Assembly: GCF_000337815.1 (NCBI RefSeq)
Contig: NZ_AOLN01000001.1
Coordinates: 1-64,000, forward strand
From: Haloferax mucosum ATCC BAA-1512
GTDB taxonomy: Archaea > Halobacteriota > Halobacteria > Halobacteriales > Haloferacaceae
Reading direction: 5' to 3'
Length of the DNA stretch: 64,000 nt
Part shown: positions 1 through 64,000 of the stretch, in pieces
How the letters are laid out: each line of letters opens with the position of its first letter
How positions within the stretch are numbered: position 1 is the first letter of the stretch
The notes under the pieces: generated by a model
Database searches by the model: none
The model's input: only the letters and a program-made list of their open reading frames with translations
What the model was told of the DNA's origin: nothing
Position numbers and translations under genes: made by a program

Positions 1-264
1 GGGAGGAGTACTCCCGTGCGCTTCTTCACATTACTTCCAATGCCACGGTTACATTTAAGGCCGTTGATTTAGTAGCTCCATGAGAAAAATAGACACGAGT
101 AGTGTCATAACTTCACTCGCCGGATGTCGTGACATCAACCGAAAGTTGAGCGAAATCAATATTATTAGTTTCCCGTGTGCGCGCATCGCGTGAGATATTG
201 GTTGGGTGAAATCGTTTATATCGGGTCGCTTTATAAGGACAGAGCTACGATTCACGTGCGAGCA
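1..264. other. Leader region upstream of tbp, no gene seen
   Basis: No convincing coding frame is visible. The reading frame on the minus strand here is only the antisense of tbp. The first 15 bases form a short inverted repeat (GGGAG...CTCCC) that could be the end of a transcript from outside the window. The stretch is AT-richer than its surroundings, and its right part carries the tbp promoter. Confidence 0.5.
230..237 (+). promoter_or_regulatory. TATA box of tbp
   Basis: The sequence TTTATAAG lies about 30 nt before the ATG at 265, the usual haloarchaeal distance for a leaderless or very short-leader transcript. A second AT-rich candidate (TTTATAT) is at about 215-221. Confidence 0.5.
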
Positions 265-825
265 ATGAGTGGGCCGGCAGACTCCATCGAAATTCAAAAC
301 GTAGTCGCATCGACCGGGATCGGTCAGGAGCTCGACCTCGAAGCACTTGCTGACGACCTTCCGGGTGCGGATTTCAACCCCGACAATTTCCCGGGTCTCG
401 TCTACCGCACACAGGACCCAAAAGCCGCGGCGCTCATCTTCCGCTCTGGGAAGATCGTGTGTACGGGCGCAAAAAGCATCGACGACGTACACGACGCACT
501 CGGGATAATCTTCGACAAACTCCGAGAGTTACAGATCCCCGTAGACGACGACCCAGAGATCACCGTTCAGAATATCGTTTCCAGCGCCGACCTCGGACAT
601 AATCTGAACTTAAACGCACTCGCAATCGGCCTTGGACTCGAAGACGTCGAGTACGAGCCCGAGCAGTTCCCCGGACTTGTCTACCGGATGGACAAACCAA
701 AAGTCGTTATTCTCCTCTTTGGCTCCGGAAAAATCGTCATCACCGGTGGCAAGCAGACTGACGACGCGGCGACCGCAGTCGAGGAAATCGTCGAGCGTAT
801 CGATGCGCTCGGTCTCCTCGGATAG
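265..825 (+). CDS. tbp: TATA-box-binding protein (TBP)
   Basis: A 186-aa general transcription factor that binds the TATA element and recruits TFB and RNA polymerase. The protein is two direct structural repeats of about 90 residues. Each has the pattern I-x-N-I/V-V-x-S, then FPGLVYR, then GK-I-V-x-TG. FPGLVYR appears in both halves (codons near 392 and 667), as does the SGKIV motif. The length matches archaeal TBPs (180-190 aa). The frame is open upstream to 175, but the ATG at 265 fits the TATA box and the family N-terminus. It converges with the orc gene. Haloarchaea carry several TBP paralogues, and which one this is cannot be told from sequence alone. Confidence 0.95.
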   Translation: MSGPADSIEIQNVVASTGIGQELDLEALADDLPGADFNPDNFPGLVYRTQDPKAAALIFRSGKIVCTGAKSIDDVHDALGIIFDKLRELQIPVDDDPEITVQNIVSSADLGHNLNLNALAIGLGLEDVEYEPEQFPGLVYRMDKPKVVILLFGSGKIVITGGKQTDDAATAVEEIVERIDALGLLG

Positions 826-991
826 ACGCTTTCGACCCCATTTTCCGTTGCTGATGAGTACCACAGGACCATCAATACGAGAAGCGTCGGACTCGTCCGA
901 GACGAGTACGTGTGTATGTGAACGGGACGGTATCTCCCACGGTGCAGAGAATAGAAAGACAGAGTTACCGACAGGAGTTGAAGAAAGTCTA

Positions 992-2197
992 CTACGTGTC
1001 CGTGTTCTCCGTAAGGACATCTTTCACTACGTCGGGGTCTTCCAGCAGTTGGTGTTTCGTATAGCTACCTTCGGCGCTCCCACCGCTGTGTTTGGATTGT
1101 TCGATAATATCGAGGAACGCGTGTTCTTTCAGCAAGTCGCGGACGCGCCGGAGTGACAGGCTATCGGAGCCTTGCTGTCGGCAGATATTTTCGTAGACCT
1201 CGTAGACGCGACTCGTCCGAAAGCCGTCCTGTTGTTGGTTCGACAGCGAAAGGATAGCGAGTGCCTGAAGCACGTATCGGGAGTGTGGCGTTGACCCGCG
1301 AATCAGTTCGCGGAAACGGTCGGTTTCCGCTCGCTGACGCGCCTGTGTGACGAAGTTTTCTCTGACCGTACTGGCGCCCATGGATTGTGCTATCTCGCCT
1401 GCGTACCGGAGGATGTCGATTGCTTTCCGTGCATCACCATGTTCGCGGGCGGCGAGTGCGGCCGCACGCGGAATCGTCGATGGATCCAAAACACCGTCAC
1501 GGAAGGCATCACTACGCGCGTCCATGATGTCGCGGAGTTGGTTCGCATCGTATGGCGGGAAGACGAATTCGCGTTCACAGAGGCTCGATTTGACGCGCTC
1601 GTCCATTCGGTCTTTGTACTGAATCTTGTTGCTGATGCCGATGACGCCGAGCTTACAGCCGGCAATCTTTCCCGCCTCGCCAGCACGCGACAGTTGCATG
1701 AGAATATCGTCGTCACTCAGTTTGTCTATCTCGTCGAGAATGATGAGCACGACGTCGTAGAGTGAGTCGAGGATACGCCAGAGTCGCTTGTAGTACGTCG
1801 AAGTCGAGAGACCCTTATCAGGAACTTTGATTCCCGTGACCGCAGTTTCGTTCACGCTGTCGGCGATCGTCTGGACCGCTTGCGTTTCGGTAGTGTCCTG
1901 TGCGCAATCGACGTACGCAAAGGTCGCTTTCACACCTTCTTCTTCAGCAGTTTCGACGAGGCGCTGTGAGACGTATTTGGCGCACAACGACTTTCCGGTC
2001 CCCGTTTTCCCGTAGATAAGAACGTTACTCGGGCTCTGTCCGAAGATGGCAGGATTCACCGCCGTCGCAAGACTCGAAATTTCGTCGTCACGACCGACGA
2101 TGCGACCCTCACCCGGGAGATGGTTAATCTCCAACAACTCCTTGTTAGCGAAGATGGGGTCCTCTCGGGTGAAGAGGTCGTCGCTGGCGTTAGGCAT
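992..2197 (-). CDS. orc: Orc1/Cdc6-type replication initiator
   Basis: A 401-aa AAA+ ATPase that binds origin recognition boxes and loads the MCM helicase. Walker A GKTGTGKS is at residues 63-70, Walker B LIILDEID at about 151-158, and sensor-2 residues follow in the arginine-rich region. The C-terminal 100 residues (VLQALAILSLSN onward, with YEVYENICRQQG) are the winged-helix domain that binds DNA. Length is normal for the family. The start codon is only about 9 nt from the first ORB repeat, so Orc probably covers its own promoter when bound to the origin. Transcription is away from the origin. Haloarchaea have many orc paralogues; the tight link to nine ORBs marks this as the cognate initiator. 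Confidence 0.95.
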   Translation of the reverse strand: MPNASDDLFTREDPIFANKELLEINHLPGEGRIVGRDDEISSLATAVNPAIFGQSPSNVLIYGKTGTGKSLCAKYVSQRLVETAEEEGVKATFAYVDCAQDTTETQAVQTIADSVNETAVTGIKVPDKGLSTSTYYKRLWRILDSLYDVVLIILDEIDKLSDDDILMQLSRAGEAGKIAGCKLGVIGISNKIQYKDRMDERVKSSLCEREFVFPPYDANQLRDIMDARSDAFRDGVLDPSTIPRAAALAAREHGDARKAIDILRYAGEIAQSMGASTVRENFVTQARQRAETDRFRELIRGSTPHSRYVLQALAILSLSNQQQDGFRTSRVYEVYENICRQQGSDSLSLRRVRDLLKEHAFLDIIEQSKHSGGSAEGSYTKHQLLEDPDVVKDVLTENTDT

Positions 2198-2205
2198 GTT
2201 CGCAA

Positions 2206-2226
2206 CACACCACGTTTCCGGTGAAA
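2206..2226 (-). repeat. Origin recognition box 1 (left-pointing)
   Basis: On the minus strand it reads TTTCACCGGAAACGTGGTGTG, nearly identical to the plus-strand box at 2927. It lies directly in front of the orc start codon, where it could give autoregulation. Confidence 0.85.
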
Positions 2227-2250
2227 GGACTTACCATTCGGCGTAGCACA

Positions 2251-2272
2251 CACACACCGGATTTCCGGTGAA
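2251..2272 (-). repeat. Origin recognition box 2 (left-pointing)
   Basis: The minus strand reads TTCACCGGAAATCC then GGTGTGTG. It has one change in the central triplet relative to the consensus. It is the same orientation as box 1 and 45 bp from it. Confidence 0.85.
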
Positions 2273-2318
2273 CCACCACGAACCTCCGTTTCCTGTCCAC
2301 ACGAAATGGAGGTATTCG

Positions 2319-2342
2319 TTCACCGGAAACACGGTGTGGGGG
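2319..2342 (+). repeat. Origin recognition box 3 (right-pointing)
   Basis: It reads TTCACCGGAAACACGGTGTG followed by a G-run (GGGG), the extended form typical of haloarchaeal ORBs. It is opposite in orientation to boxes 1 and 2. Confidence 0.88.
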
Positions 2343-2689
2343 TACTCTATTGGTACTAAAGAAGCGACACAGCACTCGAACATCGAGAGAACGATGGGAA
2401 GCATCTTCCCAAAGCCTCGGAAGAGGAGTAGGCTAGACGAGGTGACGCACTCTTGAGCGGCGTCTACGGCGCGAATTCAAAGTCAACGCACGGATAGCAG
2501 ACAGAATAGGCGACCGGCAACAGTTAACGATGCAGACACTAAGCGGGCACGACCAGTCAAAGAACTACTTGTCGTGGAGAGATTGTCGAGCAGAACACGG
2601 CAACGAACGGTTGGATTTCTCGTACACGTATTAACAGGACTCAGCCGGAGTTATCCAACCCTAACTCGGACGTCTCTTTCGACTCAAAC

Positions 2690-2710
2690 AATACTCGAGA
2701 TTCGAGTATT
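2690..2710. repeat. Perfect interrupted palindrome in the origin
   Basis: AATACTCGA, a 3-nt spacer GAT, then TCGAGTATT. An outer pair of arms, CAAAC on the left and GTTTG on the right (to about 2720), can extend the stem with an asymmetric bulge. It sits just before the AT-rich core of the origin. It may be a protein site or a cruciform; no family assigned. Confidence 0.6.
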
Positions 2711-2739
2711 ATCTTGTTTGCGAGTGTATCAATGGTCGG

Positions 2740-2830
2740 TAACACAAATAAACTATTTAACTATTTCTATACCCTGTGTAAACGAGGCTACGTTCGAATT
2801 GAGAGATATAGAACCACAAAGGATGGAACG
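2740..2830. other. Candidate DNA unwinding element
   Basis: This is the most AT-rich stretch of the origin (runs such as ACACAAATAAACTATTTAAC). It is placed between the left and right ORB groups, as expected for the site of initial melting. The assignment is by composition and position only. Confidence 0.55.
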
Positions 2831-2926
2831 AACGCAAAAATCGTCCCGTTTCTCCGGAAATACAGTGCTTGTCTCCGTGACGTACCTCTCCTTCCGAGCA
2901 TGTCTTTTAGCTCCTCTTCTCACCGG

Positions 2927-2950
2927 TTTCACCGGAAACGTGGTGTGTGG
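2927..2950 (+). repeat. Origin recognition box 4
   Basis: TTTCACCGGAAACGTGGTGTG followed by TGG. A partial copy (TCACCGGTTT) immediately precedes it. It is the first box on the far side of the AT-rich core. Confidence 0.88.
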
Positions 2951-3054
2951 GATATAAGTGGACCGATTCGATTTCTCGTGGCTATCGTACAGTGCCGTAC
3001 ACGACCCTAATCTCGGTATTACGGCGTCCCTGGACCCTCTCGTGTCTCCTATTC

Positions 3055-3078
3055 GTTCACCGGAAACCCGGTGTGTCT
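3055..3078 (+). repeat. Origin recognition box 5
   Basis: GTTCACCGGAAACCCGGTGTG, full consensus apart from the variable central bases. Right-pointing like the other distal boxes. Confidence 0.88.
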
Positions 3079-3130
3079 GTGAGACGAGTCATACAATCTT
3101 CGCTGTGACCCCTCCCTACGCGCTCGCCCA

Positions 3131-3154
3131 TTTCACCGGAAACACGGTGTCTGT
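3131..3154 (+). repeat. Origin recognition box 6
   Basis: TTTCACCGGAAACACGGTGT, identical in its core to box 3. It lacks the trailing G-run, ending in CTG. Confidence 0.88.
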
Positions 3155-3300
3155 CAGCGCTACAACGTTCCCAACTATCGTTATGTTGGTCTACTCATGC
3201 GTTTCCTGTCGGTGGCTGTGTTCGTCTACACGATAGTTTGAGTCGATATCGTCTCGCCACCCTCACGTCTCCGAATATCCCTGGCCACCTTCTCGCTTTG

Positions 3301-3324
3301 ATTCATCGGAAACGTAGTGTCTCT
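3301..3324 (+). repeat. Origin recognition box 7 (degenerate)
   Basis: ATTCATCGGAAACGTAGTGT. It has changes in both halves (CACC to CATC and GGTGT to AGTGT), so it probably binds weakly. Confidence 0.7.
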
Positions 3325-3346
3325 GCCCGTCCCTGCCGTTTTCTTG

Positions 3347-3370
3347 ATTCACCGGAAGCGAGGTGTGCGT
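3347..3370 (+). repeat. Origin recognition box 8
   Basis: ATTCACCGGAAGCGAGGTGTG. One A-to-G change in the central GGAAAC. It is 46 bp from box 7, close to the spacing of boxes 1 and 2. Confidence 0.8.
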
Positions 3371-3426
3371 GACCGTCTACGACCGCGGTGTCTTTGCTCT
3401 CGTCGGCGAGTCAACCCACCGGCACG

Positions 3427-3448
3427 ATTCACCGGAAACGAGGTGTGT
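3427..3448 (+). repeat. Origin recognition box 9
   Basis: ATTCACCGGAAACGAGGTGTG. It is the last box before the origin-associated gene at 3544. Confidence 0.85.
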
Positions 3449-3543
3449 AACGGACTGGCGTGCAATCGTGACTCTTCGGCGTGGCAGACTGTGCCGTTCT
3501 CGTGGCGTCAATGCAATTACCCCGGAGAACCAACTAATTACTC

Positions 3544-4026
3544 ATGCATACGCTCGGTCGTGTGTGGGCGCGTCTCCGAGAGGCGATATCGTCGGGAGAA
3601 GGCCAATCGGAGTGGTCCCTAAAGTGGTCACGTCAAGTCGAGTCACGATGGTCCCGACCGAAGGAAACCGTCGATTGCTTTCGCTTCGACGATGGGTACG
3701 TCACGACTGTAAAGTACGAAACTCGTGATGTCACGTGGCAACTCACGCCCGGTCAGGTTCCGTTGGCGAGTGCGCTCGCCATGGCGACGCTATACCTCGA
3801 ACATAAACTGACGCCGCAAACAGATCCAGAAGGGCGTCCCTTCATCGGACTGGCCGACCACGGTCCCGTACAAGTGTTCGAAGAGATACCTCCCGAACCG
3901 GTCGAATACGTCTACCTCGACGGTATTCGAACGCTCGAAGAGTTTCCCGACTTTCTCACCATCGACAACGACCTCCGGTCCGTCTTCGACCAAATGGCGC
4001 CCGCCCAGTCGAGAACGTCACGCTGA
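3544..4026 (+). CDS. Origin-associated hypothetical protein
   Basis: A 160-aa protein of unknown function beginning 95 nt after the last ORB. Codon use and the acidic composition after residue 40 look like a real haloarchaeal gene. The N-terminus is basic and Trp/Arg-rich (WARLREAISSGE, then WSLKWSRQVESRW), and the rest is a compact mixed alpha/beta stretch without recognisable catalytic motifs. No membrane segment. Its last codons and TGA stop lie inside the first unit of the 19-bp tandem array, so array growth may have altered the C-terminus (SRTSR). Haloarchaeal origins often have a conserved small gene opposite orc; this fits that place, but a replication role is inference from position. 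Confidence 0.75.
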   Translation: MHTLGRVWARLREAISSGEGQSEWSLKWSRQVESRWSRPKETVDCFRFDDGYVTTVKYETRDVTWQLTPGQVPLASALAMATLYLEHKLTPQTDPEGRPFIGLADHGPVQVFEEIPPEPVEYVYLDGIRTLEEFPDFLTIDNDLRSVFDQMAPAQSRTSR

Positions 4027-4220
4027 ACAGGGACCGTCACGCTGAACAGGGACCGTCACGCTGAACAGGGACCGTCACGCTGAACAGGGAACGTCACGCT
4101 GAACAGGGAACGTCACGCTGAACAGGGAACGTCACGCTGAACAGGGAACGTCACGCTGAACAGGGAACGTCACGCTGAACGGGGAACATCACACTGACCC
4201 CGCGAACGTCACAGTGAAAC
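4016..4220 (+). repeat. 19-bp tandem repeat array, about 11 copies
   Basis: The unit is CGTCACGCTGAACAGGGAA or ...GAC. Units begin at 4016, 4035, 4054, 4073, 4092, 4111, 4130, 4149 and 4168. Two degenerate units follow, at 4187 and 4207. The first three end in C and the next six in A; the ninth also has one internal change. The array covers the stop codon of the preceding gene and the possible GTG start (4214) of the helicase frame. A 19-bp period is not a multiple of three, so it cannot be a conserved protein repeat. It is iteron-like in size and position, but no function is known. Confidence 0.95.
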
Positions 4221-4327
4221 AATCGTACCCGCGCAACTTTCGTAGGCGAGTGTCCGGCCACGGGGTGGCGTTCTTTGCCACCCGGGTGTCGCAAGCCGTT
4301 TCCCCGTCGCGTCCGTATCCGGAGTCG

Positions 4328-6454
4328 ATGACTGCCGAGGACGAGGACCGAGAAATCCCTCCAGACGAGTCGGGCACGCGGAGTTCAGCCTCCGAGCCGT
4401 CGGATTCGTTCGACCGAGACACGTCCGGCCGAGACGCGTCTGACCAAGACGTACTGGACCGACTCGCTGACGTGACAGACACCGGCATACCGGACGATGG
4501 TACCTCGGATGGCGGCATCTCGAACGACAGCACCTCCGACGACGATATCTCTCTCACCTCGTTCTACGAAGCCCTCGAAGCCGAGGGCCGACCAGTCGTG
4601 ACCGCACAACAGGTCGCCCGCCGTCTCGACGTATCCCAGGCGGATGCGCTGGATGCACTCGACGTTCTCGCAGACGCCGGCAAAGTCGAGCACGTGGCTG
4701 TCGAGACCGACCCACTCGTGTGGTATCCAACGGAGTGGGGTGAACTCGCGTCGCGTGAGCGAATCGTCTTGTTCCCGAAGCGCCGCGAACTCGTCGTCGA
4801 TAACCCGACCCAGTACACGCGAGCACGACTCTCGCAGTTCGCGCACCTCGTCGATACCACCGGAGACCGCGAGGGGCGAGGCCGCGGCTATCTCTACCGA
4901 ATCCGTCAAGAAGACGTGTGGCAGGCACCCTTCGACGATGTTCACGACCTGCTTTCGATGCTTCGGTCTGTCCTTCCGGAACGTTCGGCCCACCTCGAAT
5001 CGTGGGTCGAAGACCAGTGGAAGCGTGCCCACCAGTTCCGACTCTACTCCCACGAGGACGGCTACACGGTTCTCCAAGCCGCAACCGAGAGCCTGATGGG
5101 GAACGTCGCGCTTCAGAAACTCGACGAGAGCCAGGTTTACGCGCCGATTTCGGACACCGAGTCGTGGGTCAGAGACGAGGAGATCGCGGCCATCAAACGG
5201 GTTCTCTACGACGCGGGATACCCGGTTGAAGACGACCGCGACCTCGAAGACGGCGAAGAACTCGACATCTCGCTTCACATCGACCTCCGCGACTATCAGC
5301 AAGATTGGGTCAATCGGTTCATCGACCAGCGCGCCGGCGTTCTCGTTGGGCCACCCGGAGCTGGAAAGACGATTGCGGGTATCGGGGCACTCGGTGCGGT
5401 CGGCGGCGAGACGTTGATTCTCGTTCCCAGCCGTGAACTCGCACGGCAGTGGCGCGAAGAACTACTCTCGACGACCGACCTCACACGCGACCAAATCGGC
5501 GAGTACCACGGTGGGTCGAAGGAAATCCGCCCCGTGACGATCGCAACCTACCAAACCGCGGGGATGGACCGACACCGCTCCCTGTTCGACTCCCGTCGAT
5601 GGGGGCTTATCATCTACGACGAAGCTCACCACATTCCCAGTCGCGTCTTCCAGCGAAGCGCCAATTTACAGTCCAAACACCGCCTCGGACTGTCTGCGAC
5701 GCCCATCCGCGAAGACGACAAAGAGGCAGAAATCTTCACCCTCATCGGCCCGCCAATCGGGACCGACTGGAGCAAACTCTTCGACGCGGGCTACGTTCAA
5801 GAGCCGGAAATCGAAATCCGATACGTCGGGTGGAGCGACGATATGGCACGCAACGAGTGGGCCGCGAGTGACGGCCGTGAGCGACACATGCTCGCCGCGA
5901 TGAATCCCGGGAAGATATTCGAGATTCGCCGACTCCGAGCTCGCCACGCCGACTCGAAAACGCTCGTTTTCGTTGATTACCTCGACCAAGGAGAGACCAT
6001 CTCCGAGGCGCTCGACGTTCCGTTCGTTAGCGGCGAGACCAGACACCACCGCAGAGAAGCGTACTTCGAGGCATTCCGCGACGACGACCTCGACACGCTC
6101 GTCATCTCTCGAATCGGTGACGAGGGAATCGACCTCCCGAACGCGGAACTCGCAATCGTCGCATCCGGACTCGGTGGGTCCCGTCGGCAAGGCTCCCAAC
6201 GTGCGGGCCGAACGATGCGTCCCGCCGGTAGTGCACTCATGTACGTCCTCGCCACCCGTGGCACGAGCGAGGAAGACTTCGCACAGCGCCAGATGCAACA
6301 CCTCGCTGGGAAGGGTATCCGTGTTCGTGAAACCAACGCTGACGAGTCCGAGCCATCGAAGCCCGAAAGCTCACCCGAGACGGCTGACTCGGACTCAGAC
6401 TCGGATTCAAATTCTGATTCGCAACCGGACCCTGACACGCCACCGAGTAACTGA
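4328..6454 (+). CDS. rad25: Rad25/XPB-family superfamily 2 helicase
   Basis: A 708-aa ATP-dependent DNA helicase related to XPB/ERCC3, which opens DNA in nucleotide-excision repair and transcription. An acidic tail (residues 1-80) and a winged-helix-like stretch (QQVARRLDVSQADALDALDV) precede the helicase core. Walker A GPPGAGKT is near residue 341, DEAH near 430 (IIYDEAHH), SATP about 25 residues later. Motif VI is GSQRAGRTMRP near 625. The C-terminus is a D/S repeat tail. The frame extends back to a GTG at 4214 inside the tandem array, but ATG 4328 starts a normal acidic protein and is preferred. Its neighbour is the origin, a recurrent arrangement in haloarchaea as I recall, with no proven role in initiation. 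Confidence 0.9.
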   Translation: MTAEDEDREIPPDESGTRSSASEPSDSFDRDTSGRDASDQDVLDRLADVTDTGIPDDGTSDGGISNDSTSDDDISLTSFYEALEAEGRPVVTAQQVARRLDVSQADALDALDVLADAGKVEHVAVETDPLVWYPTEWGELASRERIVLFPKRRELVVDNPTQYTRARLSQFAHLVDTTGDREGRGRGYLYRIRQEDVWQAPFDDVHDLLSMLRSVLPERSAHLESWVEDQWKRAHQFRLYSHEDGYTVLQAATESLMGNVALQKLDESQVYAPISDTESWVRDEEIAAIKRVLYDAGYPVEDDRDLEDGEELDISLHIDLRDYQQDWVNRFIDQRAGVLVGPPGAGKTIAGIGALGAVGGETLILVPSRELARQWREELLSTTDLTRDQIGEYHGGSKEIRPVTIATYQTAGMDRHRSLFDSRRWGLIIYDEAHHIPSRVFQRSANLQSKHRLGLSATPIREDDKEAEIFTLIGPPIGTDWSKLFDAGYVQEPEIEIRYVGWSDDMARNEWAASDGRERHMLAAMNPGKIFEIRRLRARHADSKTLVFVDYLDQGETISEALDVPFVSGETRHHRREAYFEAFRDDDLDTLVISRIGDEGIDLPNAELAIVASGLGGSRRQGSQRAGRTMRPAGSALMYVLATRGTSEEDFAQRQMQHLAGKGIRVRETNADESEPSKPESSPETADSDSDSDSNSDSQPDPDTPPSN

Positions 6455-6600
6455 CTGAGAGCGACCGAGAGGGTGCCCCCGGTTTAGCAGTCGAGTAGTT
6501 CTATTTTGACCGTTGAGTCGTCAACTATCGCACTTCAGTCGGGCGCTTCTGGCGACAAATGAGAATTCTTAAGTCCGACCGCAGATTCAGATTCTCTTGA

Positions 6601-6674
6601 CCGCTCTTAGCTCAGCCTGGCAGAGCAGCCGACTGTAGATCGGCTTGTCCCCCGTTCAAATCGGGGAGAGCGGA
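6601..6674 (+). tRNA. tRNA-Tyr (GTA)
   Basis: A 74-nt cloverleaf without an intron. Acceptor CCGCTCT pairs with AGAGCGG, discriminator A. The anticodon stem GCCGA/TCGGC holds loop CTGTAGA with anticodon GTA at 6635-6637, and the T arm contains GTTCAAATC. The C1-G72 pair is the archaeal tyrosine identity pair. CCA is not encoded. A TATA-like TTCTTAAG lies about 35 nt upstream (6563-6571). Confidence 0.97.
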
Positions 6675-6676
6675 CT
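6654..6676 (+). repeat. Direct repeat copy 1, tRNA-Tyr 3' end
   Basis: A 23-bp sequence covering the T arm and 3' acceptor strand of tRNA-Tyr plus two bases. It recurs exactly at 6774-6796. This is the part of a tRNA gene normally used as an integrase attachment site. Confidence 0.85.
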
Positions 6677-7029
6677 CGTTTCTGACGTCGTCTGCGAACG
6701 AAGTGAGCCAACGGCGTCTGCCGAGACAACCTCGACCTGATTTGAGCAGTGAGCGAACGTCGTGAGCGAGTGGGTTCAAATCGGGGAGAGCGGACTGCTT
6801 TTAATACCTGCGAGCTTTTGCTTTGTCTCCCACTCCAATGAGCGCCAGCGAACGGGAGATAATGAGTCGAGCCGAACAAGTTTTGCGCACTGAAATGAAC
6901 TATCTATCCTATATACGTCTCCAGTGACGACCATACGTTTGGTTCCTATCCCATCTAGTACGTGGATTTCATACCATGAGTTATCAGTATTATAACGACT
7001 TATGCTTGGTTGGTCCGTACGTGTGGGCA
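6675..7029. other. Noncoding spacer after tRNA-Tyr
   Basis: Holds the displaced tRNA 3' end (6774-6796) and, between the two copies, imperfect repeats of GAGCGAACG/GTGAGCGAG. AT-rich sequence from about 6895 to 6990 probably contains the promoter of the next gene. Minus-strand frames across it are arginine-rich artefacts of the tRNA sequence. Confidence 0.5.
6774..6796 (+). repeat. Direct repeat copy 2, displaced tRNA-Tyr 3' end
   Basis: Exact 23-bp copy of 6654-6676 located 120 bp downstream, without the rest of a tRNA. It is what remains of an attachment site after integration and loss of an element, or of a local duplication. Confidence 0.8.
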
Positions 7030-7314
7030 ATGACGACTCTTGCTTCCGCGCCGGTAGTGGTGAACGTCCGCGTCGAAATGAACGACCACGGAACGATGAC
7101 TGTCGAAGTACACGAGACGAACGAGACGCGGCATCTCGTCGCGTATGAGTCAGAACGCATTCGTGATGCACTCGCGTCGCTTCCCGAGGGTGCGCGGGTT
7201 CCCATCGAGATGGTTCGTGCCGGGTCGCGTTCGAACGTTTGGAAGGCGGTGGCGCTCCACGGAAGACGCGTCCCCAACCCCGACACTTCTCATTCCGTCA
7301 CGACGGCCAACTGA
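7030..7314 (+). CDS. Small conserved haloarchaeal protein, paralogue A
   Basis: A 94-aa soluble protein of unknown function. It aligns over most of its length with the 83-aa protein at 44316-44567: both have MNDH-x-x-MTV, then L-V-x-YE, R-D-x-L, a PI-x-M/L stretch and end in a W-K/VAL motif. That identifies a family of about 80 residues present twice in this window. The fold looks like a small beta-rich domain. An ATG at 6976 would add 18 residues without resemblance to the paralogue, so the ATG at 7030 is preferred. Confidence 0.7.
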   Translation: MTTLASAPVVVNVRVEMNDHGTMTVEVHETNETRHLVAYESERIRDALASLPEGARVPIEMVRAGSRSNVWKAVALHGRRVPNPDTSHSVTTAN

Positions 7315-7450
7315 CCCGTCCGATACCGGACTCGGAACTCTGTTACCACTGTTCGATTCGATTGTACCTCGCCATCGCCGCCACGTCCAGCCGTTTTGAG
7401 CGCACGACGAACCGCCGAGGCTATACCGTTTGCCCGTGTTCCGCAGTCCA

Positions 7451-7834
7451 ATGAGCTTCGTCACCGAAGTTGCGGTCCGATTCCGCGACCACGATTCGTT
7501 CGGCCACGTCAACAACGCCGTCTACGCGACCTACTGCGAACAGGCCCGCGTTCGATATTTCGAGGACGTGATGGGAGTTCCGCTGTCGGACCCGCACATC
7601 GTCGTCGCACACCTCGAACTCGACTATCAGGCACCGATTGAAGGCGTCGGAACCGCCGAAGTCGAGGTCGAAGCTGGCGAAATCGGCGACAAGAGCTTCC
7701 CGCTTTACTACACTGTCTCCTACGAGAGCGAAGTCGTCGCTACCGGCGAGACGGTCCAAGTCGCGATGGACGAAACCGGTCGCCCGACTCGCGTCCCGGA
7801 CTCGTGGCGCGACGCGATAGCCGCTCATCCGTAA
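7451..7834 (+). CDS. Acyl-CoA thioesterase, hotdog fold (4HBT family)
   Basis: A 127-aa single hotdog-domain protein that would hydrolyse acyl-CoA thioesters. The N-terminal motif RFRDHDSFGHVNNAVYATY contains the family signature (D-x-x-G-H-V-N-N-x-x-Y), with the aspartate serving as catalytic acid in 4-hydroxybenzoyl-CoA thioesterases. The following E-x-AR helix and the beta-strand YQAPI complete the fold. Length is typical. The substrate cannot be predicted. ATG 7451 gives the normal N-terminus; the frame extends to 7430. Confidence 0.88.
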   Translation: MSFVTEVAVRFRDHDSFGHVNNAVYATYCEQARVRYFEDVMGVPLSDPHIVVAHLELDYQAPIEGVGTAEVEVEAGEIGDKSFPLYYTVSYESEVVATGETVQVAMDETGRPTRVPDSWRDAIAAHP

Positions 7835-8202
7835 GAACCCGTACTCGGTTTCTATCGTGTGAACGTCGACGCAACGAGGAACTGCGTAAGCGACCACGCC
7901 GTCCGTTCCCTATACGGTATTCGTTCACATCGGAGTTCGTGTCTGCGCGTGCGGTCCGTGTCGGACTGTGTCGTCTGAATTGGACTGTGTCGGCCTGAAC
8001 TGGACTCGGTCGGATGGGTCGGACTGCCGTGCTGTATCTGGTTCTCGGCCCGTCTTCTGCCGATTCAACCTCTGTCTTCGAGACACGACTCTCCTCTCCA
8101 CAAACCTATTACAATCGCTCTCGTAACGCTTACACCGTGCGTCAGATACGCACGACGGTACTGAGACAGGAGTATTAAATAGTCTCGTGATAATCCTGTG
8201 AT
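7835..8202. other. Spacer before queD with degenerate 19-20-bp repeats
   Basis: No gene visible. From 7962 to 8037 four imperfect units begin CGGACTG or TGGACTG (7962, 7981, 8001, 8020). The promoter of queD lies at its right end. Confidence 0.55.
8172..8180 (+). promoter_or_regulatory. TATA box of the queDEC operon
   Basis: GTATTAAAT lies 25-30 nt before the ATG of queD, so the operon mRNA is predicted to be leaderless. Confidence 0.55.
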
Positions 8203-8679
8203 ATGCCTCGGGGAACACTTAACGAAACACGACAGGCGGATGGGAACGTCGAGACCCCACTGTCCCGGGCAGGTGAGCGCGTCCTCCATATCGGTCGAGA
8301 CCGACCGATTCGCATCAGTGCCGGTCACCGCCTCCTCCACCACGACGGTAAATGTAGCCGCCCACACGGTCACAACTACGAAATCACCGTCCGTGTCGTC
8401 GGCGAACTCACCGAGGAGGGATGGGTCGTTGACAAGGGTGACGTAACCGATGTCATCGACGAATGGGACCACAGGTTCCTCGTCGAGGATGGCGACCCGC
8501 TTGTCGACGCCTTCGAGCGGTCCGGCGATGCCGACGCGACGGTCGTGCTCGACGTCCCGCCGACAGCCGAAGCGATGGCCGTCATCCTCGAAGAGAAACT
8601 TTTAGCGGCACTTCCAGACACCGTCTCGTCGATTTCGGTCGAAGTCAGCGAGACGTCTGAACTCTGCGCCGGATTCTGA
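8203..8679 (+). CDS. queD: 6-carboxy-5,6,7,8-tetrahydropterin synthase
   Basis: A 158-aa enzyme of the PTPS/QueD family, converting 7,8-dihydroneopterin triphosphate to 6-carboxytetrahydropterin on the way to preQ0. Zinc ligands are visible: the His of SAGHRL (near residue 45) and HGHNY (near 60), with the catalytic Cys in GKCSRPHGH between them. The N-terminal 30 residues are longer than in bacterial QueD. It is the first gene of queD-queE-queC: queE begins 5 nt after its stop. In archaea preQ0 is inserted into tRNA by archaeosine transglycosylase. Confidence 0.93.
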   Translation: MPRGTLNETRQADGNVETPLSRAGERVLHIGRDRPIRISAGHRLLHHDGKCSRPHGHNYEITVRVVGELTEEGWVVDKGDVTDVIDEWDHRFLVEDGDPLVDAFERSGDADATVVLDVPPTAEAMAVILEEKLLAALPDTVSSISVEVSETSELCAGF

Positions 8680-8684
8680 TTCTC

Positions 8685-9458
8685 ATGCCCGTCTCTGATT
8701 CCGTCATCCGAACCGACACCGACGCCGACGGCGAGCGACTACCGATCAACGAACTATTCGCATCGCTCCAAGGAGAGGGCAAACTCGCCGGTGTCCCGAG
8801 TACGTTCGTCCGCACGAGCGGGTGCAACCTCCGCTGTTGGTTCTGCGATTCGTACCACACCTCGTGGGACCCGACGCACGCGTGGATGAGCGTCGAAGAA
8901 ATAGTCTCCGAGGTACGCACGCTCGACCCCGACCACGTCGTCGTCACCGGCGGCGAACCGCTCATTCACGACGAAACCTCGTCACTCCTGTCGGCGCTCG
9001 CGGACGACTACCATCTCACCGTCGAGACGAACGGAACGCTCGAAACCGACGCGCCGGTCGATTTAGCGAGCATCAGTCCCAAACTCGCGTCATCGACGCC
9101 GACACCGGAGAACGCCCCGGAAGACACTGACCCCGGCGTCTGGACCGACAGACACGAATCGTCTCGTATCAACCTCGATACGCTCGCCGCGCTCGTTGAG
9201 CACGCCGACGACTTCCAACTCAAATTCGTCGTCACCGGCCGCGACGACCTCCCCGAAATCGAGTCGGTCGTTGCCGACGTTCGCGGCGTCACGTCACGCG
9301 AGGTCCGAGACACCGACGTACTCCTCATGCCCGAAGGCCAGACCCGCGAGGCGCTCGCCCGAACCCGAACCCGGGTCGCCGACCTCGCGGCGGAGTGTGG
9401 CTACCGATACACGCCGAGACTCCACGTAGACCTCTGGAATGACGCTCCCGAGACCTGA
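8685..9458 (+). CDS. queE: 7-carboxy-7-deazaguanine synthase (radical SAM)
   Basis: A 257-aa radical-SAM enzyme contracting 6-carboxytetrahydropterin to 7-carboxy-7-deazaguanine. The iron-sulfur motif is C-x3-C-x2-C in SGCNLRCWFCDS near residues 45-54. The upstream FASLQGEGKLAG substrate loop is characteristic of QueE. VVTGGEP and the later ETNGT motifs bind SAM. The long middle section (EDTDPGVWTDRHES) is an acidic insertion. Second gene of the operon. Confidence 0.93.
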   Translation: MPVSDSVIRTDTDADGERLPINELFASLQGEGKLAGVPSTFVRTSGCNLRCWFCDSYHTSWDPTHAWMSVEEIVSEVRTLDPDHVVVTGGEPLIHDETSSLLSALADDYHLTVETNGTLETDAPVDLASISPKLASSTPTPENAPEDTDPGVWTDRHESSRINLDTLAALVEHADDFQLKFVVTGRDDLPEIESVVADVRGVTSREVRDTDVLLMPEGQTREALARTRTRVADLAAECGYRYTPRLHVDLWNDAPET

Positions 9459-9491
9459 ATCGCCCGAAAACCGACGCTCTTCGACACGAAC

Positions 9492-10241
9492 ATGACTGAC
9501 GACTCTCACGACACACACAGTAGCGCCAGCGGCACCGCTCGTACGAACGAAAAACGCGCCGTCGTTCTCCTCTCCGGTGGCATGGATAGCGCGACGACCG
9601 CCTACGAGGCCAAAGCGCGCGGATACGAAATATACGCACTTCACACCTCGTACGGCCAGAAAACGGAGTCGAAAGAGTACGACTGCGCCCGAGCGCTCGC
9701 GGACGAACTGGACGCCAACGACTTCCTCCACATCGAGACGAGCCACCTGAAACAAATCGGCGCGTCGTCGCTCACCGACGACGATATGACGGTCGAAGAC
9801 GCCGACATGGAGTCCGACGAGGTGCCGACCTCCTACGTTCCATTCCGAAATGCTAACCTCCTGTCGATGGCCGTCTCATACGCCGAGGCAAACGATTGCG
9901 ACGCCGTGTTCGTCGGTGCACACTCCGAAGACTACTCGGGCTATCCGGACTGCCGACCCGAGTTCTTCGACGCCTTCGAGGCGATGGTCGATGTCGGCAC
10001 GAAACCCGAGACGCACATCTCGCTGGAGGTTCCGTTCGTCCACGACGCGAAGACGGACATCGCCCGCCGCGGTCTCGAACTCGGCGTTCCCTTCGAGCAC
10101 ACGTGGTCGTGCTACCGCGCCGAAGCCCCCGCCTGCGGTACCTGTGATTCCTGTGCCTTCCGCTTGCAAGCGTTCCAGAACCTCGGGGAGCGCGACCCGA
10201 TTCCGTACGCTGAACGCCCCGATTACACCGACGCGGAGTAA
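9492..10241 (+). CDS. queC: 7-cyano-7-deazaguanine synthase
   Basis: A 249-aa ATP-dependent amide-to-nitrile synthase making preQ0 from 7-carboxy-7-deazaguanine. The PP-loop LLSGGMDSAT lies near residue 25. The SYGQKTESKE motif follows, and the C-terminal zinc site is C-x8-C-x2-C-x2-C in CYRAEAPACGTCDSCAFR. It is the last enzyme of the operon, 33 nt after queE. The N-terminal 18 residues are a Ser/Thr-rich acidic extension. Confidence 0.94.
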   Translation: MTDDSHDTHSSASGTARTNEKRAVVLLSGGMDSATTAYEAKARGYEIYALHTSYGQKTESKEYDCARALADELDANDFLHIETSHLKQIGASSLTDDDMTVEDADMESDEVPTSYVPFRNANLLSMAVSYAEANDCDAVFVGAHSEDYSGYPDCRPEFFDAFEAMVDVGTKPETHISLEVPFVHDAKTDIARRGLELGVPFEHTWSCYRAEAPACGTCDSCAFRLQAFQNLGERDPIPYAERPDYTDAE

Positions 10242-10412
10242 GCCCGAACGGAACCGGGACCGGGGCTGGCGCTGAGACTGCGGTTGCGCCCGAACCTGAA
10301 ACTCAGATTGGGATTCGTACTGGGACTGCCGTCGCGTTCCAGTGCCGCCACACCAGTTCACAAAACGCCGGTGCCCAAATCCTCAATTATCTCTAGACAG
10401 TCATGTATTCAC

Positions 10413-10967
10413 ATGGCACATGTAATCGTCGTCGGTGGTGGCGCGGCAGGACTGTCGGCGGCACTGTTCACCGCGAAAAACGGACTCGACGTGGACGTAT
10501 TCGACACGGACGAGACGTGGCTTCACAAGGCCCATCTGTTCAACTATCTCGGTATCGAATCCAAGGACGGAACCGAGTTCGTCGAAGATGCACGCGAGCA
10601 AGTAGAGGCGTTCGGCGCGGCACTGCACGAGGCGGAAGTCACTGCCGTCGAGCAGTCGGACGACGGCTTCGTCGTCACCGCCGACGGGACAGACCACGAG
10701 GCGGACTATGTCGTCCTCGCAACTGGTGCGAACCGTGACCTCGCCGAGGAACTCGGTTGTGACCTCACCGAAGACGGCGTCGTAGACGTAGACGTGACGA
10801 TGGAGACGAGCGTCGAAAACGTCTACGCGACGGGCGCGATGGTCCGCGCCGAGGAGTGGCAGGCAATCATCTCGGCAGGCGACGGCGCGGCCGCCGCGCT
10901 CAACGTGTTGACGAAGCAAAAAGGCGAGCACTTCCACGACTTCGACACGCCAGCGGACGCAGAGTAG
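10413..10967 (+). CDS. Minimal FAD-dependent oxidoreductase, TrxR-like
   Basis: A 184-aa protein with the FAD-binding half of the thioredoxin-reductase fold. It has the dinucleotide motif VGGGAAGLSAALF at residues 6-18, VVLATGAN in the middle, and a C-terminal ENVYATGAMVR replacing the usual ATGD. It is far shorter than true TrxR (about 310 aa): the NADPH domain and CxxC redox centre are absent. Such short proteins are common in haloarchaea; the electron donor is unknown. The frame is open to 10284, but only ATG 10413 gives the Rossmann start. Confidence 0.85.
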   Translation: MAHVIVVGGGAAGLSAALFTAKNGLDVDVFDTDETWLHKAHLFNYLGIESKDGTEFVEDAREQVEAFGAALHEAEVTAVEQSDDGFVVTADGTDHEADYVVLATGANRDLAEELGCDLTEDGVVDVDVTMETSVENVYATGAMVRAEEWQAIISAGDGAAAALNVLTKQKGEHFHDFDTPADAE

Positions 10968-11306
10968 CTACGTACCGCTCGACCGGAGTACTGCCCGACT
11001 GGACGAATCGTTCTCTTTTCGATACCACAGCCGAACTGGTTGGAGCCGATTCAATCGAACTCGGTCACCCGACGGATTCGACCTGATTCGAAACTCGACT
11101 AACTCGAACGACTTCAACGGATTCGACCGAACTCGACTGACTCGACCGAACTCAGCGGCTTCGAACGAACTGGTCGAACCCGGCAGATTAGACTCGGTGT
11201 GGCCCACTTCGACGCATGCCACCTACTTCGACTTGACCAGTCACGCACGACACTGGATGTCGGTCACGCCGCAAGCGGTAAGGTATCACTACCCATCACT
11301 CGGGCT
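10968..11306. other. Spacer with degenerate TCGAC-type repeats
   Basis: From about 11075 to 11180 the sequence is a run of imperfect 9-11-nt units built on ATTCGACCGA/ACTCGACTGA. No coding frame is convincing, although the open frame of the following transporter extends into its right part. Confidence 0.5.
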
Positions 11307-12188
11307 GTGTCAACGACCGACTTCGACGGCCCGGTTTCGCCGCTCACTGGTCTCGCCATCGCCATACTCGCGGTTAGTACGAGTGCGATTCTCGTCCGAT
11401 GGAGCGCCGCCCCGAGCCTCGTAAAAGCGTTCTATCGCGTCCTGTTCACGGGCTTTCTCTTGGCACCGATTGCGATCGTTCGCCACCGGGACGCGTTGGC
11501 TGTGATTTCGCGCCGCGATCTCGTTGCGGCCAGCGGCGCGGGCGTGGCGCTCGCGGCCCACTTCGCCTCGTGGTTCGAAAGCTTGAATCACACGACCGTC
11601 GCCGCGAGCGTCACGCTCGTCCAGGCACAACCGCTTTTCGTCGCGGTGGGCGCGTGGGCGTTCCTCGACGAACGGGTCGGTCGGCGGACCACTGTTGGTA
11701 TCGCAGTCGCACTCGGCGGGATGGTGTTGATGTCTGTCTCAGACCTGTTCACGCCGAGCGGCGCGCCACGCCCTCTTTTGGGCAACGGTCTCGCCGTCGT
11801 CGGCGCAGTCGCGGCCGCCGCGTACGTTCTCACCGGCCGAAGCGTCCGCAGTCGGGTTGCGCTCGTCCCGTACGTCGTCGTGGTGTACAGCGTCTGTGCG
11901 GTCGTCATCCTCGCGCTGACGCTCGTCAACGGCGACCCACTCACCGGTTATCCCGCCCGTGAATGGCTCTTATTTCTCGGCATGGCGGTCGGTCCGGGTC
12001 TCTTCGGACACACCGTCATCAACTGGTCGCTCGCCCATCTCGAATCGAGCGTCGTCTCCGTCTCCCTGCTCGGGGAACCTGTCGGCAGTACGATTCTTGC
12101 GCTGTTTCTCCTCGGTGAGATTCCCACGCTCCCGACTATCCTTGGCGGTACCGTCGTCCTCTTTGGAATCTATATCACGTCGTCGTAG
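11307..12188 (+). CDS. EamA/DMT-family transporter
   Basis: A 293-aa integral membrane protein of the drug/metabolite transporter superfamily with ten predicted transmembrane helices in two EamA repeats. Signatures include AILVRWSAAPSLVKAFYR in the first repeat and INWSLAHLESSVVSVSLL with GEPVGSTILAL in the second. The GTG at 11307 puts the first helix near residue 15, as expected. An ATG at 11199 would add a 36-residue hydrophilic leader derived from the repetitive spacer and is less likely. Substrate unknown; most relatives export amino acids or metabolites. Confidence 0.88.
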   Translation: MSTTDFDGPVSPLTGLAIAILAVSTSAILVRWSAAPSLVKAFYRVLFTGFLLAPIAIVRHRDALAVISRRDLVAASGAGVALAAHFASWFESLNHTTVAASVTLVQAQPLFVAVGAWAFLDERVGRRTTVGIAVALGGMVLMSVSDLFTPSGAPRPLLGNGLAVVGAVAAAAYVLTGRSVRSRVALVPYVVVVYSVCAVVILALTLVNGDPLTGYPAREWLLFLGMAVGPGLFGHTVINWSLAHLESSVVSVSLLGEPVGSTILALFLLGEIPTLPTILGGTVVLFGIYITSS

Positions 12189-12315
12189 CGTCTCAACCGC
12201 AATTATGACAGATAAAATTCGATTGTGGTTGATGTTTCTTCCCGGTTACTTCGACACTCGTTCTGTTTGTTATCGAGCCTGATAACCGCGTCACAACGCT
12301 CATTAGGGTGAGCAG

Positions 12316-14385
12316 ATGCTAGTCGGTATGGACGACGGGTCTGGAGTTGACGTTCGCGTCCTCCACGTTGACGACGAACCGAGCCTCACGGACCTCGTTT
12401 CGATTTACTTGGAGCGTGAGGCTGGCGACGTTGACCTTTCAGTGTTGACGTCGAACTCGGGTGCGGACGCGCTCGAACGACTCCGTCAAGAGCAGGTTGA
12501 CTGCGTCGTCTCGGACTACGATATGCCCGATATCGACGGGCTAGAGTTCCTCAGAGCGGTCCGAGCCGAACATCCAGACCTCCCTTTCATTCTCTTTACC
12601 GGCAAAGGCTCCGAGGAGGTCGCCCGCGACGCCTTCCGTGTCGGCGCGACCGACTACATGCAGAAAGACACCGGAACCGACCAGTACACCGTTCTCGCAA
12701 ACCGCGTCGTCAACGCGGTCTCGCAGTACCGAGCGAAGGCGGCCTCGGAGCGGTACGGAACCGCAATCGAAGTTCTCGACAGCGGCGTCTACTCGCTCGA
12801 CAGCGACGGCCGATTCACGTCGGCCGACGGTGTTTTTTGCGGTCTCACCGGCTACGAACGCGAGGATATTCTCGACCGACAGTTCGCCGACCTCGCCGCG
12901 GACTCGGGAGACGAAATCCGGAACGCGTTCCAGAAAGTCATCGACTCCGACTCGGCCGACACAGAACGGTTCGAGACGGTCCTCTCGTCGGGACCGTCCT
13001 ACCCGCACGACGACGAATTGCTGTGTGAGGGGCACCTCGCACTTCGGCCGACCGAGGACGACGAGGCCGCCGTCATCGGCACGCTTCAGGACGTTACCGA
13101 GCGCCGTCACCGACGGAACCGACTCCGGTACGAAACGCGGTTACAGGACGCCGTCTTGGACACTTCGACCTCGCTGATGAGCGCCGAGGCCGACGAAATC
13201 GGCACGAAAATCGAGTGGACGCTTCAGACGGTCGGCGAAGTCGCGGACCTCGACCGCTGTTCTGTCTATCTCTACAACGACGAGACGAACGTCGCCGCGT
13301 GCGTACACGACTGGAACCGAGGAGCAAAAATCGAACACCCGGCTCGGGTTTCACTGGACGAGGCTCGCTGGTTGCTGGAGCGACTCCACCGCTTCGAGAA
13401 CGTCCGTCTCCACTGCGTTTCGGACCTGCCGCCCGACGCGTCGAACACGAAACAACTGCTCACGGAGACTGAAACCGGCGGCTTCGTCGCCGCGCCCATG
13501 GTTTCGAAGTGGTCGTTCGTCGGCTTCGTCGTCTTCGACGTTATCGACACGACTCGCTCGTGGACCGACACCGAAGTTGACCTTCTTCGGTCGGTCGCCA
13601 ACAACATCACCCACACACTCGCCCGAGAGCGCAGAGAACGCGAACTTCGCCGACAGAACGACCGACTCGACGAGTTTGCGTCTGTCGTCTCCCACGACCT
13701 TCGAAATCCACTCAACGTTGCGAAAGGGTTCGTCGAACTCGCCCGCGAAGAAGAGGACGTGGCCTACCTCGACCGGGCGCTGGACGGAATTACGCGCATG
13801 GATACGCTCCTCAACGACGTGCTCTCGCTCGCAAGACAGGGCCGGAAAGTCGGAGACACGAACGCCGTCAACATCGCCGACGTCGCCGAGCGGGCGTGGA
13901 AAGCAGTTGATACCGGCAAGGAGGCGGTGCTCGTTGTCGAAGACGGTCTCGGAGCGACGCAAGCCGACCAAGGTCGGTTCCAGCAAGCGTTCGAAAACCT
14001 GTTTCGAAACGCAGTCGAACACGGGTCGAAAACCGACCAGCCGTCAGCAACCGGGACAGTCGAACGCGGCTCGTCAGGCGCACACTCCGCCCGGGACGAC
14101 GAACTCGTCGTCCGCGTCGGGCCGACCCAATCCGGATTTTACGTCGCGGACAACGGTCCCGGCATTCCGGACGAAAAGCGTCAGACCGTCTTCGAACACG
14201 GTCACACCACCTCTCAATCCGGAACCGGATTCGGTCTCTCTATCGTCGAGAGCATCGTCGAGGCCCACGGCTGGGACATCTGCGTTACGGGACCCGAGTC
14301 CGACCTCGGCGGCGCGCGATTCGAGGTCGATATCGGCGGCGTCCGCTCCGAAGTCGAACCGCGATTTTCGCTCAGTGACGACTGA
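12316..14385 (+). CDS. Hybrid response regulator/PAS/GAF histidine kinase
   Basis: A 689-aa soluble signal-transduction kinase. It contains an N-terminal receiver domain (acidic pair D19-D20, phospho-acceptor D67 in VVSDYDMPD, K117) and a PAS domain (about 145-265). A GAF domain follows (about 275-440), then HisKA with H460 in FASVVSHDLRNPL. The ATPase domain has the N box FENLFRNAVEHG, G1 VADNGPGIP and G2 GTGFGLSIVES. A 30-residue Ser/Thr-rich insert interrupts the ATPase domain. No transmembrane segment, so it senses an intracellular signal. No partner regulator is adjacent. ATG 12328 is an alternative start. Confidence 0.93.
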   Translation: MLVGMDDGSGVDVRVLHVDDEPSLTDLVSIYLEREAGDVDLSVLTSNSGADALERLRQEQVDCVVSDYDMPDIDGLEFLRAVRAEHPDLPFILFTGKGSEEVARDAFRVGATDYMQKDTGTDQYTVLANRVVNAVSQYRAKAASERYGTAIEVLDSGVYSLDSDGRFTSADGVFCGLTGYEREDILDRQFADLAADSGDEIRNAFQKVIDSDSADTERFETVLSSGPSYPHDDELLCEGHLALRPTEDDEAAVIGTLQDVTERRHRRNRLRYETRLQDAVLDTSTSLMSAEADEIGTKIEWTLQTVGEVADLDRCSVYLYNDETNVAACVHDWNRGAKIEHPARVSLDEARWLLERLHRFENVRLHCVSDLPPDASNTKQLLTETETGGFVAAPMVSKWSFVGFVVFDVIDTTRSWTDTEVDLLRSVANNITHTLARERRERELRRQNDRLDEFASVVSHDLRNPLNVAKGFVELAREEEDVAYLDRALDGITRMDTLLNDVLSLARQGRKVGDTNAVNIADVAERAWKAVDTGKEAVLVVEDGLGATQADQGRFQQAFENLFRNAVEHGSKTDQPSATGTVERGSSGAHSARDDELVVRVGPTQSGFYVADNGPGIPDEKRQTVFEHGHTTSQSGTGFGLSIVESIVEAHGWDICVTGPESDLGGARFEVDIGGVRSEVEPRFSLSDD

Positions 14386-14466
14386 ACACCCCGGCTAGCC
14401 GCCGTTTCCCCGTTCTCTTCTGTTTCCTCTCGGCACCGTCGATTTCGACCGTTTCGACTGCCTGAG

Positions 14467-14946
14467 TTATTCGAGGAGCGCCTTCGTCTGTCGGTGTCGC
14501 CCGCGGAACATCGGGTCGAACCCGAGACCACCGAAGACGCCCGCAACGTCGCCGAGCGGGCCGAACGGGAGTTGGTACTCGACGCGGTCTTCGAGAATCG
14601 TCTCGTCGCCGTCGGCGACGAACCGGTGGGTGTGGACCCATCGCGGGAAAGGACCGCCGACCATCTCGTCGCGGAACCACGCCGTCGTCTCGCTTTCTTC
14701 GCGGTCGGTGATGCGCGATGTCCAGCGCTGTCGTGGTCCCACCCCGAACGGTTGCATCGACATGTCGATTTCCGTGCCGGCGACGAGCGCCTCCGGGTCG
14801 GGGTCCTCATCCGGACCGCGAACAGATTCGATTTCGAGGTTCATCCACGCCGGTGTAAGTGCCTCTAAGCCGGACGTATCCGAGTGAAACTCCCACACGC
14901 GGTCCAGTGGTGCGGCGACGCGAGTTCGGCGTCGATAGACAGGCAT
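14467..14946 (-). CDS. SRPBCC-fold ligand-binding protein
   Basis: A 159-aa protein of the START/Bet v1-like (polyketide cyclase/COG4276) type. The N-terminus (RTRVAAPLDRVWEFHSD) and the W-TSRITD...AWFRDEMVGGPF middle are characteristic of this family. It would bind a hydrophobic ligand in an antiparallel beta-grip; no catalytic residues can be assigned. It is transcribed opposite to the kinase and converges with it. Confidence 0.82.
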   Translation of the reverse strand: MPVYRRRTRVAAPLDRVWEFHSDTSGLEALTPAWMNLEIESVRGPDEDPDPEALVAGTEIDMSMQPFGVGPRQRWTSRITDREESETTAWFRDEMVGGPFPRWVHTHRFVADGDETILEDRVEYQLPFGPLGDVAGVFGGLGFDPMFRGRHRQTKALLE

Positions 14947-15431
14947 GTCGGGTCGTTAGTGTCGAGACGGAAAAGCCGTGTCGGCAGTGTACTAAAAGAG
15001 GAGGGCCGAGACCGATTCCGGGTCGTGTCGGATGCCGAAACTCGGTGGTGCTCGTCGGTGTCGAACGCTGGACTATCCGCGAAAAGCCGCCGCTCATGGG
15101 GCGGCTTCACCTACGCGGCAACCCATTGCGCACGAACCGCGCGGGTGGACACGAGACACGACCGCCCAATCTGAAGTTAGGCTGGCTACGAGACGACGGT
15201 CAGTGTCCGGTCCACTGCCACGACCGGGGCCGTGGCACGAACAACTTCTCTGAGATTCATATTAACAATTTTGCATGTTGTGTCGGATGTCCGATTCGAA
15301 CCACTCGCCTCGATTCGACCGTGCTCTCCCGACGGACCCCTCCGGAAATCGGTCGATGAACCGTGTAATAGTGTGTCTCGAAACACACCACGAGACCGAC
15401 GATATCGTGTTCGGTTCGCCGGCGTAGCGGA
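14947..15431. other. 485-bp spacer with hairpin and candidate small RNA
   Basis: No protein gene of normal size is seen. On the minus strand an AT-rich element (about 15261-15275) is followed by a 24-codon open frame (15186-15261), and then a strong hairpin with a T-run at 15107-15082. This could be a small RNA, a leader peptide gene, or simply the far 3' end of the GH15 transcript. Confidence 0.4.
15082..15107 (-). terminator. Hairpin plus T-run, minus-strand terminator
   Basis: Stem AAGCCGCC (15084-15091) pairs perfectly with GGCGGCTT (15100-15107) around an 8-nt loop. Read on the minus strand the stem is followed by TTTT. It would stop transcripts coming from the GH15 gene or from a small RNA starting near 15240. 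Confidence 0.55.
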
Positions 15432-18400
15432 TTAGAGCGTGAACCGCGAGACCGACGTTCCGGCTGTGGTGAGGTCGGCGTCGGTCGCGGCGGCGACAGT
15501 CACCTGATTTTCGCCGTACTCGATTGCGACTTCGACTTCGAACGCGTCGTCTTCGGGTTCGATGAGCGTCGTCTCTCCCGGCGTTTTCACGGCGACGACG
15601 GCGGCATCGGTCTGGCCGGAGACGACGAGTTTGTCACCTTTGAATCGCGTGCTCACGCGAAGTTTCGGGCCGGACGGCCGGTCGCGTTCGACGTATCGTT
15701 CTCGCAAGAATGCGGGTGTTTCGACCGGCTCGCCGGCGTCGATGCTGTGTGCGAGGCGGACGAACTGCGCCATGGACCACGCGAGCGGCGTCGCACTGCC
15801 GGTCCCCTCGCCGAACTCCCAGTTGTAGTCCGTCGAGTGTTCGCGGTCCCACACCTGTTCTGCGAGCATCCGCCCGGAGTTGGCGAACGCGGCCATCGTT
15901 TGAAGTAGGTTCGCGGGTTCGAGTGCCCCCTCGTCGGTTCCGTTGAGCAGTTCGTACTCGCCGCGTTCGCCGGTGAAAATCGGCCAGAGCCGACCTTTTC
16001 CTTTGGCGTCGATAGACCACGGTGCGCCCTCTTCGTCGCGTTCGCGTTCGCCGTAGCCGTCGCCGTTGTAGCGGTAGAACGCCGGGCCGTGCGGCGTATC
16101 GACGCGAATCGTCTCGTCAACTTCCGCGACCGAGTTCTGGATAATCTCGTCGTCAGCGGGTTTGATGCCGAGACGCGTCAGTTCGAGGAACCCGCCGTCG
16201 ATAATCTCGCGTTCGTCCAGCGTCGGCCCGTTGTTTGCGAGCGTTCGGAGGTGCCCAGCGTCGGGTTCGCCGTCGCGGGTGATGCGGACGTAGTACGGCG
16301 TGTGCGTATTCCGGTCGGTTCCTGTTCGGGTCGCCGTCCAGTCATCGACGTGCGTCTCCCAGTCGTCGGCGAGCGACAACCAGACGAGCGCGTCCTCGTC
16401 GTGGCCTTCGTCGAGCGCGATGGCGGCCGCACAGCCGAGTCCGGCGATTTCGGCGGCGATAGACGACGGCGAATAGCCCGCTTCTTCTTCCCAGCGTTCC
16501 TGTGCCGTCGGCGGCCCGTTTCGGGCGACGTAGTCCGCAGAGCGCTTGACGTTGACGTAGTCGTACGCCACGTCGTCGAAGTCGATGCCGCGCTCGGCGA
16601 GCGTGTAGGCCATCACTTGCGGGAATGAGATGTTGTCCATCTGCTCGCCGCCCCAGCGGGTTCGACCGTTGAGATAGGTGTTCTGCGGGATGAATCCGCG
16701 GTCGTCCTGCTGGTGCGTGTAGATGTACTCCAACGCGTCGATGGCCGTTTCGATGTCGCCAACGGCCTCGAAGACGGTAAAGACCTGATAGAGATCGCGC
16801 GACCAGACGAAGTTGTAACCGTAGCCTTTGGCCTCCTCGGCGGGGACGACTTCGCCCCACGGAACCGACGGCGAGGCGATACCCGCGCCGAGGTAGGTCT
16901 TGTCTTCAACCGCTCGAAGACTCATGAGGCAAGTCTTGTACTGAGCGGCGAGGTCGTCGTCGGCGACTGCGTCCGGGAGCGTCTTGTCGGCGAGGAAGTC
17001 GTTCCACGAGTCTGTGTAGGCCGACCGGACGGTCTCGTAGCCCCGTGTCAATGCGCCGGCGGCCTCGCCGAGTGCGGCGGCGGTGTCGGCGTGTTCGGCA
17101 AAGCCGAGCGCCAGTGTCTCGGTGAGGTCGGAGCCGGTTCCGATGCGTCCGACGAGGACGACGTTCTCGTCGTCGATTCGCTCTTGGGGATTCGGAAGCG
17201 CGCCCTTGGAGAAGAACTCCGAGAGATACCGAGAGCCGGCGACGCCGACGGTCGCCCACTCGAATCGACCGACGGCGGTGAGCGCGATTGCCACGCTGTA
17301 CTTGCGCCCGTTCTGGTCGATGAGAAGTGGTTCGTCTCCGTCGCCGGTGTCGAATGCGCCCGCGTCACGGGCGACGAGGTGGTAGCTTCCGAGTTGGCCG
17401 AGGCGGATGCCGCGGTCCTTTGCGCCGGTGTTTGCGAGGGCCGTGTCGGCGACGGTGTACAGTTCGTAGTCGCCGCCGTCGAGGGATTCGAACTGCACGT
17501 CGGCGAGCACCGCGTCGTGTTCGGAGTCGATGGCGTATTCGACGGTCAGTTCCCACTCGTGGCCGCGTCCGTCGCCGGTCTCGGTAATCGTGTGGCGGAA
17601 GACGAGCGCGTCTGTTTCGACGATTTCGGCCCGTCGTTCGACGGTGTCTGCGTGGTCGTCGCGGCGCGTTTCGTTGTGCGTTCGCGCGGTGTACTCGGCT
17701 TTCGGGTCGGCGGCAACGACGAGGAAATCGAGCGTTCGGAGGTTCATCAAATCGACCCGCGGGAAGCGAACTTCCGTGAGCGCGCCTTCGGTCAGGGTGA
17801 ACCAGATGCGCGAGGGGTCGTCGGTGTCGTGGTCGGCGACCGTGCCGATACCGTATTTCTCGCCGGTCGTCCATCGCGGCCGGTTTTCCGGGCCGGTGGG
17901 TGCCGGTTTCGGTGCCGGAAGCGCGTCGATTTCGGAGAGAACCGCGGTCGTCTCCATCCGAATCGCGTGTGGCCACCCGAGCGGAACTGCGCTATCGAAT
18001 CCGCCGTCGTCGAACACCTGTTCTGCGAGGTAGCCCGCGTCGTTCGTAAGCGGGCCGTCGGGTTGGAGCAGTTCGTAGAGGTTCGTCGCTCGCTCGATGA
18101 ATCGGCGGCCGTCTTTGCCGACGCGGTCACAGAAGAGACCGAACTTCGCGGCGGCGTTCGCGCCCCACGCGGTGGCGACAGACCAGATTTTCTCGCCTTC
18201 TTGACCGTCCGCACGCCAGTAGTCGTCTTCGAACCTGACCAGTCCGGCCACGTCGCCTCGGGGGTTTCGGTACAGCCCCTTCAGCGTCGCGGACATGTGC
18301 TTGACGAGGCGGTCTGCGGTCTTCGTGTCTACCTCCTCGATGTCGGCATAGGCGTCGATGGCATCGACGAGCGCGAAGGTGGCTGAATCGAGTCGGTCGT

Positions 18401-19964
18401 CCAGTTTGTCGTTGTCGTCGATGCGAAGCGCGTACACCGCTCTTTCCTCCGACCAGAGTTCGCCGAGACCGTCGTAGACGGCGGTCGCCTGCTCGGCGGC
18501 GTGTTCACGGAGGGAGTCTGGAACCGGTGCCGCGGCGACAGTCGAATACGCCCGGAGGAACGCCGCGGCCGTGTGGGTGAACCGCCCGCTCATATTCTCC
18601 CACGCGTTTTGGCAGGGTTGCGGCAGTCCGTCGTCTTCGAGACTGCTGTCGAGTCCGGAGATACCGGCCGTAACGGCCGACCTGATTCGCCCGACGAGTT
18701 CGTCGTTGAGTTCGTCACGGCGCTCTGTGAGGAGCGTCGCAAGGTACGTCACGACGCTCGCCGTCTGGTCGGCCTGATACTCCTCGTCACCTGTGCCCTC
18801 GACGCGGCCGTGTGCCCAGCCGGGCGCGACGCTCCCATCGACGGCCCAGACGCGGTGGGGCCACGTCCCGTCTTGGAGTTGCATCTCGCAGTAGAACTCG
18901 GCGCTCGTCGAGAGTCGAGCGTCGAGTCCGAGGTCGAACGCGTCGTCGGACTGTGCGAGCGCCAGCGAAATCTCGGCGTCGTCGCGGAACCACGTGTAGC
19001 CGTAGCCGCCGGAGTGAGCGTAAAACGGGTCGAACTCGGGGCCGGCGATGCGAGCACCGCTGGGGGCGGTCAAAAGCGAGATGGCGCGAAGGTCGGTGCG
19101 GACAATCCGCTCGCGCGGCGTCTCGTCGGGGACGAACACCTCGGCCTGCTCGCGGGCGGCCGACCGAAGGTCGTCGGCGGTGGCGTGTTGGACCGAACAG
19201 TGCTGGAGGTCGGCAAGCGCCTCCGAGCGGTCCATCTCACTGTGGTCAGACAGTTGGGTGACGAGCGTCGTCCGCGCGGCGCGGCCCTCCTGTTCGAGCG
19301 GGGCACTGACGACGACGTCGCCGGAGAGGTGCGTGTCTTCGTATCGCTCCAAGACGGCCTCTCGCGGGAAATCGAACGTGTCGTCGGAGAGGATTTCGTC
19401 GAATCGCTCGGGAATCTGCCCACGCACGTCGTCAAGCCCGGTCGAAGCCGTCACGTAGTCGTGTTCGGTCCTGTGGAATACTTCGACCGCCTGCGTCCCG
19501 TTCGGGCCGCCTTCCTCGTGGATGAGGCGGCCAACACGGGTTTCCCGTCCCTCCGGTGCGAAGGTGAGAAAGGCAGTCAGGTGCGCATCGGTCGGAATCG
19601 CCCCGCGAAGTTCGACGTGTGTCACGTGGGCGCGGCCGAGCGTCAGGTCGTACTGATGGACGGTGTACTCCCCGGCGTCGTACTCGGTCTCGACCAGACT
19701 CGTCTCGTGGTAGTAATGTTGACGGACGGGTTCGAGTTCGTCGAACCAGTGCGTCTCGCCATTCGTCTCGATACCGAATCGAGAGCGGTCGATACCGTAG
19801 AGACCCGAAAGCGAAGACGAGTAGTCTCGAAGAGACCCGTCGAGTCCAACATAGACGAGCCGGTCCCCGTGGCCCGAAAACGCACCGTCCGAGGTCTGAC
19901 ACTCCTCCGGGAAGCGTCTCCCCCGGTCGCGTTTGTATTCGTTTAACGCGGTCCGAAGTCGCAT
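15432..19964 (-). CDS. Tandem double-domain GH15 glucoamylase
   Basis: A 1510-aa protein, about twice the usual GH15 length, that should release glucose from alpha-1,4-glucans. The N-terminal half has a GH15 beta-domain and the (alpha/alpha)6 barrel signature YGYTWFRDD near residue 321. The second half starts near 701 with a complete bacterial-type glucoamylase/glucodextranase. It has FVWSRDLYQ near 1054 and GRLWPIFTGERGEYEL near 1333, which holds a catalytic glutamate. A small beta domain closes the protein. No signal peptide or twin-arginine motif, so it is cytoplasmic. ATG 19964 follows a TATA-like element (CAATACTTATGG on the minus strand) by about 29 nt; the upstream extension to 20087 is basic and unlikely. 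It is divergent from the GH13 gene. Confidence 0.9.
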   Translation of the reverse strand: MRLRTALNEYKRDRGRRFPEECQTSDGAFSGHGDRLVYVGLDGSLRDYSSSLSGLYGIDRSRFGIETNGETHWFDELEPVRQHYYHETSLVETEYDAGEYTVHQYDLTLGRAHVTHVELRGAIPTDAHLTAFLTFAPEGRETRVGRLIHEEGGPNGTQAVEVFHRTEHDYVTASTGLDDVRGQIPERFDEILSDDTFDFPREAVLERYEDTHLSGDVVVSAPLEQEGRAARTTLVTQLSDHSEMDRSEALADLQHCSVQHATADDLRSAAREQAEVFVPDETPRERIVRTDLRAISLLTAPSGARIAGPEFDPFYAHSGGYGYTWFRDDAEISLALAQSDDAFDLGLDARLSTSAEFYCEMQLQDGTWPHRVWAVDGSVAPGWAHGRVEGTGDEEYQADQTASVVTYLATLLTERRDELNDELVGRIRSAVTAGISGLDSSLEDDGLPQPCQNAWENMSGRFTHTAAAFLRAYSTVAAAPVPDSLREHAAEQATAVYDGLGELWSEERAVYALRIDDNDKLDDRLDSATFALVDAIDAYADIEEVDTKTADRLVKHMSATLKGLYRNPRGDVAGLVRFEDDYWRADGQEGEKIWSVATAWGANAAAKFGLFCDRVGKDGRRFIERATNLYELLQPDGPLTNDAGYLAEQVFDDGGFDSAVPLGWPHAIRMETTAVLSEIDALPAPKPAPTGPENRPRWTTGEKYGIGTVADHDTDDPSRIWFTLTEGALTEVRFPRVDLMNLRTLDFLVVAADPKAEYTARTHNETRRDDHADTVERRAEIVETDALVFRHTITETGDGRGHEWELTVEYAIDSEHDAVLADVQFESLDGGDYELYTVADTALANTGAKDRGIRLGQLGSYHLVARDAGAFDTGDGDEPLLIDQNGRKYSVAIALTAVGRFEWATVGVAGSRYLSEFFSKGALPNPQERIDDENVVLVGRIGTGSDLTETLALGFAEHADTAAALGEAAGALTRGYETVRSAYTDSWNDFLADKTLPDAVADDDLAAQYKTCLMSLRAVEDKTYLGAGIASPSVPWGEVVPAEEAKGYGYNFVWSRDLYQVFTVFEAVGDIETAIDALEYIYTHQQDDRGFIPQNTYLNGRTRWGGEQMDNISFPQVMAYTLAERGIDFDDVAYDYVNVKRSADYVARNGPPTAQERWEEEAGYSPSSIAAEIAGLGCAAAIALDEGHDEDALVWLSLADDWETHVDDWTATRTGTDRNTHTPYYVRITRDGEPDAGHLRTLANNGPTLDEREIIDGGFLELTRLGIKPADDEIIQNSVAEVDETIRVDTPHGPAFYRYNGDGYGERERDEEGAPWSIDAKGKGRLWPIFTGERGEYELLNGTDEGALEPANLLQTMAAFANSGRMLAEQVWDREHSTDYNWEFGEGTGSATPLAWSMAQFVRLAHSIDAGEPVETPAFLRERYVERDRPSGPKLRVSTRFKGDKLVVSGQTDAAVVAVKTPGETTLIEPEDDAFEVEVAIEYGENQVTVAAATDADLTTAGTSVSRFTL

Positions 19965-19987
19965 AGAGGTAGACGTTGGCGCCGAAC

Positions 19988-19999
19988 CATAAGTATTGG
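19988..19999 (-). promoter_or_regulatory. Probable TATA element of the GH15 gene
   Basis: On the minus strand CAATACTTATGG is centred about 29 nt before ATG 19964, giving a leaderless transcript. Confidence 0.4.
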
Positions 20000-20088
20000 C
20001 CGCTCGGACGCCGTTTTTATCTTTTCTCTGCGACGTATTCGACCGACGCCGTGGGCACGCCGGAGCGACCCTCTCGCAACTGAACACG

Positions 20089-20104
20089 TATTCTCACGGG
20101 AGTA
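20089..20104. promoter_or_regulatory. TrmB-like operator candidate
   Basis: TATT-N7-GAGTA between the divergent GH15 and GH13 genes. It differs by one base from the TACT-N7/8-GAGTA motif described for the haloarchaeal sugar regulator TrmB. It lies 34-49 nt before the GH13 start. Confidence 0.35.
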
Positions 20105-20137
20105 AACTCAAAGTCTCCCGGAACGTTCATTGTGTGT

Positions 20138-22216
20138 ATGCATCACCCAGGCCCGCCGCAGTTCATGGCCGTCGGCGAGTCGGTCCAACTCGCCCCGCGG
20201 AACCCCGACCCCGACGCCGACTACCAGTGGCACGTTCGCAGTGCCCCCGTTGCCAGCAGTTTCGACTTCGCAGAATCGACCCCAGTCGTGCAGTTTACTC
20301 CCGACGCGGCGGGGGGCTACGTTCTCGAACTCGACGCCCCCGACGCCGTTCACACGCTGACGATTCGCGTCTTCCCCGGGTCGTATCTCCCCGCTGGCTC
20401 CGCCAGAAGCGGACAGAGCGGCTTCAGTGGACAGAGCGGCTTCAGCGGACAGAGCGGGTCCGCCCGTCCGACGCAGTTCAGCGGCGGCGCGTCCGGTTCG
20501 GGAAGCGGTGCCGGGTCCGCACAACGGGGCGAGGGCGGTCGGCCTCGGATTCGCCTCGATGCGACCGTCGAAGACGACACCGTCGTCGTCCGCGCGGACC
20601 CGCAACCGAACCCGAACAGCGACACCGACCGCGACGACCTCATCGTGGAATTCGTCGTTGACGACCGCGACGACGTGGACCGAGCCGCGGTCGAAACCGA
20701 CGGGTGGGTGCTTCGGATTCCGGTCTCGGCCATCGGTGACCGACTCCGCGTTCACGCGGTCGCACTCGACGAAACCTACAGTGTCCCCGACACGGTGACC
20801 GTCGAACGCGACACCATCGCCGACGGTGGCGTCGCAGAACCCGACCACGAGCGCCCGCCCGAGGCATCTGACGCCGATTCCGGCCGCGGCGAACACGCGA
20901 CGGAACGACACGACCACACGGCCAAAAGCGACGGCGCTGGCGGCGAACAGCACCTCTCTGTCTCCCGGCCGAACGACCCACCGGAGTGGGCGCGAGACGT
21001 GACGCTCTACGAGATTTACATTCGAGAGTATGCCGACGACGACACCGAAACCACCTTCGAGGCGTTGGAACAGCGCCTCGACTACCTCGATTCGCTCGGC
21101 GTCGATTGCCTGTGGTTGACACCGGTTCTCCAGAACGACCACGCCCCGCACGGCTACAACATCGTGGATTTCTACGCTATCGCCGACGACCTCGGCACCC
21201 GCGAGGACTACGAGCGGTTCGTCGAGGCCGCCCACGACCGCGGGATGAAGGTGCTTTTCGACCTCGTGCTCAATCACTCCGCGCGCGAACACCCGTTTTT
21301 CAAAGACGCCTACAAGAATCCCGATTCGGACTACTACGACTGGTACGAGTGGCAGGACGACGGCGAACCGGGGACGTACTTCGACTGGGAGTACATCGCC
21401 AACTTCGACCATCGAAACCTCGACGTGCGGCGGTATCTCCTCGATGCGGTCGATATGTGGGCCGAAATCGTCGATGGCTTTCGATGCGACATGGCGTGGG
21501 CTGTGCCGGATACCTTTTGGCAGGAAATCCGCGAACGCGTGAAGTCGAAAGACTCCGAATTCCTCCTCCTCGACGAGACAATCCCGTACGTCGCCGACTT
21601 CCACGAGGGCATGTTCGACATGCACTTCGACACGACGCTGTACTTCGTTCTCCGGCAGGTCGGCCGCGGCGACGAACCCGCAGACCGAATCCTCGACGCC
21701 ATCGACCAGCGCGCCGAAGTCGGCTTCCCCGACCACGCGGCGTTCATGCTCTATCTCGAAAACCACGACGAGACGCGCTACATCGTCGAGTGCGGCGACT
21801 CGGAAGCGATGGCGGCCGCGGGTGCGCTCTTTACGCTCCCCGGCATCCCGATGATTTACGGCGGACAAGAAATCGGCCAGCGCGGTCGCCGTGACGCCCT
21901 CGCGTGGGACCACGCCCGCGACGATATCCGCGAACACTACGAGCGACTCATCGAGGTTCGAAACGACACGTCGGCGCTCGGCTACGACGGGTCGTTCCGA
22001 CGCATCGACTACGAGGTCGATTCCGCCCGCGCCGTCGCGTTCGTCCGCGACCACGACGATGGGTCGCATCTCTGTCTTTTGAACTTCGGCGACGACCCCG
22101 TGACGGTCGATATCGGCGACCTCGACGTTGACGCCACGGACCTCGTCTCGGGCGATTCAATCGCCGCCGAGGGTGGACTCCGCGTCGAGAACGTGGCTAT
22201 CTGCCCGCTGGCGTAA
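20138..22216 (+). CDS. GH13 alpha-amylase/neopullulanase-type glycosidase
   Basis: A 692-aa alpha-glucan hydrolase. Residues 1-280 are two beta-sandwich-like segments joined by a Ser/Gly linker made of three 18-bp DNA repeats (SGQSGF). The catalytic barrel starts near 284. It has region I FDLVLNHSA (near 376), region II GFRCDMAWA with the nucleophile Asp (near 447), the acid Glu in LLLDE (near 477) and region IV YLENHDETRY (near 543). A C-terminal beta-domain ends at ICPLA. No signal peptide is visible, so action on intracellular maltodextrin or glycogen is likely. ATG 20138 is the first good start. It is paired divergently with the GH15 enzyme. Confidence 0.92.
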   Translation: MHHPGPPQFMAVGESVQLAPRNPDPDADYQWHVRSAPVASSFDFAESTPVVQFTPDAAGGYVLELDAPDAVHTLTIRVFPGSYLPAGSARSGQSGFSGQSGFSGQSGSARPTQFSGGASGSGSGAGSAQRGEGGRPRIRLDATVEDDTVVVRADPQPNPNSDTDRDDLIVEFVVDDRDDVDRAAVETDGWVLRIPVSAIGDRLRVHAVALDETYSVPDTVTVERDTIADGGVAEPDHERPPEASDADSGRGEHATERHDHTAKSDGAGGEQHLSVSRPNDPPEWARDVTLYEIYIREYADDDTETTFEALEQRLDYLDSLGVDCLWLTPVLQNDHAPHGYNIVDFYAIADDLGTREDYERFVEAAHDRGMKVLFDLVLNHSAREHPFFKDAYKNPDSDYYDWYEWQDDGEPGTYFDWEYIANFDHRNLDVRRYLLDAVDMWAEIVDGFRCDMAWAVPDTFWQEIRERVKSKDSEFLLLDETIPYVADFHEGMFDMHFDTTLYFVLRQVGRGDEPADRILDAIDQRAEVGFPDHAAFMLYLENHDETRYIVECGDSEAMAAAGALFTLPGIPMIYGGQEIGQRGRRDALAWDHARDDIREHYERLIEVRNDTSALGYDGSFRRIDYEVDSARAVAFVRDHDDGSHLCLLNFGDDPVTVDIGDLDVDATDLVSGDSIAAEGGLRVENVAICPLA
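20408..20461 (+). repeat. Three 18-bp tandem units inside the GH13 gene
   Basis: The unit GGACAGAGCGGCTTCAGT recurs three times in frame, the last copy diverging. It encodes the flexible SGQSGF linker between the two N-terminal segments. Confidence 0.75.
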
Positions 22217-22592
22217 GGGTTCCGAACGCCACGCTCTCCTGACGTTCTAGTCCCTAACACCTCCGGCACCCCGGACAACCCGGCTCAGGAACTCCAGACA
22301 CCTCGTCCGACCCGGTCCCCAACATTTCGACACTCGGACGCCACTGATACTCCGGACACCTCAAGTTTCCCGGACGCTCCGGCCTGCCCGACTTCGGACG
22401 CCCCTCCGCCAACATCACGAGTACAAAAGACGGCACTCCGACCCTGCGACCGGACCGAACCGACGACCTCGCCTCGTGGTTCGAATCAGTCGTTGCAACC
22501 CACGACGACGCTCCCGACTCGGCCGTCGAACCCGACAACGCACAGGCAACCGTCTGGCGGCGCGAACCGCGACCGTAGACGCAGATTCGGTT
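22217..22592. other. Spacer after GH13 gene
   Basis: The left part (22250-22400) consists of degenerate short units around CTCCGGACACC/CTCGGACGCC. The right part holds a coding-like fragment without a start codon (see the pseudogene entry at 22411). Confidence 0.45.
22411..22578 (+). pseudogene. Coding-like fragment without start codon
   Basis: About 55 codons with strong haloarchaeal codon bias (C/G at third positions) and acidic composition, ending in TAG at 22576. Part of it reads DLASWFESVVATHDDAPDS. No ATG or GTG precedes it in frame before an upstream TGA near 22345, and the upstream part is repetitive. It is probably the 3' remnant of a gene whose start was replaced by repeat expansion. 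No family assigned. Confidence 0.35.
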
Positions 22593-23027
22593 TCAACTGT
22601 CGTTCCAGCCGTCAGTTTCGGGTCGCGTGTACCACCACGCCCACGCGATGAGGACGCCCTGAAGCGGGAGTCGCGCCCACCGCGCCGCCGTAGACGGGTT
22701 CCGTATGGCTTCGGGTGCACCCGTGAGAACCACGTCGTGAGTCGCCATGTAGACGTTCGCCGGGAAGACGGCAAGCAACAGCGCGATGAGTCCCCACGCC
22801 GCGAGACGTCGCGTCCGCGGAACTAACACGCCCGCGCCGAGGGCAATCTCCGCGATGCCGGAGATGTAGACGAGTTCGAGCGCCGCCGGAAACGACGGCG
22901 GAACGAGTTGGACGTACACGTGCGGGTCCACGAAATGTAACACGCCAGCGACGATGTAGAGACAGCCCATCACGTAGCGCAGTGGGCGCTTAGCCCGAGC
23001 GAGGACGCCGTCGGCTTGGTCGGTCAT
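22593..23027 (-). CDS. DoxX-family membrane protein
   Basis: A 144-aa protein with four predicted helices. The first contains LRYVMGCLYIVAGVLHFVDP, the second begins LELVYISGIAEIALGAGVL. The pattern G-x-H-F-x-D-P and A-x-x-x-x-G-x-x-L is that of DoxX-like proteins. Function is unproven; relatives include quinol-oxidase-associated subunits. It follows the glycosyltransferase operon on the same strand after about 95 nt. Confidence 0.82.
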   Translation of the reverse strand: MTDQADGVLARAKRPLRYVMGCLYIVAGVLHFVDPHVYVQLVPPSFPAALELVYISGIAEIALGAGVLVPRTRRLAAWGLIALLLAVFPANVYMATHDVVLTGAPEAIRNPSTAARWARLPLQGVLIAWAWWYTRPETDGWNDS

Positions 23028-23121
23028 TCTACCTCACGGTTGGCTTGCTGGTCCAAAGACCTGTTTCTCTGAATCGACTCGCGGCGAGGTCAGCACGGAG
23101 TTCGGCCCGTGTTTCGGCACC

Positions 23122-23292
23122 CTAACTCTCCTTGTCGTCCAACACACTTCCGACCCACAGGCCGAACGCGACCGCCCCGACGAGAATCGGAATCGAATAC
23201 AGCGGCCCCGACGGCGAGACGAGAAACAGCAGTTCGGCGACGATGAGTGCGACGAGAAGACCAATGGCTCGCCCGCGGGAGACGACGGTCAC
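23122..23292 (-). CDS. Mini membrane protein overlapping the glycosyltransferase
   Basis: A 56-aa protein whose GTG start (23292-23290) overlaps the TGA stop of the glycosyltransferase by four bases (GTGA), a translational-coupling arrangement. It has two predicted transmembrane helices: AIGLLVALIVAELLFLV and IPILVGAVAFGLWVGSVL, ending in the acidic tail LDDKES. Codon bias is haloarchaeal. No family recognised. Coupling suggests a partner for, or stabiliser of, the large membrane enzyme. Confidence 0.65.
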   Translation of the reverse strand: MTVVSRGRAIGLLVALIVAELLFLVSPSGPLYSIPILVGAVAFGLWVGSVLDDKES

Positions 23293-25652
23293 GCCACGCT
23301 CCGGTTTTGGCTCGTCCCCGTCGAACCGCTCTCTCGTCTCGCCTCCGAGTTCACCGACGCCGCCATAGTTGCATTCGACGTTGCCACAGTCGCGTTCGAC
23401 GCCACCGACACGCCCGGCAGATAGTCACCGTCTGGACCGACCCACTGGCCCTCGGTCCCACAGTCGGTTGTCAGCCGACAGACGCGTGTCTCCGGCGGCC
23501 AGATGACGCGCACTTCGCCGTCCGACCGGTCCACAGAGACGGTTTGTCGGTACGTAACGGTCTCGCCGAAGTCACCGACGTACGTGACGAGCAGGTCGAT
23601 TTCGCTCGTCCCGTTGGGAATCGGAAGCCGGTCGGGACCGGCGGCTTTCGGATGGTTCGTCACGAACACGCCACTCGGGGTTATCGCCCAGTCAACGGAC
23701 AGGTTCTCCCGCATCCGCGAATCGTAGCGGGCGTACCCCGATTCGGTCTCGACCCGGACCGAGACGGTGGTACTGCCTTTCGGTGCGCCGAGGGTCGTCG
23801 TCGCTTCGACACGCTCTCCTGCGAGCACTTCGAGACGCGTCAGCGCCGGTTCGACGGGTTCCTCGGCCCCGACCCACGACCCGCGGTAGGCGAACCGATA
23901 GGGCGTCCGATTCGTTGCGTCGAGAACGGTGAAATCCTGTTCGGGACCGTCGTCGATGGCGTAGACGACCGAGCCGTCGAAGCCGGGGTCGTTACGAAGT
24001 GTCTGGAACGGATGGGCGGACCAGTCGCCGTACGGGTCGGGGTGGAACACGAGCACCTTCGACGCGTTCGCACCGCTGACGCCCGGAACCGACGGTGTGA
24101 GCGGCGGCTCTTCGAAGCCTGCCTCGACGAGCGGGTCGTAGGTCGCTTCGAGATTTTCGGTCCGGAGGTGGTTTTCGCTGTACGGGTCGTCGATGGCGTC
24201 GAGGGTGACGCCACCGGCGACGAGCGCGGAGACGAGCACGACCGAGAAGACGACGCCGCGGGCCTCAGAGGGAGAGAACCGACGGGTCGCCACCCCGCGA
24301 ACGGCCCGCACACCGCCGACGAGTCCGGCCGCGGCGAACACGACCAGCGGAACGAGCGCGTCGAAGTGGTAAAATGGGCCGAGCAAGTCGATGAGACCGT
24401 TTCGAAGCCCGTTGTGCGTCCCCCAGAAGAAGACGTTTCCGAGGAAGACCGACCCGAAGACGCCAGCGACGACCGCGGCGAGCGCGGTGTCGGAGAGTTC
24501 TACGAATCCGGCAGTCTCGCGGTCCCCGAGTCCGTGTTGGCGCCGTCTGTCGCCGCCGCGAGCGCGCCGACCGGTTGCACGTTGCCACCGGCGATAGACT
24601 GCAACTCCGACGCCGACGATGGCGGCGACGGTTCCGAACCAGCCCATCGGTCCCCAACGCGTCACGAGCATGTCGAGCGCTTCGACCGCCGTCTCGATGC
24701 CTAACGCAGGCGTGTAGACGATGTCGTACCCGAGTATCTCGCGCCTGCCGAAGCCGATGCCGTCCGCCGGCGCAAACGCGATGTAGGGGAAGGTAAGCGG
24801 GTCGCCGGTAACGACCGCGTTGTAAGCGAGCGTCAGACCGACGAACGCGATGCCGGGGAGGGCGATGGCGACGTATCTGCGGGCGACCGCTCGGCCGGTT
24901 CCGACACGCCACGACGTTGCGAGCGCCCACAGGGAGTGGACCATGAACGGCAACGCGAACAGGACGGCGGTGTAGGGTCGCGCGAAAAACGCGAAGCCGA
25001 TGAACGCGCCCGCGACGACGGCGTAGCCAACCGAGTTGCGACGGGCGGCTCTGACGTAACAGACTCCGAAAATGAGGTTCAGCATCGTCGTCGGCGCGTA
25101 CGCGAGGAACGTCGACGACGTGATGAGAAACAACGGTGAGAGACCGAGTAACCCCGCGGCGACGATTCCCGTTCGGCGGTCGAACACGGCCGCGGTGAGC
25201 ACGTAGACGAACCACGCCGTGACCGAGGCGACGACGCCCAACACGAGGTTCGGCAGGCCGACGGCGAGTCCGAGCGCGAACAGCGCCGGCACCGCGGGCG
25301 AGTACTTCGAGTACAGTCGGACGCCACCGGGTGCGCTCGCGTGCTCTTGGACGACGAAGAACCACGGCCTGACGGCCTCCGTGAGCGCGCTGGGGTGGAG
25401 GAACAGTTTCCCCTCCAACAGCATCGCCGCCTGCATGAGGTAGACGCCCTCGTCGTCGTTGACAGTGTGGTATGGAAAGAGATCGACTGCGAGCCACGTC
25501 ACGACGAGTCCGACGAGAAGCGAGACGCCGACTGCGGCCAGTCGATGGCGCGTCCGCTGACGGTTGCTGTCGAACGAGAGACCGAGTCTCCGCAAGCGGT
25601 CGATACCGAGCGCGGCGAGGAAAGCGTTGACTCGCGTATCTCGACCGCCCAT
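23289..25652 (-). CDS. GT-C fold glycosyltransferase, GT39/ArnT-like
   Basis: A 787-aa polytopic membrane enzyme expected to transfer a sugar from a polyprenyl-phosphate donor to a protein or lipid outside the membrane. After a first helix the loop YHTVNDDEGVYLMQA carries the acidic pair (DDE) that is catalytic in GT-C/ArnT proteins. About 10-11 helices follow to residue 480. The C-terminal 300 residues are an extracytoplasmic beta-rich domain with several N-x-S/T sequons. The ATG is only 2 nt after the stop of the ABC ATPase gene (TAAGGATG), so it is co-transcribed with the iron-type importer. That association is unusual. Glycan and acceptor unknown. Confidence 0.82.
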   Translation of the reverse strand: MGGRDTRVNAFLAALGIDRLRRLGLSFDSNRQRTRHRLAAVGVSLLVGLVVTWLAVDLFPYHTVNDDEGVYLMQAAMLLEGKLFLHPSALTEAVRPWFFVVQEHASAPGGVRLYSKYSPAVPALFALGLAVGLPNLVLGVVASVTAWFVYVLTAAVFDRRTGIVAAGLLGLSPLFLITSSTFLAYAPTTMLNLIFGVCYVRAARRNSVGYAVVAGAFIGFAFFARPYTAVLFALPFMVHSLWALATSWRVGTGRAVARRYVAIALPGIAFVGLTLAYNAVVTGDPLTFPYIAFAPADGIGFGRREILGYDIVYTPALGIETAVEALDMLVTRWGPMGWFGTVAAIVGVGVAVYRRWQRATGRRARGGDRRRQHGLGDRETAGFVELSDTALAAVVAGVFGSVFLGNVFFWGTHNGLRNGLIDLLGPFYHFDALVPLVVFAAAGLVGGVRAVRGVATRRFSPSEARGVVFSVVLVSALVAGGVTLDAIDDPYSENHLRTENLEATYDPLVEAGFEEPPLTPSVPGVSGANASKVLVFHPDPYGDWSAHPFQTLRNDPGFDGSVVYAIDDGPEQDFTVLDATNRTPYRFAYRGSWVGAEEPVEPALTRLEVLAGERVEATTTLGAPKGSTTVSVRVETESGYARYDSRMRENLSVDWAITPSGVFVTNHPKAAGPDRLPIPNGTSEIDLLVTYVGDFGETVTYRQTVSVDRSDGEVRVIWPPETRVCRLTTDCGTEGQWVGPDGDYLPGVSVASNATVATSNATMAASVNSEARRESGSTGTSQNRSVA

Positions 25653-25654
25653 CC

Positions 25655-26845
25655 TTAGTCCGAGTACAGCCCGGTGTCGGGACGCTGTTCACGCGGGAAC
25701 CACGCGAGCTCGTGACCCGCGTCGAGCGTCACCTCGATGCGACCGTCGGTCGGGACGGTCTCGTCGTGGTTGTGCATACAAAGCAGGGTATCTCCGCCGT
25801 CGAGTTCGACCTCGTAGAGGATGGTCGGCCCGAGGTAGCGCTTGCCGACGACCTCGCCGTGCCCCTCGCCCTCGCAGGCGTGGGCGGACACGTCGTCCGG
25901 ACGGACGAGAATGTCGATGTCGGTCTCGTCGTACTCGGGTGCGAGACCGTGCAGTTGGTCGCGGCCGACCGCTCCGAGTTCCGTCTCGATGACGTCACCA
26001 GAAATGCGCCCCGGAAGGAATCCGGCGTAACCGAGGAACCCGGCTACGAACCGCGATTCGGGGTGTTGGAAGACTTGCTCGGGTTCGCCAACCTGTTCGA
26101 GGTCGCCGTCGTTCATCACGGCAACGCGGTCCGAAATCGACATCGCCTCCTCTTGATCGTGTGTGACGGAGACCGCCGTCACGCCCGCCTCTTTGAGGAT
26201 GCGACGGACCTCCTCGCGCATCTGCACGCGAAGGTCAACGTCGAGATTCGAGAAGGGTTCGTCGAGGAGCAAAATCGCGGGCTCCGGTGCGAGCGACCGA
26301 GCGAGGGCGACGCGTTGTTGTTGGCCGCCGGAGAGTTCGTCGGGATAGCTCTCGCCTTGGTCCTCTAAACCGACGAGGTCGAGTAGTTCCGAAACGCGCG
26401 CCTCGCGTTCGGACGCGGAGTGGTCTTTCAGCCCGAAAGCGATGTTTTCGGCCGCGGTGAGGTGCGGGAACAGCGCGAACTCTTGGAACACTACGCCGAC
26501 GCCGCGCTCTTCGGGGGCGGTGAAGATGCCGTTGCCCGAGACGACAGTTCCGTTCAGCCGAACCGTCCCCTCGTCGGGGTGGTCGAGACCGGCGATGAGT
26601 CGCAGTGTCGTCGTCTTCCCGCATCCCGAGGGACCGAGGAGCGTGAGAATCTCACCTTCGGTGACGTCGAGTGCGAGTTCGTCGATAACTGACTCGGTCC
26701 CGTAGGACTTCGAGACGCCGTCGAGTTCGAGGACGGTGTCGGAGTCGGTCTCGGAATCACTGCCGAGTCCGGCGTCGTCGGTGTCAGTGTGCGACTGCTC
26801 CTCGTTGTTCGAATTATCTGTGGTCGTGAGTGTGCTATTTGACAT
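25655..26845 (-). CDS. ABC transporter ATPase, iron(III)-type
   Basis: A 396-aa nucleotide-binding subunit of the FbpC/PotA class. A 40-residue acidic N-tail precedes Walker A GPSGCGKTT. Then come the Q-loop FQEFALFPHL, signature LSGGQQQR, Walker B ILLLDEPFSNLD and the switch His in SVTHDQEE. A C-terminal TOBE-like domain (DIDILVRPDD) follows. The ATG at 26845 overlaps the last codons of the permease by 11 nt, the tight coupling usual in such operons. A longer start at 26917 lies inside the permease gene and has no support. Confidence 0.93.
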   Translation of the reverse strand: MSNSTLTTTDNSNNEEQSHTDTDDAGLGSDSETDSDTVLELDGVSKSYGTESVIDELALDVTEGEILTLLGPSGCGKTTTLRLIAGLDHPDEGTVRLNGTVVSGNGIFTAPEERGVGVVFQEFALFPHLTAAENIAFGLKDHSASEREARVSELLDLVGLEDQGESYPDELSGGQQQRVALARSLAPEPAILLLDEPFSNLDVDLRVQMREEVRRILKEAGVTAVSVTHDQEEAMSISDRVAVMNDGDLEQVGEPEQVFQHPESRFVAGFLGYAGFLPGRISGDVIETELGAVGRDQLHGLAPEYDETDIDILVRPDDVSAHACEGEGHGEVVGKRYLGPTILYEVELDGGDTLLCMHNHDETVPTDGRIEVTLDAGHELAWFPREQRPDTGLYSD

Positions 26846-28427
26846 CGTATCCCTCTTGTCTGATGATGATGAGCATCGAGAGCCCCGAGACGAAAAGTAA
26901 GATGAGCGCGGGAACAACGGCTCTGCCGAAGTATCCCTGCCCGTAGGCAGACCAGATGTGCGTCACGAGCGTCTTGAAGCCGGACGGTCGAAGCATGAGC
27001 GTCGCCGGCAGTTCCTTCATCGTGGTCAAAAAGACGAGCGCCGCGCCACCGAACAGTCCGGGCGCGACGAGGGGGAGCGTCACGTGCCGGAATGCGCCGG
27101 TCGGCGTCTCTCCAAGAGTTCGGGCGGCCTCGGGCAGAGCGGGGTCAACTCGGAGAAACGACGCCCGAAGCGACCCGACAGCCTGCGGGAGAAACCGGAT
27201 GACGTAGGCGAACACGAGCAGGTAGACCGTCTGGTAGATGGACGTCGCATACGAACTCCCGAAGAAGACGAGCGCCAGACCGAGCACGACGCCCGGGACG
27301 GCGTAGCCGATGTACGTCGCGCGCTCGAAGAGCGAACTCAGCCGCGAAGAGTGGTGCGCCGCGAGATAGGCGACCGGAACGCCGGCGAGTGTTGCTACGA
27401 CCGCCGCCGCACCCGAGACGAACATGGAGTTGAAGGCGTATACGGGTCGGAAGTCGAGCGAGGTCCCCGTCGTGCTCACGCCTTCCGCCAGCCACGTGAG
27501 GAGAATCCCGAGCGGGACGACCAACGCGACGGTGGCGACCAATCCGGTGAACGCGACTGCGGGGTATCTCCAGCGACCGAGTTTCATCACGCTTCCCGAG
27601 CGCCCGCCGGTCGTGGTTCGTTCGTTCCCGCGAATCTGCGATTCGAGCGTGAGGATAATCAGCGTCACCCCGACGAGTTGGAGCGACAGAAGCGTCGCGG
27701 TGTCGCGGCCGAACGTCCCGAACTCGACGAAGATGACACGGGTGAACGCGTCGAACCGCATGATTGCCGGCGTCCCGAAGTCGGACAGGGCGTAGAGTGC
27801 GGCGAGAAGCGCCCCGGCGGCGACTGCCGGTCGAATCTGCGGGACCGTCACCCACTTGAAAGCCTCCCACCGAGAGTGGTTCAGCGTCCGGGCGGCGTCG
27901 ATGAGCGTGGTATCCATCGACTTCAGCGCCGCCCGCGTGGTGATAAACACGTACGGGTACGTGTACAGTGTCAGCACCAGCACGGCTCCGGGGAGTCCGT
28001 ATATCTCCGGTAGCTCCTGTACGCCGAGCGGTTCGAGAAGACGCTGAAACGCCCCGTTCGGGCCGAACGCAGACACGAACGTGAACGCGCCGATGTAGCT
28101 CGGAATGACAAGCGGGAGCGAGACCGCGACCGTCCAGAACTGCTTGAACGGGAGGTCGGTTCTGACGGTAAGATACGCCAGCGGAACGCCGAGTGCGACA
28201 CACGCGGCGGTCACGAGGACCACGAGAACGGTGCTGTTCAGAAATACGCTGACCGTCTGCGGGCGCGTGAGAAGCGCGAGCGCTTCTTCGGGCCCGACTT
28301 CGAGTGCGGATTTGACGAGCCACAACAGCGGAACGATGACGGCGGCGGCGACCGCACCACTTGCGATTGTGAGTCCGAGCGGTTGCTCGGTCTCCCCCCC
28401 ACCGCCCGTTTGCTGTTCGGTCGCCAT
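26835..28427 (-). CDS. ABC transporter permease, fused FbpB-type
   Basis: A 530-aa membrane subunit with two fused permease modules of six helices each. The EAA-loop regions are visible in both halves: AARTLNHSRWEAFKWVTVPQ in the first and AARTLGETPTGAFRHVTLP in the second. This fused architecture is typical of iron(III) and thiamine importers of the FbpB/ThiP type. It starts 12 nt after the stop of the binding-protein gene and overlaps the ATPase gene. Confidence 0.93.
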   Translation of the reverse strand: MATEQQTGGGGETEQPLGLTIASGAVAAAVIVPLLWLVKSALEVGPEEALALLTRPQTVSVFLNSTVLVVLVTAACVALGVPLAYLTVRTDLPFKQFWTVAVSLPLVIPSYIGAFTFVSAFGPNGAFQRLLEPLGVQELPEIYGLPGAVLVLTLYTYPYVFITTRAALKSMDTTLIDAARTLNHSRWEAFKWVTVPQIRPAVAAGALLAALYALSDFGTPAIMRFDAFTRVIFVEFGTFGRDTATLLSLQLVGVTLIILTLESQIRGNERTTTGGRSGSVMKLGRWRYPAVAFTGLVATVALVVPLGILLTWLAEGVSTTGTSLDFRPVYAFNSMFVSGAAAVVATLAGVPVAYLAAHHSSRLSSLFERATYIGYAVPGVVLGLALVFFGSSYATSIYQTVYLLVFAYVIRFLPQAVGSLRASFLRVDPALPEAARTLGETPTGAFRHVTLPLVAPGLFGGAALVFLTTMKELPATLMLRPSGFKTLVTHIWSAYGQGYFGRAVVPALILLFVSGLSMLIIIRQEGYDVK

Positions 28428-28439
28428 TAGTGTCTCACC

Positions 28440-29603
28440 TCAGAGCACGCCCACCTCACGCAAGAGTTCCACGGTTCCTTCCAGGTCCGACAACTGCGTC
28501 AGGTCAAGCCCTTCCGGCGGCGAGAGTTCCTCGATACTCGGGAGCGCACCGATTGGGTCCACACCCGAGACGAGCGGGTACTCGTAGGTCGTCCGCGCGA
28601 AGTAGTCCTGTGCTTCCGCCGACAGCAGGTGCCGGACGAAGTTGTTTGCGAGGTCCGTATCGTCCGTGGTGTCGAGGACGAGTGCACCCGCGACGTTGAA
28701 GATGGAACCGGCGTCGCCCGAGGTGAACGCGGTTTTGAGCGGCGCGTTCTGCCGTCCACCGAGGATGCGCTGGATGTAGTAATGGTTGGCGAAGCCAGCA
28801 CCGATTTCGCCGTCCGCGACGGCCTGCGAGACGAGAAACTCGTTTCTGAATTCGGTGACACCGAGGTCTTGCATTCCTTCCAGCCACTGTCGGGTCGCGT
28901 CTTCGCCCTCAAGCACGCGCATCGCGGTGATAAAGGCCTGGAACGACGAGTACGTTGGTGCCCAGCCGATGTTGTCGCGGAAGGCTTCTGTCTCCGGGAA
29001 GGCCATGATGTCGTCCGGAATATCCGAGTCGTCGAACTGCTCGGTGTTGAACGGAACCGTCCGAGCGCGGCCCGAAGTACCGGTCCACTGCCCGTCTGGG
29101 TCGTGGAACTCGTCGCGGACGAGGTCGAGCACTTCGCTCGACAAGTCCTGCGTTCGGCCAGCGTCCTTCAGTGCGCCGAGGGACCCCGCGTTGACCGAGA
29201 AGAAGACGTCTGCGGGGCTGTTTTCGCCTTCCGTCTGAATCTGGTTGACGAGTTCGGCCGCGGAGTTGTATCGCGGGCGGATGGTGAAGTCGTCGTAATA
29301 CTCTTCGAAAAAGGAGATGAGTTCGCCGACGAGTGCCTCGCCGCGCCCGGAGTACAGCGTGAGTTCGCCCGAGAGGTCCGGCATGTCCGCAATCGACACG
29401 CCACCGGTGATTTCCCGGTCGCCGAACGGTGACCGACCCGACCCAATCTGTCCGACTATCTCGTTGCTTCCGGAGTCAGTCGTCGTTTCGGTTTCGCCGC
29501 CGTCGCCGGTACAGCCAGCCAGCGAGCCGAGGCCAAGTGCCGCCGCCGTCGCAATGAACCGACGACGACCCTGGACGCGAAGCTCCCGGTCGTGTTCTTC
29601 CAT
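28440..29603 (-). CDS. Iron(III)-type ABC substrate-binding lipoprotein
   Basis: A 387-aa secreted, lipid-anchored binding protein. The N-terminus has a twin-arginine signal (RRRFIATAAALGLGSL) with lipobox LAGC near residue 31, followed by an acidic Thr-rich linker. The mature part (ELTLYSGRGEALVGELI, then YNSAAELVNQI and PADVFFSVNAG) matches FbpA/FutA-type iron-binding proteins. Conserved tyrosine-rich NHYYIQRI near residue 270 is the usual iron-ligand segment. It is the first gene of a five-gene run on the minus strand. An IdeR-like palindrome between TATA and start suggests iron repression. Confidence 0.92.
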   Translation of the reverse strand: MEEHDRELRVQGRRRFIATAAALGLGSLAGCTGDGGETETTTDSGSNEIVGQIGSGRSPFGDREITGGVSIADMPDLSGELTLYSGRGEALVGELISFFEEYYDDFTIRPRYNSAAELVNQIQTEGENSPADVFFSVNAGSLGALKDAGRTQDLSSEVLDLVRDEFHDPDGQWTGTSGRARTVPFNTEQFDDSDIPDDIMAFPETEAFRDNIGWAPTYSSFQAFITAMRVLEGEDATRQWLEGMQDLGVTEFRNEFLVSQAVADGEIGAGFANHYYIQRILGGRQNAPLKTAFTSGDAGSIFNVAGALVLDTTDDTDLANNFVRHLLSAEAQDYFARTTYEYPLVSGVDPIGALPSIEELSPPEGLDLTQLSDLEGTVELLREVGVL

Positions 29604-29610
29604 ATGTTAA

Positions 29611-29626
29611 TTTAGGCCACCCTAAA
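29611..29626. promoter_or_regulatory. IdeR/DtxR-like iron operator
   Basis: Perfect inverted repeat TTTAGG-CCAC-CCTAAA located 8 nt before the start codon of the binding-protein gene and overlapping the expected transcription start. The half site TTAGG/CCTAA is that of DtxR/IdeR/SirR-family metal-dependent repressors. Position downstream of the TATA box fits repression by blocking initiation. Confidence 0.75.
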
Positions 29627-29628
29627 AC

Positions 29629-29636
29629 ATTTATAG
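29629..29636 (-). promoter_or_regulatory. TATA box of the iron ABC operon
   Basis: On the minus strand CTATAAAT is centred 29 nt before the ATG at 29603, predicting a leaderless mRNA. Confidence 0.7.
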
Positions 29637-29684
29637 CTACCGGTTCGTGGACCGATTTCGTGTAAAATGAAAAGAAAGACGTGC

Positions 29685-30860
29685 TCAGTCGTCGGCGGGG
29701 ACCACGTTCTTTTTCGCCGCGAGCACGTCCAGACAGTCCAGCCAATCTTGCATGTGTTCGCCGACGTAGTTGAAGAACTCGCCGTTTTGATAGTCGGACC
29801 AGTCGCCCTCGGCGAGGCTGTCGGCCATCGCCTCGAACACTGCCGCGTACGAGTCGGCCTCTTCGTCACTGCCGCCGTCGTCGCCGACCGCATCGACAAC
29901 TTCCCAGAGGTGTTCGTTCAGTTCGAGACCGGGGACCTCGTTGTTCAGGTCGTCGAACGTCGGCCGCGGAGCCTTGTTGTGCTCACAGAGCGGATAGCCG
30001 TTGACGATGTCTTTTTCGAGCACGTCGGCGGCGCGCTTGAGGAAGACGCCCGACCAGATGTCGTCGAAGCGGCCGACCTCCCACTCGTTGTCGTCCATTG
30101 GCAACTGGTAGAACGCCGGGATGACCTCGCGTTTGAACGCGAGGTTCATCGAACAGACGGTGAGATACTGCCCCGGTTCGGCGACGAAATCGCCGTCGAA
30201 GTCGTCGAAGTCGGTTCGGGTCTGTGCCTGTCCTTCGAGGTCGCCGTCCATCAGGATGCGGACGGCGTCGAGGTCGGGGACGTTCGTCCACAGACCTTGC
30301 GAGGCGACCACGTCGCGGAGTTCGCGGGTGTCCGTCTCGACCGTCTCGTCCATCGCCGAGTACGGGTATCCACGAGGGTACAGACCGTGTTCGTCGGCGT
30401 TCTGGTAGAGGACGTTTACCCACTTTTCGTCGCTTGCGACGGACTCAACCTCGTCGGTGCGGTGGAGATTTTCCATGTGCCGCCCGAAGAAGTCCCACTC
30501 GTCGTGCGGGAGCGTGTCGTCGTCGATGAAGACGCCGTAGTCGAACTCGGGATGCGCCCACATGTACAGCAGGCCGAAACTCGTCTGAGCATGACTCGCC
30601 GCGGGAACGAGGTGTGAGTACGCTTCGATTCCCTGTTCTTCGTACCACGCCTCGCGGGCCGACCCGTCGAAAACCGCCCCGGAGACGCCCTCGTCGTCGA
30701 GCATCGCCGCCATCCCCTCGCTGTCGCAGAAGTCCTCCGTCACGAGGAGGACGAACAGCCGGTCGAGGTCGAAGCCGTGTGCGCGGGCGTTGTCGAAATA
30801 CGACCGCATGCACTCGTACTCACGGATGGTTGGGACGACGACACAGATGTCCGGTTTCAT
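29685..30860 (-). CDS. Alpha-1,4-glucan-protein synthase-like (RGP family)
   Basis: A 391-aa cytosolic glycosyltransferase-A-like protein related to plant reversibly glycosylated polypeptides (UDP-arabinopyranose mutases). The N-terminus ICVVVPTIREYECM, the acidic DYGVFIDDDTLPHDEW with a DXD-type metal site near residue 125, and CSMNLAFKREVIPAFYQLP are family hallmarks. GRFDDIWSGVFLK follows. In haloarchaea it may act on nucleotide sugars or prime a glycan; activity is not established. A degenerate copy of the iron palindrome lies directly before its start. Confidence 0.82.
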   Translation of the reverse strand: MKPDICVVVPTIREYECMRSYFDNARAHGFDLDRLFVLLVTEDFCDSEGMAAMLDDEGVSGAVFDGSAREAWYEEQGIEAYSHLVPAASHAQTSFGLLYMWAHPEFDYGVFIDDDTLPHDEWDFFGRHMENLHRTDEVESVASDEKWVNVLYQNADEHGLYPRGYPYSAMDETVETDTRELRDVVASQGLWTNVPDLDAVRILMDGDLEGQAQTRTDFDDFDGDFVAEPGQYLTVCSMNLAFKREVIPAFYQLPMDDNEWEVGRFDDIWSGVFLKRAADVLEKDIVNGYPLCEHNKAPRPTFDDLNNEVPGLELNEHLWEVVDAVGDDGGSDEEADSYAAVFEAMADSLAEGDWSDYQNGEFFNYVGEHMQDWLDCLDVLAAKKNVVPADD

Positions 30861-30872
30861 TGTGTGTATGGA

Positions 30873-30888
30873 TTTAGGCGGGCCAAAA
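30873..30888. promoter_or_regulatory. Degenerate iron-box-like palindrome
   Basis: TTTAGG-CGGG-CCAAAA, the same geometry as 29611-29626 with one change in the right arm. It starts 12 nt before ATG 30860 and lies downstream of an AT-rich element. Confidence 0.35.
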
Positions 30889-30962
30889 ATACCTGTTGAT
30901 ACGCGCTCGAACCCTTCAGACGCCCGAAACGTTTTGTGAACCGGACGACCGATTCGGTGTGG

Positions 30963-33314
30963 TCAGTCCCGCAATCCGGTCAGCGATTCTAACAACAGGA
31001 CTGCGGTCTCTTTGGTCAGCGGGTCGTTGGCGTTCCCGCACTGCGGCGACTGCACGCACGACGGACAGCCGTCTTCGCAGTCGCAGTCGTCGATGAGTCG
31101 TGCCGTCTGCCGCATCAGTCGCTCGACGATATCGTAGCCGGCGCGGGTCAGACCGACGCCGCCGGAGTGGCCGTCGTAGATAAAAATCGTCGATTGGCCT
31201 GTGTGGTCATGATACGGCGTGGAGAGACCGCCGATGTCACCGCGGTCACAGAGGAGCGTCAGCGGGAAGAGCGAAATCATCCCGTGTTCGGCGGCGTGGA
31301 TGCCCCCGTTGAACGCGTAGTCGCTCCCCTTCTCGTGGGCCTCTCCCAACGCTCGCATCTCGGATTCGACGTCGTCGGGAACCGTGACGTACAGCGCCTT
31401 CGTCCGCAGACGCGTCTCCGGTAGGTCGAGCAGTTGGTGGCCGATGGTTGTCCCCCGCTTCGGGTCGCGGCGCTCGAAGCCGGTGATTTGCTTTCGCATC
31501 GTCACCTCTGCGAACCGGACTTCGACGTCCGACCGCGCGGACAGCGGTTTCGACGAGATGTCGCGTTCGACGGTGATATGTTTGTCGTGAAGGATGCGGG
31601 TGTAGTAGTCCGCCCACGTCGGTTGCAGACGTGCCACGTCGCGGTCGAGGTCGAGGTCGGTGACTTCGTAGGTCTGGCCTTGGTGATGGTACACCGCGCC
31701 GGGATGGGCGTCTCGAAGAGCGTTGTCGAACCCGAGTGTGGCGATAGATTCGTCGCTCCGCGAATCCATGAGTTGCACCTCGCGGTCGGTGATAGTTCGG
31801 AGGCTCATCGCGTGTTGCGGGCTTTCGCCGCCGTCGTGGGTCCACCGCACGCCCTCGTCGGTGTTCCGCCGTGCCAGTGTATCGTCGGCTTCGAGAGCGG
31901 ACACCACGTCCGGGAACGTCTCGCCGAAGTACGCGTCGTCGGCCGTCGAGAGCCAGTTTTCTGCGGCCGCACAGGCGACGTGTGACGGCAGTAGATGTTC
32001 GTTTTCGGGGTCTGAAACGGCCCGTTCCGGGTCGCCGTCGAAGAACTCTGCGGGGTGGTTCAGCAAGTACTGGTCGAGTTGGTCTTCGCCGCCGACGAGG
32101 ACGACGAGCGCGGGTCGCTCACCGCGACCGGCCCGCCCCGCTTGTTGCCACGCCGACATTCGTGTGCCGGGGTAGCCGTCGATGAGAACCACGTCGAGAC
32201 CGCCCACGTCTACGCCGAGTTCGAGAGCGTTGGTGCTCCACACCCCTGAAATGTCGCCGTCGTTGAGTCCCGACTCTATCTCCCGGCGTCGGTCGTTGGT
32301 GAGTGCGGCTTGATACGCCGCAATCTCGCCCGCCAGTTCGTGCTCGCCCCGACTTCGGAGGTCGCTCGCGCTCTCCGTGGCGTATCGCTCGGCGGCCTGC
32401 CTCGCTCGGGTAAACGTGAGTGTCTGGTGCCCGCGGGCTACGAGGTCGACGAAGAGGTTCTTGGTTTCGACGTGTCCCGAGCGTCTCCGTCCCGACCCGC
32501 CAGCATCCGGGGTTTCGTACTCCGGTGGATTCCACAGCACCCAGTGCGTCTCGCCGGTTCCGCTCGCGTCTTCGTCAACGAGCGCGAAAGACGACTCCGC
32601 CTCGCCCGTGATTCGCGCGGCGTGTTCGACGGGGTTGCCGATGGTCGCAGAACAGCAGACGAACTGCGGGTCCGACCCGAACCGTTCGCAGACGCGCTTG
32701 AGTCGGCGGAGTAAAAGCGCGACGTGACTGCCGAAGACACCGCGGTAGCCGTGTACCTCGTCGATGACGACCGTTTCGAGCGACGAGAAAAACCACTCCC
32801 ACAGGCGGTGTGCGTGCGGGAGAAGCGCGTAGTGAACCATGTCGGGGTTCGAAAGCAGTACCGTCGGCATCCGCTTTCGAACCTCGCGTTTTTCGGAGTT
32901 CGACAGGCGGCCGGTGTACTGGTCAACCGAGACGCGACTCCCGAACCCGAGACCGTGAGCGAGGTCCGACAGTGTTTCGAGTTGGTCGGCGACGAGCGCG
33001 TTTTGCGGGCCGAGATACAGCGTTCGGCCGCCGTGGTCCATCGCTCGCTCGAATGCGGGAATCGTGTACGCGAGGCTCTTACCGCTCGCAGTTCGGGTTG
33101 CGAGAACGACGTTGTCGCCGTCGCGGACGGCTTCGACCGCCTTGGCTTGGTGCCGGTAGAGACGGTCGATACCGCGAGTTTCGAGAGCCGACGACAACCG
33201 CGGCTCGAGGGCGATGTCGGCGAACGCCGGGTCGCGCGCGTCGAATCGGCGGTGAGCCGCTATCTGCCCCTCGTAGTACGGTCTGGCCCGGAGCCACTCG
33301 ATGAGGTCGTCCAC
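30963..33314 (-). CDS. MrfA/Hrq1-like DEAD/DEAH helicase with zinc C-terminus
   Basis: A 783-aa superfamily-2 helicase. Motif I is ATRTASGKSL near residue 76, motif II VIDEVHGYRG near 185, motif III CCSATIGNP, and motif VI QQAGRAGRGERPA. The C-terminal DUF1998 domain carries the cysteine cluster CDCEDGCPSCVQSPQCG. This architecture is that of Bacillus MrfA (YprA) and eukaryotic Hrq1, 3'-5' helicases linked to mitomycin and crosslink repair. Length fits. It is a single gene, divergent from the DCC-family gene. Confidence 0.9.
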   Translation of the reverse strand: MDDLIEWLRARPYYEGQIAAHRRFDARDPAFADIALEPRLSSALETRGIDRLYRHQAKAVEAVRDGDNVVLATRTASGKSLAYTIPAFERAMDHGGRTLYLGPQNALVADQLETLSDLAHGLGFGSRVSVDQYTGRLSNSEKREVRKRMPTVLLSNPDMVHYALLPHAHRLWEWFFSSLETVVIDEVHGYRGVFGSHVALLLRRLKRVCERFGSDPQFVCCSATIGNPVEHAARITGEAESSFALVDEDASGTGETHWVLWNPPEYETPDAGGSGRRRSGHVETKNLFVDLVARGHQTLTFTRARQAAERYATESASDLRSRGEHELAGEIAAYQAALTNDRRREIESGLNDGDISGVWSTNALELGVDVGGLDVVLIDGYPGTRMSAWQQAGRAGRGERPALVVLVGGEDQLDQYLLNHPAEFFDGDPERAVSDPENEHLLPSHVACAAAENWLSTADDAYFGETFPDVVSALEADDTLARRNTDEGVRWTHDGGESPQHAMSLRTITDREVQLMDSRSDESIATLGFDNALRDAHPGAVYHHQGQTYEVTDLDLDRDVARLQPTWADYYTRILHDKHITVERDISSKPLSARSDVEVRFAEVTMRKQITGFERRDPKRGTTIGHQLLDLPETRLRTKALYVTVPDDVESEMRALGEAHEKGSDYAFNGGIHAAEHGMISLFPLTLLCDRGDIGGLSTPYHDHTGQSTIFIYDGHSGGVGLTRAGYDIVERLMRQTARLIDDCDCEDGCPSCVQSPQCGNANDPLTKETAVLLLESLTGLRD

Positions 33315-33423
33315 ACGTCCACTGCGAACGTCCCCGTCCTAACGCTGTCGAATAAATGTTCCATGCTACCGTATGTCTATGTCTGCCGAGCTGTTTTTGT
33401 TTCCTCAATCCCGACGGAAGGGT

Positions 33424-33849
33424 ATGAACACGGACGCGGTGCTCATCTACGACGGCGAGTGTCCCTACTGCTCTGTCGCCGCGACGGCGCTGAAGCGTCT
33501 CGACGACGTGGAAGCGATTTCGTGGTACGACGACGCCGCGCAGGCGTTCTTGGCAGTCCAGTTCGAGGAGATTCCGTTTGCGATGGTTCTCGCAGACGAT
33601 GCCGAGGGCCGCGTCTACGCGGGCCGCGCGGCCGCCAAAGAACTCACAGACAGAGCCGGGATGCCCGGACTGCTCGGCAGTCTCGTCCGCGACAATTACA
33701 CGACGATTGCGAAGGTCGTCGGCGTGGCCAGCGGGCGCGGCCGCGACCCCGACGACGTCCACAGCACCTATCCGATGGCACCCGCGGCCGCCGACCTGTT
33801 CGACCGACTCGTCGAACACGCCGAGCCGCGGCCCGCGGAACTTTCGTAG
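33424..33849 (+). CDS. DCC-family (DUF393) thiol-redox protein
   Basis: A 141-aa thioredoxin-fold-like protein with the signature YDGECPYCSVAA at residues 9-20 (D-x-x-C-x-x-C). The later GRAAAKELTDRAG segment corresponds to the conserved helix of the family. Partner unknown. ATG 33424 is preferred over 33373 since the family begins about 8 residues before the CxxC. The next gene follows after 22 nt. Confidence 0.85.
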   Translation: MNTDAVLIYDGECPYCSVAATALKRLDDVEAISWYDDAAQAFLAVQFEEIPFAMVLADDAEGRVYAGRAAAKELTDRAGMPGLLGSLVRDNYTTIAKVVGVASGRGRDPDDVHSTYPMAPAAADLFDRLVEHAEPRPAELS

Positions 33850-33871
33850 TTCCGCTCGCATCGTCCGCACG

Positions 33872-34369
33872 ATGACCGACGACAACCGCGAGCGACCGGT
33901 CTACTCGCTCGCACCCGATCTCCTCGGCACCGACGACGACCCGCTCGCCCTCGACACGGCGTCGCCGTCGGGGACCTACGCGCTCGTCTTCGACGTTCCC
34001 GAGACGACTATCGAGGTCGGCGCGCTCGGTGCGTGTCGATTCCCTGCCGGCGGGTACGTCTACGTCGGGAGCGCGTTCGGCACTGGCGGGCTTCGACGCG
34101 TCCGCAGGCACCGACGAGTCGCGTCGGGCGCACACGACGCTCGCCACTGGCACGTGGACTATCTCGGCGGCCACTCAGACGTCGCACTCGAACGGGTCGT
34201 CTGCGTCACCGACCGCGATGTCGAGTGCGCCGTCGCGTCGGCACTCGGCGCTCCCACCGTCGATGGATTCGGCTCGTCCGACTGTTCGTGCGAGGCACAC
34301 CTCACGCGGCATCGAGACGCTGAGACGGCAGTCTCGCTCGCGGAGACAGCGTTTCGAGACAAAAGTTGA
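33872..34369 (+). CDS. DUF123 (GIY-YIG-like) protein
   Basis: A 165-aa protein of the DUF123 family, a minimal GIY-YIG-like nuclease fold that is fused to endonuclease III in some archaea. Visible motifs are SGTYALVFDV (first strand), FPAGGYVYVGSAFG with the second YIG-like strand, RRHRR, and RHWHVDYL. The Cys-rich SDCSCEAHLTRH near the end is also conserved in this family. It may cut or bind damaged DNA; nuclease activity is inferred. It lies just after the DUF393 gene and is probably co-transcribed. Confidence 0.82.
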   Translation: MTDDNRERPVYSLAPDLLGTDDDPLALDTASPSGTYALVFDVPETTIEVGALGACRFPAGGYVYVGSAFGTGGLRRVRRHRRVASGAHDARHWHVDYLGGHSDVALERVVCVTDRDVECAVASALGAPTVDGFGSSDCSCEAHLTRHRDAETAVSLAETAFRDKS

Positions 34370-34387
34370 GGGGAAGGCGTTCCCCTC
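34368..34387 (+). terminator. Hairpin at the end of the DUF123 gene
   Basis: GAGGGGAA-GGCG-TTCCCCTC, a perfect 8-bp stem whose first bases overlap the stop codon. A second longer inverted repeat (GTCCGA...TCGGAC, about 34390-34423) follows. There is no T-run. Confidence 0.5.
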
Positions 34388-34603
34388 GCCCGTCCGAACC
34401 GGACCGGGCACCCCGGGTCGGACGGTAAAGCCGGTTGTCAGAGGCACCCCGGCGTCAAACAGTACCACTGCCACCCGCTTTACTTCATCTATCGCCCAAC
34501 TCTGTCAGGGGGTGACATTTGATATATAAATATATGGTTTGTTTTTATTCTAAACCCGGAATACTCCGTCCATTTATGTACAATGGTCCCCGAATACTCT
34601 ACT

Positions 34604-35395
34604 ATGACCCGTCCTGACGCGGACGAGGTGCTCGAAGTACTCGCGGCGCGGGTTGACGTACTCGCGGCGCTCGCCCGTCAGCCACGGAAGACGTCCGAGT
34701 TGACCGCCGACCTTCCCGTTTCCCGTTCTACTATCGACCGAGGGCTACGCAAGCTAGAACGCGTCGGGTTCGTCGAGACGGTTGACGGCGCTCACCACCT
34801 CACCCTCGCCGGATGGTTGGCGCTCGATGCGTACGACCAGTTCGACGACCAGTTAGACGATATCGACGCGGCCGCGACGGCGCTCGAACCGCTCGAATCG
34901 GACGTTTCTATCGACCCTGTGTTTCTCCACGGAAGCGATGTGGTCGTTGCGAACGGCGGCGACGAAAACGCCGTCATCTCCCACCTCACGTCGGTTATCG
35001 ACGAGGCGGAGGCGGTACGGGGCTGTTCCCGAGACGCGTCCGAAAAGCGTCTCGACACCTATCATCGGCGAATCGTCGAAGACCAAATTCCGGTCGAACT
35101 CGTCGTGACCGACGAGGTCGTCCAACGGCTCATCACGTCGTATCGAGCGGAACTCGCCGACGCCTGCGCCGCCGAATCGTTCTCACTGCACTCAGTCGAG
35201 TCGCTCCCGTACGACCTCATCGTCGCCGAACGCCCGGGTCGGTCCGTTGCGTTGCTCGTGACCCACGATTCGGGAACTCCCTTTGGTCTTATCTACACCG
35301 AGCGGCCCGAAGGCGTCTCGTGGGCGCGACAGCAGATTGCCGACTGGCGAGCGTCTTCAAGCCCGCTTCCGCTCCCCTCGTTCGACGATACGTAA
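34604..35395 (+). CDS. Winged-helix transcriptional regulator with DUF1724-like domain
   Basis: A 263-aa DNA-binding protein. The N-terminal 70 residues are a winged helix (VLAALARQPRKTSELTADL, then VSRSTIDRGLRKLERVGFV as recognition helix). The remainder is a regulator domain like that of methanogen/haloarchaeal HTH-DUF1724 proteins. TTTATGTA at 34573-34580 lies 28 nt before ATG 34604, favouring that start over ATG 34583. The upstream 34515-34570 is very AT-rich. Target unknown; the downstream aminotransferase gene is only 76 nt away on the same strand. Confidence 0.85.
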   Translation: MTRPDADEVLEVLAARVDVLAALARQPRKTSELTADLPVSRSTIDRGLRKLERVGFVETVDGAHHLTLAGWLALDAYDQFDDQLDDIDAAATALEPLESDVSIDPVFLHGSDVVVANGGDENAVISHLTSVIDEAEAVRGCSRDASEKRLDTYHRRIVEDQIPVELVVTDEVVQRLITSYRAELADACAAESFSLHSVESLPYDLIVAERPGRSVALLVTHDSGTPFGLIYTERPEGVSWARQQIADWRASSSPLPLPSFDDT

Positions 35396-35471
35396 CTCGA
35401 TTTTCGACTCTCGACGTGCCCCGAATCAGTGGCCCGCTACCCCAACGACTTACCGGATTGCACGCGAAGCC

Positions 35472-36620
35472 ATGTCAATGACGACGACGTTTCCCGCGAT
35501 TCCCTATCTCGAATGGATCGTCGGGCGAGTCGATGCGGCGACTCACGACCTTGCGACCAGCGACCTCAACGCGTCGGACCACGACGACGCTCTCGTCCCT
35601 CCGCTTTTATCCGGTCTCGACGACCCCGACGACGAGACGCTGGTCGCCCAACTCGCACGTCGATACGACGTTCCGGAGTCGTCCGTGCTCGTCACTGCCG
35701 GCGCGTCGAACGCGAACTTCCTCGCTACCAGCGCGCTTCTCGACCTCGCCGACGAACTTCCGGAGGACGGCGACGTCGACACCGACGTGGCCGAGTCGTC
35801 GTCTCGTGACCAAGTACTCGTCGAGAAACCGGGATACCAACCGTTGCTTGCGACGCCCGACGCGCTGGGTGCTCGCGTCGATCGGTTCGTCCGCCCGCCG
35901 GAGTTCGATTTCGAACTCGAATCCAACCGAATCAGCGGGGCCGCGACCGAGGCGTTCGCGTACGCCATCGTCACCAACCGGCACAACCCCTCTGGGAAAC
36001 TTGCAACGCGACCCGAACTCGCCGAGATGGCTGTGGCCGCTGACGACGCGGGCGGGTCGCTCCTCGTCGATGAAGTGTACGCCCCGTACGTTGACCCCGC
36101 GGCCGACGGGCCGTTCGGCGGCATCACCGCGGCCGGCTTGCCGAACACCGTCGTCACCGGCTCGTTGACCAAATTCTACGGTCTCAGCGGACTCCGAATC
36201 GGGTGGATAATCGGGCCGGAGGCGGTTGTCGAACGGGCGCGCGAAACCTCGATGTATTTCCCGTCCGTCGCGGACCCGAGTGCCAAACTCGCCCGGCGCG
36301 CGCTCCACCACAGCGACGACATCGAAACCACCGCCCGCGACTACCTCTCGACCAACCACGACCTCCTCGCGTCGTTCGTCGCCGACCAACCTTCCCTGTC
36401 GGGACGGGTGCACCCCGGCGCGTCGTTCGCGTTCCTCGAACACGACGACTACGACGGCGACGAGGTTTCCGACGCCGCGTGGGAAAACGGCGTTCTCGTC
36501 GTTCCGGGCCGCTTTTTCGACTCGCCCGACGCGTTCCGCCTCTCGCTCGGCGGCAACCCCGACGACATGGCCGCCGCCCTCAACGCGTTCGGCACCGTGC
36601 TCGACGAACTCGCTGAGTGA
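35472..36620 (+). CDS. PLP-dependent aminotransferase, class I/II
   Basis: A 382-aa fold-type-I aminotransferase. The PLP lysine is in TGSLTKFYGLSGLRIGW near residue 235, and the Asp that binds the pyridine nitrogen is in LLVDEVYAPY. Asn of TNRHNPSG and the C-terminal Arg in FRLSLGGN complete the site. Family length is normal. The amino donor cannot be predicted. ATG 35472 or 35478 are equivalent; longer starts overlap the regulator gene. Confidence 0.9.
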   Translation: MSMTTTFPAIPYLEWIVGRVDAATHDLATSDLNASDHDDALVPPLLSGLDDPDDETLVAQLARRYDVPESSVLVTAGASNANFLATSALLDLADELPEDGDVDTDVAESSSRDQVLVEKPGYQPLLATPDALGARVDRFVRPPEFDFELESNRISGAATEAFAYAIVTNRHNPSGKLATRPELAEMAVAADDAGGSLLVDEVYAPYVDPAADGPFGGITAAGLPNTVVTGSLTKFYGLSGLRIGWIIGPEAVVERARETSMYFPSVADPSAKLARRALHHSDDIETTARDYLSTNHDLLASFVADQPSLSGRVHPGASFAFLEHDDYDGDEVSDAAWENGVLVVPGRFFDSPDAFRLSLGGNPDDMAAALNAFGTVLDELAE

Positions 36621-36669
36621 GTCGGGATTGTCGTACGGGACATTCCGAACTACCGTCCGAGAGCTTGGT

Positions 36670-36770
36670 CCCCGCCGTACGAAGCTCTCCGACCCCGCCA
36701 TACGAAGCCCTCCGACTCCGCCATACGAAGCCCTCCGACTCCGCCGCACGGGACCTTCCAACCCCGCCTA
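36670..36770. repeat. 23-bp tandem repeats between convergent genes
   Basis: The unit is TACGAAGCCCTCCGACTCCGCCA. Copies start at 36678, 36701 and 36724, with a diverged fourth near 36747. They fill most of the space between the aminotransferase and the FAD/Fe-S gene. Confidence 0.85.
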
Positions 36771-36774
36771 CGAG

Positions 36775-39700
36775 TTACGTTTCGATAGCTTGCGTTAGCA
36801 TCTCGATTGGGTGCGGTGGCTCCTCGTCGGCACCGGGCATCTCTTCGAGTTGCGTCCGGCAGGACGCGCCGGGTGCGACGACGATGTCGCCCGGACTCTC
36901 GGCCACTTGGTCGTAGAGGATGCTCCCGATAGCTTTCGACATCGAGTAGTGCTCGGCCTCGTAGCCGAACGAACCTGACATCCCACAGCACGTCGAGTCC
37001 AGCGGGTCAACGTCGTAGCCCGCCCGCGAGAGGACACCCACCGCGTGGTGGTCTTTCTTCGTGGACTTCTGGTGGCAGTGGCCGTGGTACGTCAGCGTGT
37101 CGTCCTGCGGAATGAACGACAGCGTCTCGTCCAACCTGAACGTGTCGAAGTATTCCATGATACCGTATGTGTTGGCCGCGACGGCCGCGACGTCGTCGCC
37201 GGAGAGTAAATCCAGATAGTCCGACTGGAACATCACGGCGTCAGAGGGTTCACAACAGACGATGTCCCAGCCCGAATCGAGATACGGTGCGAGTGCTTTG
37301 ACGTTCTGCTCCGCGTCGGCGCGGGCCTTGTCGAGAAAGCCCTTCGAGTGCGGTGGCCGTCCGGACCCGGTGACACCGTCGGGGATGCGGACGTGGACGT
37401 TCGCGGCTTCGAGCGCCCGCACCGCGGCTTTGCCGACAGCTGGGTGGTTGTAGTTCGTGTACGTGTCGGGGAACAACAACACCTTGCGGTCTGCCTGTTG
37501 TTCTGCGATGGTCGCCGCACCACGGGATTCGAACCACTCGACGAAACTCGTCCCGTGGAACGTCGGTAGCGTTCGCTCTTTGGCGATGCCCATGGTTCGC
37601 TCCAGCACCGTTCGCGCGCCCGGGAGTTTCGTCGCACCGTTGGCGAGTCCCGCGAACGTCGAACCGAGTTTCGAAAGCGAATCGATATTGGCGAAGAGTT
37701 TGTCGCGGAGGCTCGACCCATTTCGCTGGTGGTACTCGTGCATCACCTCAGCTTTCATCTTCGCCATATCGACCTCGCTCGGGCAGTCTTTCGAACAGCC
37801 CTTACAGCCGATACAGAGGTCGAGTACCTCGTCTACGAATTCGTCTTCGAATAGCTCGTCTTCCGGAAGGCCGCCGCTCATGGCCTGTCGGAGCATGTTG
37901 GCCCGCCCGCGAGTCGAGAGAATCTCCTCTTCGGACGCGCGGAAGGTCGGACACATGACCCCGCCGACTGTGGACTGCTGGCCGCGACAGCCGGCGCATC
38001 CGTGGCAGAGTTCTGCCATCCCCTGAAAGCCGTTTTCGTTGTCCCAGTTGAGCGCGGAGTCGAAACCAGCGTCGAAGTCGTAGTCCGGCGAGAACCGAAG
38101 GTTCTCGGTCATGTCGTAGTCGCCGCAGATGTTCCCCGGATTGAGGAGCCAGTCGGGGTCGAACGCGGCTTTGAGGTCCCGGAAGACGTTCCAGAGGTGG
38201 TCGCCGTACAGTTTTCGATTCCACTGCGTCCGCGCGCGACCGTCGCCGTGTTCGCCGGAGACAGAGCCGCCGTACTTGACGACCAAATCGGTCACCTCGT
38301 CGGCGATGGTCTCGAACGTCTCGACGCCTTCGACCGTCTTCGTGTTGACGAGCGGGCGGATGTGGAGCACGCCCGGTCCCGCGTGCGCGTAGTAGGATGC
38401 GAACGTGTCGTGGTCGTCGAGGATGTCTTGAAACTCGGAAACGAACGCTGGGAGATTCGCCGCCGGGATGGCGGTGTCTTCGATGTACGCGATGTGTTTT
38501 TCGTCGGTCGTCCGCGAGAGGAGAATCGGAAGCCCGGACTTGCGCATCTTCCAGAATTTTGCGCGCGTGTCGGCGTCGTGGGCTTCCATGAAATCGGTCG
38601 CATAGCGGTCCGTATCGGTCACCGAGGTCGCGCCGGACTCGGAGTCGAATTCGGTGCCGTCGGGGTCGATGACACGGTCCGCGACGAGGTCTGCGACCTT
38701 CTGTTTGCCCGCCGCGTCGCTGTCGGCGTAGAACTCGACTAAGAGCGTCGAGTCAGTTCCCTCGGGGAGCATCCCGACTACGTCCGCGAACTCGGCGGTG
38801 TCGCGTGCGAGGTCGAGAAGTACGTCGTCCATGACCTCGACGGCGGCAGGTTCGTGTTCGAGGATGGGTGCAACATCGTGCATCGCGTCCAGCACGTCGT
38901 CGTAGGTGAGGAGTGCGACGGCGGCCGTCTCCGGGATGGGTTCGAGCGAGACGGTCGCTTTCGTGATGATTGCGAGGGTGCCCTCGCTCCCGGCGATGAG
39001 GCGACCGAGGTTGACGGTTCCCGCCTCCCAGTCCTCGTCGAAACCGCTGTCGTCCGGAGTGCGGCGCTCGCCACGCATCTCGTCAACGAGCATATCGAGA
39101 TTGTACCCCGACACGTTGCGCTTCAGGTCGGGAAAGCGCTCTCGTATCTCGTCGGCTTCTTCGTCGAGTATCTGTGCGACCTTCGCGTAGATTCGCTCTT
39201 CGAGGGTTCCGTCGAGGTCGCCGCGCTCGCGGAGAGCATCGACGCGCACCTCACCGAACGTCGTCACCGTGCCGTCGGCGAGCACAGCCTCGACCTCTTC
39301 GATGTAGTAGTCCGTTTTCCCGTATTTCAGCGAGTGTGCGCCGGTGGAGTTGTTGCCGATAGCGCCCCCGAGCGCGGAGCGGTCGCCCCACGCCGGGTCG
39401 GGAGCGAACTTCAGGCCATGTGGGGCTAATTCCTCGTTGAGTTCGCCGAGTCGGACGCCGGCTTGAGCGGTCACTGTCTCGGTGTCGGGGTCGATTGCTT
39501 CGACCGACCTCATGTGTCGCATGAGGTCGAGTACGACCGCTTCGTTGACCGTCTGCCCGGCCAGACTCGTGCCGCCACCGCGAGGTAAAACGGGAATCTC
39601 TCGTTCGGCGCAGTACTCCATCACCGCAACCACGTCGGCGGTCGATGTCGGCATGACGACGCCGATAGGCGTCTTCTCGTACGCGGAGGCGTCGGTCGAG

Positions 39701-39855
39701 TACAGCGTTCTCGTGTAGGTGTCGAATCGCACATCGCCCTCGACGAGAGATTCGAGGTCTTCGACCAGCCCCGGCCGCTCTACGTCGTCGTTGACGTAAT
39801 CGTAGTCGCCCTCCAACGAGGGGTCGGCGGCCGGTTCGTGCGTGTTAGATGCCAT
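36775..39855 (-). CDS. D-lactate dehydrogenase-like FAD/Fe-S oxidoreductase
   Basis: A 1026-aa fusion of an FAD-binding oxidase and a GlpC-like iron-sulfur protein, as in DLD-II/Dld-type enzymes feeding electrons to the membrane quinone pool. The PCMH FAD motif VLPRGGGTSLAGQT is near residue 92, GGAIGNNSTGAHSLKYG follows, and the FAD C-domain has HAGPGVLHIRP. A cysteine cluster CHGCAGCRGQ precedes the [4Fe-4S] site CIGCKGCSKDCPSEVDMAK. The CCG-type motifs CHGHCHQKSTKK-like and STCCGMSGSFG are near the end. No signal peptide. D-2-hydroxyacid such as lactate is the likely substrate. Confidence 0.9.
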   Translation of the reverse strand: MASNTHEPAADPSLEGDYDYVNDDVERPGLVEDLESLVEGDVRFDTYTRTLYSTDASAYEKTPIGVVMPTSTADVVAVMEYCAEREIPVLPRGGGTSLAGQTVNEAVVLDLMRHMRSVEAIDPDTETVTAQAGVRLGELNEELAPHGLKFAPDPAWGDRSALGGAIGNNSTGAHSLKYGKTDYYIEEVEAVLADGTVTTFGEVRVDALRERGDLDGTLEERIYAKVAQILDEEADEIRERFPDLKRNVSGYNLDMLVDEMRGERRTPDDSGFDEDWEAGTVNLGRLIAGSEGTLAIITKATVSLEPIPETAAVALLTYDDVLDAMHDVAPILEHEPAAVEVMDDVLLDLARDTAEFADVVGMLPEGTDSTLLVEFYADSDAAGKQKVADLVADRVIDPDGTEFDSESGATSVTDTDRYATDFMEAHDADTRAKFWKMRKSGLPILLSRTTDEKHIAYIEDTAIPAANLPAFVSEFQDILDDHDTFASYYAHAGPGVLHIRPLVNTKTVEGVETFETIADEVTDLVVKYGGSVSGEHGDGRARTQWNRKLYGDHLWNVFRDLKAAFDPDWLLNPGNICGDYDMTENLRFSPDYDFDAGFDSALNWDNENGFQGMAELCHGCAGCRGQQSTVGGVMCPTFRASEEEILSTRGRANMLRQAMSGGLPEDELFEDEFVDEVLDLCIGCKGCSKDCPSEVDMAKMKAEVMHEYHQRNGSSLRDKLFANIDSLSKLGSTFAGLANGATKLPGARTVLERTMGIAKERTLPTFHGTSFVEWFESRGAATIAEQQADRKVLLFPDTYTNYNHPAVGKAAVRALEAANVHVRIPDGVTGSGRPPHSKGFLDKARADAEQNVKALAPYLDSGWDIVCCEPSDAVMFQSDYLDLLSGDDVAAVAANTYGIMEYFDTFRLDETLSFIPQDDTLTYHGHCHQKSTKKDHHAVGVLSRAGYDVDPLDSTCCGMSGSFGYEAEHYSMSKAIGSILYDQVAESPGDIVVAPGASCRTQLEEMPGADEEPPHPIEMLTQAIET

Positions 39856-40359
39856 TGATTAGCTCTCTTGTAGGTCGGTTCGCGCGAAAGGTAAAAGGCA
39901 CCCGGGAAGGGGTATAGTTCCGCTTCCAGTCTCGTAGTCTCTCGTTTTTCGTTTCTTGTTCTCGTTTCTCGTTTCTCGCCTCTCTTCCGTTCCTCATCTC
40001 TCACCTCTCATCCTTCGTCCGTCCTTCGTCCTTCGTCCCTCGTCTCTCACTCCTCTTCCCCTCATCTCTCGCCCCCTCATCCCTTGACGACCGACACAAT
40101 CAATCTCTTCACCGACTCGCACACCTACGATTCGGCCGCGCGTCGCGGCCGCGGCACGGGTCGTTCTCAGTGACATTTTTCCATCAGTCACTCCACAAAT
40201 ATCTACTGGCCGAAGTGAGAAATTTCTGGCAGGTTAGTGCGTACTTGACCCCGCTACTCCCCGGTTTTTCGCCCCGATGTCGGACGCTCGTCAGCCACGT
40301 GTCTGCGTGCGTGCCGCGGGCTACGAACAATTAAGACCCGGCATCCCATGTTGGCGGGT
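39856..40359. other. Spacer with a long polypyrimidine tract
   Basis: The left part is dominated by a nearly uninterrupted C/T tract (see 39927-40085). The right part (40086-40330) shows a GC-rich inverted repeat (GCCGCGCGTCGCGGC near 40135-40149). It also holds AT-rich sequence before the PRC-barrel gene. No gene seen; minus-strand frames here are Arg/Glu low-complexity artefacts. Confidence 0.6.
39927..40085 (+). repeat. Polypyrimidine low-complexity tract
   Basis: About 160 bases almost entirely C and T, broken mainly by single G and A bases. It starts as 7-8-nt TTTCTCG units, passes through CATCTCTCACCTCT, then becomes 7-nt TCCTTCG units. It may form triplex (H-DNA) or reflect slippage. 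Confidence 0.9.
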
Positions 40360-40653
40360 ATGGACGGGACGCCCGAAGAGATTACGACGCTCGTAGGCCG
40401 AGAGGTCTACTCGAACAACGGTGTGTTCGTCGGCGAGGTCGAAGACGTTCGCCTCGACTTAGACCACGAGACGGTCACCGGACTTGCACTGACGGCGCTG
40501 AACGACGAACTGTTCCGCAATCAAATCGAACCCGGAAAGGGCGTGCTCATTCCGTATCGGTGGGTCCGTGCTGTCGGTGACGTCATCCTCATCAACGACG
40601 TCATCGAGCGTCTGAAGAATCCCGAAGAAGACGAAGAATCGATCGTCGTCTGA
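40360..40653 (+). CDS. cdpB1: PRC-barrel protein, CdpB-like
   Basis: A 97-aa single PRC-barrel domain protein. The motif LVGREVYSNNGVFVGEVEDV at the start and GVLIPYRWVRAVGDVILI near the end define the fold, and the C-terminus is acidic. Small haloarchaeal PRC-barrel proteins of this type (CdpB1/CdpB2) bind SepF and modulate FtsZ-based division; I think this is CdpB1 from its size and its position next to the TrkA-N/DHH gene. TTAAG at 40329 is 29 nt before ATG 40360, favouring it over ATG 40348. Confidence 0.75.
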   Translation: MDGTPEEITTLVGREVYSNNGVFVGEVEDVRLDLDHETVTGLALTALNDELFRNQIEPGKGVLIPYRWVRAVGDVILINDVIERLKNPEEDEESIVV

Positions 40654-40657
40654 GGTT

Positions 40658-42115
40658 CTAACTCCCGTTTCCGCTCTCGCCGCCTTCCACACCCATCGCA
40701 CGAAAGAGCTTTCGCTTTACCGCTTCCTCGGTGAGTTGCAGGAGCGTATCGCGGTTGTCGTCGCTCGATTCGATGCCCGTGAAGATGCCGAGCGGAATCT
40801 CGACCGACCCCTGTGTGGAGTGGCCGCCGGCCTCGCCGATACCGGTGAAGGCGTCGCTCAGAATCTTCCCGATGTTCATCCGGATGTCTTTCGACCGCGC
40901 GGCGAGATAGATGGTGTCGTCAGCGATGCCAAAGACGGCCGTCGTGGTGATGCCCTCTAGATTCAGGAGATGCTGTGCGGCCTGCGTGAGGGCATCTCGG
41001 TCGCGGATGAATCCGGCGTTCGAGACGAGGTGCGACCCCTGTACGTCCCGGTTCTGGATGGCCTCGGCGAGGACGTCCAGCGTCTCGGGGGACATCGACG
41101 GCGACTCGACTTTCTCCAGCGTGTCGTGGTCGGCGAAGGGGTGGAGATACGCCGCGGCGGTCAGGTCCGCCGGCGTCGTGTCTCGCTTGAAGTCGAGCGT
41201 CTCGGCGCGGATGCCGTACAAGAGCGCGGTCGCCACAGCCTTCGAGGGGCTGAGGTCGAACTCTTGGATGTACTTCGTGAGAATCGTGGACGTAGACGAG
41301 ACGTTCGGACGAACGTCGGTAAAGCGGGCGTCGATTCCTTCGTCCGGTTCGAAGTGGTCGATGAACACCGTGATGTCGGCGTCACCGATATCCGGCATCC
41401 CGGATTTCATGTGGTCTACGAGCGCGACGGCGCTGTACTCTTCGAGCGGCTTTGCGTCGGCTCGCGGCGTGAGTTCGATGCCGAGAATGTTTACGAACGC
41501 TCGGTTCTCTTGGTGACCCATGTCGCCGGAGTAGAGAATATCGGCGTCAACGTCGTACTCGCGGGCGATAGCCTGCAACGCGACCGCCGAGGCGAGCGAG
41601 TCCGGGTCGGGATTGTCGTGTGTGAGGATTGCGAGACCGCGGTCGGTCTCTCGGAGAAGGTCGGCGAGTTGCCGCGCCTTGTACTCCAGTTCGCCGGATT
41701 CGACGCTTCGAAGCGCGGAATCGGCGATAACCTCGGACGGGTTGATAACCACGTCCGCACCGAGTTCCGTCAGTTCGTCCTCAGAAACGGGGTCTGACGC
41801 CCGAACGACGATAAACTGGTCGTCACCTTGGTCGCGGATGGTGGACACGGCGGCCTTGTTCGCCTCCACGTCCGACGAGAGAATGAGAATCACGTCGCGT
41901 CCCGAGACGGCACCGGCGAGTTCCGAGTCGGCGATGTCCGTCGTCTGCGCATTCAAATCTTGGTCGCGCAGGGCTTCGACGCGACTCTCGTCCTTGTCGA
42001 GAATGAGGACATCCTTTCCCTCGTCCGTCAGTTCCTCGGCCACTGCGTGCCCGACACTGCCGCATCCAAGTATCGCGTACGTGGACATCGAGGACACACT
42101 GACGCCTGTGCTCAT
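40658..42115 (-). CDS. TrkA-N/DHH-DHHA1 phosphoesterase
   Basis: A 485-aa fusion of an NAD(P)-binding TrkA-N domain (YAILGCGSVGHAVAEEL, residues 13-29) with a DHH/DHHA1 phosphoesterase. DHH motifs are THDNPDPDSLASAVAL (motif I, D-x-D), VDHMKSG, and FIDHFEPD (variant of the DHH triplet); the C-terminal GEAGGHSTQGSVEIP is the DHHA1 substrate-binding motif. Related proteins degrade nanoRNA or cyclic dinucleotides. A TTAAGT element about 31 nt upstream supports ATG 42115 over the internal ATG at 42088. Convergent with the PRC-barrel gene, 4 nt apart. Confidence 0.88.
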   Translation of the reverse strand: MSTGVSVSSMSTYAILGCGSVGHAVAEELTDEGKDVLILDKDESRVEALRDQDLNAQTTDIADSELAGAVSGRDVILILSSDVEANKAAVSTIRDQGDDQFIVVRASDPVSEDELTELGADVVINPSEVIADSALRSVESGELEYKARQLADLLRETDRGLAILTHDNPDPDSLASAVALQAIAREYDVDADILYSGDMGHQENRAFVNILGIELTPRADAKPLEEYSAVALVDHMKSGMPDIGDADITVFIDHFEPDEGIDARFTDVRPNVSSTSTILTKYIQEFDLSPSKAVATALLYGIRAETLDFKRDTTPADLTAAAYLHPFADHDTLEKVESPSMSPETLDVLAEAIQNRDVQGSHLVSNAGFIRDRDALTQAAQHLLNLEGITTTAVFGIADDTIYLAARSKDIRMNIGKILSDAFTGIGEAGGHSTQGSVEIPLGIFTGIESSDDNRDTLLQLTEEAVKRKLFRAMGVEGGESGNGS

Positions 42116-42246
42116 CGTTGCCCGCTACTCCGGTCGGCCGACACTTAACACCCACCGTTTGTCTGCTCTCCGACCGTGTGCGTCCCTGCCGTCGTCGTAC
42201 AAAAAGGAAAGTCATTTTACCCACCGGGAGTTACGAGAGGTTGCAA

Positions 42247-42320
42247 GGGCCGGTAGCTCAGTTAGGCAGAGCGTCTGACTCTTAATCAGACGGTCGCGTG
42301 TTCAAATCGCGTCCGGCCCA
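42247..42320 (+). tRNA. tRNA-Lys (CTT)
   Basis: A 74-nt cloverleaf. Acceptor GGGCCGG pairs with CCGGCCC, discriminator A; anticodon stem TCTGA/TCAGA with loop CTCTTAA, anticodon CTT at 42281-42283; T loop TTCAAATC. CCA not encoded. A TTTTAC element about 30 nt upstream may be the promoter. Its 3' end marks the start of the accessory island. Confidence 0.97.
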
Positions 42321-42748
42321 CTTTCTAACCGCACGATTTCCGCCCAATCAACTCGGGCGCGAATTGTGTGGCAATTCCGTCTTTCACCAAATAGTGCCGA
42401 CTCTGAGGCGTTGTTCAGAGGCGATTCGTCACTTGGATAGCGGACAGTGACGCAGTTGTGCGGTTTTCATCGGTTGGAGATACGCTCCCCCGCTCTCTGT
42501 GGTACGAAATTCTCGAAATATGATAGAAATCGCGTGCCGAATATAGAGGGTGTCTCTTGCAGATGGGTCACTTTAGGTGCGACTGACCATCACGCTTTTA
42601 TCAACTCGTTCAAATAGTGGATAGTAGAGCTGAACGATGACCGTTTCTTCCTGCTTCTGAGTTGACTGTCGCCTCTTAATCCGCCGAGGGCCGTCAGCTT
42701 CGAGTTCTTCCGAATAGCCGTTAGTTACCCTGCAGTCATAGATACATC
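42321..42748. other. Noncoding spacer after tRNA-Lys
   Basis: 428 bases with no convincing gene on either strand. Composition is lower in GC than the core. I see no second copy of the tRNA-Lys 3' end here. The frames are broken frequently, suggesting decayed sequence. Confidence 0.45.
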
Positions 42749-43333
42749 ATGTCAAGACCAACATTTATCCAGTGTGACCGTCTCGAACTCAAACCTCCTG
42801 AAGACGACGACATCGAGTTCCTCAGAGAGGGAGTGAACCATCCGAAAGTCCGCCAATACATCAGTCTGTTCAGTACCCCGTACACCGAAGAACGCTACCG
42901 AGACGAGCTGTGGCCAAGAGAACACGGCGGAGATAGCGTTTCTCTACTCGTCATTCCGAACGACGGCGATTTCTCGGGGGAGCCAATTGGGTCAGTACAA
43001 CTCGCCCCCGTTATCCACACGGATGGATACGCGAACTTTGGCGTCTGGTTCCATCCGAAGGCGTGGGGAGAAGGATACGCCCTCGAAGCTAGCGCACACC
43101 TGTTCGAATACGGATTCCAAGACCTCAGATTGCACCGTATCTCTGCTACCGTGATGGCCCCAAACGAGGATTCTACGTCGCTTTGTGAACGCCTCGGGTT
43201 CGTCCACGAAGGAACTGCTCGTCAAGCACAATTCGTCAACGGGGAATACGTCGATGTCGAACGCTATGGCCTACTAGCTGACGAATGGGAAGGCACCAGC
43301 GAGGTACTGAACCTTGAGGAGGTAACGCAGTAG
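42749..43333 (+). CDS. GNAT acetyltransferase, RimJ/RimL-like
   Basis: A 194-aa GCN5-related N-acetyltransferase. The N-terminal LELKPPEDDDIEFL, central NFGVWFHPKAWGEGYALEA (acetyl-CoA loop region) and MAPNEDSTSLCERLGFVHEG are typical of the RimL/RimJ group, which acetylates N-termini or small molecules. Codon use is less GC-biased than in the flanking core genes, consistent with its place in the tRNA-Lys island. Substrate unknown. Confidence 0.87.
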   Translation: MSRPTFIQCDRLELKPPEDDDIEFLREGVNHPKVRQYISLFSTPYTEERYRDELWPREHGGDSVSLLVIPNDGDFSGEPIGSVQLAPVIHTDGYANFGVWFHPKAWGEGYALEASAHLFEYGFQDLRLHRISATVMAPNEDSTSLCERLGFVHEGTARQAQFVNGEYVDVERYGLLADEWEGTSEVLNLEEVTQ

Positions 43334-43367
43334 CCTGACACCTCTATAGACCGTCGAAATCTTCCTG

Positions 43368-43475
43368 TCACGCCCCCACTTCCCCTTCCTTGGTTCGCTG
43401 GTCGTAGTGCTCGTTCAGTATGTCCGGACTCACGTCCACCCGCTTACTCACGGCGTCTGTGGAGACGTCGTTCAC
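43368..43475 (-). pseudogene. C-terminal remnant of a tyrosine recombinase (integrase)
   Basis: About 35 codons on the minus strand ending in TGA (43370-43368). The sequence SKRVDVSPDILNEHYDQRT matches the usual end of haloarchaeal XerC/D-type integrases, where the Tyr is in an HYD-x-R context. Upstream the frame continues to about 43560 but the translation is Cys-rich and unlike an integrase, and the catalytic Arg/His boxes are missing. It is therefore a truncated fragment beside tRNA-Lys, left from an integrated element. Confidence 0.5.
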
Positions 43476-43581
43476 AGTCCCCACCCGGAGCGTGGCGGCT
43501 ACGTCCGAATGTACACAATAACAGCCGCAGAACAGCCCGCAATGACAGCTACCGGTCGGCCGTGCTCGTCCGAGACAGCGG

Positions 43582-43935
43582 TCACTGAGTCACTGCGACG
43601 AAGAGTCCGTAGACGGCGATAGCGACTCCAACGAACAGTCCCCAGCCGAGTTTATTGATGACCCCGGAAGCGAGAACGCTACTGATCCCGATTCCAGCCC
43701 CGACGGCGACCCAAAAGAGACCAGTCACTCGTGCAGTAGCAGTATCCAACCACGCAGACACCCGAGGCCAAGCTACATCCGCGACGCTCCACACCCCGAG
43801 GACGAGACTCACCACGACCCCACGAACATCAAGCGGATTCGAGTAGAAGACGAATACCGTTGCCGAAAAGAGTGCAGTAACGAGACACAGCACGGCCCGT
43901 CGCTTCCGATACCGAAAATCGTCTACGGTAGTCAT
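43582..43935 (-). CDS. Small membrane protein, unknown
   Basis: A 117-aa protein with four predicted transmembrane helices, beginning after a basic segment (RYRKRRA) that should face the cytoplasm. The segments AVLCLVTALFSATVFVF and VVVSLVLGVWSVADVAW are the clearest. No family recognised. It belongs to the accessory island. Confidence 0.6.
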   Translation of the reverse strand: MTTVDDFRYRKRRAVLCLVTALFSATVFVFYSNPLDVRGVVVSLVLGVWSVADVAWPRVSAWLDTATARVTGLFWVAVGAGIGISSVLASGVINKLGWGLFVGVAIAVYGLFVAVTQ

Positions 43936-44067
43936 CGCTAGGGATGGTAGTCGAAACGAACAGTTGGTAAAGTATCTTCCCGTTTTGAGTAGGCTTCACC
44001 GCCGTACCTCGGTCGCCCGTTGACACCCCCGAGCAACTTATACGCGGAGCTGTCAGTGTCTCTTGGT

Positions 44068-44298
44068 ATGAATCAGAGCGACCGGACCGGCACGATTCTC
44101 GTTTTCATCACGCTCCTCGTCGCGGGCGTCTTCGGACTGGCGCTCGGCGTCGAGGATCGCTTCGACTTCGGACGGTTCGTCGGCACGCTCACACCCGATT
44201 TCGGTGTTCTGTTCGGTGCTGACGTCGTCGCTGGCGCGGTGATCCTTGGTCTGTTCGGTCTGCTCGCGTTTGGTGCGAAGATTCTGCTCGAACCGTAA
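44068..44298 (+). CDS. Small two-helix membrane protein
   Basis: A 76-aa protein with two hydrophobic segments, ILVFITLLVAGVFGLALGV and VVAGAVILGLFGLLAFGAKI, separated by an acidic/Phe-rich loop. GC content is high, as in core genes. No family recognised. ATG 44068 begins the haloarchaeal-like frame; the longer frame from 44020 is not needed. Confidence 0.65.
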   Translation: MNQSDRTGTILVFITLLVAGVFGLALGVEDRFDFGRFVGTLTPDFGVLFGADVVAGAVILGLFGLLAFGAKILLEP

Positions 44299-44315
44299 CC
44301 CGTCCGGTCGGTCGG

Positions 44316-44567
44316 CTACCGCTTGAGCGCGACCCACGAGTTGCCGCGTCCCCGAGACGGCGAGAGTCGAATCGGAAACTCCGAGCCTTCGGACAGAACT
44401 TCGAGACGGTCCCGTAACTCGGGCGTTTCGTAGCCGACCAGCGTTCGTAACTCCCCCGTCTGAACCACGCGAACGGTCATCGCGTCGTGGTCGTTCATAG
44501 GTCGTTCGACCCGAACGAGACGCGTTTCGACACCCGTCGCTGTGACACACCCACCAAGATGTTCCAT
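44316..44567 (-). CDS. Small conserved haloarchaeal protein, paralogue B
   Basis: An 83-aa protein homologous to the one at 7030-7314: shared MNDHDAMTV, LVGYE-x-x-x-LRD-x-L, FPIRL and final W-VAL. Function unknown. A TTTATTTATC element on the minus strand lies about 29 nt before ATG 44567, so the transcript is probably leaderless. It is convergent with the small two-helix protein. Confidence 0.72.
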   Translation of the reverse strand: MEHLGGCVTATGVETRLVRVERPMNDHDAMTVRVVQTGELRTLVGYETPELRDRLEVLSEGSEFPIRLSPSRGRGNSWVALKR

Positions 44568-44953
44568 GGTAACATATCTATACGCGAGATAAATAAATCA
44601 CGTCGCCTCTATTAGGTGGGTATTAATTTCCCACCGCGGAGCCACTCCGGAGGTGAAGTGGGTGTTCTACGCGGTGGCATATCGGCCATTACCGGTGTGC
44701 TCGCGTTCCTCGGTGCCCTCACGTGGTCATGGTAGTGGTGCACTGACGACGTGGTGACTCTGTTTTTGAGTGACGCGACACGGTGACTGTTCCACAGTTT
44801 CGGAGGATGATTCTGATTCGCGACTTATTTGTAGCATCGGTAAGGAAGAATCAGCTTCTCAGTAGCGCCTGCCGATTTCCCGCTTCATCTTCCAAGTTCA
44901 CCCAGTCGAAACCGACGGCGTCTAGTGATGCACCAGCGCCGGGCCAAGGAACA
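44568..44953. other. AT-richer spacer with one possible micro-ORF
   Basis: Contains the promoter of paralogue B and a 39-codon frame at 44616-44735. The rest (44740-44953) shows no gene. GC content falls towards the right, entering the low-GC segment. Confidence 0.4.
44616..44735 (+). CDS. Possible 39-aa membrane micropeptide
   Basis: A GTG-started frame that ends with a single hydrophobic segment, ISAITGVLAFLGALTWSW, then TAG. Codons are mildly biased. No family and no clear ribosome site; an AT-rich AAATAAATC lies about 25 nt upstream. It could equally be chance. Confidence 0.22.
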   Translation: MGINFPPRSHSGGEVGVLRGGISAITGVLAFLGALTWSW

Positions 44954-45232
44954 TCAGGCATTTGTTAGGGAGAACAGATAGATTAACAGTATAACGGAAC
45001 TTCCAAACGTCAATGCTCCGTACAGAAGCATATACTTCCACGAGGAGGCTCGGCTGAACCAATTCGACACTAGGGTTCCGACTGCTGACAGTCCCAGAAG
45101 GCTATACAGGATTGGCATTCCTTCTAAGGAGAGATAGCCACCAACAACCTCCACAGCTATCATTGTAGAAAGGACTCCACAACAGATAGCGAGGAGGCCA
45201 GCGGTGGACCGTCGCTTAATGGTCAATCCCAT
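44954..45232 (-). CDS. Small membrane protein, low GC
   Basis: A 92-aa protein with three predicted transmembrane helices (TAGLLAICCGVLSTMIAVEV; LYSLLGLSAVGTLV; YMLLYGALTFGSSVILLIYL). The ATG at 45232 is 25-30 nt after an AT-rich TATTTACC element on the minus strand; the frame upstream would need a TTG start. GC content is about 47 percent, much below the core, indicating foreign origin. No family recognised. Confidence 0.6.
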   Translation of the reverse strand: MGLTIKRRSTAGLLAICCGVLSTMIAVEVVGGYLSLEGMPILYSLLGLSAVGTLVSNWFSRASSWKYMLLYGALTFGSSVILLIYLFSLTNA

Positions 45233-45510
45233 ACAAAGATGTGGCAACCCAATATGGTAAATACTTTGTCATGGTGTGAATACAGGTGTCCTCTTGCTGT
45301 CACTGTCTCGCTAACAACTCCTCTGGCATTCGGTTATTTAGCATCTAATAATAATACAAAAAATGTCCTTTCTTGAGTCTGAGTAGGTTCCTGCTTTCAT
45401 GTATTGAACTAGATTATCAACGATCTCGTTAAAATTCAATTATCTAAAACTTATTAGTTATATTATTTATAGCAATTGGTGATGAATTCGAAACTAGGTT
45501 GGGAGTTACT

Positions 45511-46530
45511 CTACTTTATATTATTCTCGATAATATCATGATCCACATCACACCAGTAACCGATACCGCGGGCGGCATATTCATAATTCATGACACACTT
45601 TTTATGTTCATACCCTGCCGTGCCTCTATCGGGTGCCTCAAAATTATGCGACAACTCATGTTGGACGAGTTGCTCATGGGGCCAGGGCACTCCATAAACT
45701 GGATCAATCGCGTTTACAGAATGATATCTGCCAGCGATCCCATTATTATCCATCTTGTCAACCCAACCAGTCACAATATGGTTATCCCCATCTCGGAACT
45801 TATCAGTATCACCTGCTATGTCATCTAACATATCATCTGTATTTGTACCGACACCGCTTGCATCCCAGTGTCCAAAGTGGATTGATCTCTTTGCTTCGAT
45901 TCCGAACTCAGAACCAAAGATTGCCCATGCATCGAATGTGGCATCCTTGTACGATGCAGAAGGTTCGTGTTCAGAATCGGACGCAGGGACGACATGTAAG
46001 TGAATCTCTCCATTAATCGCCTTTGGCCCACTCGACTGGGTTGAGAATGACTCGCCACCCACGGCTACTGGGTGTCCAGCAGAGAGGTCCACCTTTCCAG
46101 CCTTTACATGCTTCCGAGCTACATCAACATGCATGGGCTTCCCATCTACTAGCGTTGCCTTCGGGTTCTTTGGGTCAACGCCAAATTCAATGAATTTGTC
46201 CCTTGCTCTTGATTCAATTGTGTCGAACTCTTTGAATGAGATGATCGCATCATAGTCCTCCTCAGAAAGGTACTCAGGAACCTCAGCGGACTCGGTTACA
46301 GTTACTTTCTGAGACCCATCGACAATTGTATTATTAAGATAATTTGGCAACTCTCCTTTTGCATAGGCAATTTGATTTTTCGAGAGTTGACTGCTTCCAC
46401 GGCTACTCTCTTGAGACTTTGATTGTTCAGCTGCCACAACATTAGTGACAAGTGACAGTCCTACCGCCGTGCTACCGATCTGTTTCAAGAATTTTCTTCT
46501 TGATATTATACAATCGAACACAACAAGCAT
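45511..46530 (-). CDS. Secreted zinc-metalloprotease-like protein, low GC
   Basis: A 339-aa protein with an N-terminal signal containing twin arginines (SRRKFLKQIGSTAVGLSL). Its C-terminal part has HELSHNFEAPDRGT near residue 297, a HExxH motif with an Asp seven residues on. A Met-containing CVMNYEYAARG turn follows, as in metzincins, with further Cys (WCDVDHD). The middle is a beta-rich domain with GEIHLHVVPASD. Codon use and GC (about 45 percent) are foreign. An extracellular protease of the tRNA-Lys island; the target is unknown. An alternative is a degenerate binding protein. ATG 46530 follows an in-frame TTG. Confidence 0.7.
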   Translation of the reverse strand: MLVVFDCIISRRKFLKQIGSTAVGLSLVTNVVAAEQSKSQESSRGSSQLSKNQIAYAKGELPNYLNNTIVDGSQKVTVTESAEVPEYLSEEDYDAIISFKEFDTIESRARDKFIEFGVDPKNPKATLVDGKPMHVDVARKHVKAGKVDLSAGHPVAVGGESFSTQSSGPKAINGEIHLHVVPASDSEHEPSASYKDATFDAWAIFGSEFGIEAKRSIHFGHWDASGVGTNTDDMLDDIAGDTDKFRDGDNHIVTGWVDKMDNNGIAGRYHSVNAIDPVYGVPWPHEQLVQHELSHNFEAPDRGTAGYEHKKCVMNYEYAARGIGYWCDVDHDIIENNIK

Positions 46531-46860
46531 CAACTAATAATGTTTTTCATTTGTTGTTTGGTAAGCCCCGTGAGCTATTCGAGTACGTCAACGGGTGGCT
46601 TGACGGAGATGAGTGCTTGTCCTCGCTGTCGAGTATGTCTGTAAGAGTTCGTCGTGGCACGAAAATCCACCAAATCAGATTCATCGTGTAGTCACAATTA
46701 GCTCAGAACACGCTAAAATTGCCCATCCTCCAAAACTGTCGGCTGTTCGGGTGTGCCCTAAATTCATATCGCAGAATGTGATTTATTCAATCCAATTTCA
46801 GTTCTCATACCGTGACACTGCGGGCCTAGGGTCAATATCGAATCGCACGTACTACACGGC
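46531..46860. other. AT-rich spacer, right edge of the low-GC segment
   Basis: 330 bases without a convincing gene. A plus-strand frame ending at 46691 (PRELFEYVNGWLDGDE) has some coding character but no family. Composition returns to high GC at 46861. Confidence 0.4.
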
Positions 46861-48294
46861 ATGGACCACCTCGAAACACCGGCAGTGCACCGACTCATGA
46901 CCTCTCCTGCCGGGAGATTGCTCACCTCTCGGCCGTTCGAGGCGTTCAAGACCCAGTTACTCCCGCGGGAATTCGCCGTCGTCAGGGCACGCGCCGCCGC
47001 CGACGTAGCACTCGGTGACGGGCCGGAAGCGTTCCTCCGCGAAGTCGGTGCACCGCCTGCGCCGCACCTTCACGACCGCATCGAACGCGCGTTAGCGAAG
47101 TATGCTCGACTCCGCGAGGCGTACGACGAGACGATGACCCGGTGGGAGAGCGTCTTCTGGGGAGGGTACGAATCGCGCCCGGACGAGCGGGTCGCTATCG
47201 AACGCGAGCGCCGAACCGTCTCGCAGAAGCGAGCCAAACCGACGGACATCTTCGGGTTCCTCGCAACCGAACACCTCGTCCCGTCGGTGAAGTTCGAGAC
47301 GCCGAACGCTGACGCCGCTCGGAGTCGCTGGCACCACGAACTCGCCGAACCGGAGCGACTCTACGGGTTTGCCGAATCGCGGGCGACAGAAGAGTTCCCC
47401 CGCGTCGAACGCTCGGCAACCGTCCGCGGGCCGGGAACGGTCGAATTCCTGCTTCGATTCACGTCGCCGTCACCACACGTCGGCGAGAACGCGACTGCTC
47501 GCGTCTACGAACCCGACGATGCCGACGGCGACCTCCCGACGGTCATCTTCCACTCCGGATGGGGAATGTTCGACGACCAACTCGTCTACTGGCCCGAAGA
47601 GGAGTACCTCGCACGGGCGCTCGCGCCCGAAGGCTACCGCGTCATCCTTCCCGACGCACCGTGGCACGGCCGCCGCGAATTGCTCGGTCGATACAGCGGC
47701 GAACCCTATATCGCTCGCGCCCCGGTCGGCCTGTTTACCCTCTACTCGGCCGCCGCGCTGGAGACTGCTGTCCTCGTAGACTGGGCGCGGACAGAAGGCG
47801 CACCGGTCGTCGGTGTCGGTGGCGTCAGTCTCGGTGGGAGCATCGCGCTCCACGTCGGCGGACGCTGTAGCGACTGGCCCGAGTCGATGCAACCTGACCT
47901 GCTGTTTCCCGTCGGCATGCCGGGCGGAATCGACCAGACGCTCGTCGCTGGCGAACTCACCGAACTCCTCGCTCTCGACAGCGCGCTCGACGCCGCCGGC
48001 TGGACCGGCGACGCGCTCCACGAGTTCGCACCGCTGTTGAACCCGCCGAAAGACCCGTCCATCGACCCCGAACGCGTCTTTTCGTTCGTCGGCACGCGAG
48101 ACGAGATTGCCCCGACGCAGACGGCGCAGACGCTTCTCGACGCGTGGGGGGTTCCCGCCGCTAACCGCCGCGAGTGGGACTGCGGCCACTTCGGCGTCAT
48201 GGCGAATCTGGTTCGCGGGACCGAGTTCCCGGCGACGGTTCGACAGGAACTAGATGCGGCGGTGCGGACCGAGCGAAAAACGGTCTCGGCCTGA
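46861..48294 (+). CDS. Alpha/beta hydrolase
   Basis: A 477-aa protein with a C-terminal alpha/beta hydrolase domain. TVIFHSGWGMFDDQ contains the strand and oxyanion region, VGVGGVSLGGSIAL is the nucleophile elbow with Ser near residue 323, and the final CGHFGVM holds the catalytic His. Asp of FVGTRDEIAP is the likely third residue. The N-terminal 200 residues are helical and of unknown role. GC-rich codon use marks the return to core sequence. Substrate unknown. Confidence 0.85.
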   Translation: MDHLETPAVHRLMTSPAGRLLTSRPFEAFKTQLLPREFAVVRARAAADVALGDGPEAFLREVGAPPAPHLHDRIERALAKYARLREAYDETMTRWESVFWGGYESRPDERVAIERERRTVSQKRAKPTDIFGFLATEHLVPSVKFETPNADAARSRWHHELAEPERLYGFAESRATEEFPRVERSATVRGPGTVEFLLRFTSPSPHVGENATARVYEPDDADGDLPTVIFHSGWGMFDDQLVYWPEEEYLARALAPEGYRVILPDAPWHGRRELLGRYSGEPYIARAPVGLFTLYSAAALETAVLVDWARTEGAPVVGVGGVSLGGSIALHVGGRCSDWPESMQPDLLFPVGMPGGIDQTLVAGELTELLALDSALDAAGWTGDALHEFAPLLNPPKDPSIDPERVFSFVGTRDEIAPTQTAQTLLDAWGVPAANRREWDCGHFGVMANLVRGTEFPATVRQELDAAVRTERKTVSA

Positions 48295-48318
48295 CGGTCG
48301 GCAACGCGGGCAGTCGCC

Positions 48319-50247
48319 TTACTGGTCGCCGAGGAAGTCGGGTTCGACGCGCTGGTCGCCCACTTCGCGTTCGAGGTGGTCACGGAAGGTCTCGACCGTC
48401 ACGTCTTGAGTCTCACGCTCTTTGCGGTCGCGGACGGAGATGGTGCCTGCTTCTTCCTCGTTGCCGCCGACGACGATCATGTACGGAACGCGGTCGGTCT
48501 GCGCTTCGCGGATTTTCCGTCCGAGCGTCCACGAGCGGTCCTCGATGGTGACCCGGAAGTCGCCGAGTTCTTCCTTGATGGATTCGGCGTAGTCGATTTG
48601 GTCGTCCGAGATGGGGAGGATGCGGACCTGCTCGGGTGCGAGCCACGTCGGGAATTTGCCGTTGTAGTGCTCGATGAGGACCATGAAGAAGCGCTCGAAG
48701 GAGCCGTAGAGCGCGCGGTGAATCATGACCGGGCGGTGTTCTTCGTTGTCCTCGCCCGTGTACGACAGTTCGAAGCGCTCGGGCATGTTGAAGTCGAGTT
48801 GGACCGTCGGACCGTCCCACTTGCGGCCGAGAGCGTCCTCGAACGAGAAGTCGATTTTCGGGCCGTAGAAGGCACCATCGCCCTCTTCGACGAGGTAGTC
48901 CATCTCGCTGTCTTCGAGGACGGCTTCGAGTTGTGATTCGGCCTGCTCCCAAATCTCGTCGGAGCCGACGGACTTCTCGGGGCGCGTAGCGAGTGCGACT
49001 TCGTAGTCGAGGTCGAACGTCCCGAGGACTTCGAGGATGATGTTCATGATGTCCTCGACTTCCTGTTCTATCTGGTCGGGGCGGACGAACAGGTGGCCGT
49101 CGTCGATGGTAAAGGCCCAGACGCGGGAGAGACCCGAGAGTTCGCCGCGCTGTTCTTTGCGGTAGACCTTCCCGTTTTCGGCGTAGCGAACCGGCAGGTC
49201 GCGGTAGCTCCAACTGCCCTGCTTGAAGATGGTCGCGTGACCGGGGCAGTTCATCGGCTTCAGGCCGTACTCCTCGTCGTTGACGTCGAGGAGGAACATG
49301 TCGTCTTGGTAGTTGTCGTAGTGTCCCGACTGCTTCCACAGTTCCGTCCGGAACAAGTGCGGCGTCTCGACGTAGTCGTACTCGTAAGACTCGTTGAGGT
49401 CGCGCCCGTAGTTCTCCAGCGCGTCGAGAACCTTCTTCCCGTTGGGGTGGTACAGCGGAAGACCGGGACCCGTGACGCTCGGAATCGAAAACAGGTCGAG
49501 TTCCTGTCCGAGTTTGCGGTGGTCGCGCTCTTCGGCTTCGGCGCGCATTTCGAGGAAGTCTTCGAGATCGGATTCGGACTCGAAGGCCGTCCCATAGACG
49601 CGGGTCAGGGTGTCGTTTTCTTCGTCGCCGCGCCAGTACGCCGCGGAGATGTTCAGGAGTTTGACCGCGCCGATATCGCCCGTCGATTCGACGTGCGGGC
49701 CCTTACAGAGGTCTTCGAACTCGCCTTGCTCGTAGAACGACAGTTCGTCGTCGCCAGCGGCTTCGGTTTCGAGGATATCGCGCTTGTAGGGGTTGTCGGC
49801 GTACTTTTCGAGGGCTTCCTCGCGGTCGATGAGCGTGCGCTCGATGTCGAGGTCTTCCTCGATGATGTTCCGCATCTCGTCTTCGATGGCTTCGAGGTCC
49901 TCCTTTTCGAGGTCCACGTTCGTCACATCGTAGTAGAAGCCGTCGTCCGTCCACGGGCCGATGGTCAGTTTCGCCTCGGAGTGGAGACGCTGGAGGGCCT
50001 GTGCGAAGACGTGGGCCGCCGAGTGGCGAAGCACGTCGAGATACTCGTCGGACTGGTCGGTGACGATGACGAGGTTCGCGCCGTCGTGGAGGGCGGTCTC
50101 TTTGTCTACGAGTTCGCCATCGACGACGCCAGCAACGGTGTCCTTCCCGAGGCCGGGGCCGATTTCGAACGCGGCGTCTCGCACCGTCGCACCCTCCTCG
50201 ACGGCAAGTTCCGTTCCGTCGGGGAGGATGACAGCGATATCACTCAT
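48319..50247 (-). CDS. thrS: Threonyl-tRNA synthetase
   Basis: A 642-aa class II synthetase of bacterial type. It has an N-terminal TGS domain (residues 1-65) and an editing SAD domain with [12 protein letters not shown] (HxxxH zinc/editing motif). Catalytic motif 1 follows, motif 2 is in [19 protein letters not shown], and zinc ligands include CPGHATIF. The C-terminal anticodon-binding domain ends in [13 protein letters not shown] 50247 gives the normal N-terminus ([15 protein letters not shown]); the frame extends to 50520 over malQ. Convergent with the hydrolase. Confidence 0.97.
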
Positions 50248-50352
50248 ACGCGCACGAAACCGACGGGGGGGAATAAGTGTTGTTGAGACGGGCGCGCAGG
50301 ACCCCCGTCCGCACCCAAAGGACCAACTTGTTTGCACACCGATGCAACCGGT

Positions 50353-51843
50353 ATGCGATTTTCCCGACAGAGCGGCGTTTTCATGCACGTCACGTCGGTC
50401 CCCGGTCCGCACGGCATCGGAGACCTCGGCGACGGTGCCCGCGCGTTTATCGACTTTCTCGCCGACGCGGAGCAGTCGATGTGGCAGTTCTGCCCACTCG
50501 GCCCGACCGCGCCGATTCACGCAAATTCGCCCTACCAGTCGTCGTCTTCGTTCGCTGGCAACCCGCTTCTCATTGCTCTCGCGGACCTCGAATCCCGCGG
50601 GTGGCTAACCGGCGACGACCTCGAACCAGTCCCCGACTTCGACGACCACGCCGTCGAATACGAGCGCGTCGGCAACTACAAGCGCTCGCGGCTTCGGATG
50701 GCGTTCGACCGATTCGAAGAGACCGCTTCGGAAGCCGACCGCGACGCGTTCGACGCCTTCCGCGAGCGGGAAGCCCACTGGCTCGAAGCGTACGCGCTGT
50801 TCGCCGCTCTCAAAGACGAGTTCGACGGCGCGTGGACGGACTGGCCGACCGAGTTGAAGACGCGGGACCCGGACGCCCTCGCTCGCGCCCGCGACGAACA
50901 CGCCGAGGAGATTCGATACCGCGAGTTCGTCCAGTTCTGTTTCGACGAGCAGTGGCACGACCTCGCCGACTACGCCGACGAGAACGGCGTCACCCTCGTC
51001 GGCGACCTCCCCATCTACGTCGCGCTCGACAGCGCCGACGTGTGGGCCGCACCCGAGGCGTTCGACCTGAACGACGACCACGAACCGGCGGTCGTCGCGG
51101 GCGTCCCGCCGAACCCGAACGATTCAGGCCAGCGCTGGGGCAACCCCCTCTACGACTGGGACACCCTCCGCGAGAATGGCTACAACTGGTGGCTCGACCG
51201 CCTCAGCCGCCTGTTCGACCTCGTTGACGTGACCCGAATCGACCACTTCAAAGGCTTCGACGAGTACTGGGCCATCGACGCCGACTCTCACGACCCCGCC
51301 GACGGGGAGTGGCGCGACGCGCCGGGTCACGACTTCTTCGAGACGGTCGAGCGCGAACTGGGCGAACTTCCGTTTATCGTCGAAGACCTCGGGTTCCTCG
51401 ACGCCTCGCTCGTGGACCTCAGAGACCGCTTTGCCGTCCCCGGGATGCGCGTTCCGCAGTACGCCGACTGGTGCCGCGAAGGCGACATGTACCAACCGAT
51501 GCACTACCCGGAGAACTCCGTGGCCTACACCTCGACGCACGACACCGACACCTTCGTCGGCTACTACCGGTCGCTCGATGACCACACACGCGACTGCCTG
51601 CACTACAACATCGGTGCCGACGGCTCGGAAATCGAATGGTCGATTATCGACGCCGTCTGGAACTCGGCGTCTGTCCTCGCGTTCACGACGATGCAGGACC
51701 TCCTCGGTCTCGACTCTCACGCCCGGTTCAACACCCCCGGCACGCAGAACGGCAACTGGGAGTGGCGCGTCACCCGCGAGGGACTCGCCGACGACGTTTC
51801 GGCCCGCCTCGCCGAGTTGACGGACCTCCACATCCGCAACTGA
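50353..51843 (+). CDS. malQ: 4-alpha-glucanotransferase (amylomaltase)
   Basis: A 496-aa GH77 enzyme that disproportionates maltodextrins. Signatures are [20 protein letters not shown] at the N-terminus, [17 protein letters not shown] (substrate loop), and [16 protein letters not shown] with the nucleophile Asp. The acid Glu is in PFIVEDLG, and YTSTHDTDT precedes the last catalytic Asp. Divergent from thrS. Together with the GH15 and GH13 genes it indicates cytoplasmic glucan metabolism. ATG 50353 is the first ATG with the family N-terminus. Confidence 0.95.
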
Positions 51844-51938
51844 CGCCGACGAAGACCCACCACAATCACTGATTTTCTCGACTTGCGAGCACTGCCACCG
51901 GTGATTCCCGTCGCGCGCGCGTCGCGTTCGGTGTCGGA

Positions 51939-52172
51939 ATGGGTGGTGGGTCTGCAACCGACGATGCGGAAGAGGATAGCGGCGAAGCATCTGGCGGTGG
52001 TGGCGAAGGATTCGGTGGCGGTGGCGGCGCACAGGCCATCCCACTCGGTGTCGTCGAAGTGTCCCCAGACGAGACGAATTTTATCAGATTCGCCGACCGG
52101 GGCCGACTTGCCAGGATTCTCGCCGTCGGCGTCGTCTTTGGCCTGCTTCTCGGCCGACTGCTCAGGAGATAG
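51939..52172 (+). CDS. N-terminally truncated YtfJ/GerW-like protein
   Basis: A 77-aa protein rich in glycine (GGGGEGFGGGGGAQAIP) followed by PLGVVEVSPDETNFIRF and a single C-terminal transmembrane helix (ARILAVGVVFGLLLGRLL). The Gly-rich segment and the VVEV strand are features of the YtfJ/GerW family, whose members begin with an extra 60-70-residue domain. Here the frame upstream of the ATG still codes for VAFGVG-like sequence but ends at a TGA at 51870, so the N-terminal domain is lost. It may be a decaying gene or a shortened functional form. Confidence 0.55.
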   Translation: MGGGSATDDAEEDSGEASGGGGEGFGGGGGAQAIPLGVVEVSPDETNFIRFADRGRLARILAVGVVFGLLLGRLLRR

Positions 52173-52241
52173 CGGGAACCGCGACGTCCGCGGCTACGGC
52201 TCGTCCCCACCTTTTTCACGTATCCATCCGACGGCGACGGT

Positions 52242-53186
52242 ATGTCTCGTCGTCTGGGTCTCGGTGCGTTCGTCACTGGTCTCCTCGCTGCCGTCCTCGC
52301 CGGAGTTATCCGGGCGACGACGCCGCTGTCGGACTTCGCGGTTCCGAATGCGGACGTTCTCCTCTCGAAGGGTCTCTCGGCGCTCGCAGTCGCGCTCGTC
52401 ACCTACGGAATCTATCGGTTCTCGATGGCCGTGTTCGTCGACCGACTCGCAGACAAACGCCGCGCTCACGACGCTCGAAACGTTCTCAGATTGGTTCTGG
52501 GGCTCGTCGCACTCGTCGGTGTCCTCGGCGCGTTCACAGAACAGTGGCTTGGCGTCCTCGTCTCGTTCGGCGTCATCGGCTTCGCGGTCACGTTCGCGCT
52601 TCAGCAGCCGATTCTCTCGCTCATCGGTTGGGTGTACATCGTCATCAAGCGACCCTACGCAGTTGGCGACAGAGTCACGGTCGCGGGCGTCTCCGGTGAC
52701 GTTGCCGAAGTCGATTTTTTAGTGACGACGCTCTGGGAGGCAGGTGGACCGCTCGCGTCGACCCAACCGACCGGCCGGACAGTTACGGTGCCGAACTCGC
52801 TCGTCCTCTCGTCGGAGGTTGTCAACCACAACGACCTGTTCGACCGCGTCTGGGCCGAAGTTCCCATACAGGTCGCCTACGAGACCGACCTCGGGTTCGC
52901 ACGTGAGGTGATGAGAGACGTGGCCGAAGCGGAGCTCGGCGACGACATGCGCACCGCCTTGCGCCGGTACAGACGACGTCTCGACAACTCGCCCCTCGAA
53001 TTGGACGTCGCAGACGGCCCGACGGTCAACATCGCACAGGAGGAGTCGTGGGTCGTCCTCCGGCTGCGCGTCCTCGTGCCACCGACCCGAGGCCAACGCG
53101 TCCGCAACCGCCTGTACGAGCGTATTCTCACGAAACTCACCGACCATCCAGAGCGCGTCCAGTTCCCCGTGGGTCGAAACCGCTGA
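52242..53186 (+). CDS. MscS-family mechanosensitive channel
   Basis: A 314-aa channel with three to four transmembrane helices. The pore-lining helix ends in ALQQPILSLIGWVYIVIKRPY, followed by the MscS beta-domain (VGDRVTVAGVSGDVAEVDF and TVTVPNSLVLSSEVVNH). The C-terminal alpha/beta domain is complete. It releases solutes on osmotic downshift. Length is as expected for small-conductance channels. Confidence 0.92.
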   Translation: MSRRLGLGAFVTGLLAAVLAGVIRATTPLSDFAVPNADVLLSKGLSALAVALVTYGIYRFSMAVFVDRLADKRRAHDARNVLRLVLGLVALVGVLGAFTEQWLGVLVSFGVIGFAVTFALQQPILSLIGWVYIVIKRPYAVGDRVTVAGVSGDVAEVDFLVTTLWEAGGPLASTQPTGRTVTVPNSLVLSSEVVNHNDLFDRVWAEVPIQVAYETDLGFAREVMRDVAEAELGDDMRTALRRYRRRLDNSPLELDVADGPTVNIAQEESWVVLRLRVLVPPTRGQRVRNRLYERILTKLTDHPERVQFPVGRNR

Positions 53187-53252
53187 GAACCGTCACGGAC
53201 ACAGGCCGTCCGTCGCCTTCGCATCGAAACCCGCAAATCCCTCGCGCCTAAC

Positions 53253-54176
53253 GTGGAAGCGATGGAAACGGGTGTTATCGACCTCGCAAACCTCGACGGC
53301 GCGTTCGACCTCCAATCGACCCTGGAGAGCGGTCAGACGTACCTCTGGGACCGTCCCGACGGACAGATGTACGAACGCGACGCGGCCCACGGCGGCGACG
53401 CGTGGTACCAAACCGTCGTCCCGCCACTCGACGGCGTCTCAGACGAGTCGGCGGTCGTCCGCGTCCGTCAGACCGACGGCGCGCTGGAGTGGCAGTCGAA
53501 TCTCGACGCCGTCCCGCTACTCCGACACCTCCTTCGACTCGACGACGACCTCGACGCCATCTACGACCGGATGCCGAACGACCCGCTGGTCCACCGAGCG
53601 TACGACGCCTATCCCGGGATGCGTCTCGTCCGCGACCCGCCGTTTGGCTGTCTCATCTCGTTTATCTGTTCGGCGCAGATGCGCGTCTCACGAATCTTCG
53701 GGATGCAGTCCCGTCTCCGCGAAACCTACGGCGAGGTCGTCGAATTTGACGGGGAAACGCAGTACGCCTACCCGACGGCCGACCGACTCGCCGCGGCGAC
53801 CGAAGACGAACTCAGAGACCTCAGCCTCGGGTACCGCGCTCCCTACGTTCAGCGAACCGCGGAGATGGTTGCGACCGGCGAGGCGACGCCGGCCGAGGCG
53901 CGCGGCCGCGACTACGAGGGCGCCCGCGACTACCTGACGAACTTCGTCGGCGTCGGCGACAAGGTCGCCGACTGTATCCTGCTGTTTTCGCTCGGATACC
54001 TCGAAGCCGTCCCGCTCGACACGTGGATTCGCTCGGCAATCGAAGACCACTATCCGGACTGCGCTCGCGGCAACTACGCGGCCACGTCACGGGCCATCCG
54101 CGAGCGACTCGGCGGCGAGTACGCCGGCTACACGCAGACCTACGTCTTCCACTATCTCCGCTCCGGCGGCGAGTAA
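53253..54176 (+). CDS. ogg: 8-oxoguanine DNA glycosylase (OGG type)
   Basis: A 307-aa HhH-GPD glycosylase/AP lyase. The N-terminal beta-domain (LESGQTYLW) matches OGG1's substrate-recognition strand. The helix-hairpin-helix VGVGDKVADCILLFSLG carries the catalytic Lys of the GxxKVADC motif, and EAVPLDTWIRSAI carries the catalytic Asp. It excises oxidised purines. ATG 53262 is an alternative start three codons in. No operon partner. Confidence 0.92.
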   Translation: MEAMETGVIDLANLDGAFDLQSTLESGQTYLWDRPDGQMYERDAAHGGDAWYQTVVPPLDGVSDESAVVRVRQTDGALEWQSNLDAVPLLRHLLRLDDDLDAIYDRMPNDPLVHRAYDAYPGMRLVRDPPFGCLISFICSAQMRVSRIFGMQSRLRETYGEVVEFDGETQYAYPTADRLAAATEDELRDLSLGYRAPYVQRTAEMVATGEATPAEARGRDYEGARDYLTNFVGVGDKVADCILLFSLGYLEAVPLDTWIRSAIEDHYPDCARGNYAATSRAIRERLGGEYAGYTQTYVFHYLRSGGE

Positions 54177-54239
54177 GGCTCTGTTAAACCGGGTTGGCAA
54201 GAAGGTTGATAGCGTTCGCGGTACAATCTCACACCGACC

Positions 54240-54650
54240 ATGGACTGCAGAGTCGTCGTCGAGGCCGCGGTCCCGGTGTACGACGTCGAAACCAAAGACG
54301 AGGCGATTCGCATCGCAATCTCCAAGACGGGCGAGATGCTCAACCCGGACCTGAAATACGTCGAAATTAACATGGGCTCTCGGACCGCCCCCGATAGCGA
54401 CTCGCTTCCGGCGTTTATCGTCGCGGACGAGGCATTGGTGGCACTCGAACTCGAGATGACCGTGTTCAACGTCGAACAGGAAGAACACGCGTCTCGAATC
54501 GCCCGCAAGGAAATCGGCCAGCGCCTCGAAAACATCCCGTTGAAGGTACTTTCTGTTGAGCCACTCGACGACGAACGAAAAGAGACTGACGGCGACGGTA
54601 CCGGTGACGATACCGTCCCCGACTTCGACGACCTCGTTGGCGACCGCTGA
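54240..54650 (+). CDS. DUF555/UPF0212 family protein
   Basis: A 136-aa protein of a conserved archaeal family without known function. The N-terminus DCRVVVEAAVPVYDVET and EALVALELEMTVFNVEQEEHA are family hallmarks, followed by a variable acidic tail (DGDGTGDDTVPDFDD). It is soluble. It stands alone between the glycosylase and the UPF0058 gene. Confidence 0.85.
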   Translation: MDCRVVVEAAVPVYDVETKDEAIRIAISKTGEMLNPDLKYVEINMGSRTAPDSDSLPAFIVADEALVALELEMTVFNVEQEEHASRIARKEIGQRLENIPLKVLSVEPLDDERKETDGDGTGDDTVPDFDDLVGDR

Positions 54651-54844
54651 CGAGTCTCGTTTTTCGCCGGGTAAACCGTTTCGCAGGAACTCATCCGCTT
54701 GTCGTCCGTTTACGCGGCCGACATCGACCGACGGCTAACGTTCACGACGTAGCCATCGCTCGCAAGTGCCAGTTCGTCACCGACGACGGCGCAGTCGCTT
54801 TCGGTCTGTGACTTCGTGGAGGAGAACGCGTTTCGTTTCTCGAT

Positions 54845-55081
54845 TCAGTCTGCTTGTGGAGCAATCGGTTCCGGTTCCGCCTCGCGCATCGCTCCAGTAA
54901 TTCCTTTCGCCAGTTTAAACACGGCTGCTTTGTGGTCCGTCTTCGATTTGTGGATAGATGTCGGTCGTACGCCGAGTTCGTTGTACTCAGCAAGACCGAT
55001 TTGTTCGTCTTCCCACGCCTCGATTTGTGTGTGCACTTCCGCGAGCAGGCCGTGCAGGTGGATGAGTTCCTGCTTCTTCAT
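54845..55081 (-). CDS. UPF0058 family protein
   Basis: A 78-aa helical protein beginning MKKQELIHLHGLLAEV, the characteristic start of the UPF0058 family, with a conserved YNELGVRPTSIHKSKTDH middle. ATG 55081 is chosen because the family begins exactly there, although the frame is open to 55138. Function unknown. The 190 bases downstream (54651-54844) hold no convincing gene. Confidence 0.85.
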   Translation of the reverse strand: MKKQELIHLHGLLAEVHTQIEAWEDEQIGLAEYNELGVRPTSIHKSKTDHKAAVFKLAKGITGAMREAEPEPIAPQAD

Positions 55082-55332
55082 GAGCAAACACGGCTTGAGA
55101 CCGGAGGGATATAGTATTATCTTGAGTCGCGTTAGCATTCACCCTGCTTAAACCGCCGATTATGGGTGTCTCACGGGAAATTTAGTGTTTGGACTCTTTC
55201 AATTCGTTTTGTGTTTTCGGTCATCGGTGGAGAATCATGGGGGAATATCACGAGTCCTTTATATAGCTATGTAGCGCGCGCTCCGTCAGGCGGTCGTGAA
55301 TATTTTAGGCGACCCTTCGCGTACTGTCGCGT

Positions 55333-55740
55333 ATGGACTACGACGACCAATTGGACCGGGCGCTCTCGGAGGCACCGGACGTCGCAGAAGGCGGCGACCG
55401 ATTCGAAGTCCCTGACCCGACGGTTCGACAGGAGGGGAACGTCACGGTCTACGAGAACTTCGCGGCGACGCACGACCGACTCGCGCGCGACGTCGAACAC
55501 GTCCTGAAGTTTTTCCAGTCCGAACTCGGGACGAGCGCACAGATCGACGACAAAGGACGAGCGCGCTTTACCGGCGAGTTCAAACCGCGGCGCATCGCTG
55601 AGGCGCTCGACGAGTACGTCGAGTCGTTCGTACTGTGCGGCGAGTGCGGGTCACCCGACACGCGACTCGTCACCGAACAAGGCGCTGACGTGTTGAAGTG
55701 CGACGCGTGCGGGGCGCTCTCTTCGATTCCTGACCTCTGA
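55333..55740 (+). CDS. eif2b: Translation initiation factor aIF2 beta subunit
   Basis: A 135-aa subunit of the heterotrimeric factor that delivers Met-tRNAi to the small ribosomal subunit. The core alpha/beta domain (VEHVLKFFQSELGTSAQID) and the C-terminal zinc ribbon C-x2-C-x17-C-x2-C (CGECGSPDT ... CDACGALSS) are complete. TATTTTAGG about 30 nt upstream is a good TATA candidate. Not in an operon with the alpha or gamma genes. Confidence 0.96.
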   Translation: MDYDDQLDRALSEAPDVAEGGDRFEVPDPTVRQEGNVTVYENFAATHDRLARDVEHVLKFFQSELGTSAQIDDKGRARFTGEFKPRRIAEALDEYVESFVLCGECGSPDTRLVTEQGADVLKCDACGALSSIPDL

Positions 55741-55782
55741 AAAGTCGGCTTTTTACTGACTGACTCGCTGACGAGTCCGTTT

Positions 55783-55962
55783 CTATTCGAACTGTTTGAG
55801 CGTCTGGAGGTCGCGCTCCGTTCGCATGAACTCGGCGGTGCGACGGGTTACGCCGCATCCTTGACACGAGAAATTGTCACGGTGAGCGGGGAGTTCGGTC
55901 GGATTCGTCTCCCAGTCCTTTCCACATTCGGGGCACAAGAGTCGGACGAACGCTTCAACCAT
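55783..55962 (-). CDS. Small zinc-finger protein
   Basis: A 59-aa protein with two CxxC pairs (CPECGKDWE and CQGCGVTRR) forming one zinc ribbon, followed by a helical tail EFMRTERDLQTLKQF. ATG 55962 is chosen because the zinc domain begins nine residues later; the frame extends to 56013. Such mini zinc proteins are abundant in Haloferax. Function unknown. Convergent with aIF2-beta, 42 nt apart. Confidence 0.75.
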   Translation of the reverse strand: MVEAFVRLLCPECGKDWETNPTELPAHRDNFSCQGCGVTRRTAEFMRTERDLQTLKQFE

Positions 55963-56051
55963 GACCGAATATGCTCCGTGAGCGCGGATAAATCTTGCCA
56001 CGAACTCACACATCTATAAAAAGTACGTCCCACCGGGCCGCCCCGAACCAC

Positions 56052-57047
56052 TTACGCAGCCAGGCTTCCGTCCTGCACTTCGAGCAGTTCTTTGTAGCGG
56101 TTGCGGATGGTCACTTCGGAGATGTCGGCAACCTCCGAGACTTGGCTTTGGGTCACCTTCTCGTTGGTGAGAAGGGCGGCCGCGTAGACCGCGGCGGCCG
56201 CGAGACCGACCGGTGACTTGCCCGAGTGGATGCCCGTCTCCTTCGCGTCGCGGAGGAGTGTCCGCGCCTGTCGTTCCGCCTCGTCGGAGAGGTCGAGTTC
56301 GCTGGCGAACCGCGGCACGTACTGTTCGGGGTCTGCGGGCTTGATTTCGAGCTTGAGTTCGCGGACGATGTAGCGGTACGTCCGGGTCAGTTCCATCTTA
56401 TCGACGCGGGAGACTTTCTCCAGTTCGTCGAGCGACCGAGGCGTGTCGGCCATGCGGGCGGCCCCGTACAGCGCCGCGGTAGCGACGCCCTCGATGGAAC
56501 GACCGGGAAGCAGGTCGTCGTTGAGTGCACGCCGGTAGATGACCGAAGCCGTCTCGCGGACGTTCTCGGGGAGACCGAGCGCGGACGCCATGCGGTCGAT
56601 TTCGCCGAGCGCCTGCTTCAGGTTCCGTTCCTTGGAGTCACGGGTGCGGAACCGCTCGTTCCACGTGCGGAGCCGTTGCATCTGCTCGCGCTGGCGCGGC
56701 GAGAGGGACTTGCCGTAGGCGTCTTTGTTCTGCCAGCCGATGTTGGTCGAAAGCCCCTTGTCGTGCATCATCTTCGTGGTCGGCGCACCGACGCGCGACT
56801 TGCTGTCTCGCTCGGAGGCGTCGAATGCGCGCCACTCGGGACCGCGGTCAACGATAGTGTCTTCGACGACGAGGCCGCACTCTTGACAGACGGTTTCGCC
56901 GTGGTCGTCGTCGTGGATGAGGTTGCCACTACATTCGGGACAGACCTGTTCTTCGTCTGCCTGTCGCTCGTCTCGCTCCGACTCGCGGGGAGTTACGTCC
57001 CGGGCCTTTGCGTCGGTACTGTAGGTTCGGGTTGTTGTATCGCTCAT
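56052..57047 (-). CDS. tfb: Transcription initiation factor TFB
   Basis: A 331-aa TFIIB homologue that bridges TBP and RNA polymerase. A 30-residue acidic extension precedes the zinc ribbon (CPECSGNLIHDDDHGETVCQECG, residues about 33-55). The B-reader follows (GPEWRAFDASERDSKSR) and two cyclin folds, with repeat signatures SVIYRRAL and AAAVYAAALL. The C-terminal HTH is SQVSEVADISEVTIRNRYKEL. ATG 57047 is the natural start; the long extension to 57197 is basic and unlikely. Haloarchaea carry several TFBs and the number cannot be assigned from sequence alone. Confidence 0.96.
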   Translation of the reverse strand: MSDTTTRTYSTDAKARDVTPRESERDERQADEEQVCPECSGNLIHDDDHGETVCQECGLVVEDTIVDRGPEWRAFDASERDSKSRVGAPTTKMMHDKGLSTNIGWQNKDAYGKSLSPRQREQMQRLRTWNERFRTRDSKERNLKQALGEIDRMASALGLPENVRETASVIYRRALNDDLLPGRSIEGVATAALYGAARMADTPRSLDELEKVSRVDKMELTRTYRYIVRELKLEIKPADPEQYVPRFASELDLSDEAERQARTLLRDAKETGIHSGKSPVGLAAAAVYAAALLTNEKVTQSQVSEVADISEVTIRNRYKELLEVQDGSLAA

Positions 57048-57270
57048 GGTGGGGTGGAAGGCGCTGATACGTCTCGGCCGGAAGGCCATAAGAAGACGAA
57101 AGAATAATCCGGCTTGGACGGGCCTTACCAAGAGTAAGTTCGAAGTAGATATAAGTGTTTCGCCAACGGGATGTGGGCAAATACCACGGTATGGCAACGC
57201 TCTCGGCCTTTCAGGGACAAATCGTGACAGTCCGTCCGGACTGTCCCGGTGATAAATTTCTTACGTCCAG

Positions 57271-58254
57271 TTAGAGCCAGTTTTCCCGACGAAAATAAAC
57301 CAGTAGGATGGTGGAGACGAGCGCCATCCCGAGCATCGTCGCCGCGTAGCCGTACTCCCAGCCGAGTTCGGGCATGTTGACCGCCGAGGCGGCGGGGTCG
57401 AAGTTCATCCCGTAGATACCGACGACGAGTGTGAGCGGGAGAATGATAGTTGCGACGACGGTGAGCGTCTTCATGACCTCGTTCGTCGATTGCGACAGCG
57501 TGTTCAGGTAGATGTCTCGTGCGCCGCGGGCGAGTTCCCGGTAGGTCTCGGTGAGGTCAACCAACTCCACGAGGTGGTCGTACACGTCGCGGTAGTACTT
57601 CTCTGTCACGTCGCGGACGTGCTCCGGGTCGCCGCGGGCGAGCACCGCCGCGGCCTCGCGCGTCGGCCAGACCGTCTTCCGAAACGACAGCAAGTCGCGT
57701 CTGACCGTGTTCAGCCCTTCGAGCACGTCCGGGTTCGCACCTTCGAGGATGATGTCTTCTATGTGTTCTATCTCTTCTCCGACCTCGTCTAACAGTCCGA
57801 AATAGTCGTCGGTGATGCGGTCGATGACGCGGTAGGCGACGAAATCCGGCCCGAGCCGAAGTAATCTTGAGTCTTCTCGTTCGACGGCGTTCCACACGCG
57901 GTCGAGCGGCTCCATCTCTCGTCGGGTCAGCGTCACGAGCCAATCGTCGCCGAAGCAGAGACCAACCGGCTTCGTCTGGACTTCTTCTTCGAATACCTGT
58001 TCTCCGACTCGGAGCGTCGCCACTCGAACGATGACGAAGGTATACTCTTCGTACTCCTCGGTCTTCGGCCGGGCGTCGTTTCGCACGTCTTCGACCGTGA
58101 GCGGGTGGATGCCGAACGCCGACGCGACGCTGTCGAACTCGGATTCGTCGGTTGCGCGTACCCACGTGGTGCCGTCGGCATCGCGCGCCGCCGTCACGCT
58201 CGACGCGTCGTACGTGCTCACGCCGCCGTCGTCGTAGACGAGTGCCGAAATCAT
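57271..58254 (-). CDS. corA: CorA-type magnesium/cobalt transporter
   Basis: A 327-aa metal channel. The N-terminal cytoplasmic alpha/beta domain is complete, and the two C-terminal helices carry the signature GMN in VVGIYGMNFD near residue 283. The last helix ends in a basic tail (RRENWL). It forms pentamers in the membrane. The ATG overlaps the stop of the upstream 50-aa gene by 4 nt. Confidence 0.94.
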   Translation of the reverse strand: MISALVYDDGGVSTYDASSVTAARDADGTTWVRATDESEFDSVASAFGIHPLTVEDVRNDARPKTEEYEEYTFVIVRVATLRVGEQVFEEEVQTKPVGLCFGDDWLVTLTRREMEPLDRVWNAVEREDSRLLRLGPDFVAYRVIDRITDDYFGLLDEVGEEIEHIEDIILEGANPDVLEGLNTVRRDLLSFRKTVWPTREAAAVLARGDPEHVRDVTEKYYRDVYDHLVELVDLTETYRELARGARDIYLNTLSQSTNEVMKTLTVVATIILPLTLVVGIYGMNFDPAASAVNMPELGWEYGYAATMLGMALVSTILLVYFRRENWL

Positions 58255-58403
58255 TCGCCTCCTCCGATAGCCCAGAGCGTAATTCCGACCATCACGGTCG
58301 TCACGGAGAATGCACGTCCGGGGTACGCGACGAACGCACCCACGCCGTAGCCGACCACGCCGACTGCCGTGACACCGATTCCTGCGGTCCGCACGCGTTT
58401 CAT
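58251..58403 (-). CDS. 50-aa membrane protein coupled to corA
   Basis: Starts at ATG 58403 with basic MKRVRTAGIG, followed by two hydrophobic segments (VTAVGVVGYGVGAFVAY and TTVMVGITLWAIGGG) and the terminal GGE. Its TGA overlaps the corA ATG (ATGA). The frame is too small for routine gene calling. The overlap suggests translational coupling and a role with the magnesium channel. Confidence 0.65.
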   Translation of the reverse strand: MKRVRTAGIGVTAVGVVGYGVGAFVAYPGRAFSVTTVMVGITLWAIGGGE

Positions 58404-58445
58404 AACACACCGACCCGCGTCAACGAGAAAAAGTCTCGCCCGAAT

Positions 58446-59093
58446 TTACGCTTCCGACGGGTGTTCGACGGCGCGAATCAGTTCGAGGATGTTCTCCTCT
58501 TCGCCGTCGAGTTGCTGTGGGTACATGCCGATTGCCACGACGAAGTCCTCTTCGTGACGGACCTTGGTGACGTGGACGTAGACATCGACTTCTTCGCCGC
58601 CGAACTGCGCGGTGGCGCTGTATTTGGTCACGTTGCTTTGCTCGCCGAGCATCTGGACGTTACGGGAACTCACGACCTCGACGTCGCGCAATCCTTGATA
58701 CTGGCTATCGACGAGTTTGACCAGTCGGTCGTTGGAGTAATCTTTGATTGGGTTTCGAGCCTCTCCACCGACTTCGGCGGCGGGCGTGGAGATGACGCTG
58801 AACATGCCTAGTTTGGCCTCGCCGAAGAACCCGAGGTCGATGGCCTTCTGGTATGTCGTCATGTGGTTACTGACGGAGATATTTCGCTCCTGTCCGCCGA
58901 CGCTCACCGTGTGGTTTACGTGGAATGTTTCGGTGCCGTTCGTCGAATACCCGGCGTTCGATGCGGCCGTCGCGTCGGTCGCCGCCGGTTCGGCGTCGAA
59001 CGTCAGCGCCTCTTGGCCAGTCAAGAAGCCGATACAGCCGCTCGTAAGGAGAAGAGCGGCCACAGCGAGGATTGCGATTGTACGTTTAGCCAT
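58446..59093 (-). CDS. Exported lipoprotein, DUF6517-like
   Basis: A 215-aa lipid-anchored protein. The signal IAILAVAALLLTSGCIG has a lipobox with Cys near residue 20. The rest is a beta-rich extracytoplasmic domain with several N-x-S/T sites (NGTETF, NISVSNH). Conserved SNHMTTYQKAID and VVAIGMYPQQL segments occur in many haloarchaeal lipoproteins. Function unknown. Confidence 0.75.
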   Translation of the reverse strand: MAKRTIAILAVAALLLTSGCIGFLTGQEALTFDAEPAATDATAASNAGYSTNGTETFHVNHTVSVGGQERNISVSNHMTTYQKAIDLGFFGEAKLGMFSVISTPAAEVGGEARNPIKDYSNDRLVKLVDSQYQGLRDVEVVSSRNVQMLGEQSNVTKYSATAQFGGEEVDVYVHVTKVRHEEDFVVAIGMYPQQLDGEEENILELIRAVEHPSEA

Positions 59094-59198
59094 CGTCGCC
59101 CCGGAGTTTCCGCTCTCTCGGTATAAGTTCGGTGGCTACGAACGTTCCAGTTCGATACCAATTTAGCCTCGAATTCGGTCCTCACTCGGCGTCTGACG

Positions 59199-59573
59199 TC
59201 ACTCGTTTGTCAGCCCGCGCGACTCGTTTTCCCGGCGGATGACGCGCCTGCTGTAGAGGTAGTACGCGGGGACGACGAACGGGAGCGTGAACGCCGCACC
59301 GAACCAGAGATGCCGCGACACGCCCCACTCGATGCCCTGTTCGCGGAGCGAGTTGATGTCGCCGTGGATGAGTCCCGCATAAAACACGTGCGTGACGAGA
59401 TAGACGGCGAACGCGGGTTCCGGACCGAGATACGCCGAGACGACGGTGAACATGACGAGTCCAATCGCGTAAATCGTCGGCAAGATACCGCGGTAGCGGC
59501 CGCGAGCGGGTCGCTGTTTTCCCTGTCGTTCGCGTTCGACCGCCGTGCCGCGACGGTACTCGTCGGTGGACAT
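59199..59573 (-). CDS. Small membrane protein, unknown
   Basis: A 124-aa protein starting at ATG 59573. A 27-residue polar, basic N-tail (VERERQGKQRPARGRYRG) precedes three predicted transmembrane helices, beginning at ILPTIYAIGLVMFTVVSAYL. The C-terminus is basic (YSRRVIRRENES). The frame extends to 59615 but adds only an Arg-rich stretch. No family assigned. Confidence 0.65.
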   Translation of the reverse strand: MSTDEYRRGTAVERERQGKQRPARGRYRGILPTIYAIGLVMFTVVSAYLGPEPAFAVYLVTHVFYAGLIHGDINSLREQGIEWGVSRHLWFGAAFTLPFVVPAYYLYSRRVIRRENESRGLTNE

Positions 59574-59652
59574 GTCGCTACGGTGTGTGCGACGCCGAAA
59601 AAATGTTCGTCCCATGTGAGCATTCCACTCACGCCAACGCCGACACCGGTAC

Positions 59653-60075
59653 TCAACCGAGGTACTTCACTTCGATTTCGTGTGGCTCGTCGGTCGCCGG
59701 AAGTTCGACTGTCTCGCGGAGATGCTCCCGGACCGCGGTGCGCCACTCGCGGACAGCGGCGGTGTGGCGTTCGTGGTGTTCGTCGATTTCGTAGGGTTCC
59801 GGCCGGGTCTCGTCGGCCTCGGGATACGATGGAGTACTCTCGGAGACGAACAATCCGGGCGTCAAATGGAGAGGCGACGGCTCGTCGTAGTCGGCCGACT
59901 CTCCGCCAGTGAGGTGAATTCGCGCCCGCATTCGCCCATAAAACGGCGGCGTGACGCGAAGCACGACGGACTTCGTTCCGCGCCAGTTCGCTTCGAGAGC
60001 AGTCACGAGGTCGTCGGTCGTCACGGCAATCGAGCGAATGACGGTCGGGTCGGACGACCCGCGCGTCCCGTTCAC
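59653..60075 (-). CDS. Conserved haloarchaeal hypothetical protein
   Basis: A 140-aa acidic soluble protein with GTG start (60075-60073) overlapping the stop of the upstream zinc protein by four bases. Recognisable segments are LVTALEANWRGTKSVVLRVTPPFYGRMRARIH and PLHLTPGLFV, conserved among haloarchaea as I recall. Function unknown. It forms a two-gene unit with the 46-aa zinc protein. Confidence 0.7.
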   Translation of the reverse strand: MNGTRGSSDPTVIRSIAVTTDDLVTALEANWRGTKSVVLRVTPPFYGRMRARIHLTGGESADYDEPSPLHLTPGLFVSESTPSYPEADETRPEPYEIDEHHERHTAAVREWRTAVREHLRETVELPATDEPHEIEVKYLG

Positions 60076-60212
60076 CCTCCGGCACGTCGGTAATCAGAAT
60101 TAGTTACCGACGTGGGCCGAAGTTCGCCGCTACACTTCGGACAGGTCGCACGGTACGATGCGGCGCTCACGGTTGTTTGACATTCACGACAGACGTACGA
60201 AGCCCGTTCCAT
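60072..60212 (-). CDS. 46-aa rubrerythrin-like zinc-ribbon protein
   Basis: Starts at ATG 60212: MERASYVCRECQTTVSA then ATCPKCSGELRPTS. The two C-x2-C pairs (CREC and CPKC) form a rubredoxin/rubrerythrin-like zinc ribbon. The TGA (60074-60072) overlaps the GTG of the next gene (GTGA). Too short for routine gene calling. Similar mini zinc fingers are frequent in haloarchaea. Function unknown. Confidence 0.7.
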   Translation of the reverse strand: MERASYVCRECQTTVSAASYRATCPKCSGELRPTSVTNSDYRRAGG

Positions 60213-60320
60213 CGCCAATCGGTACGTAATATTGTGTGTTAAAACTTACCACGGTATGACGAACACACCACCGCTCGCGGGTCCGTGTCCTTTTACCCCG
60301 ACGGGGCGCAATCCGCCAGT

Positions 60321-61160
60321 ATGACAGACGCATGGTTCGCCGGCACGACCCCGGACGACCCCGAATCCGGGGCACAGTGCATCCGAGAGGGTCGCGCGTC
60401 CGCTCCCACTGACTGGCCCGCAGAGGCCGTCGAATCCGGGTTCGCCGCCGACGAAACCGACTACTACGCCAAACTCCGTTCGGCGACGCTTTCGGCCGCC
60501 CGCGACGCCGTTGCCGAGCGCGAGCGTGCCGACGACGTGCAACTCGCTCACGCGGTGCGCGCGATGGACGACGCCGAACGAACCGCCAACGAACTCGCCG
60601 AGCGCGTCGTCGAGTGGGCGGGAACGCTCTACGAGTCCGTTCCGCGCGGTCTCGACGGCGTTCGAGACATCGCCGCCCGCGAGCCATCGACCGCGGCCGA
60701 AGAACGCGTCGTCTCCTATGCGACTCGCGCCGTTGACCTCCTCGACGAACGCGACGAACTCCGCGCGTTCATCGAAGAACGTGCTCCGACGAGCGCGCCG
60801 AACCTCGCCGAGATGGCCGGTCCCGTGCTCGCGGCGCGACTCATCTCCCTCGCCGGTGGTCTCGATAGCCTCGCTAAATCGCCGAGCGGGACAGTCCAAG
60901 TGCTCGGAGCCGAAGACGCGCTCTTCGCTCACTTGAAAGGCCGCGCCTCGTCGCCGAAACACGGGGTTATCTTCACCCACGAGTACGTCCGTGGAACTCG
61001 TCCACAGGACCGCGGCTCTGCGGCCCGCGCGTTCGCCGGGAAACTCTCTATCGCGGCCCGTATCGACCACTACTCAGGCGATTATCGCCCGGAGATTCAC
61101 GAGGAACTCGCCGACCGCATGGCGACGATTCGCGCCCGCGAAGAGGAGGGAGGCGAATGA
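60321..61160 (+). CDS. nop5: C/D box RNP protein Nop5
   Basis: A 279-aa homologue of Nop56/58 that scaffolds the C/D box 2'-O-methylation complex with fibrillarin and L7Ae. Coiled-coil helices (residues 85-190) precede the Nop domain, with the RNA/protein-binding motif NLAEMAGPVLAARLISLAGG and QVLGAEDALFAHLKG. It lacks the KKE tail of eukaryotic proteins. Its stop overlaps the fibrillarin start by four bases (ATGA), so the partners are translated together. ATG 60321 gives the family N-terminus. Confidence 0.95.
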   Translation: MTDAWFAGTTPDDPESGAQCIREGRASAPTDWPAEAVESGFAADETDYYAKLRSATLSAARDAVAERERADDVQLAHAVRAMDDAERTANELAERVVEWAGTLYESVPRGLDGVRDIAAREPSTAAEERVVSYATRAVDLLDERDELRAFIEERAPTSAPNLAEMAGPVLAARLISLAGGLDSLAKSPSGTVQVLGAEDALFAHLKGRASSPKHGVIFTHEYVRGTRPQDRGSAARAFAGKLSIAARIDHYSGDYRPEIHEELADRMATIRAREEEGGE

Positions 61161-61816
61161 GCGACGACCACTCGGCCGACTCGCCGGCCCTCCCGACGGG
61201 CGTCGATCGTCGGTCCTTCGACGGCCGAATGCGACTCTCCACGCGCGGCGGCCCTGTGTACGGCGAACCGGTCGATTCCGACGGCTGGCGCGCCTGGGAC
61301 GCCGGACGCTCGAAACTCGGCGCGATGCTCGAACTCGGCATGGACACCGGACTCGTCGGCGGTGAGACCGTGCTCTATCTCGGTGCCGCGTCGGGGACGA
61401 CGGTCTCGCACGTCGCCGATTTCGCCGGGGCGACCTACGCCGTCGAGTTCGCGCCGCGACCGGTTCGTGACCTCGTCGGCGTCGCCGAAGCCCGAGACAA
61501 TCTCTTCCCGCTTCTCAAGGACGCGCGCGACCCGGATTCTTACGCACACGTCGTCGAATCCGGCGTCGATTGCCTCATTATGGACGTTGCGACCCGCGGA
61601 CAGGCTGACGTCGCCGTCAGCAACCGGCAGTTCCTCGCCGACGACGGCCGACTGCTGATGGCCGTCAAAGCCCGGAGTGAAGACGTGACTGCCGACCCAG
61701 ACGAGGTGTTCGCGGACGTGCTCTCCGCACTCGAATCGGCCTACGAAATCATCGAAACCGAGCGACTCGACCGATTCCACGCGGACCACCTCGGTATCGT
61801 CGCCCGGCCGAAGTGA
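61157..61816 (+). CDS. flpA: Fibrillarin-like rRNA/tRNA 2'-O-methyltransferase
   Basis: A 219-aa SAM-dependent methyltransferase guided by C/D box RNAs. SAM motif I is VLYLGAASGTTVSHVAD near residue 70, then YAVEFAPRPVRDLV, and the catalytic region LIMDVATRGQADVAVSN followed by LLMAVKARSED. An acidic N-terminus extends the archaeal core. Co-translated with Nop5. Targets are rRNA and the intron-containing tRNAs of haloarchaea. Confidence 0.95.
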   Translation: MSDDHSADSPALPTGVDRRSFDGRMRLSTRGGPVYGEPVDSDGWRAWDAGRSKLGAMLELGMDTGLVGGETVLYLGAASGTTVSHVADFAGATYAVEFAPRPVRDLVGVAEARDNLFPLLKDARDPDSYAHVVESGVDCLIMDVATRGQADVAVSNRQFLADDGRLLMAVKARSEDVTADPDEVFADVLSALESAYEIIETERLDRFHADHLGIVARPK

Positions 61817-61951
61817 GGTCGCTCGCCCGCCGATACGCTCGGCGACGCGAGAATGTATCGGTCAATATCCCCGGGTGTAACGCCTGTAGTTGTGCGACGC
61901 GTTCGCCGGGGTCCACGACGTTTTTAATTCGGGGCATCTAACGGCGTTGCG

Positions 61952-63028
61952 ATGGAACTAGGGTCGGCGGATGCCTTCGACCGAATGGGGACGCTCGGCG
62001 TCGAAGAGGAGTTCTATATCGTCGATGCCGACGGTCGCCCCACGTCTGGCATCGACGACTTGGTCTACGGACCGGAACCCCCAGAACTGCTCTCGGGACG
62101 ACTCGACCACGAACTGTTTGAATTCACTATCGAGACGCAGACGCCACGTATCGAGGACCTGTCCGACGTCGCGTCGGCGGTCACGTCCGTCCGCGAAGCG
62201 CTCGTCGAACACGCGTCGAACCACGGCTACCGCATCGCCGCGGCCGGACTCCACCCCGCGGCGAAGTGGCGCGAACTCGACCACGCGGCGAAACCGCGAT
62301 ACCAAGCACAACTCGACCGAATTCAGTACCCACAGCACCGAAATACGACTGCCGGGCTTCACGTCCACGTCGGCATCGACGACGCCGACAAAGCCGTCTG
62401 GATTGCCAACGAACTCCGCTGGTATCTCGCGCCGCTCCTCTCGTTGTCCGCGAACTCGCCGTTCTGGAACGGGTTCGACACGGGACTCGCCTCCGCGCGC
62501 GCCAAGATCTTCGAGAACCTTCCGAACACGGGTATACCGACCGCGTTCGACGACTTCGACGACTACCAGCAGTTCGAACGCCGGATGGTCGAACACGGGT
62601 CGATAGAAGACCGGGGCGAACTCTGGTACGACGTGCGCCCACACACGGGCCACGGGACAGTCGAAATTCGGACGCCGGACGCCCAGACCGACCCCGACCG
62701 CGTGGTCGATTTCGTCGAATACGTCTACGCGCTCGTCTCGGACCTCGCAGAGCGCTACGAGTCGGGCGAATCCGGGACGAGCGTTCGCCGGGAACTCCTC
62801 GACGAGAACAAGTGGCGCGCGACCCGTCACGGCCGCGATGCGAGCTTTATCACGCCTGACTCGGAGGGCGTCGTCAGCCTCGAATCGTTCGTCGAAAGCG
62901 AGTCCGACCGACTCGACGTGGACGGCCTGCGGAACCTCCTCGACGCCGAGTCGGGAGCGGTCGTCCAACGACGCATCCACGACACGTCCGGAATCGACGC
63001 TCTTTGTGAATACCTCACACTTGATTGA
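61952..63028 (+). CDS. gshA: Glutamate-cysteine ligase (GCS2 family)
   Basis: A 358-aa ATP-dependent ligase making gamma-glutamylcysteine, the main thiol of halophilic archaea. Typical segments are [17 protein letters not shown] (active-site acidic loop), [14 protein letters not shown] and [17 protein letters not shown] (metal-binding His). [18 protein letters not shown] and NKWRATRHG complete the fold. Length and motifs fit the short GCS2/YbdK family. A TTTTTAATTCG element about 30 nt upstream suggests a leaderless start at 61952. No glutathione synthetase is adjacent. Confidence 0.92.
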
Positions 63029-63120
63029 GACGCACAAACATCCGTCTACGGCCTCGATACCGGCGACCTCGACAAGAAACATTTTTCAGGACCAGCGTTT
63101 TGACCTTTGTCGTAGAACAA

Positions 63121-63582
63121 ATGACTGCGGACCAGACTACCGAGCGGAGAGCGGATTCGGCGGCAGACGAGCAGACTGAACCCTCGGACTGTACTATCTC
63201 CGAGTTCGACGACGGACTCATAGACCTACTCGCGTGGATTCTCGACACCGAGACGCGAGCGCGTATTTACGTGTATCTCCGGGAGCACCCGCACTCGACG
63301 AGCGAAGAGGTCGCAACCGGAACCGGTCTCTATCCGAGTACCGTCCGCGAGGCGCTGGCCGAGCTCACCGAAGACGAGACGGTCGAGCGCCGCAAACGCA
63401 AGAGTTCCGGCGCTGGCAACAACCCCTACGAGTACACCGCTATCGCGCCGAGCGACCTCGTCAAAGGTGTCTCCGAACAGGTCCAAGAACAGTTGAACGC
63501 CGTATTCAACCTCGACCGGCACCTCGGCACCGACGGGTCCGACGAAACCGAACCGGTCACGATTACCGTCCGAGAAGAATAA
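63121..63582 (+). CDS. Winged-helix transcriptional regulator
   Basis: A 153-aa DNA-binding protein. An acidic N-tail (residues 1-30) precedes a winged helix: TRARIYVYLREHPHSTSEEVA and the recognition helix LYPSTVREALAELTEDETV. A wing with basic RRKRKSSG and a C-terminal dimerisation helix follow. ArsR/TrmB-like. Target unknown; the gene is 92 nt after gshA on the same strand. ATG 63121 is the proper start, and the frame from 63025 is an artefact. Confidence 0.82.
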   Translation: MTADQTTERRADSAADEQTEPSDCTISEFDDGLIDLLAWILDTETRARIYVYLREHPHSTSEEVATGTGLYPSTVREALAELTEDETVERRKRKSSGAGNNPYEYTAIAPSDLVKGVSEQVQEQLNAVFNLDRHLGTDGSDETEPVTITVREE

Positions 63583-63663
63583 CACTGCAGTCTCTCGTTC
63601 GTTCGGTGTTTGTCGCCACGCTAACCCGACCCGCTTAAGTCGCGGGGCACCCACCCCGAGAGT

Positions 63664-64000
63664 ATGCACGTCGCGTTGGGCGGGACGTTCGACCCTGTCC
63701 ACGATGGACATCTCGCGCTATTCGAACGAGCGTTCGAATTGGGCGACGTCACGGTCGGACTCACGAGCGACGAACTCGCGCCACAGACCCGTCACGTGGA
63801 CCGCTACGTTCGTCCCTTCGAGACGCGAAGAGCCGACCTCGAAGCGGAGCTTCGGCCGCTAGCCGACGAGTACGGCCGCGAGTTCGACGTCCGAAAACTA
63901 GACGAGCCGACCGGCATCGCAACCGAACCGGGGTTCGACGTTCTCATCGTCTCGCCTGAGACGAAATCGGGCGGCGAGCGAGTCAACCAGATTCGAGAAG
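63664..64000 (+). CDS. coaD: Phosphopantetheine adenylyltransferase, partial
   Basis: The first 112 codons of an archaeal-type PPAT, cut by the window edge. The nucleotidyltransferase motif is GGTFDPVHDGHLAL (HxGH, residues 7-20), followed by VGLTSDELAPQ and FETRRADLEAELRPL. It makes dephospho-CoA from 4'-phosphopantetheine. Start ATG 63664. The C-terminal third lies outside the window. Confidence 0.93.
   Translation, partial: MHVALGGTFDPVHDGHLALFERAFELGDVTVGLTSDELAPQTRHVDRYVRPFETRRADLEAELRPLADEYGREFDVRKLDEPTGIATEPGFDVLIVSPETKSGGERVNQIRE

Follow-up and report, generated by a model that had tools for sequence, protein, structure and literature searches.

A 19-bp tandem array lies across the origin-associated gene oap from the replication origin oriC1 in the 64-kb stretch of DNA analyzed here (the window). 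We read it, with a probability of about 0.86, as a selectively neutral, species-specific noncoding minisatellite that originated from the oap 3′ end. Its eleven units (4013–4222), nine of them near-identical and two decayed, start within the last codons of that gene and stop short of the neighboring helicase gene; the array is lineage-restricted, being present in 1 of 15 Haloferax species.

The oriC1 locus and the structure of the array

The window begins at the end of a contig in a 3.37-Mb draft genome of 20 contigs, whose closest relatives are other Haloferax species. Its locus is the conserved haloarchaeal oriC1, a conventional origin. A TBP gene (268–825) precedes the orc1/cdc6 initiator gene of oriC1 (992–2197, minus strand; Pfam matches to Cdc6_lid, Cdc6_C, and AAA), and oriC1 proper (2207–3446) carries nine ORB-like boxes (Orc1-binding boxes) around an AT-rich stretch at ~2640–2830. 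In a consensus scan requiring at least 14 of 18 positions, these boxes fall at 2207 and 2254 on the minus strand and at 2319, 2928, 3056, 3132, 3302, 3348, and 3428 on the plus strand, and no further site at that threshold appears in the 64-kb window outside oriC1. The oap gene follows (3544–4026, plus strand), an uncharacterized open reading frame of 160 amino acids ending in ..SRTSR-stop, whose protein is 74–80% identical in 14 other Haloferax species and matches no Pfam or NCBIfam family.

The array thus sits ~570 bp beyond the last ORB and within 1 kb of the origin. On its other side, 105 bp of unique DNA (4223–4327) separate it from the ATG of an XPB/Rad25-like helicase (4328–6454, plus strand; Pfam ERCC3_RAD25_C, with NCBIfam XPB below cut-off); a first-pass annotation, which had the units running without interruption to the helicase, was inaccurate in this respect. 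The N-terminal part of the helicase (4380–4560 in the window) is of low complexity, and its length varies among relatives through in-frame repeats, for example a 24-bp unit in nine copies in one of them (L027). Farther along, the 3′ end (6654–6681) of a tRNA-Tyr (6601–6675) is repeated 120 bp downstream at 6774–6801 (28 nt, 93% identical), a copy that may stem from a local duplication or from an integration or excision event in which the tRNA was the attachment site.

TRF reports the array at 4013–4197 with period 19, 9.7 copies, 96% matches, and a score of 328, against a best score of 64 among 300 dinucleotide shuffles of 3501–4700. The array is real, and chance does not produce it. We set the phase of the units by the end of oap, so that unit 1 starts at 4013. 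Unit 1, the putative founder (4013–4031, plus strand), is A-type and comprises the last oap codons, the TGA at 4024–4026, and 5 nt. Units 2–9 (4032–4183) are near-identical 19-mers: three (units 2–4) are C-type, with GACC; four (units 5–8) are exact A-type, with GAAC; and unit 9 carries one change, A to G. Aligned to the consensus unit, units 10 (4184–4203; 20 bp) and 11 (4204–4222) form a decayed right edge that is still clearly related, since only 0.12% and 0.02% of the window's 20-mers, respectively, align as well.

TRF and unit-by-unit alignment bear out the eleven 19-bp units that the first-pass annotation had placed at 4016–4220, and its tally of three C-type, six A-type, and two decayed units describes the identical array read a few bases later; the overlap it had proposed with the TGA of the upstream gene likewise stands. 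Its further claim of recent growth from the left does not follow, as a homogenized center, a decayed right edge, and a coding-constrained first unit give no direction; tandem arrays commonly show such identical central units next to a decayed edge.

All six frames of the array contain recurring stop codons. Because the period is 19 bp, not a multiple of three, and every unit holds a TGA, neither strand has a reading frame that runs through the array, and it is untranslated. We rejected a GTG at 4214 as the helicase start. This triplet, which had been offered as the possible start of the next gene, is indeed present in unit 11 but is an implausible initiator: all 15 Haloferax species share the ATG at 4328, and the frame upstream of it is closed by a stop within 60–90 bp in 9 of 14 congeners. 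On this comparison, the GTG reads as an accident of unit 11.

The oap 3′ end and the junction in other Haloferax

The sequence of unit 1, GAACGTCACGCTGAACAGG, is that of the oap 3′ end (..AGA ACG TCA CGC TGA); in the frame of the gene it is spelled GA, ACG, TCA, CGC, the stop TGA, and the five bases ACAGG. At the same position, the oap genes of relatives end in AGAACGTCCCG-stop (..AGAACGTCYCG-stop) or similar, and the ending ..S-R/S-T-S-R-stop is shared in near-identical form by all but 3 of the 14 congeners, one of them reading tcg aga acg tcc cga TAG. Directly after the stop codon, the Haloferax sequences diverge. As the terminal codons of oap are conserved in relatives, the array is therefore a repeated tandem duplication of the oap 3′ end.

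The array is absent from the homologous oap–helicase junction in all 14 congeners, none of which holds a match to the unit with at most one mismatch. Across 291 other genomes of the class, the unit forms no array, and isolated single matches with one mismatch occur in 17 genomes. Elsewhere in its own genome, it finds only scattered three-mismatch matches, similar to those of a reversed control pattern; none was found in viral contigs or in plasmids. That no congener carries the array weighs against any conserved function in replication, segregation, or transcription. As far as distribution is concerned, its absence at the species level (0 of 14 congeners) fits the pattern that had been named beforehand as speaking against a replication role, presence or absence among relatives unrelated to replication.

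The junction also has a conserved element. The block GTGTCGCAAGCCGTTTCCCC (4286–4305, plus strand) is present in 15 of 15 Haloferax, 41 or 42 nt from the helicase ATG. Its frame relative to that ATG differs in 6 of the 15, so the block is conserved as DNA; most simply, it is the probable promoter region of the helicase. The spacer from the oap stop to this block measures 259 nt here versus 8–146 nt in the 14 congeners (8, 17, 38, 39, 48, 48, 58, 66, 98, 99, 128, 129, 129, and 146 nt), and an ordinary spacer therefore remains once the extra units are removed. Among Haloferax, spacer DNA aligns only at the promoter block and at the end of oap. Between the array and the block lies a hairpin (4263–4283, plus strand) with a perfect 7-bp stem, GGGTGGC/GCCACCC, and a fold z of −1.57, possibly an oap terminator or a cruciform. 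In some congeners, the dyad found at its position is a different one.

Noncoding arrays elsewhere in the genome and the family

We sampled 864 kb of the genome, made up of the 64-kb window and forty 20-kb stretches, with crude gene calls. This sample contains 98 arrays scoring at least 50, of which 37 are noncoding; their periods range over 8–54 bp, mostly 15–25 bp, and the commonest is 19 bp (five arrays). The units are unrelated: a motif shared by the oap array and the other arrays of the genome was sought and found in 1 of 36 units at p = 0.05, the chance level. Two other arrays tested against relatives likewise occur in this species only. By the same crude gene calls, noncoding arrays appear denser here (37 in 864 kb) than in the congener G013 (6 in 400 kb).

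Arrays that cross a stop codon are found elsewhere as well. In another genus of the family (genome G057, L028, reverse complement, ~1896–1960), an unrelated 19-bp unit in three copies lies across the oap stop. In the genome of the window, a 43-bp unit in 2.9 copies crosses the TAA of an unrelated gene (L063, 3958–4082). In G013, a 20-bp unit in 2.9 copies crosses the TAA of an unrelated gene (L109, 16720–16777). To judge by their sequences, such stop-spanning arrays arose independently at several genes, which suggests that gene 3′ ends tolerate them.

These properties have precedents in a survey of prokaryotic satellites (PMC6749651), which reports ~40% of the satellites in archaea to be one-off sequences of spontaneous origin. 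The oap array resembles the noncoding minisatellites of that survey in its short head-to-tail units, its lack of relation to other arrays, and its local origin. Most of the surveyed satellites of Halobacteria are coding and have a period divisible by three, whereas the oap array is noncoding, has a period of 19, and begins in a stop region.

Weighing function against neutral expansion

If the array is a neutral minisatellite, a 19-bp stretch made up of the last oap codons, the TGA, and the next five bases would have been duplicated in tandem, and replication slippage or unequal recombination would then have expanded the duplicate to eleven units. The added copies would all land between the original oap stop and the helicase promoter block; lying behind the stop and upstream of the block, they would change neither protein, and expansion would therefore be tolerated. 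Central copies would be recent and homogenized, and those at the right edge decayed. Two parts of this account are our inference: that slippage was the process, and that the array has no function. Counted against neutrality is position: the top-scoring and largest tandem repeat in the 864 kb sampled turns out to be less than 1 kb away from the origin.

That position, together with the iteron-like size of its direct repeats, invites the proposal that the array controls oriC1, its units binding Orc1 or another replication protein and limiting initiation. A precedent exists in Haloarcula hispanica, where an 11-ORB cluster downstream of cdc6E at oriC2 is a proven negative regulator that acts by titration (PMC3936714). 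Both cases place repeated elements near an orc/cdc6 gene and an origin; the H. hispanica cluster, however, consists of ORBs, whereas the oap array holds none, has contiguous units, is species-specific, and lies beyond oap. Its best ORB match reaches 10 of 18 positions, which is also the background mode across 200-bp bins in the rest of the window. The array is also outside the AT-rich stretch with two inverted ORBs that suffices as the minimal form of H. hispanica oriC1 (PMC3936714), its 19-bp pitch would correspond to a non-integer number of helical turns, and 14 of 14 congeners keep the oap–helicase pair without it. Plasmid iterons are likewise direct repeats of ~19 bp, but the oap array has no adjoining Rep gene and no AT-rich segment, stands beside an origin of the Orc/ORB type, and is missing from relatives that share the gene junction. 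Control of oriC1 by the array is accordingly very unlikely in our estimate. The first-pass annotation had left the choice among a replication-control or segregation site, a protein-binding array, and neutral expansion; the last of these is supported, and the first two, including an iteron-like form of the second, are not, given absence from 14 congeners, the lack of an ORB, a position outside the ORB-bounded origin, no notable fold, and the abundance of unrelated noncoding arrays.

A regulatory element of the oap–helicase junction, serving in oap termination or as an operator or spacer upstream of the helicase promoter, is unlikely too, if a little less so. The array sits right between the stop of oap and the conserved promoter-like block, with the hairpin just downstream. 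Set against this, congener spacers vary from 8 to 146 nt with unconserved sequence, the RNA fold of the array is no better than that of shuffles (z = 0.58), and by inspection the units contain no T-rich tract; nor does the array match Rfam up to E = 1. Between these two in likelihood, and still quite improbable, is a newborn, species-specific protein-binding array that came from the gene 3′ end and now modulates oriC1 firing or helicase expression. For a species-specific role of any kind, we allow a slim chance.

Copy number is read from one draft assembly of one strain, and assemblies are prone to copy-number error in arrays of short units, so that the true count could be lower or higher than the assembled one in this 20-contig draft. 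The variants are nevertheless ordered, with a C-type block, a G variant, and a decayed edge, and the flanks are unique; the bulk of the array must therefore be genuine, even with an error of a few units in the count. We regard an assembly artefact as the least likely of the explanations considered.

The importance of the array as a neutral minisatellite beyond annotation is small. It is a candidate marker for typing strains, and it warns against taking repeats near origins for iterons. It also illustrates cleanly how minisatellites that span a stop codon arise in Haloferax while both flanking genes stay unharmed.
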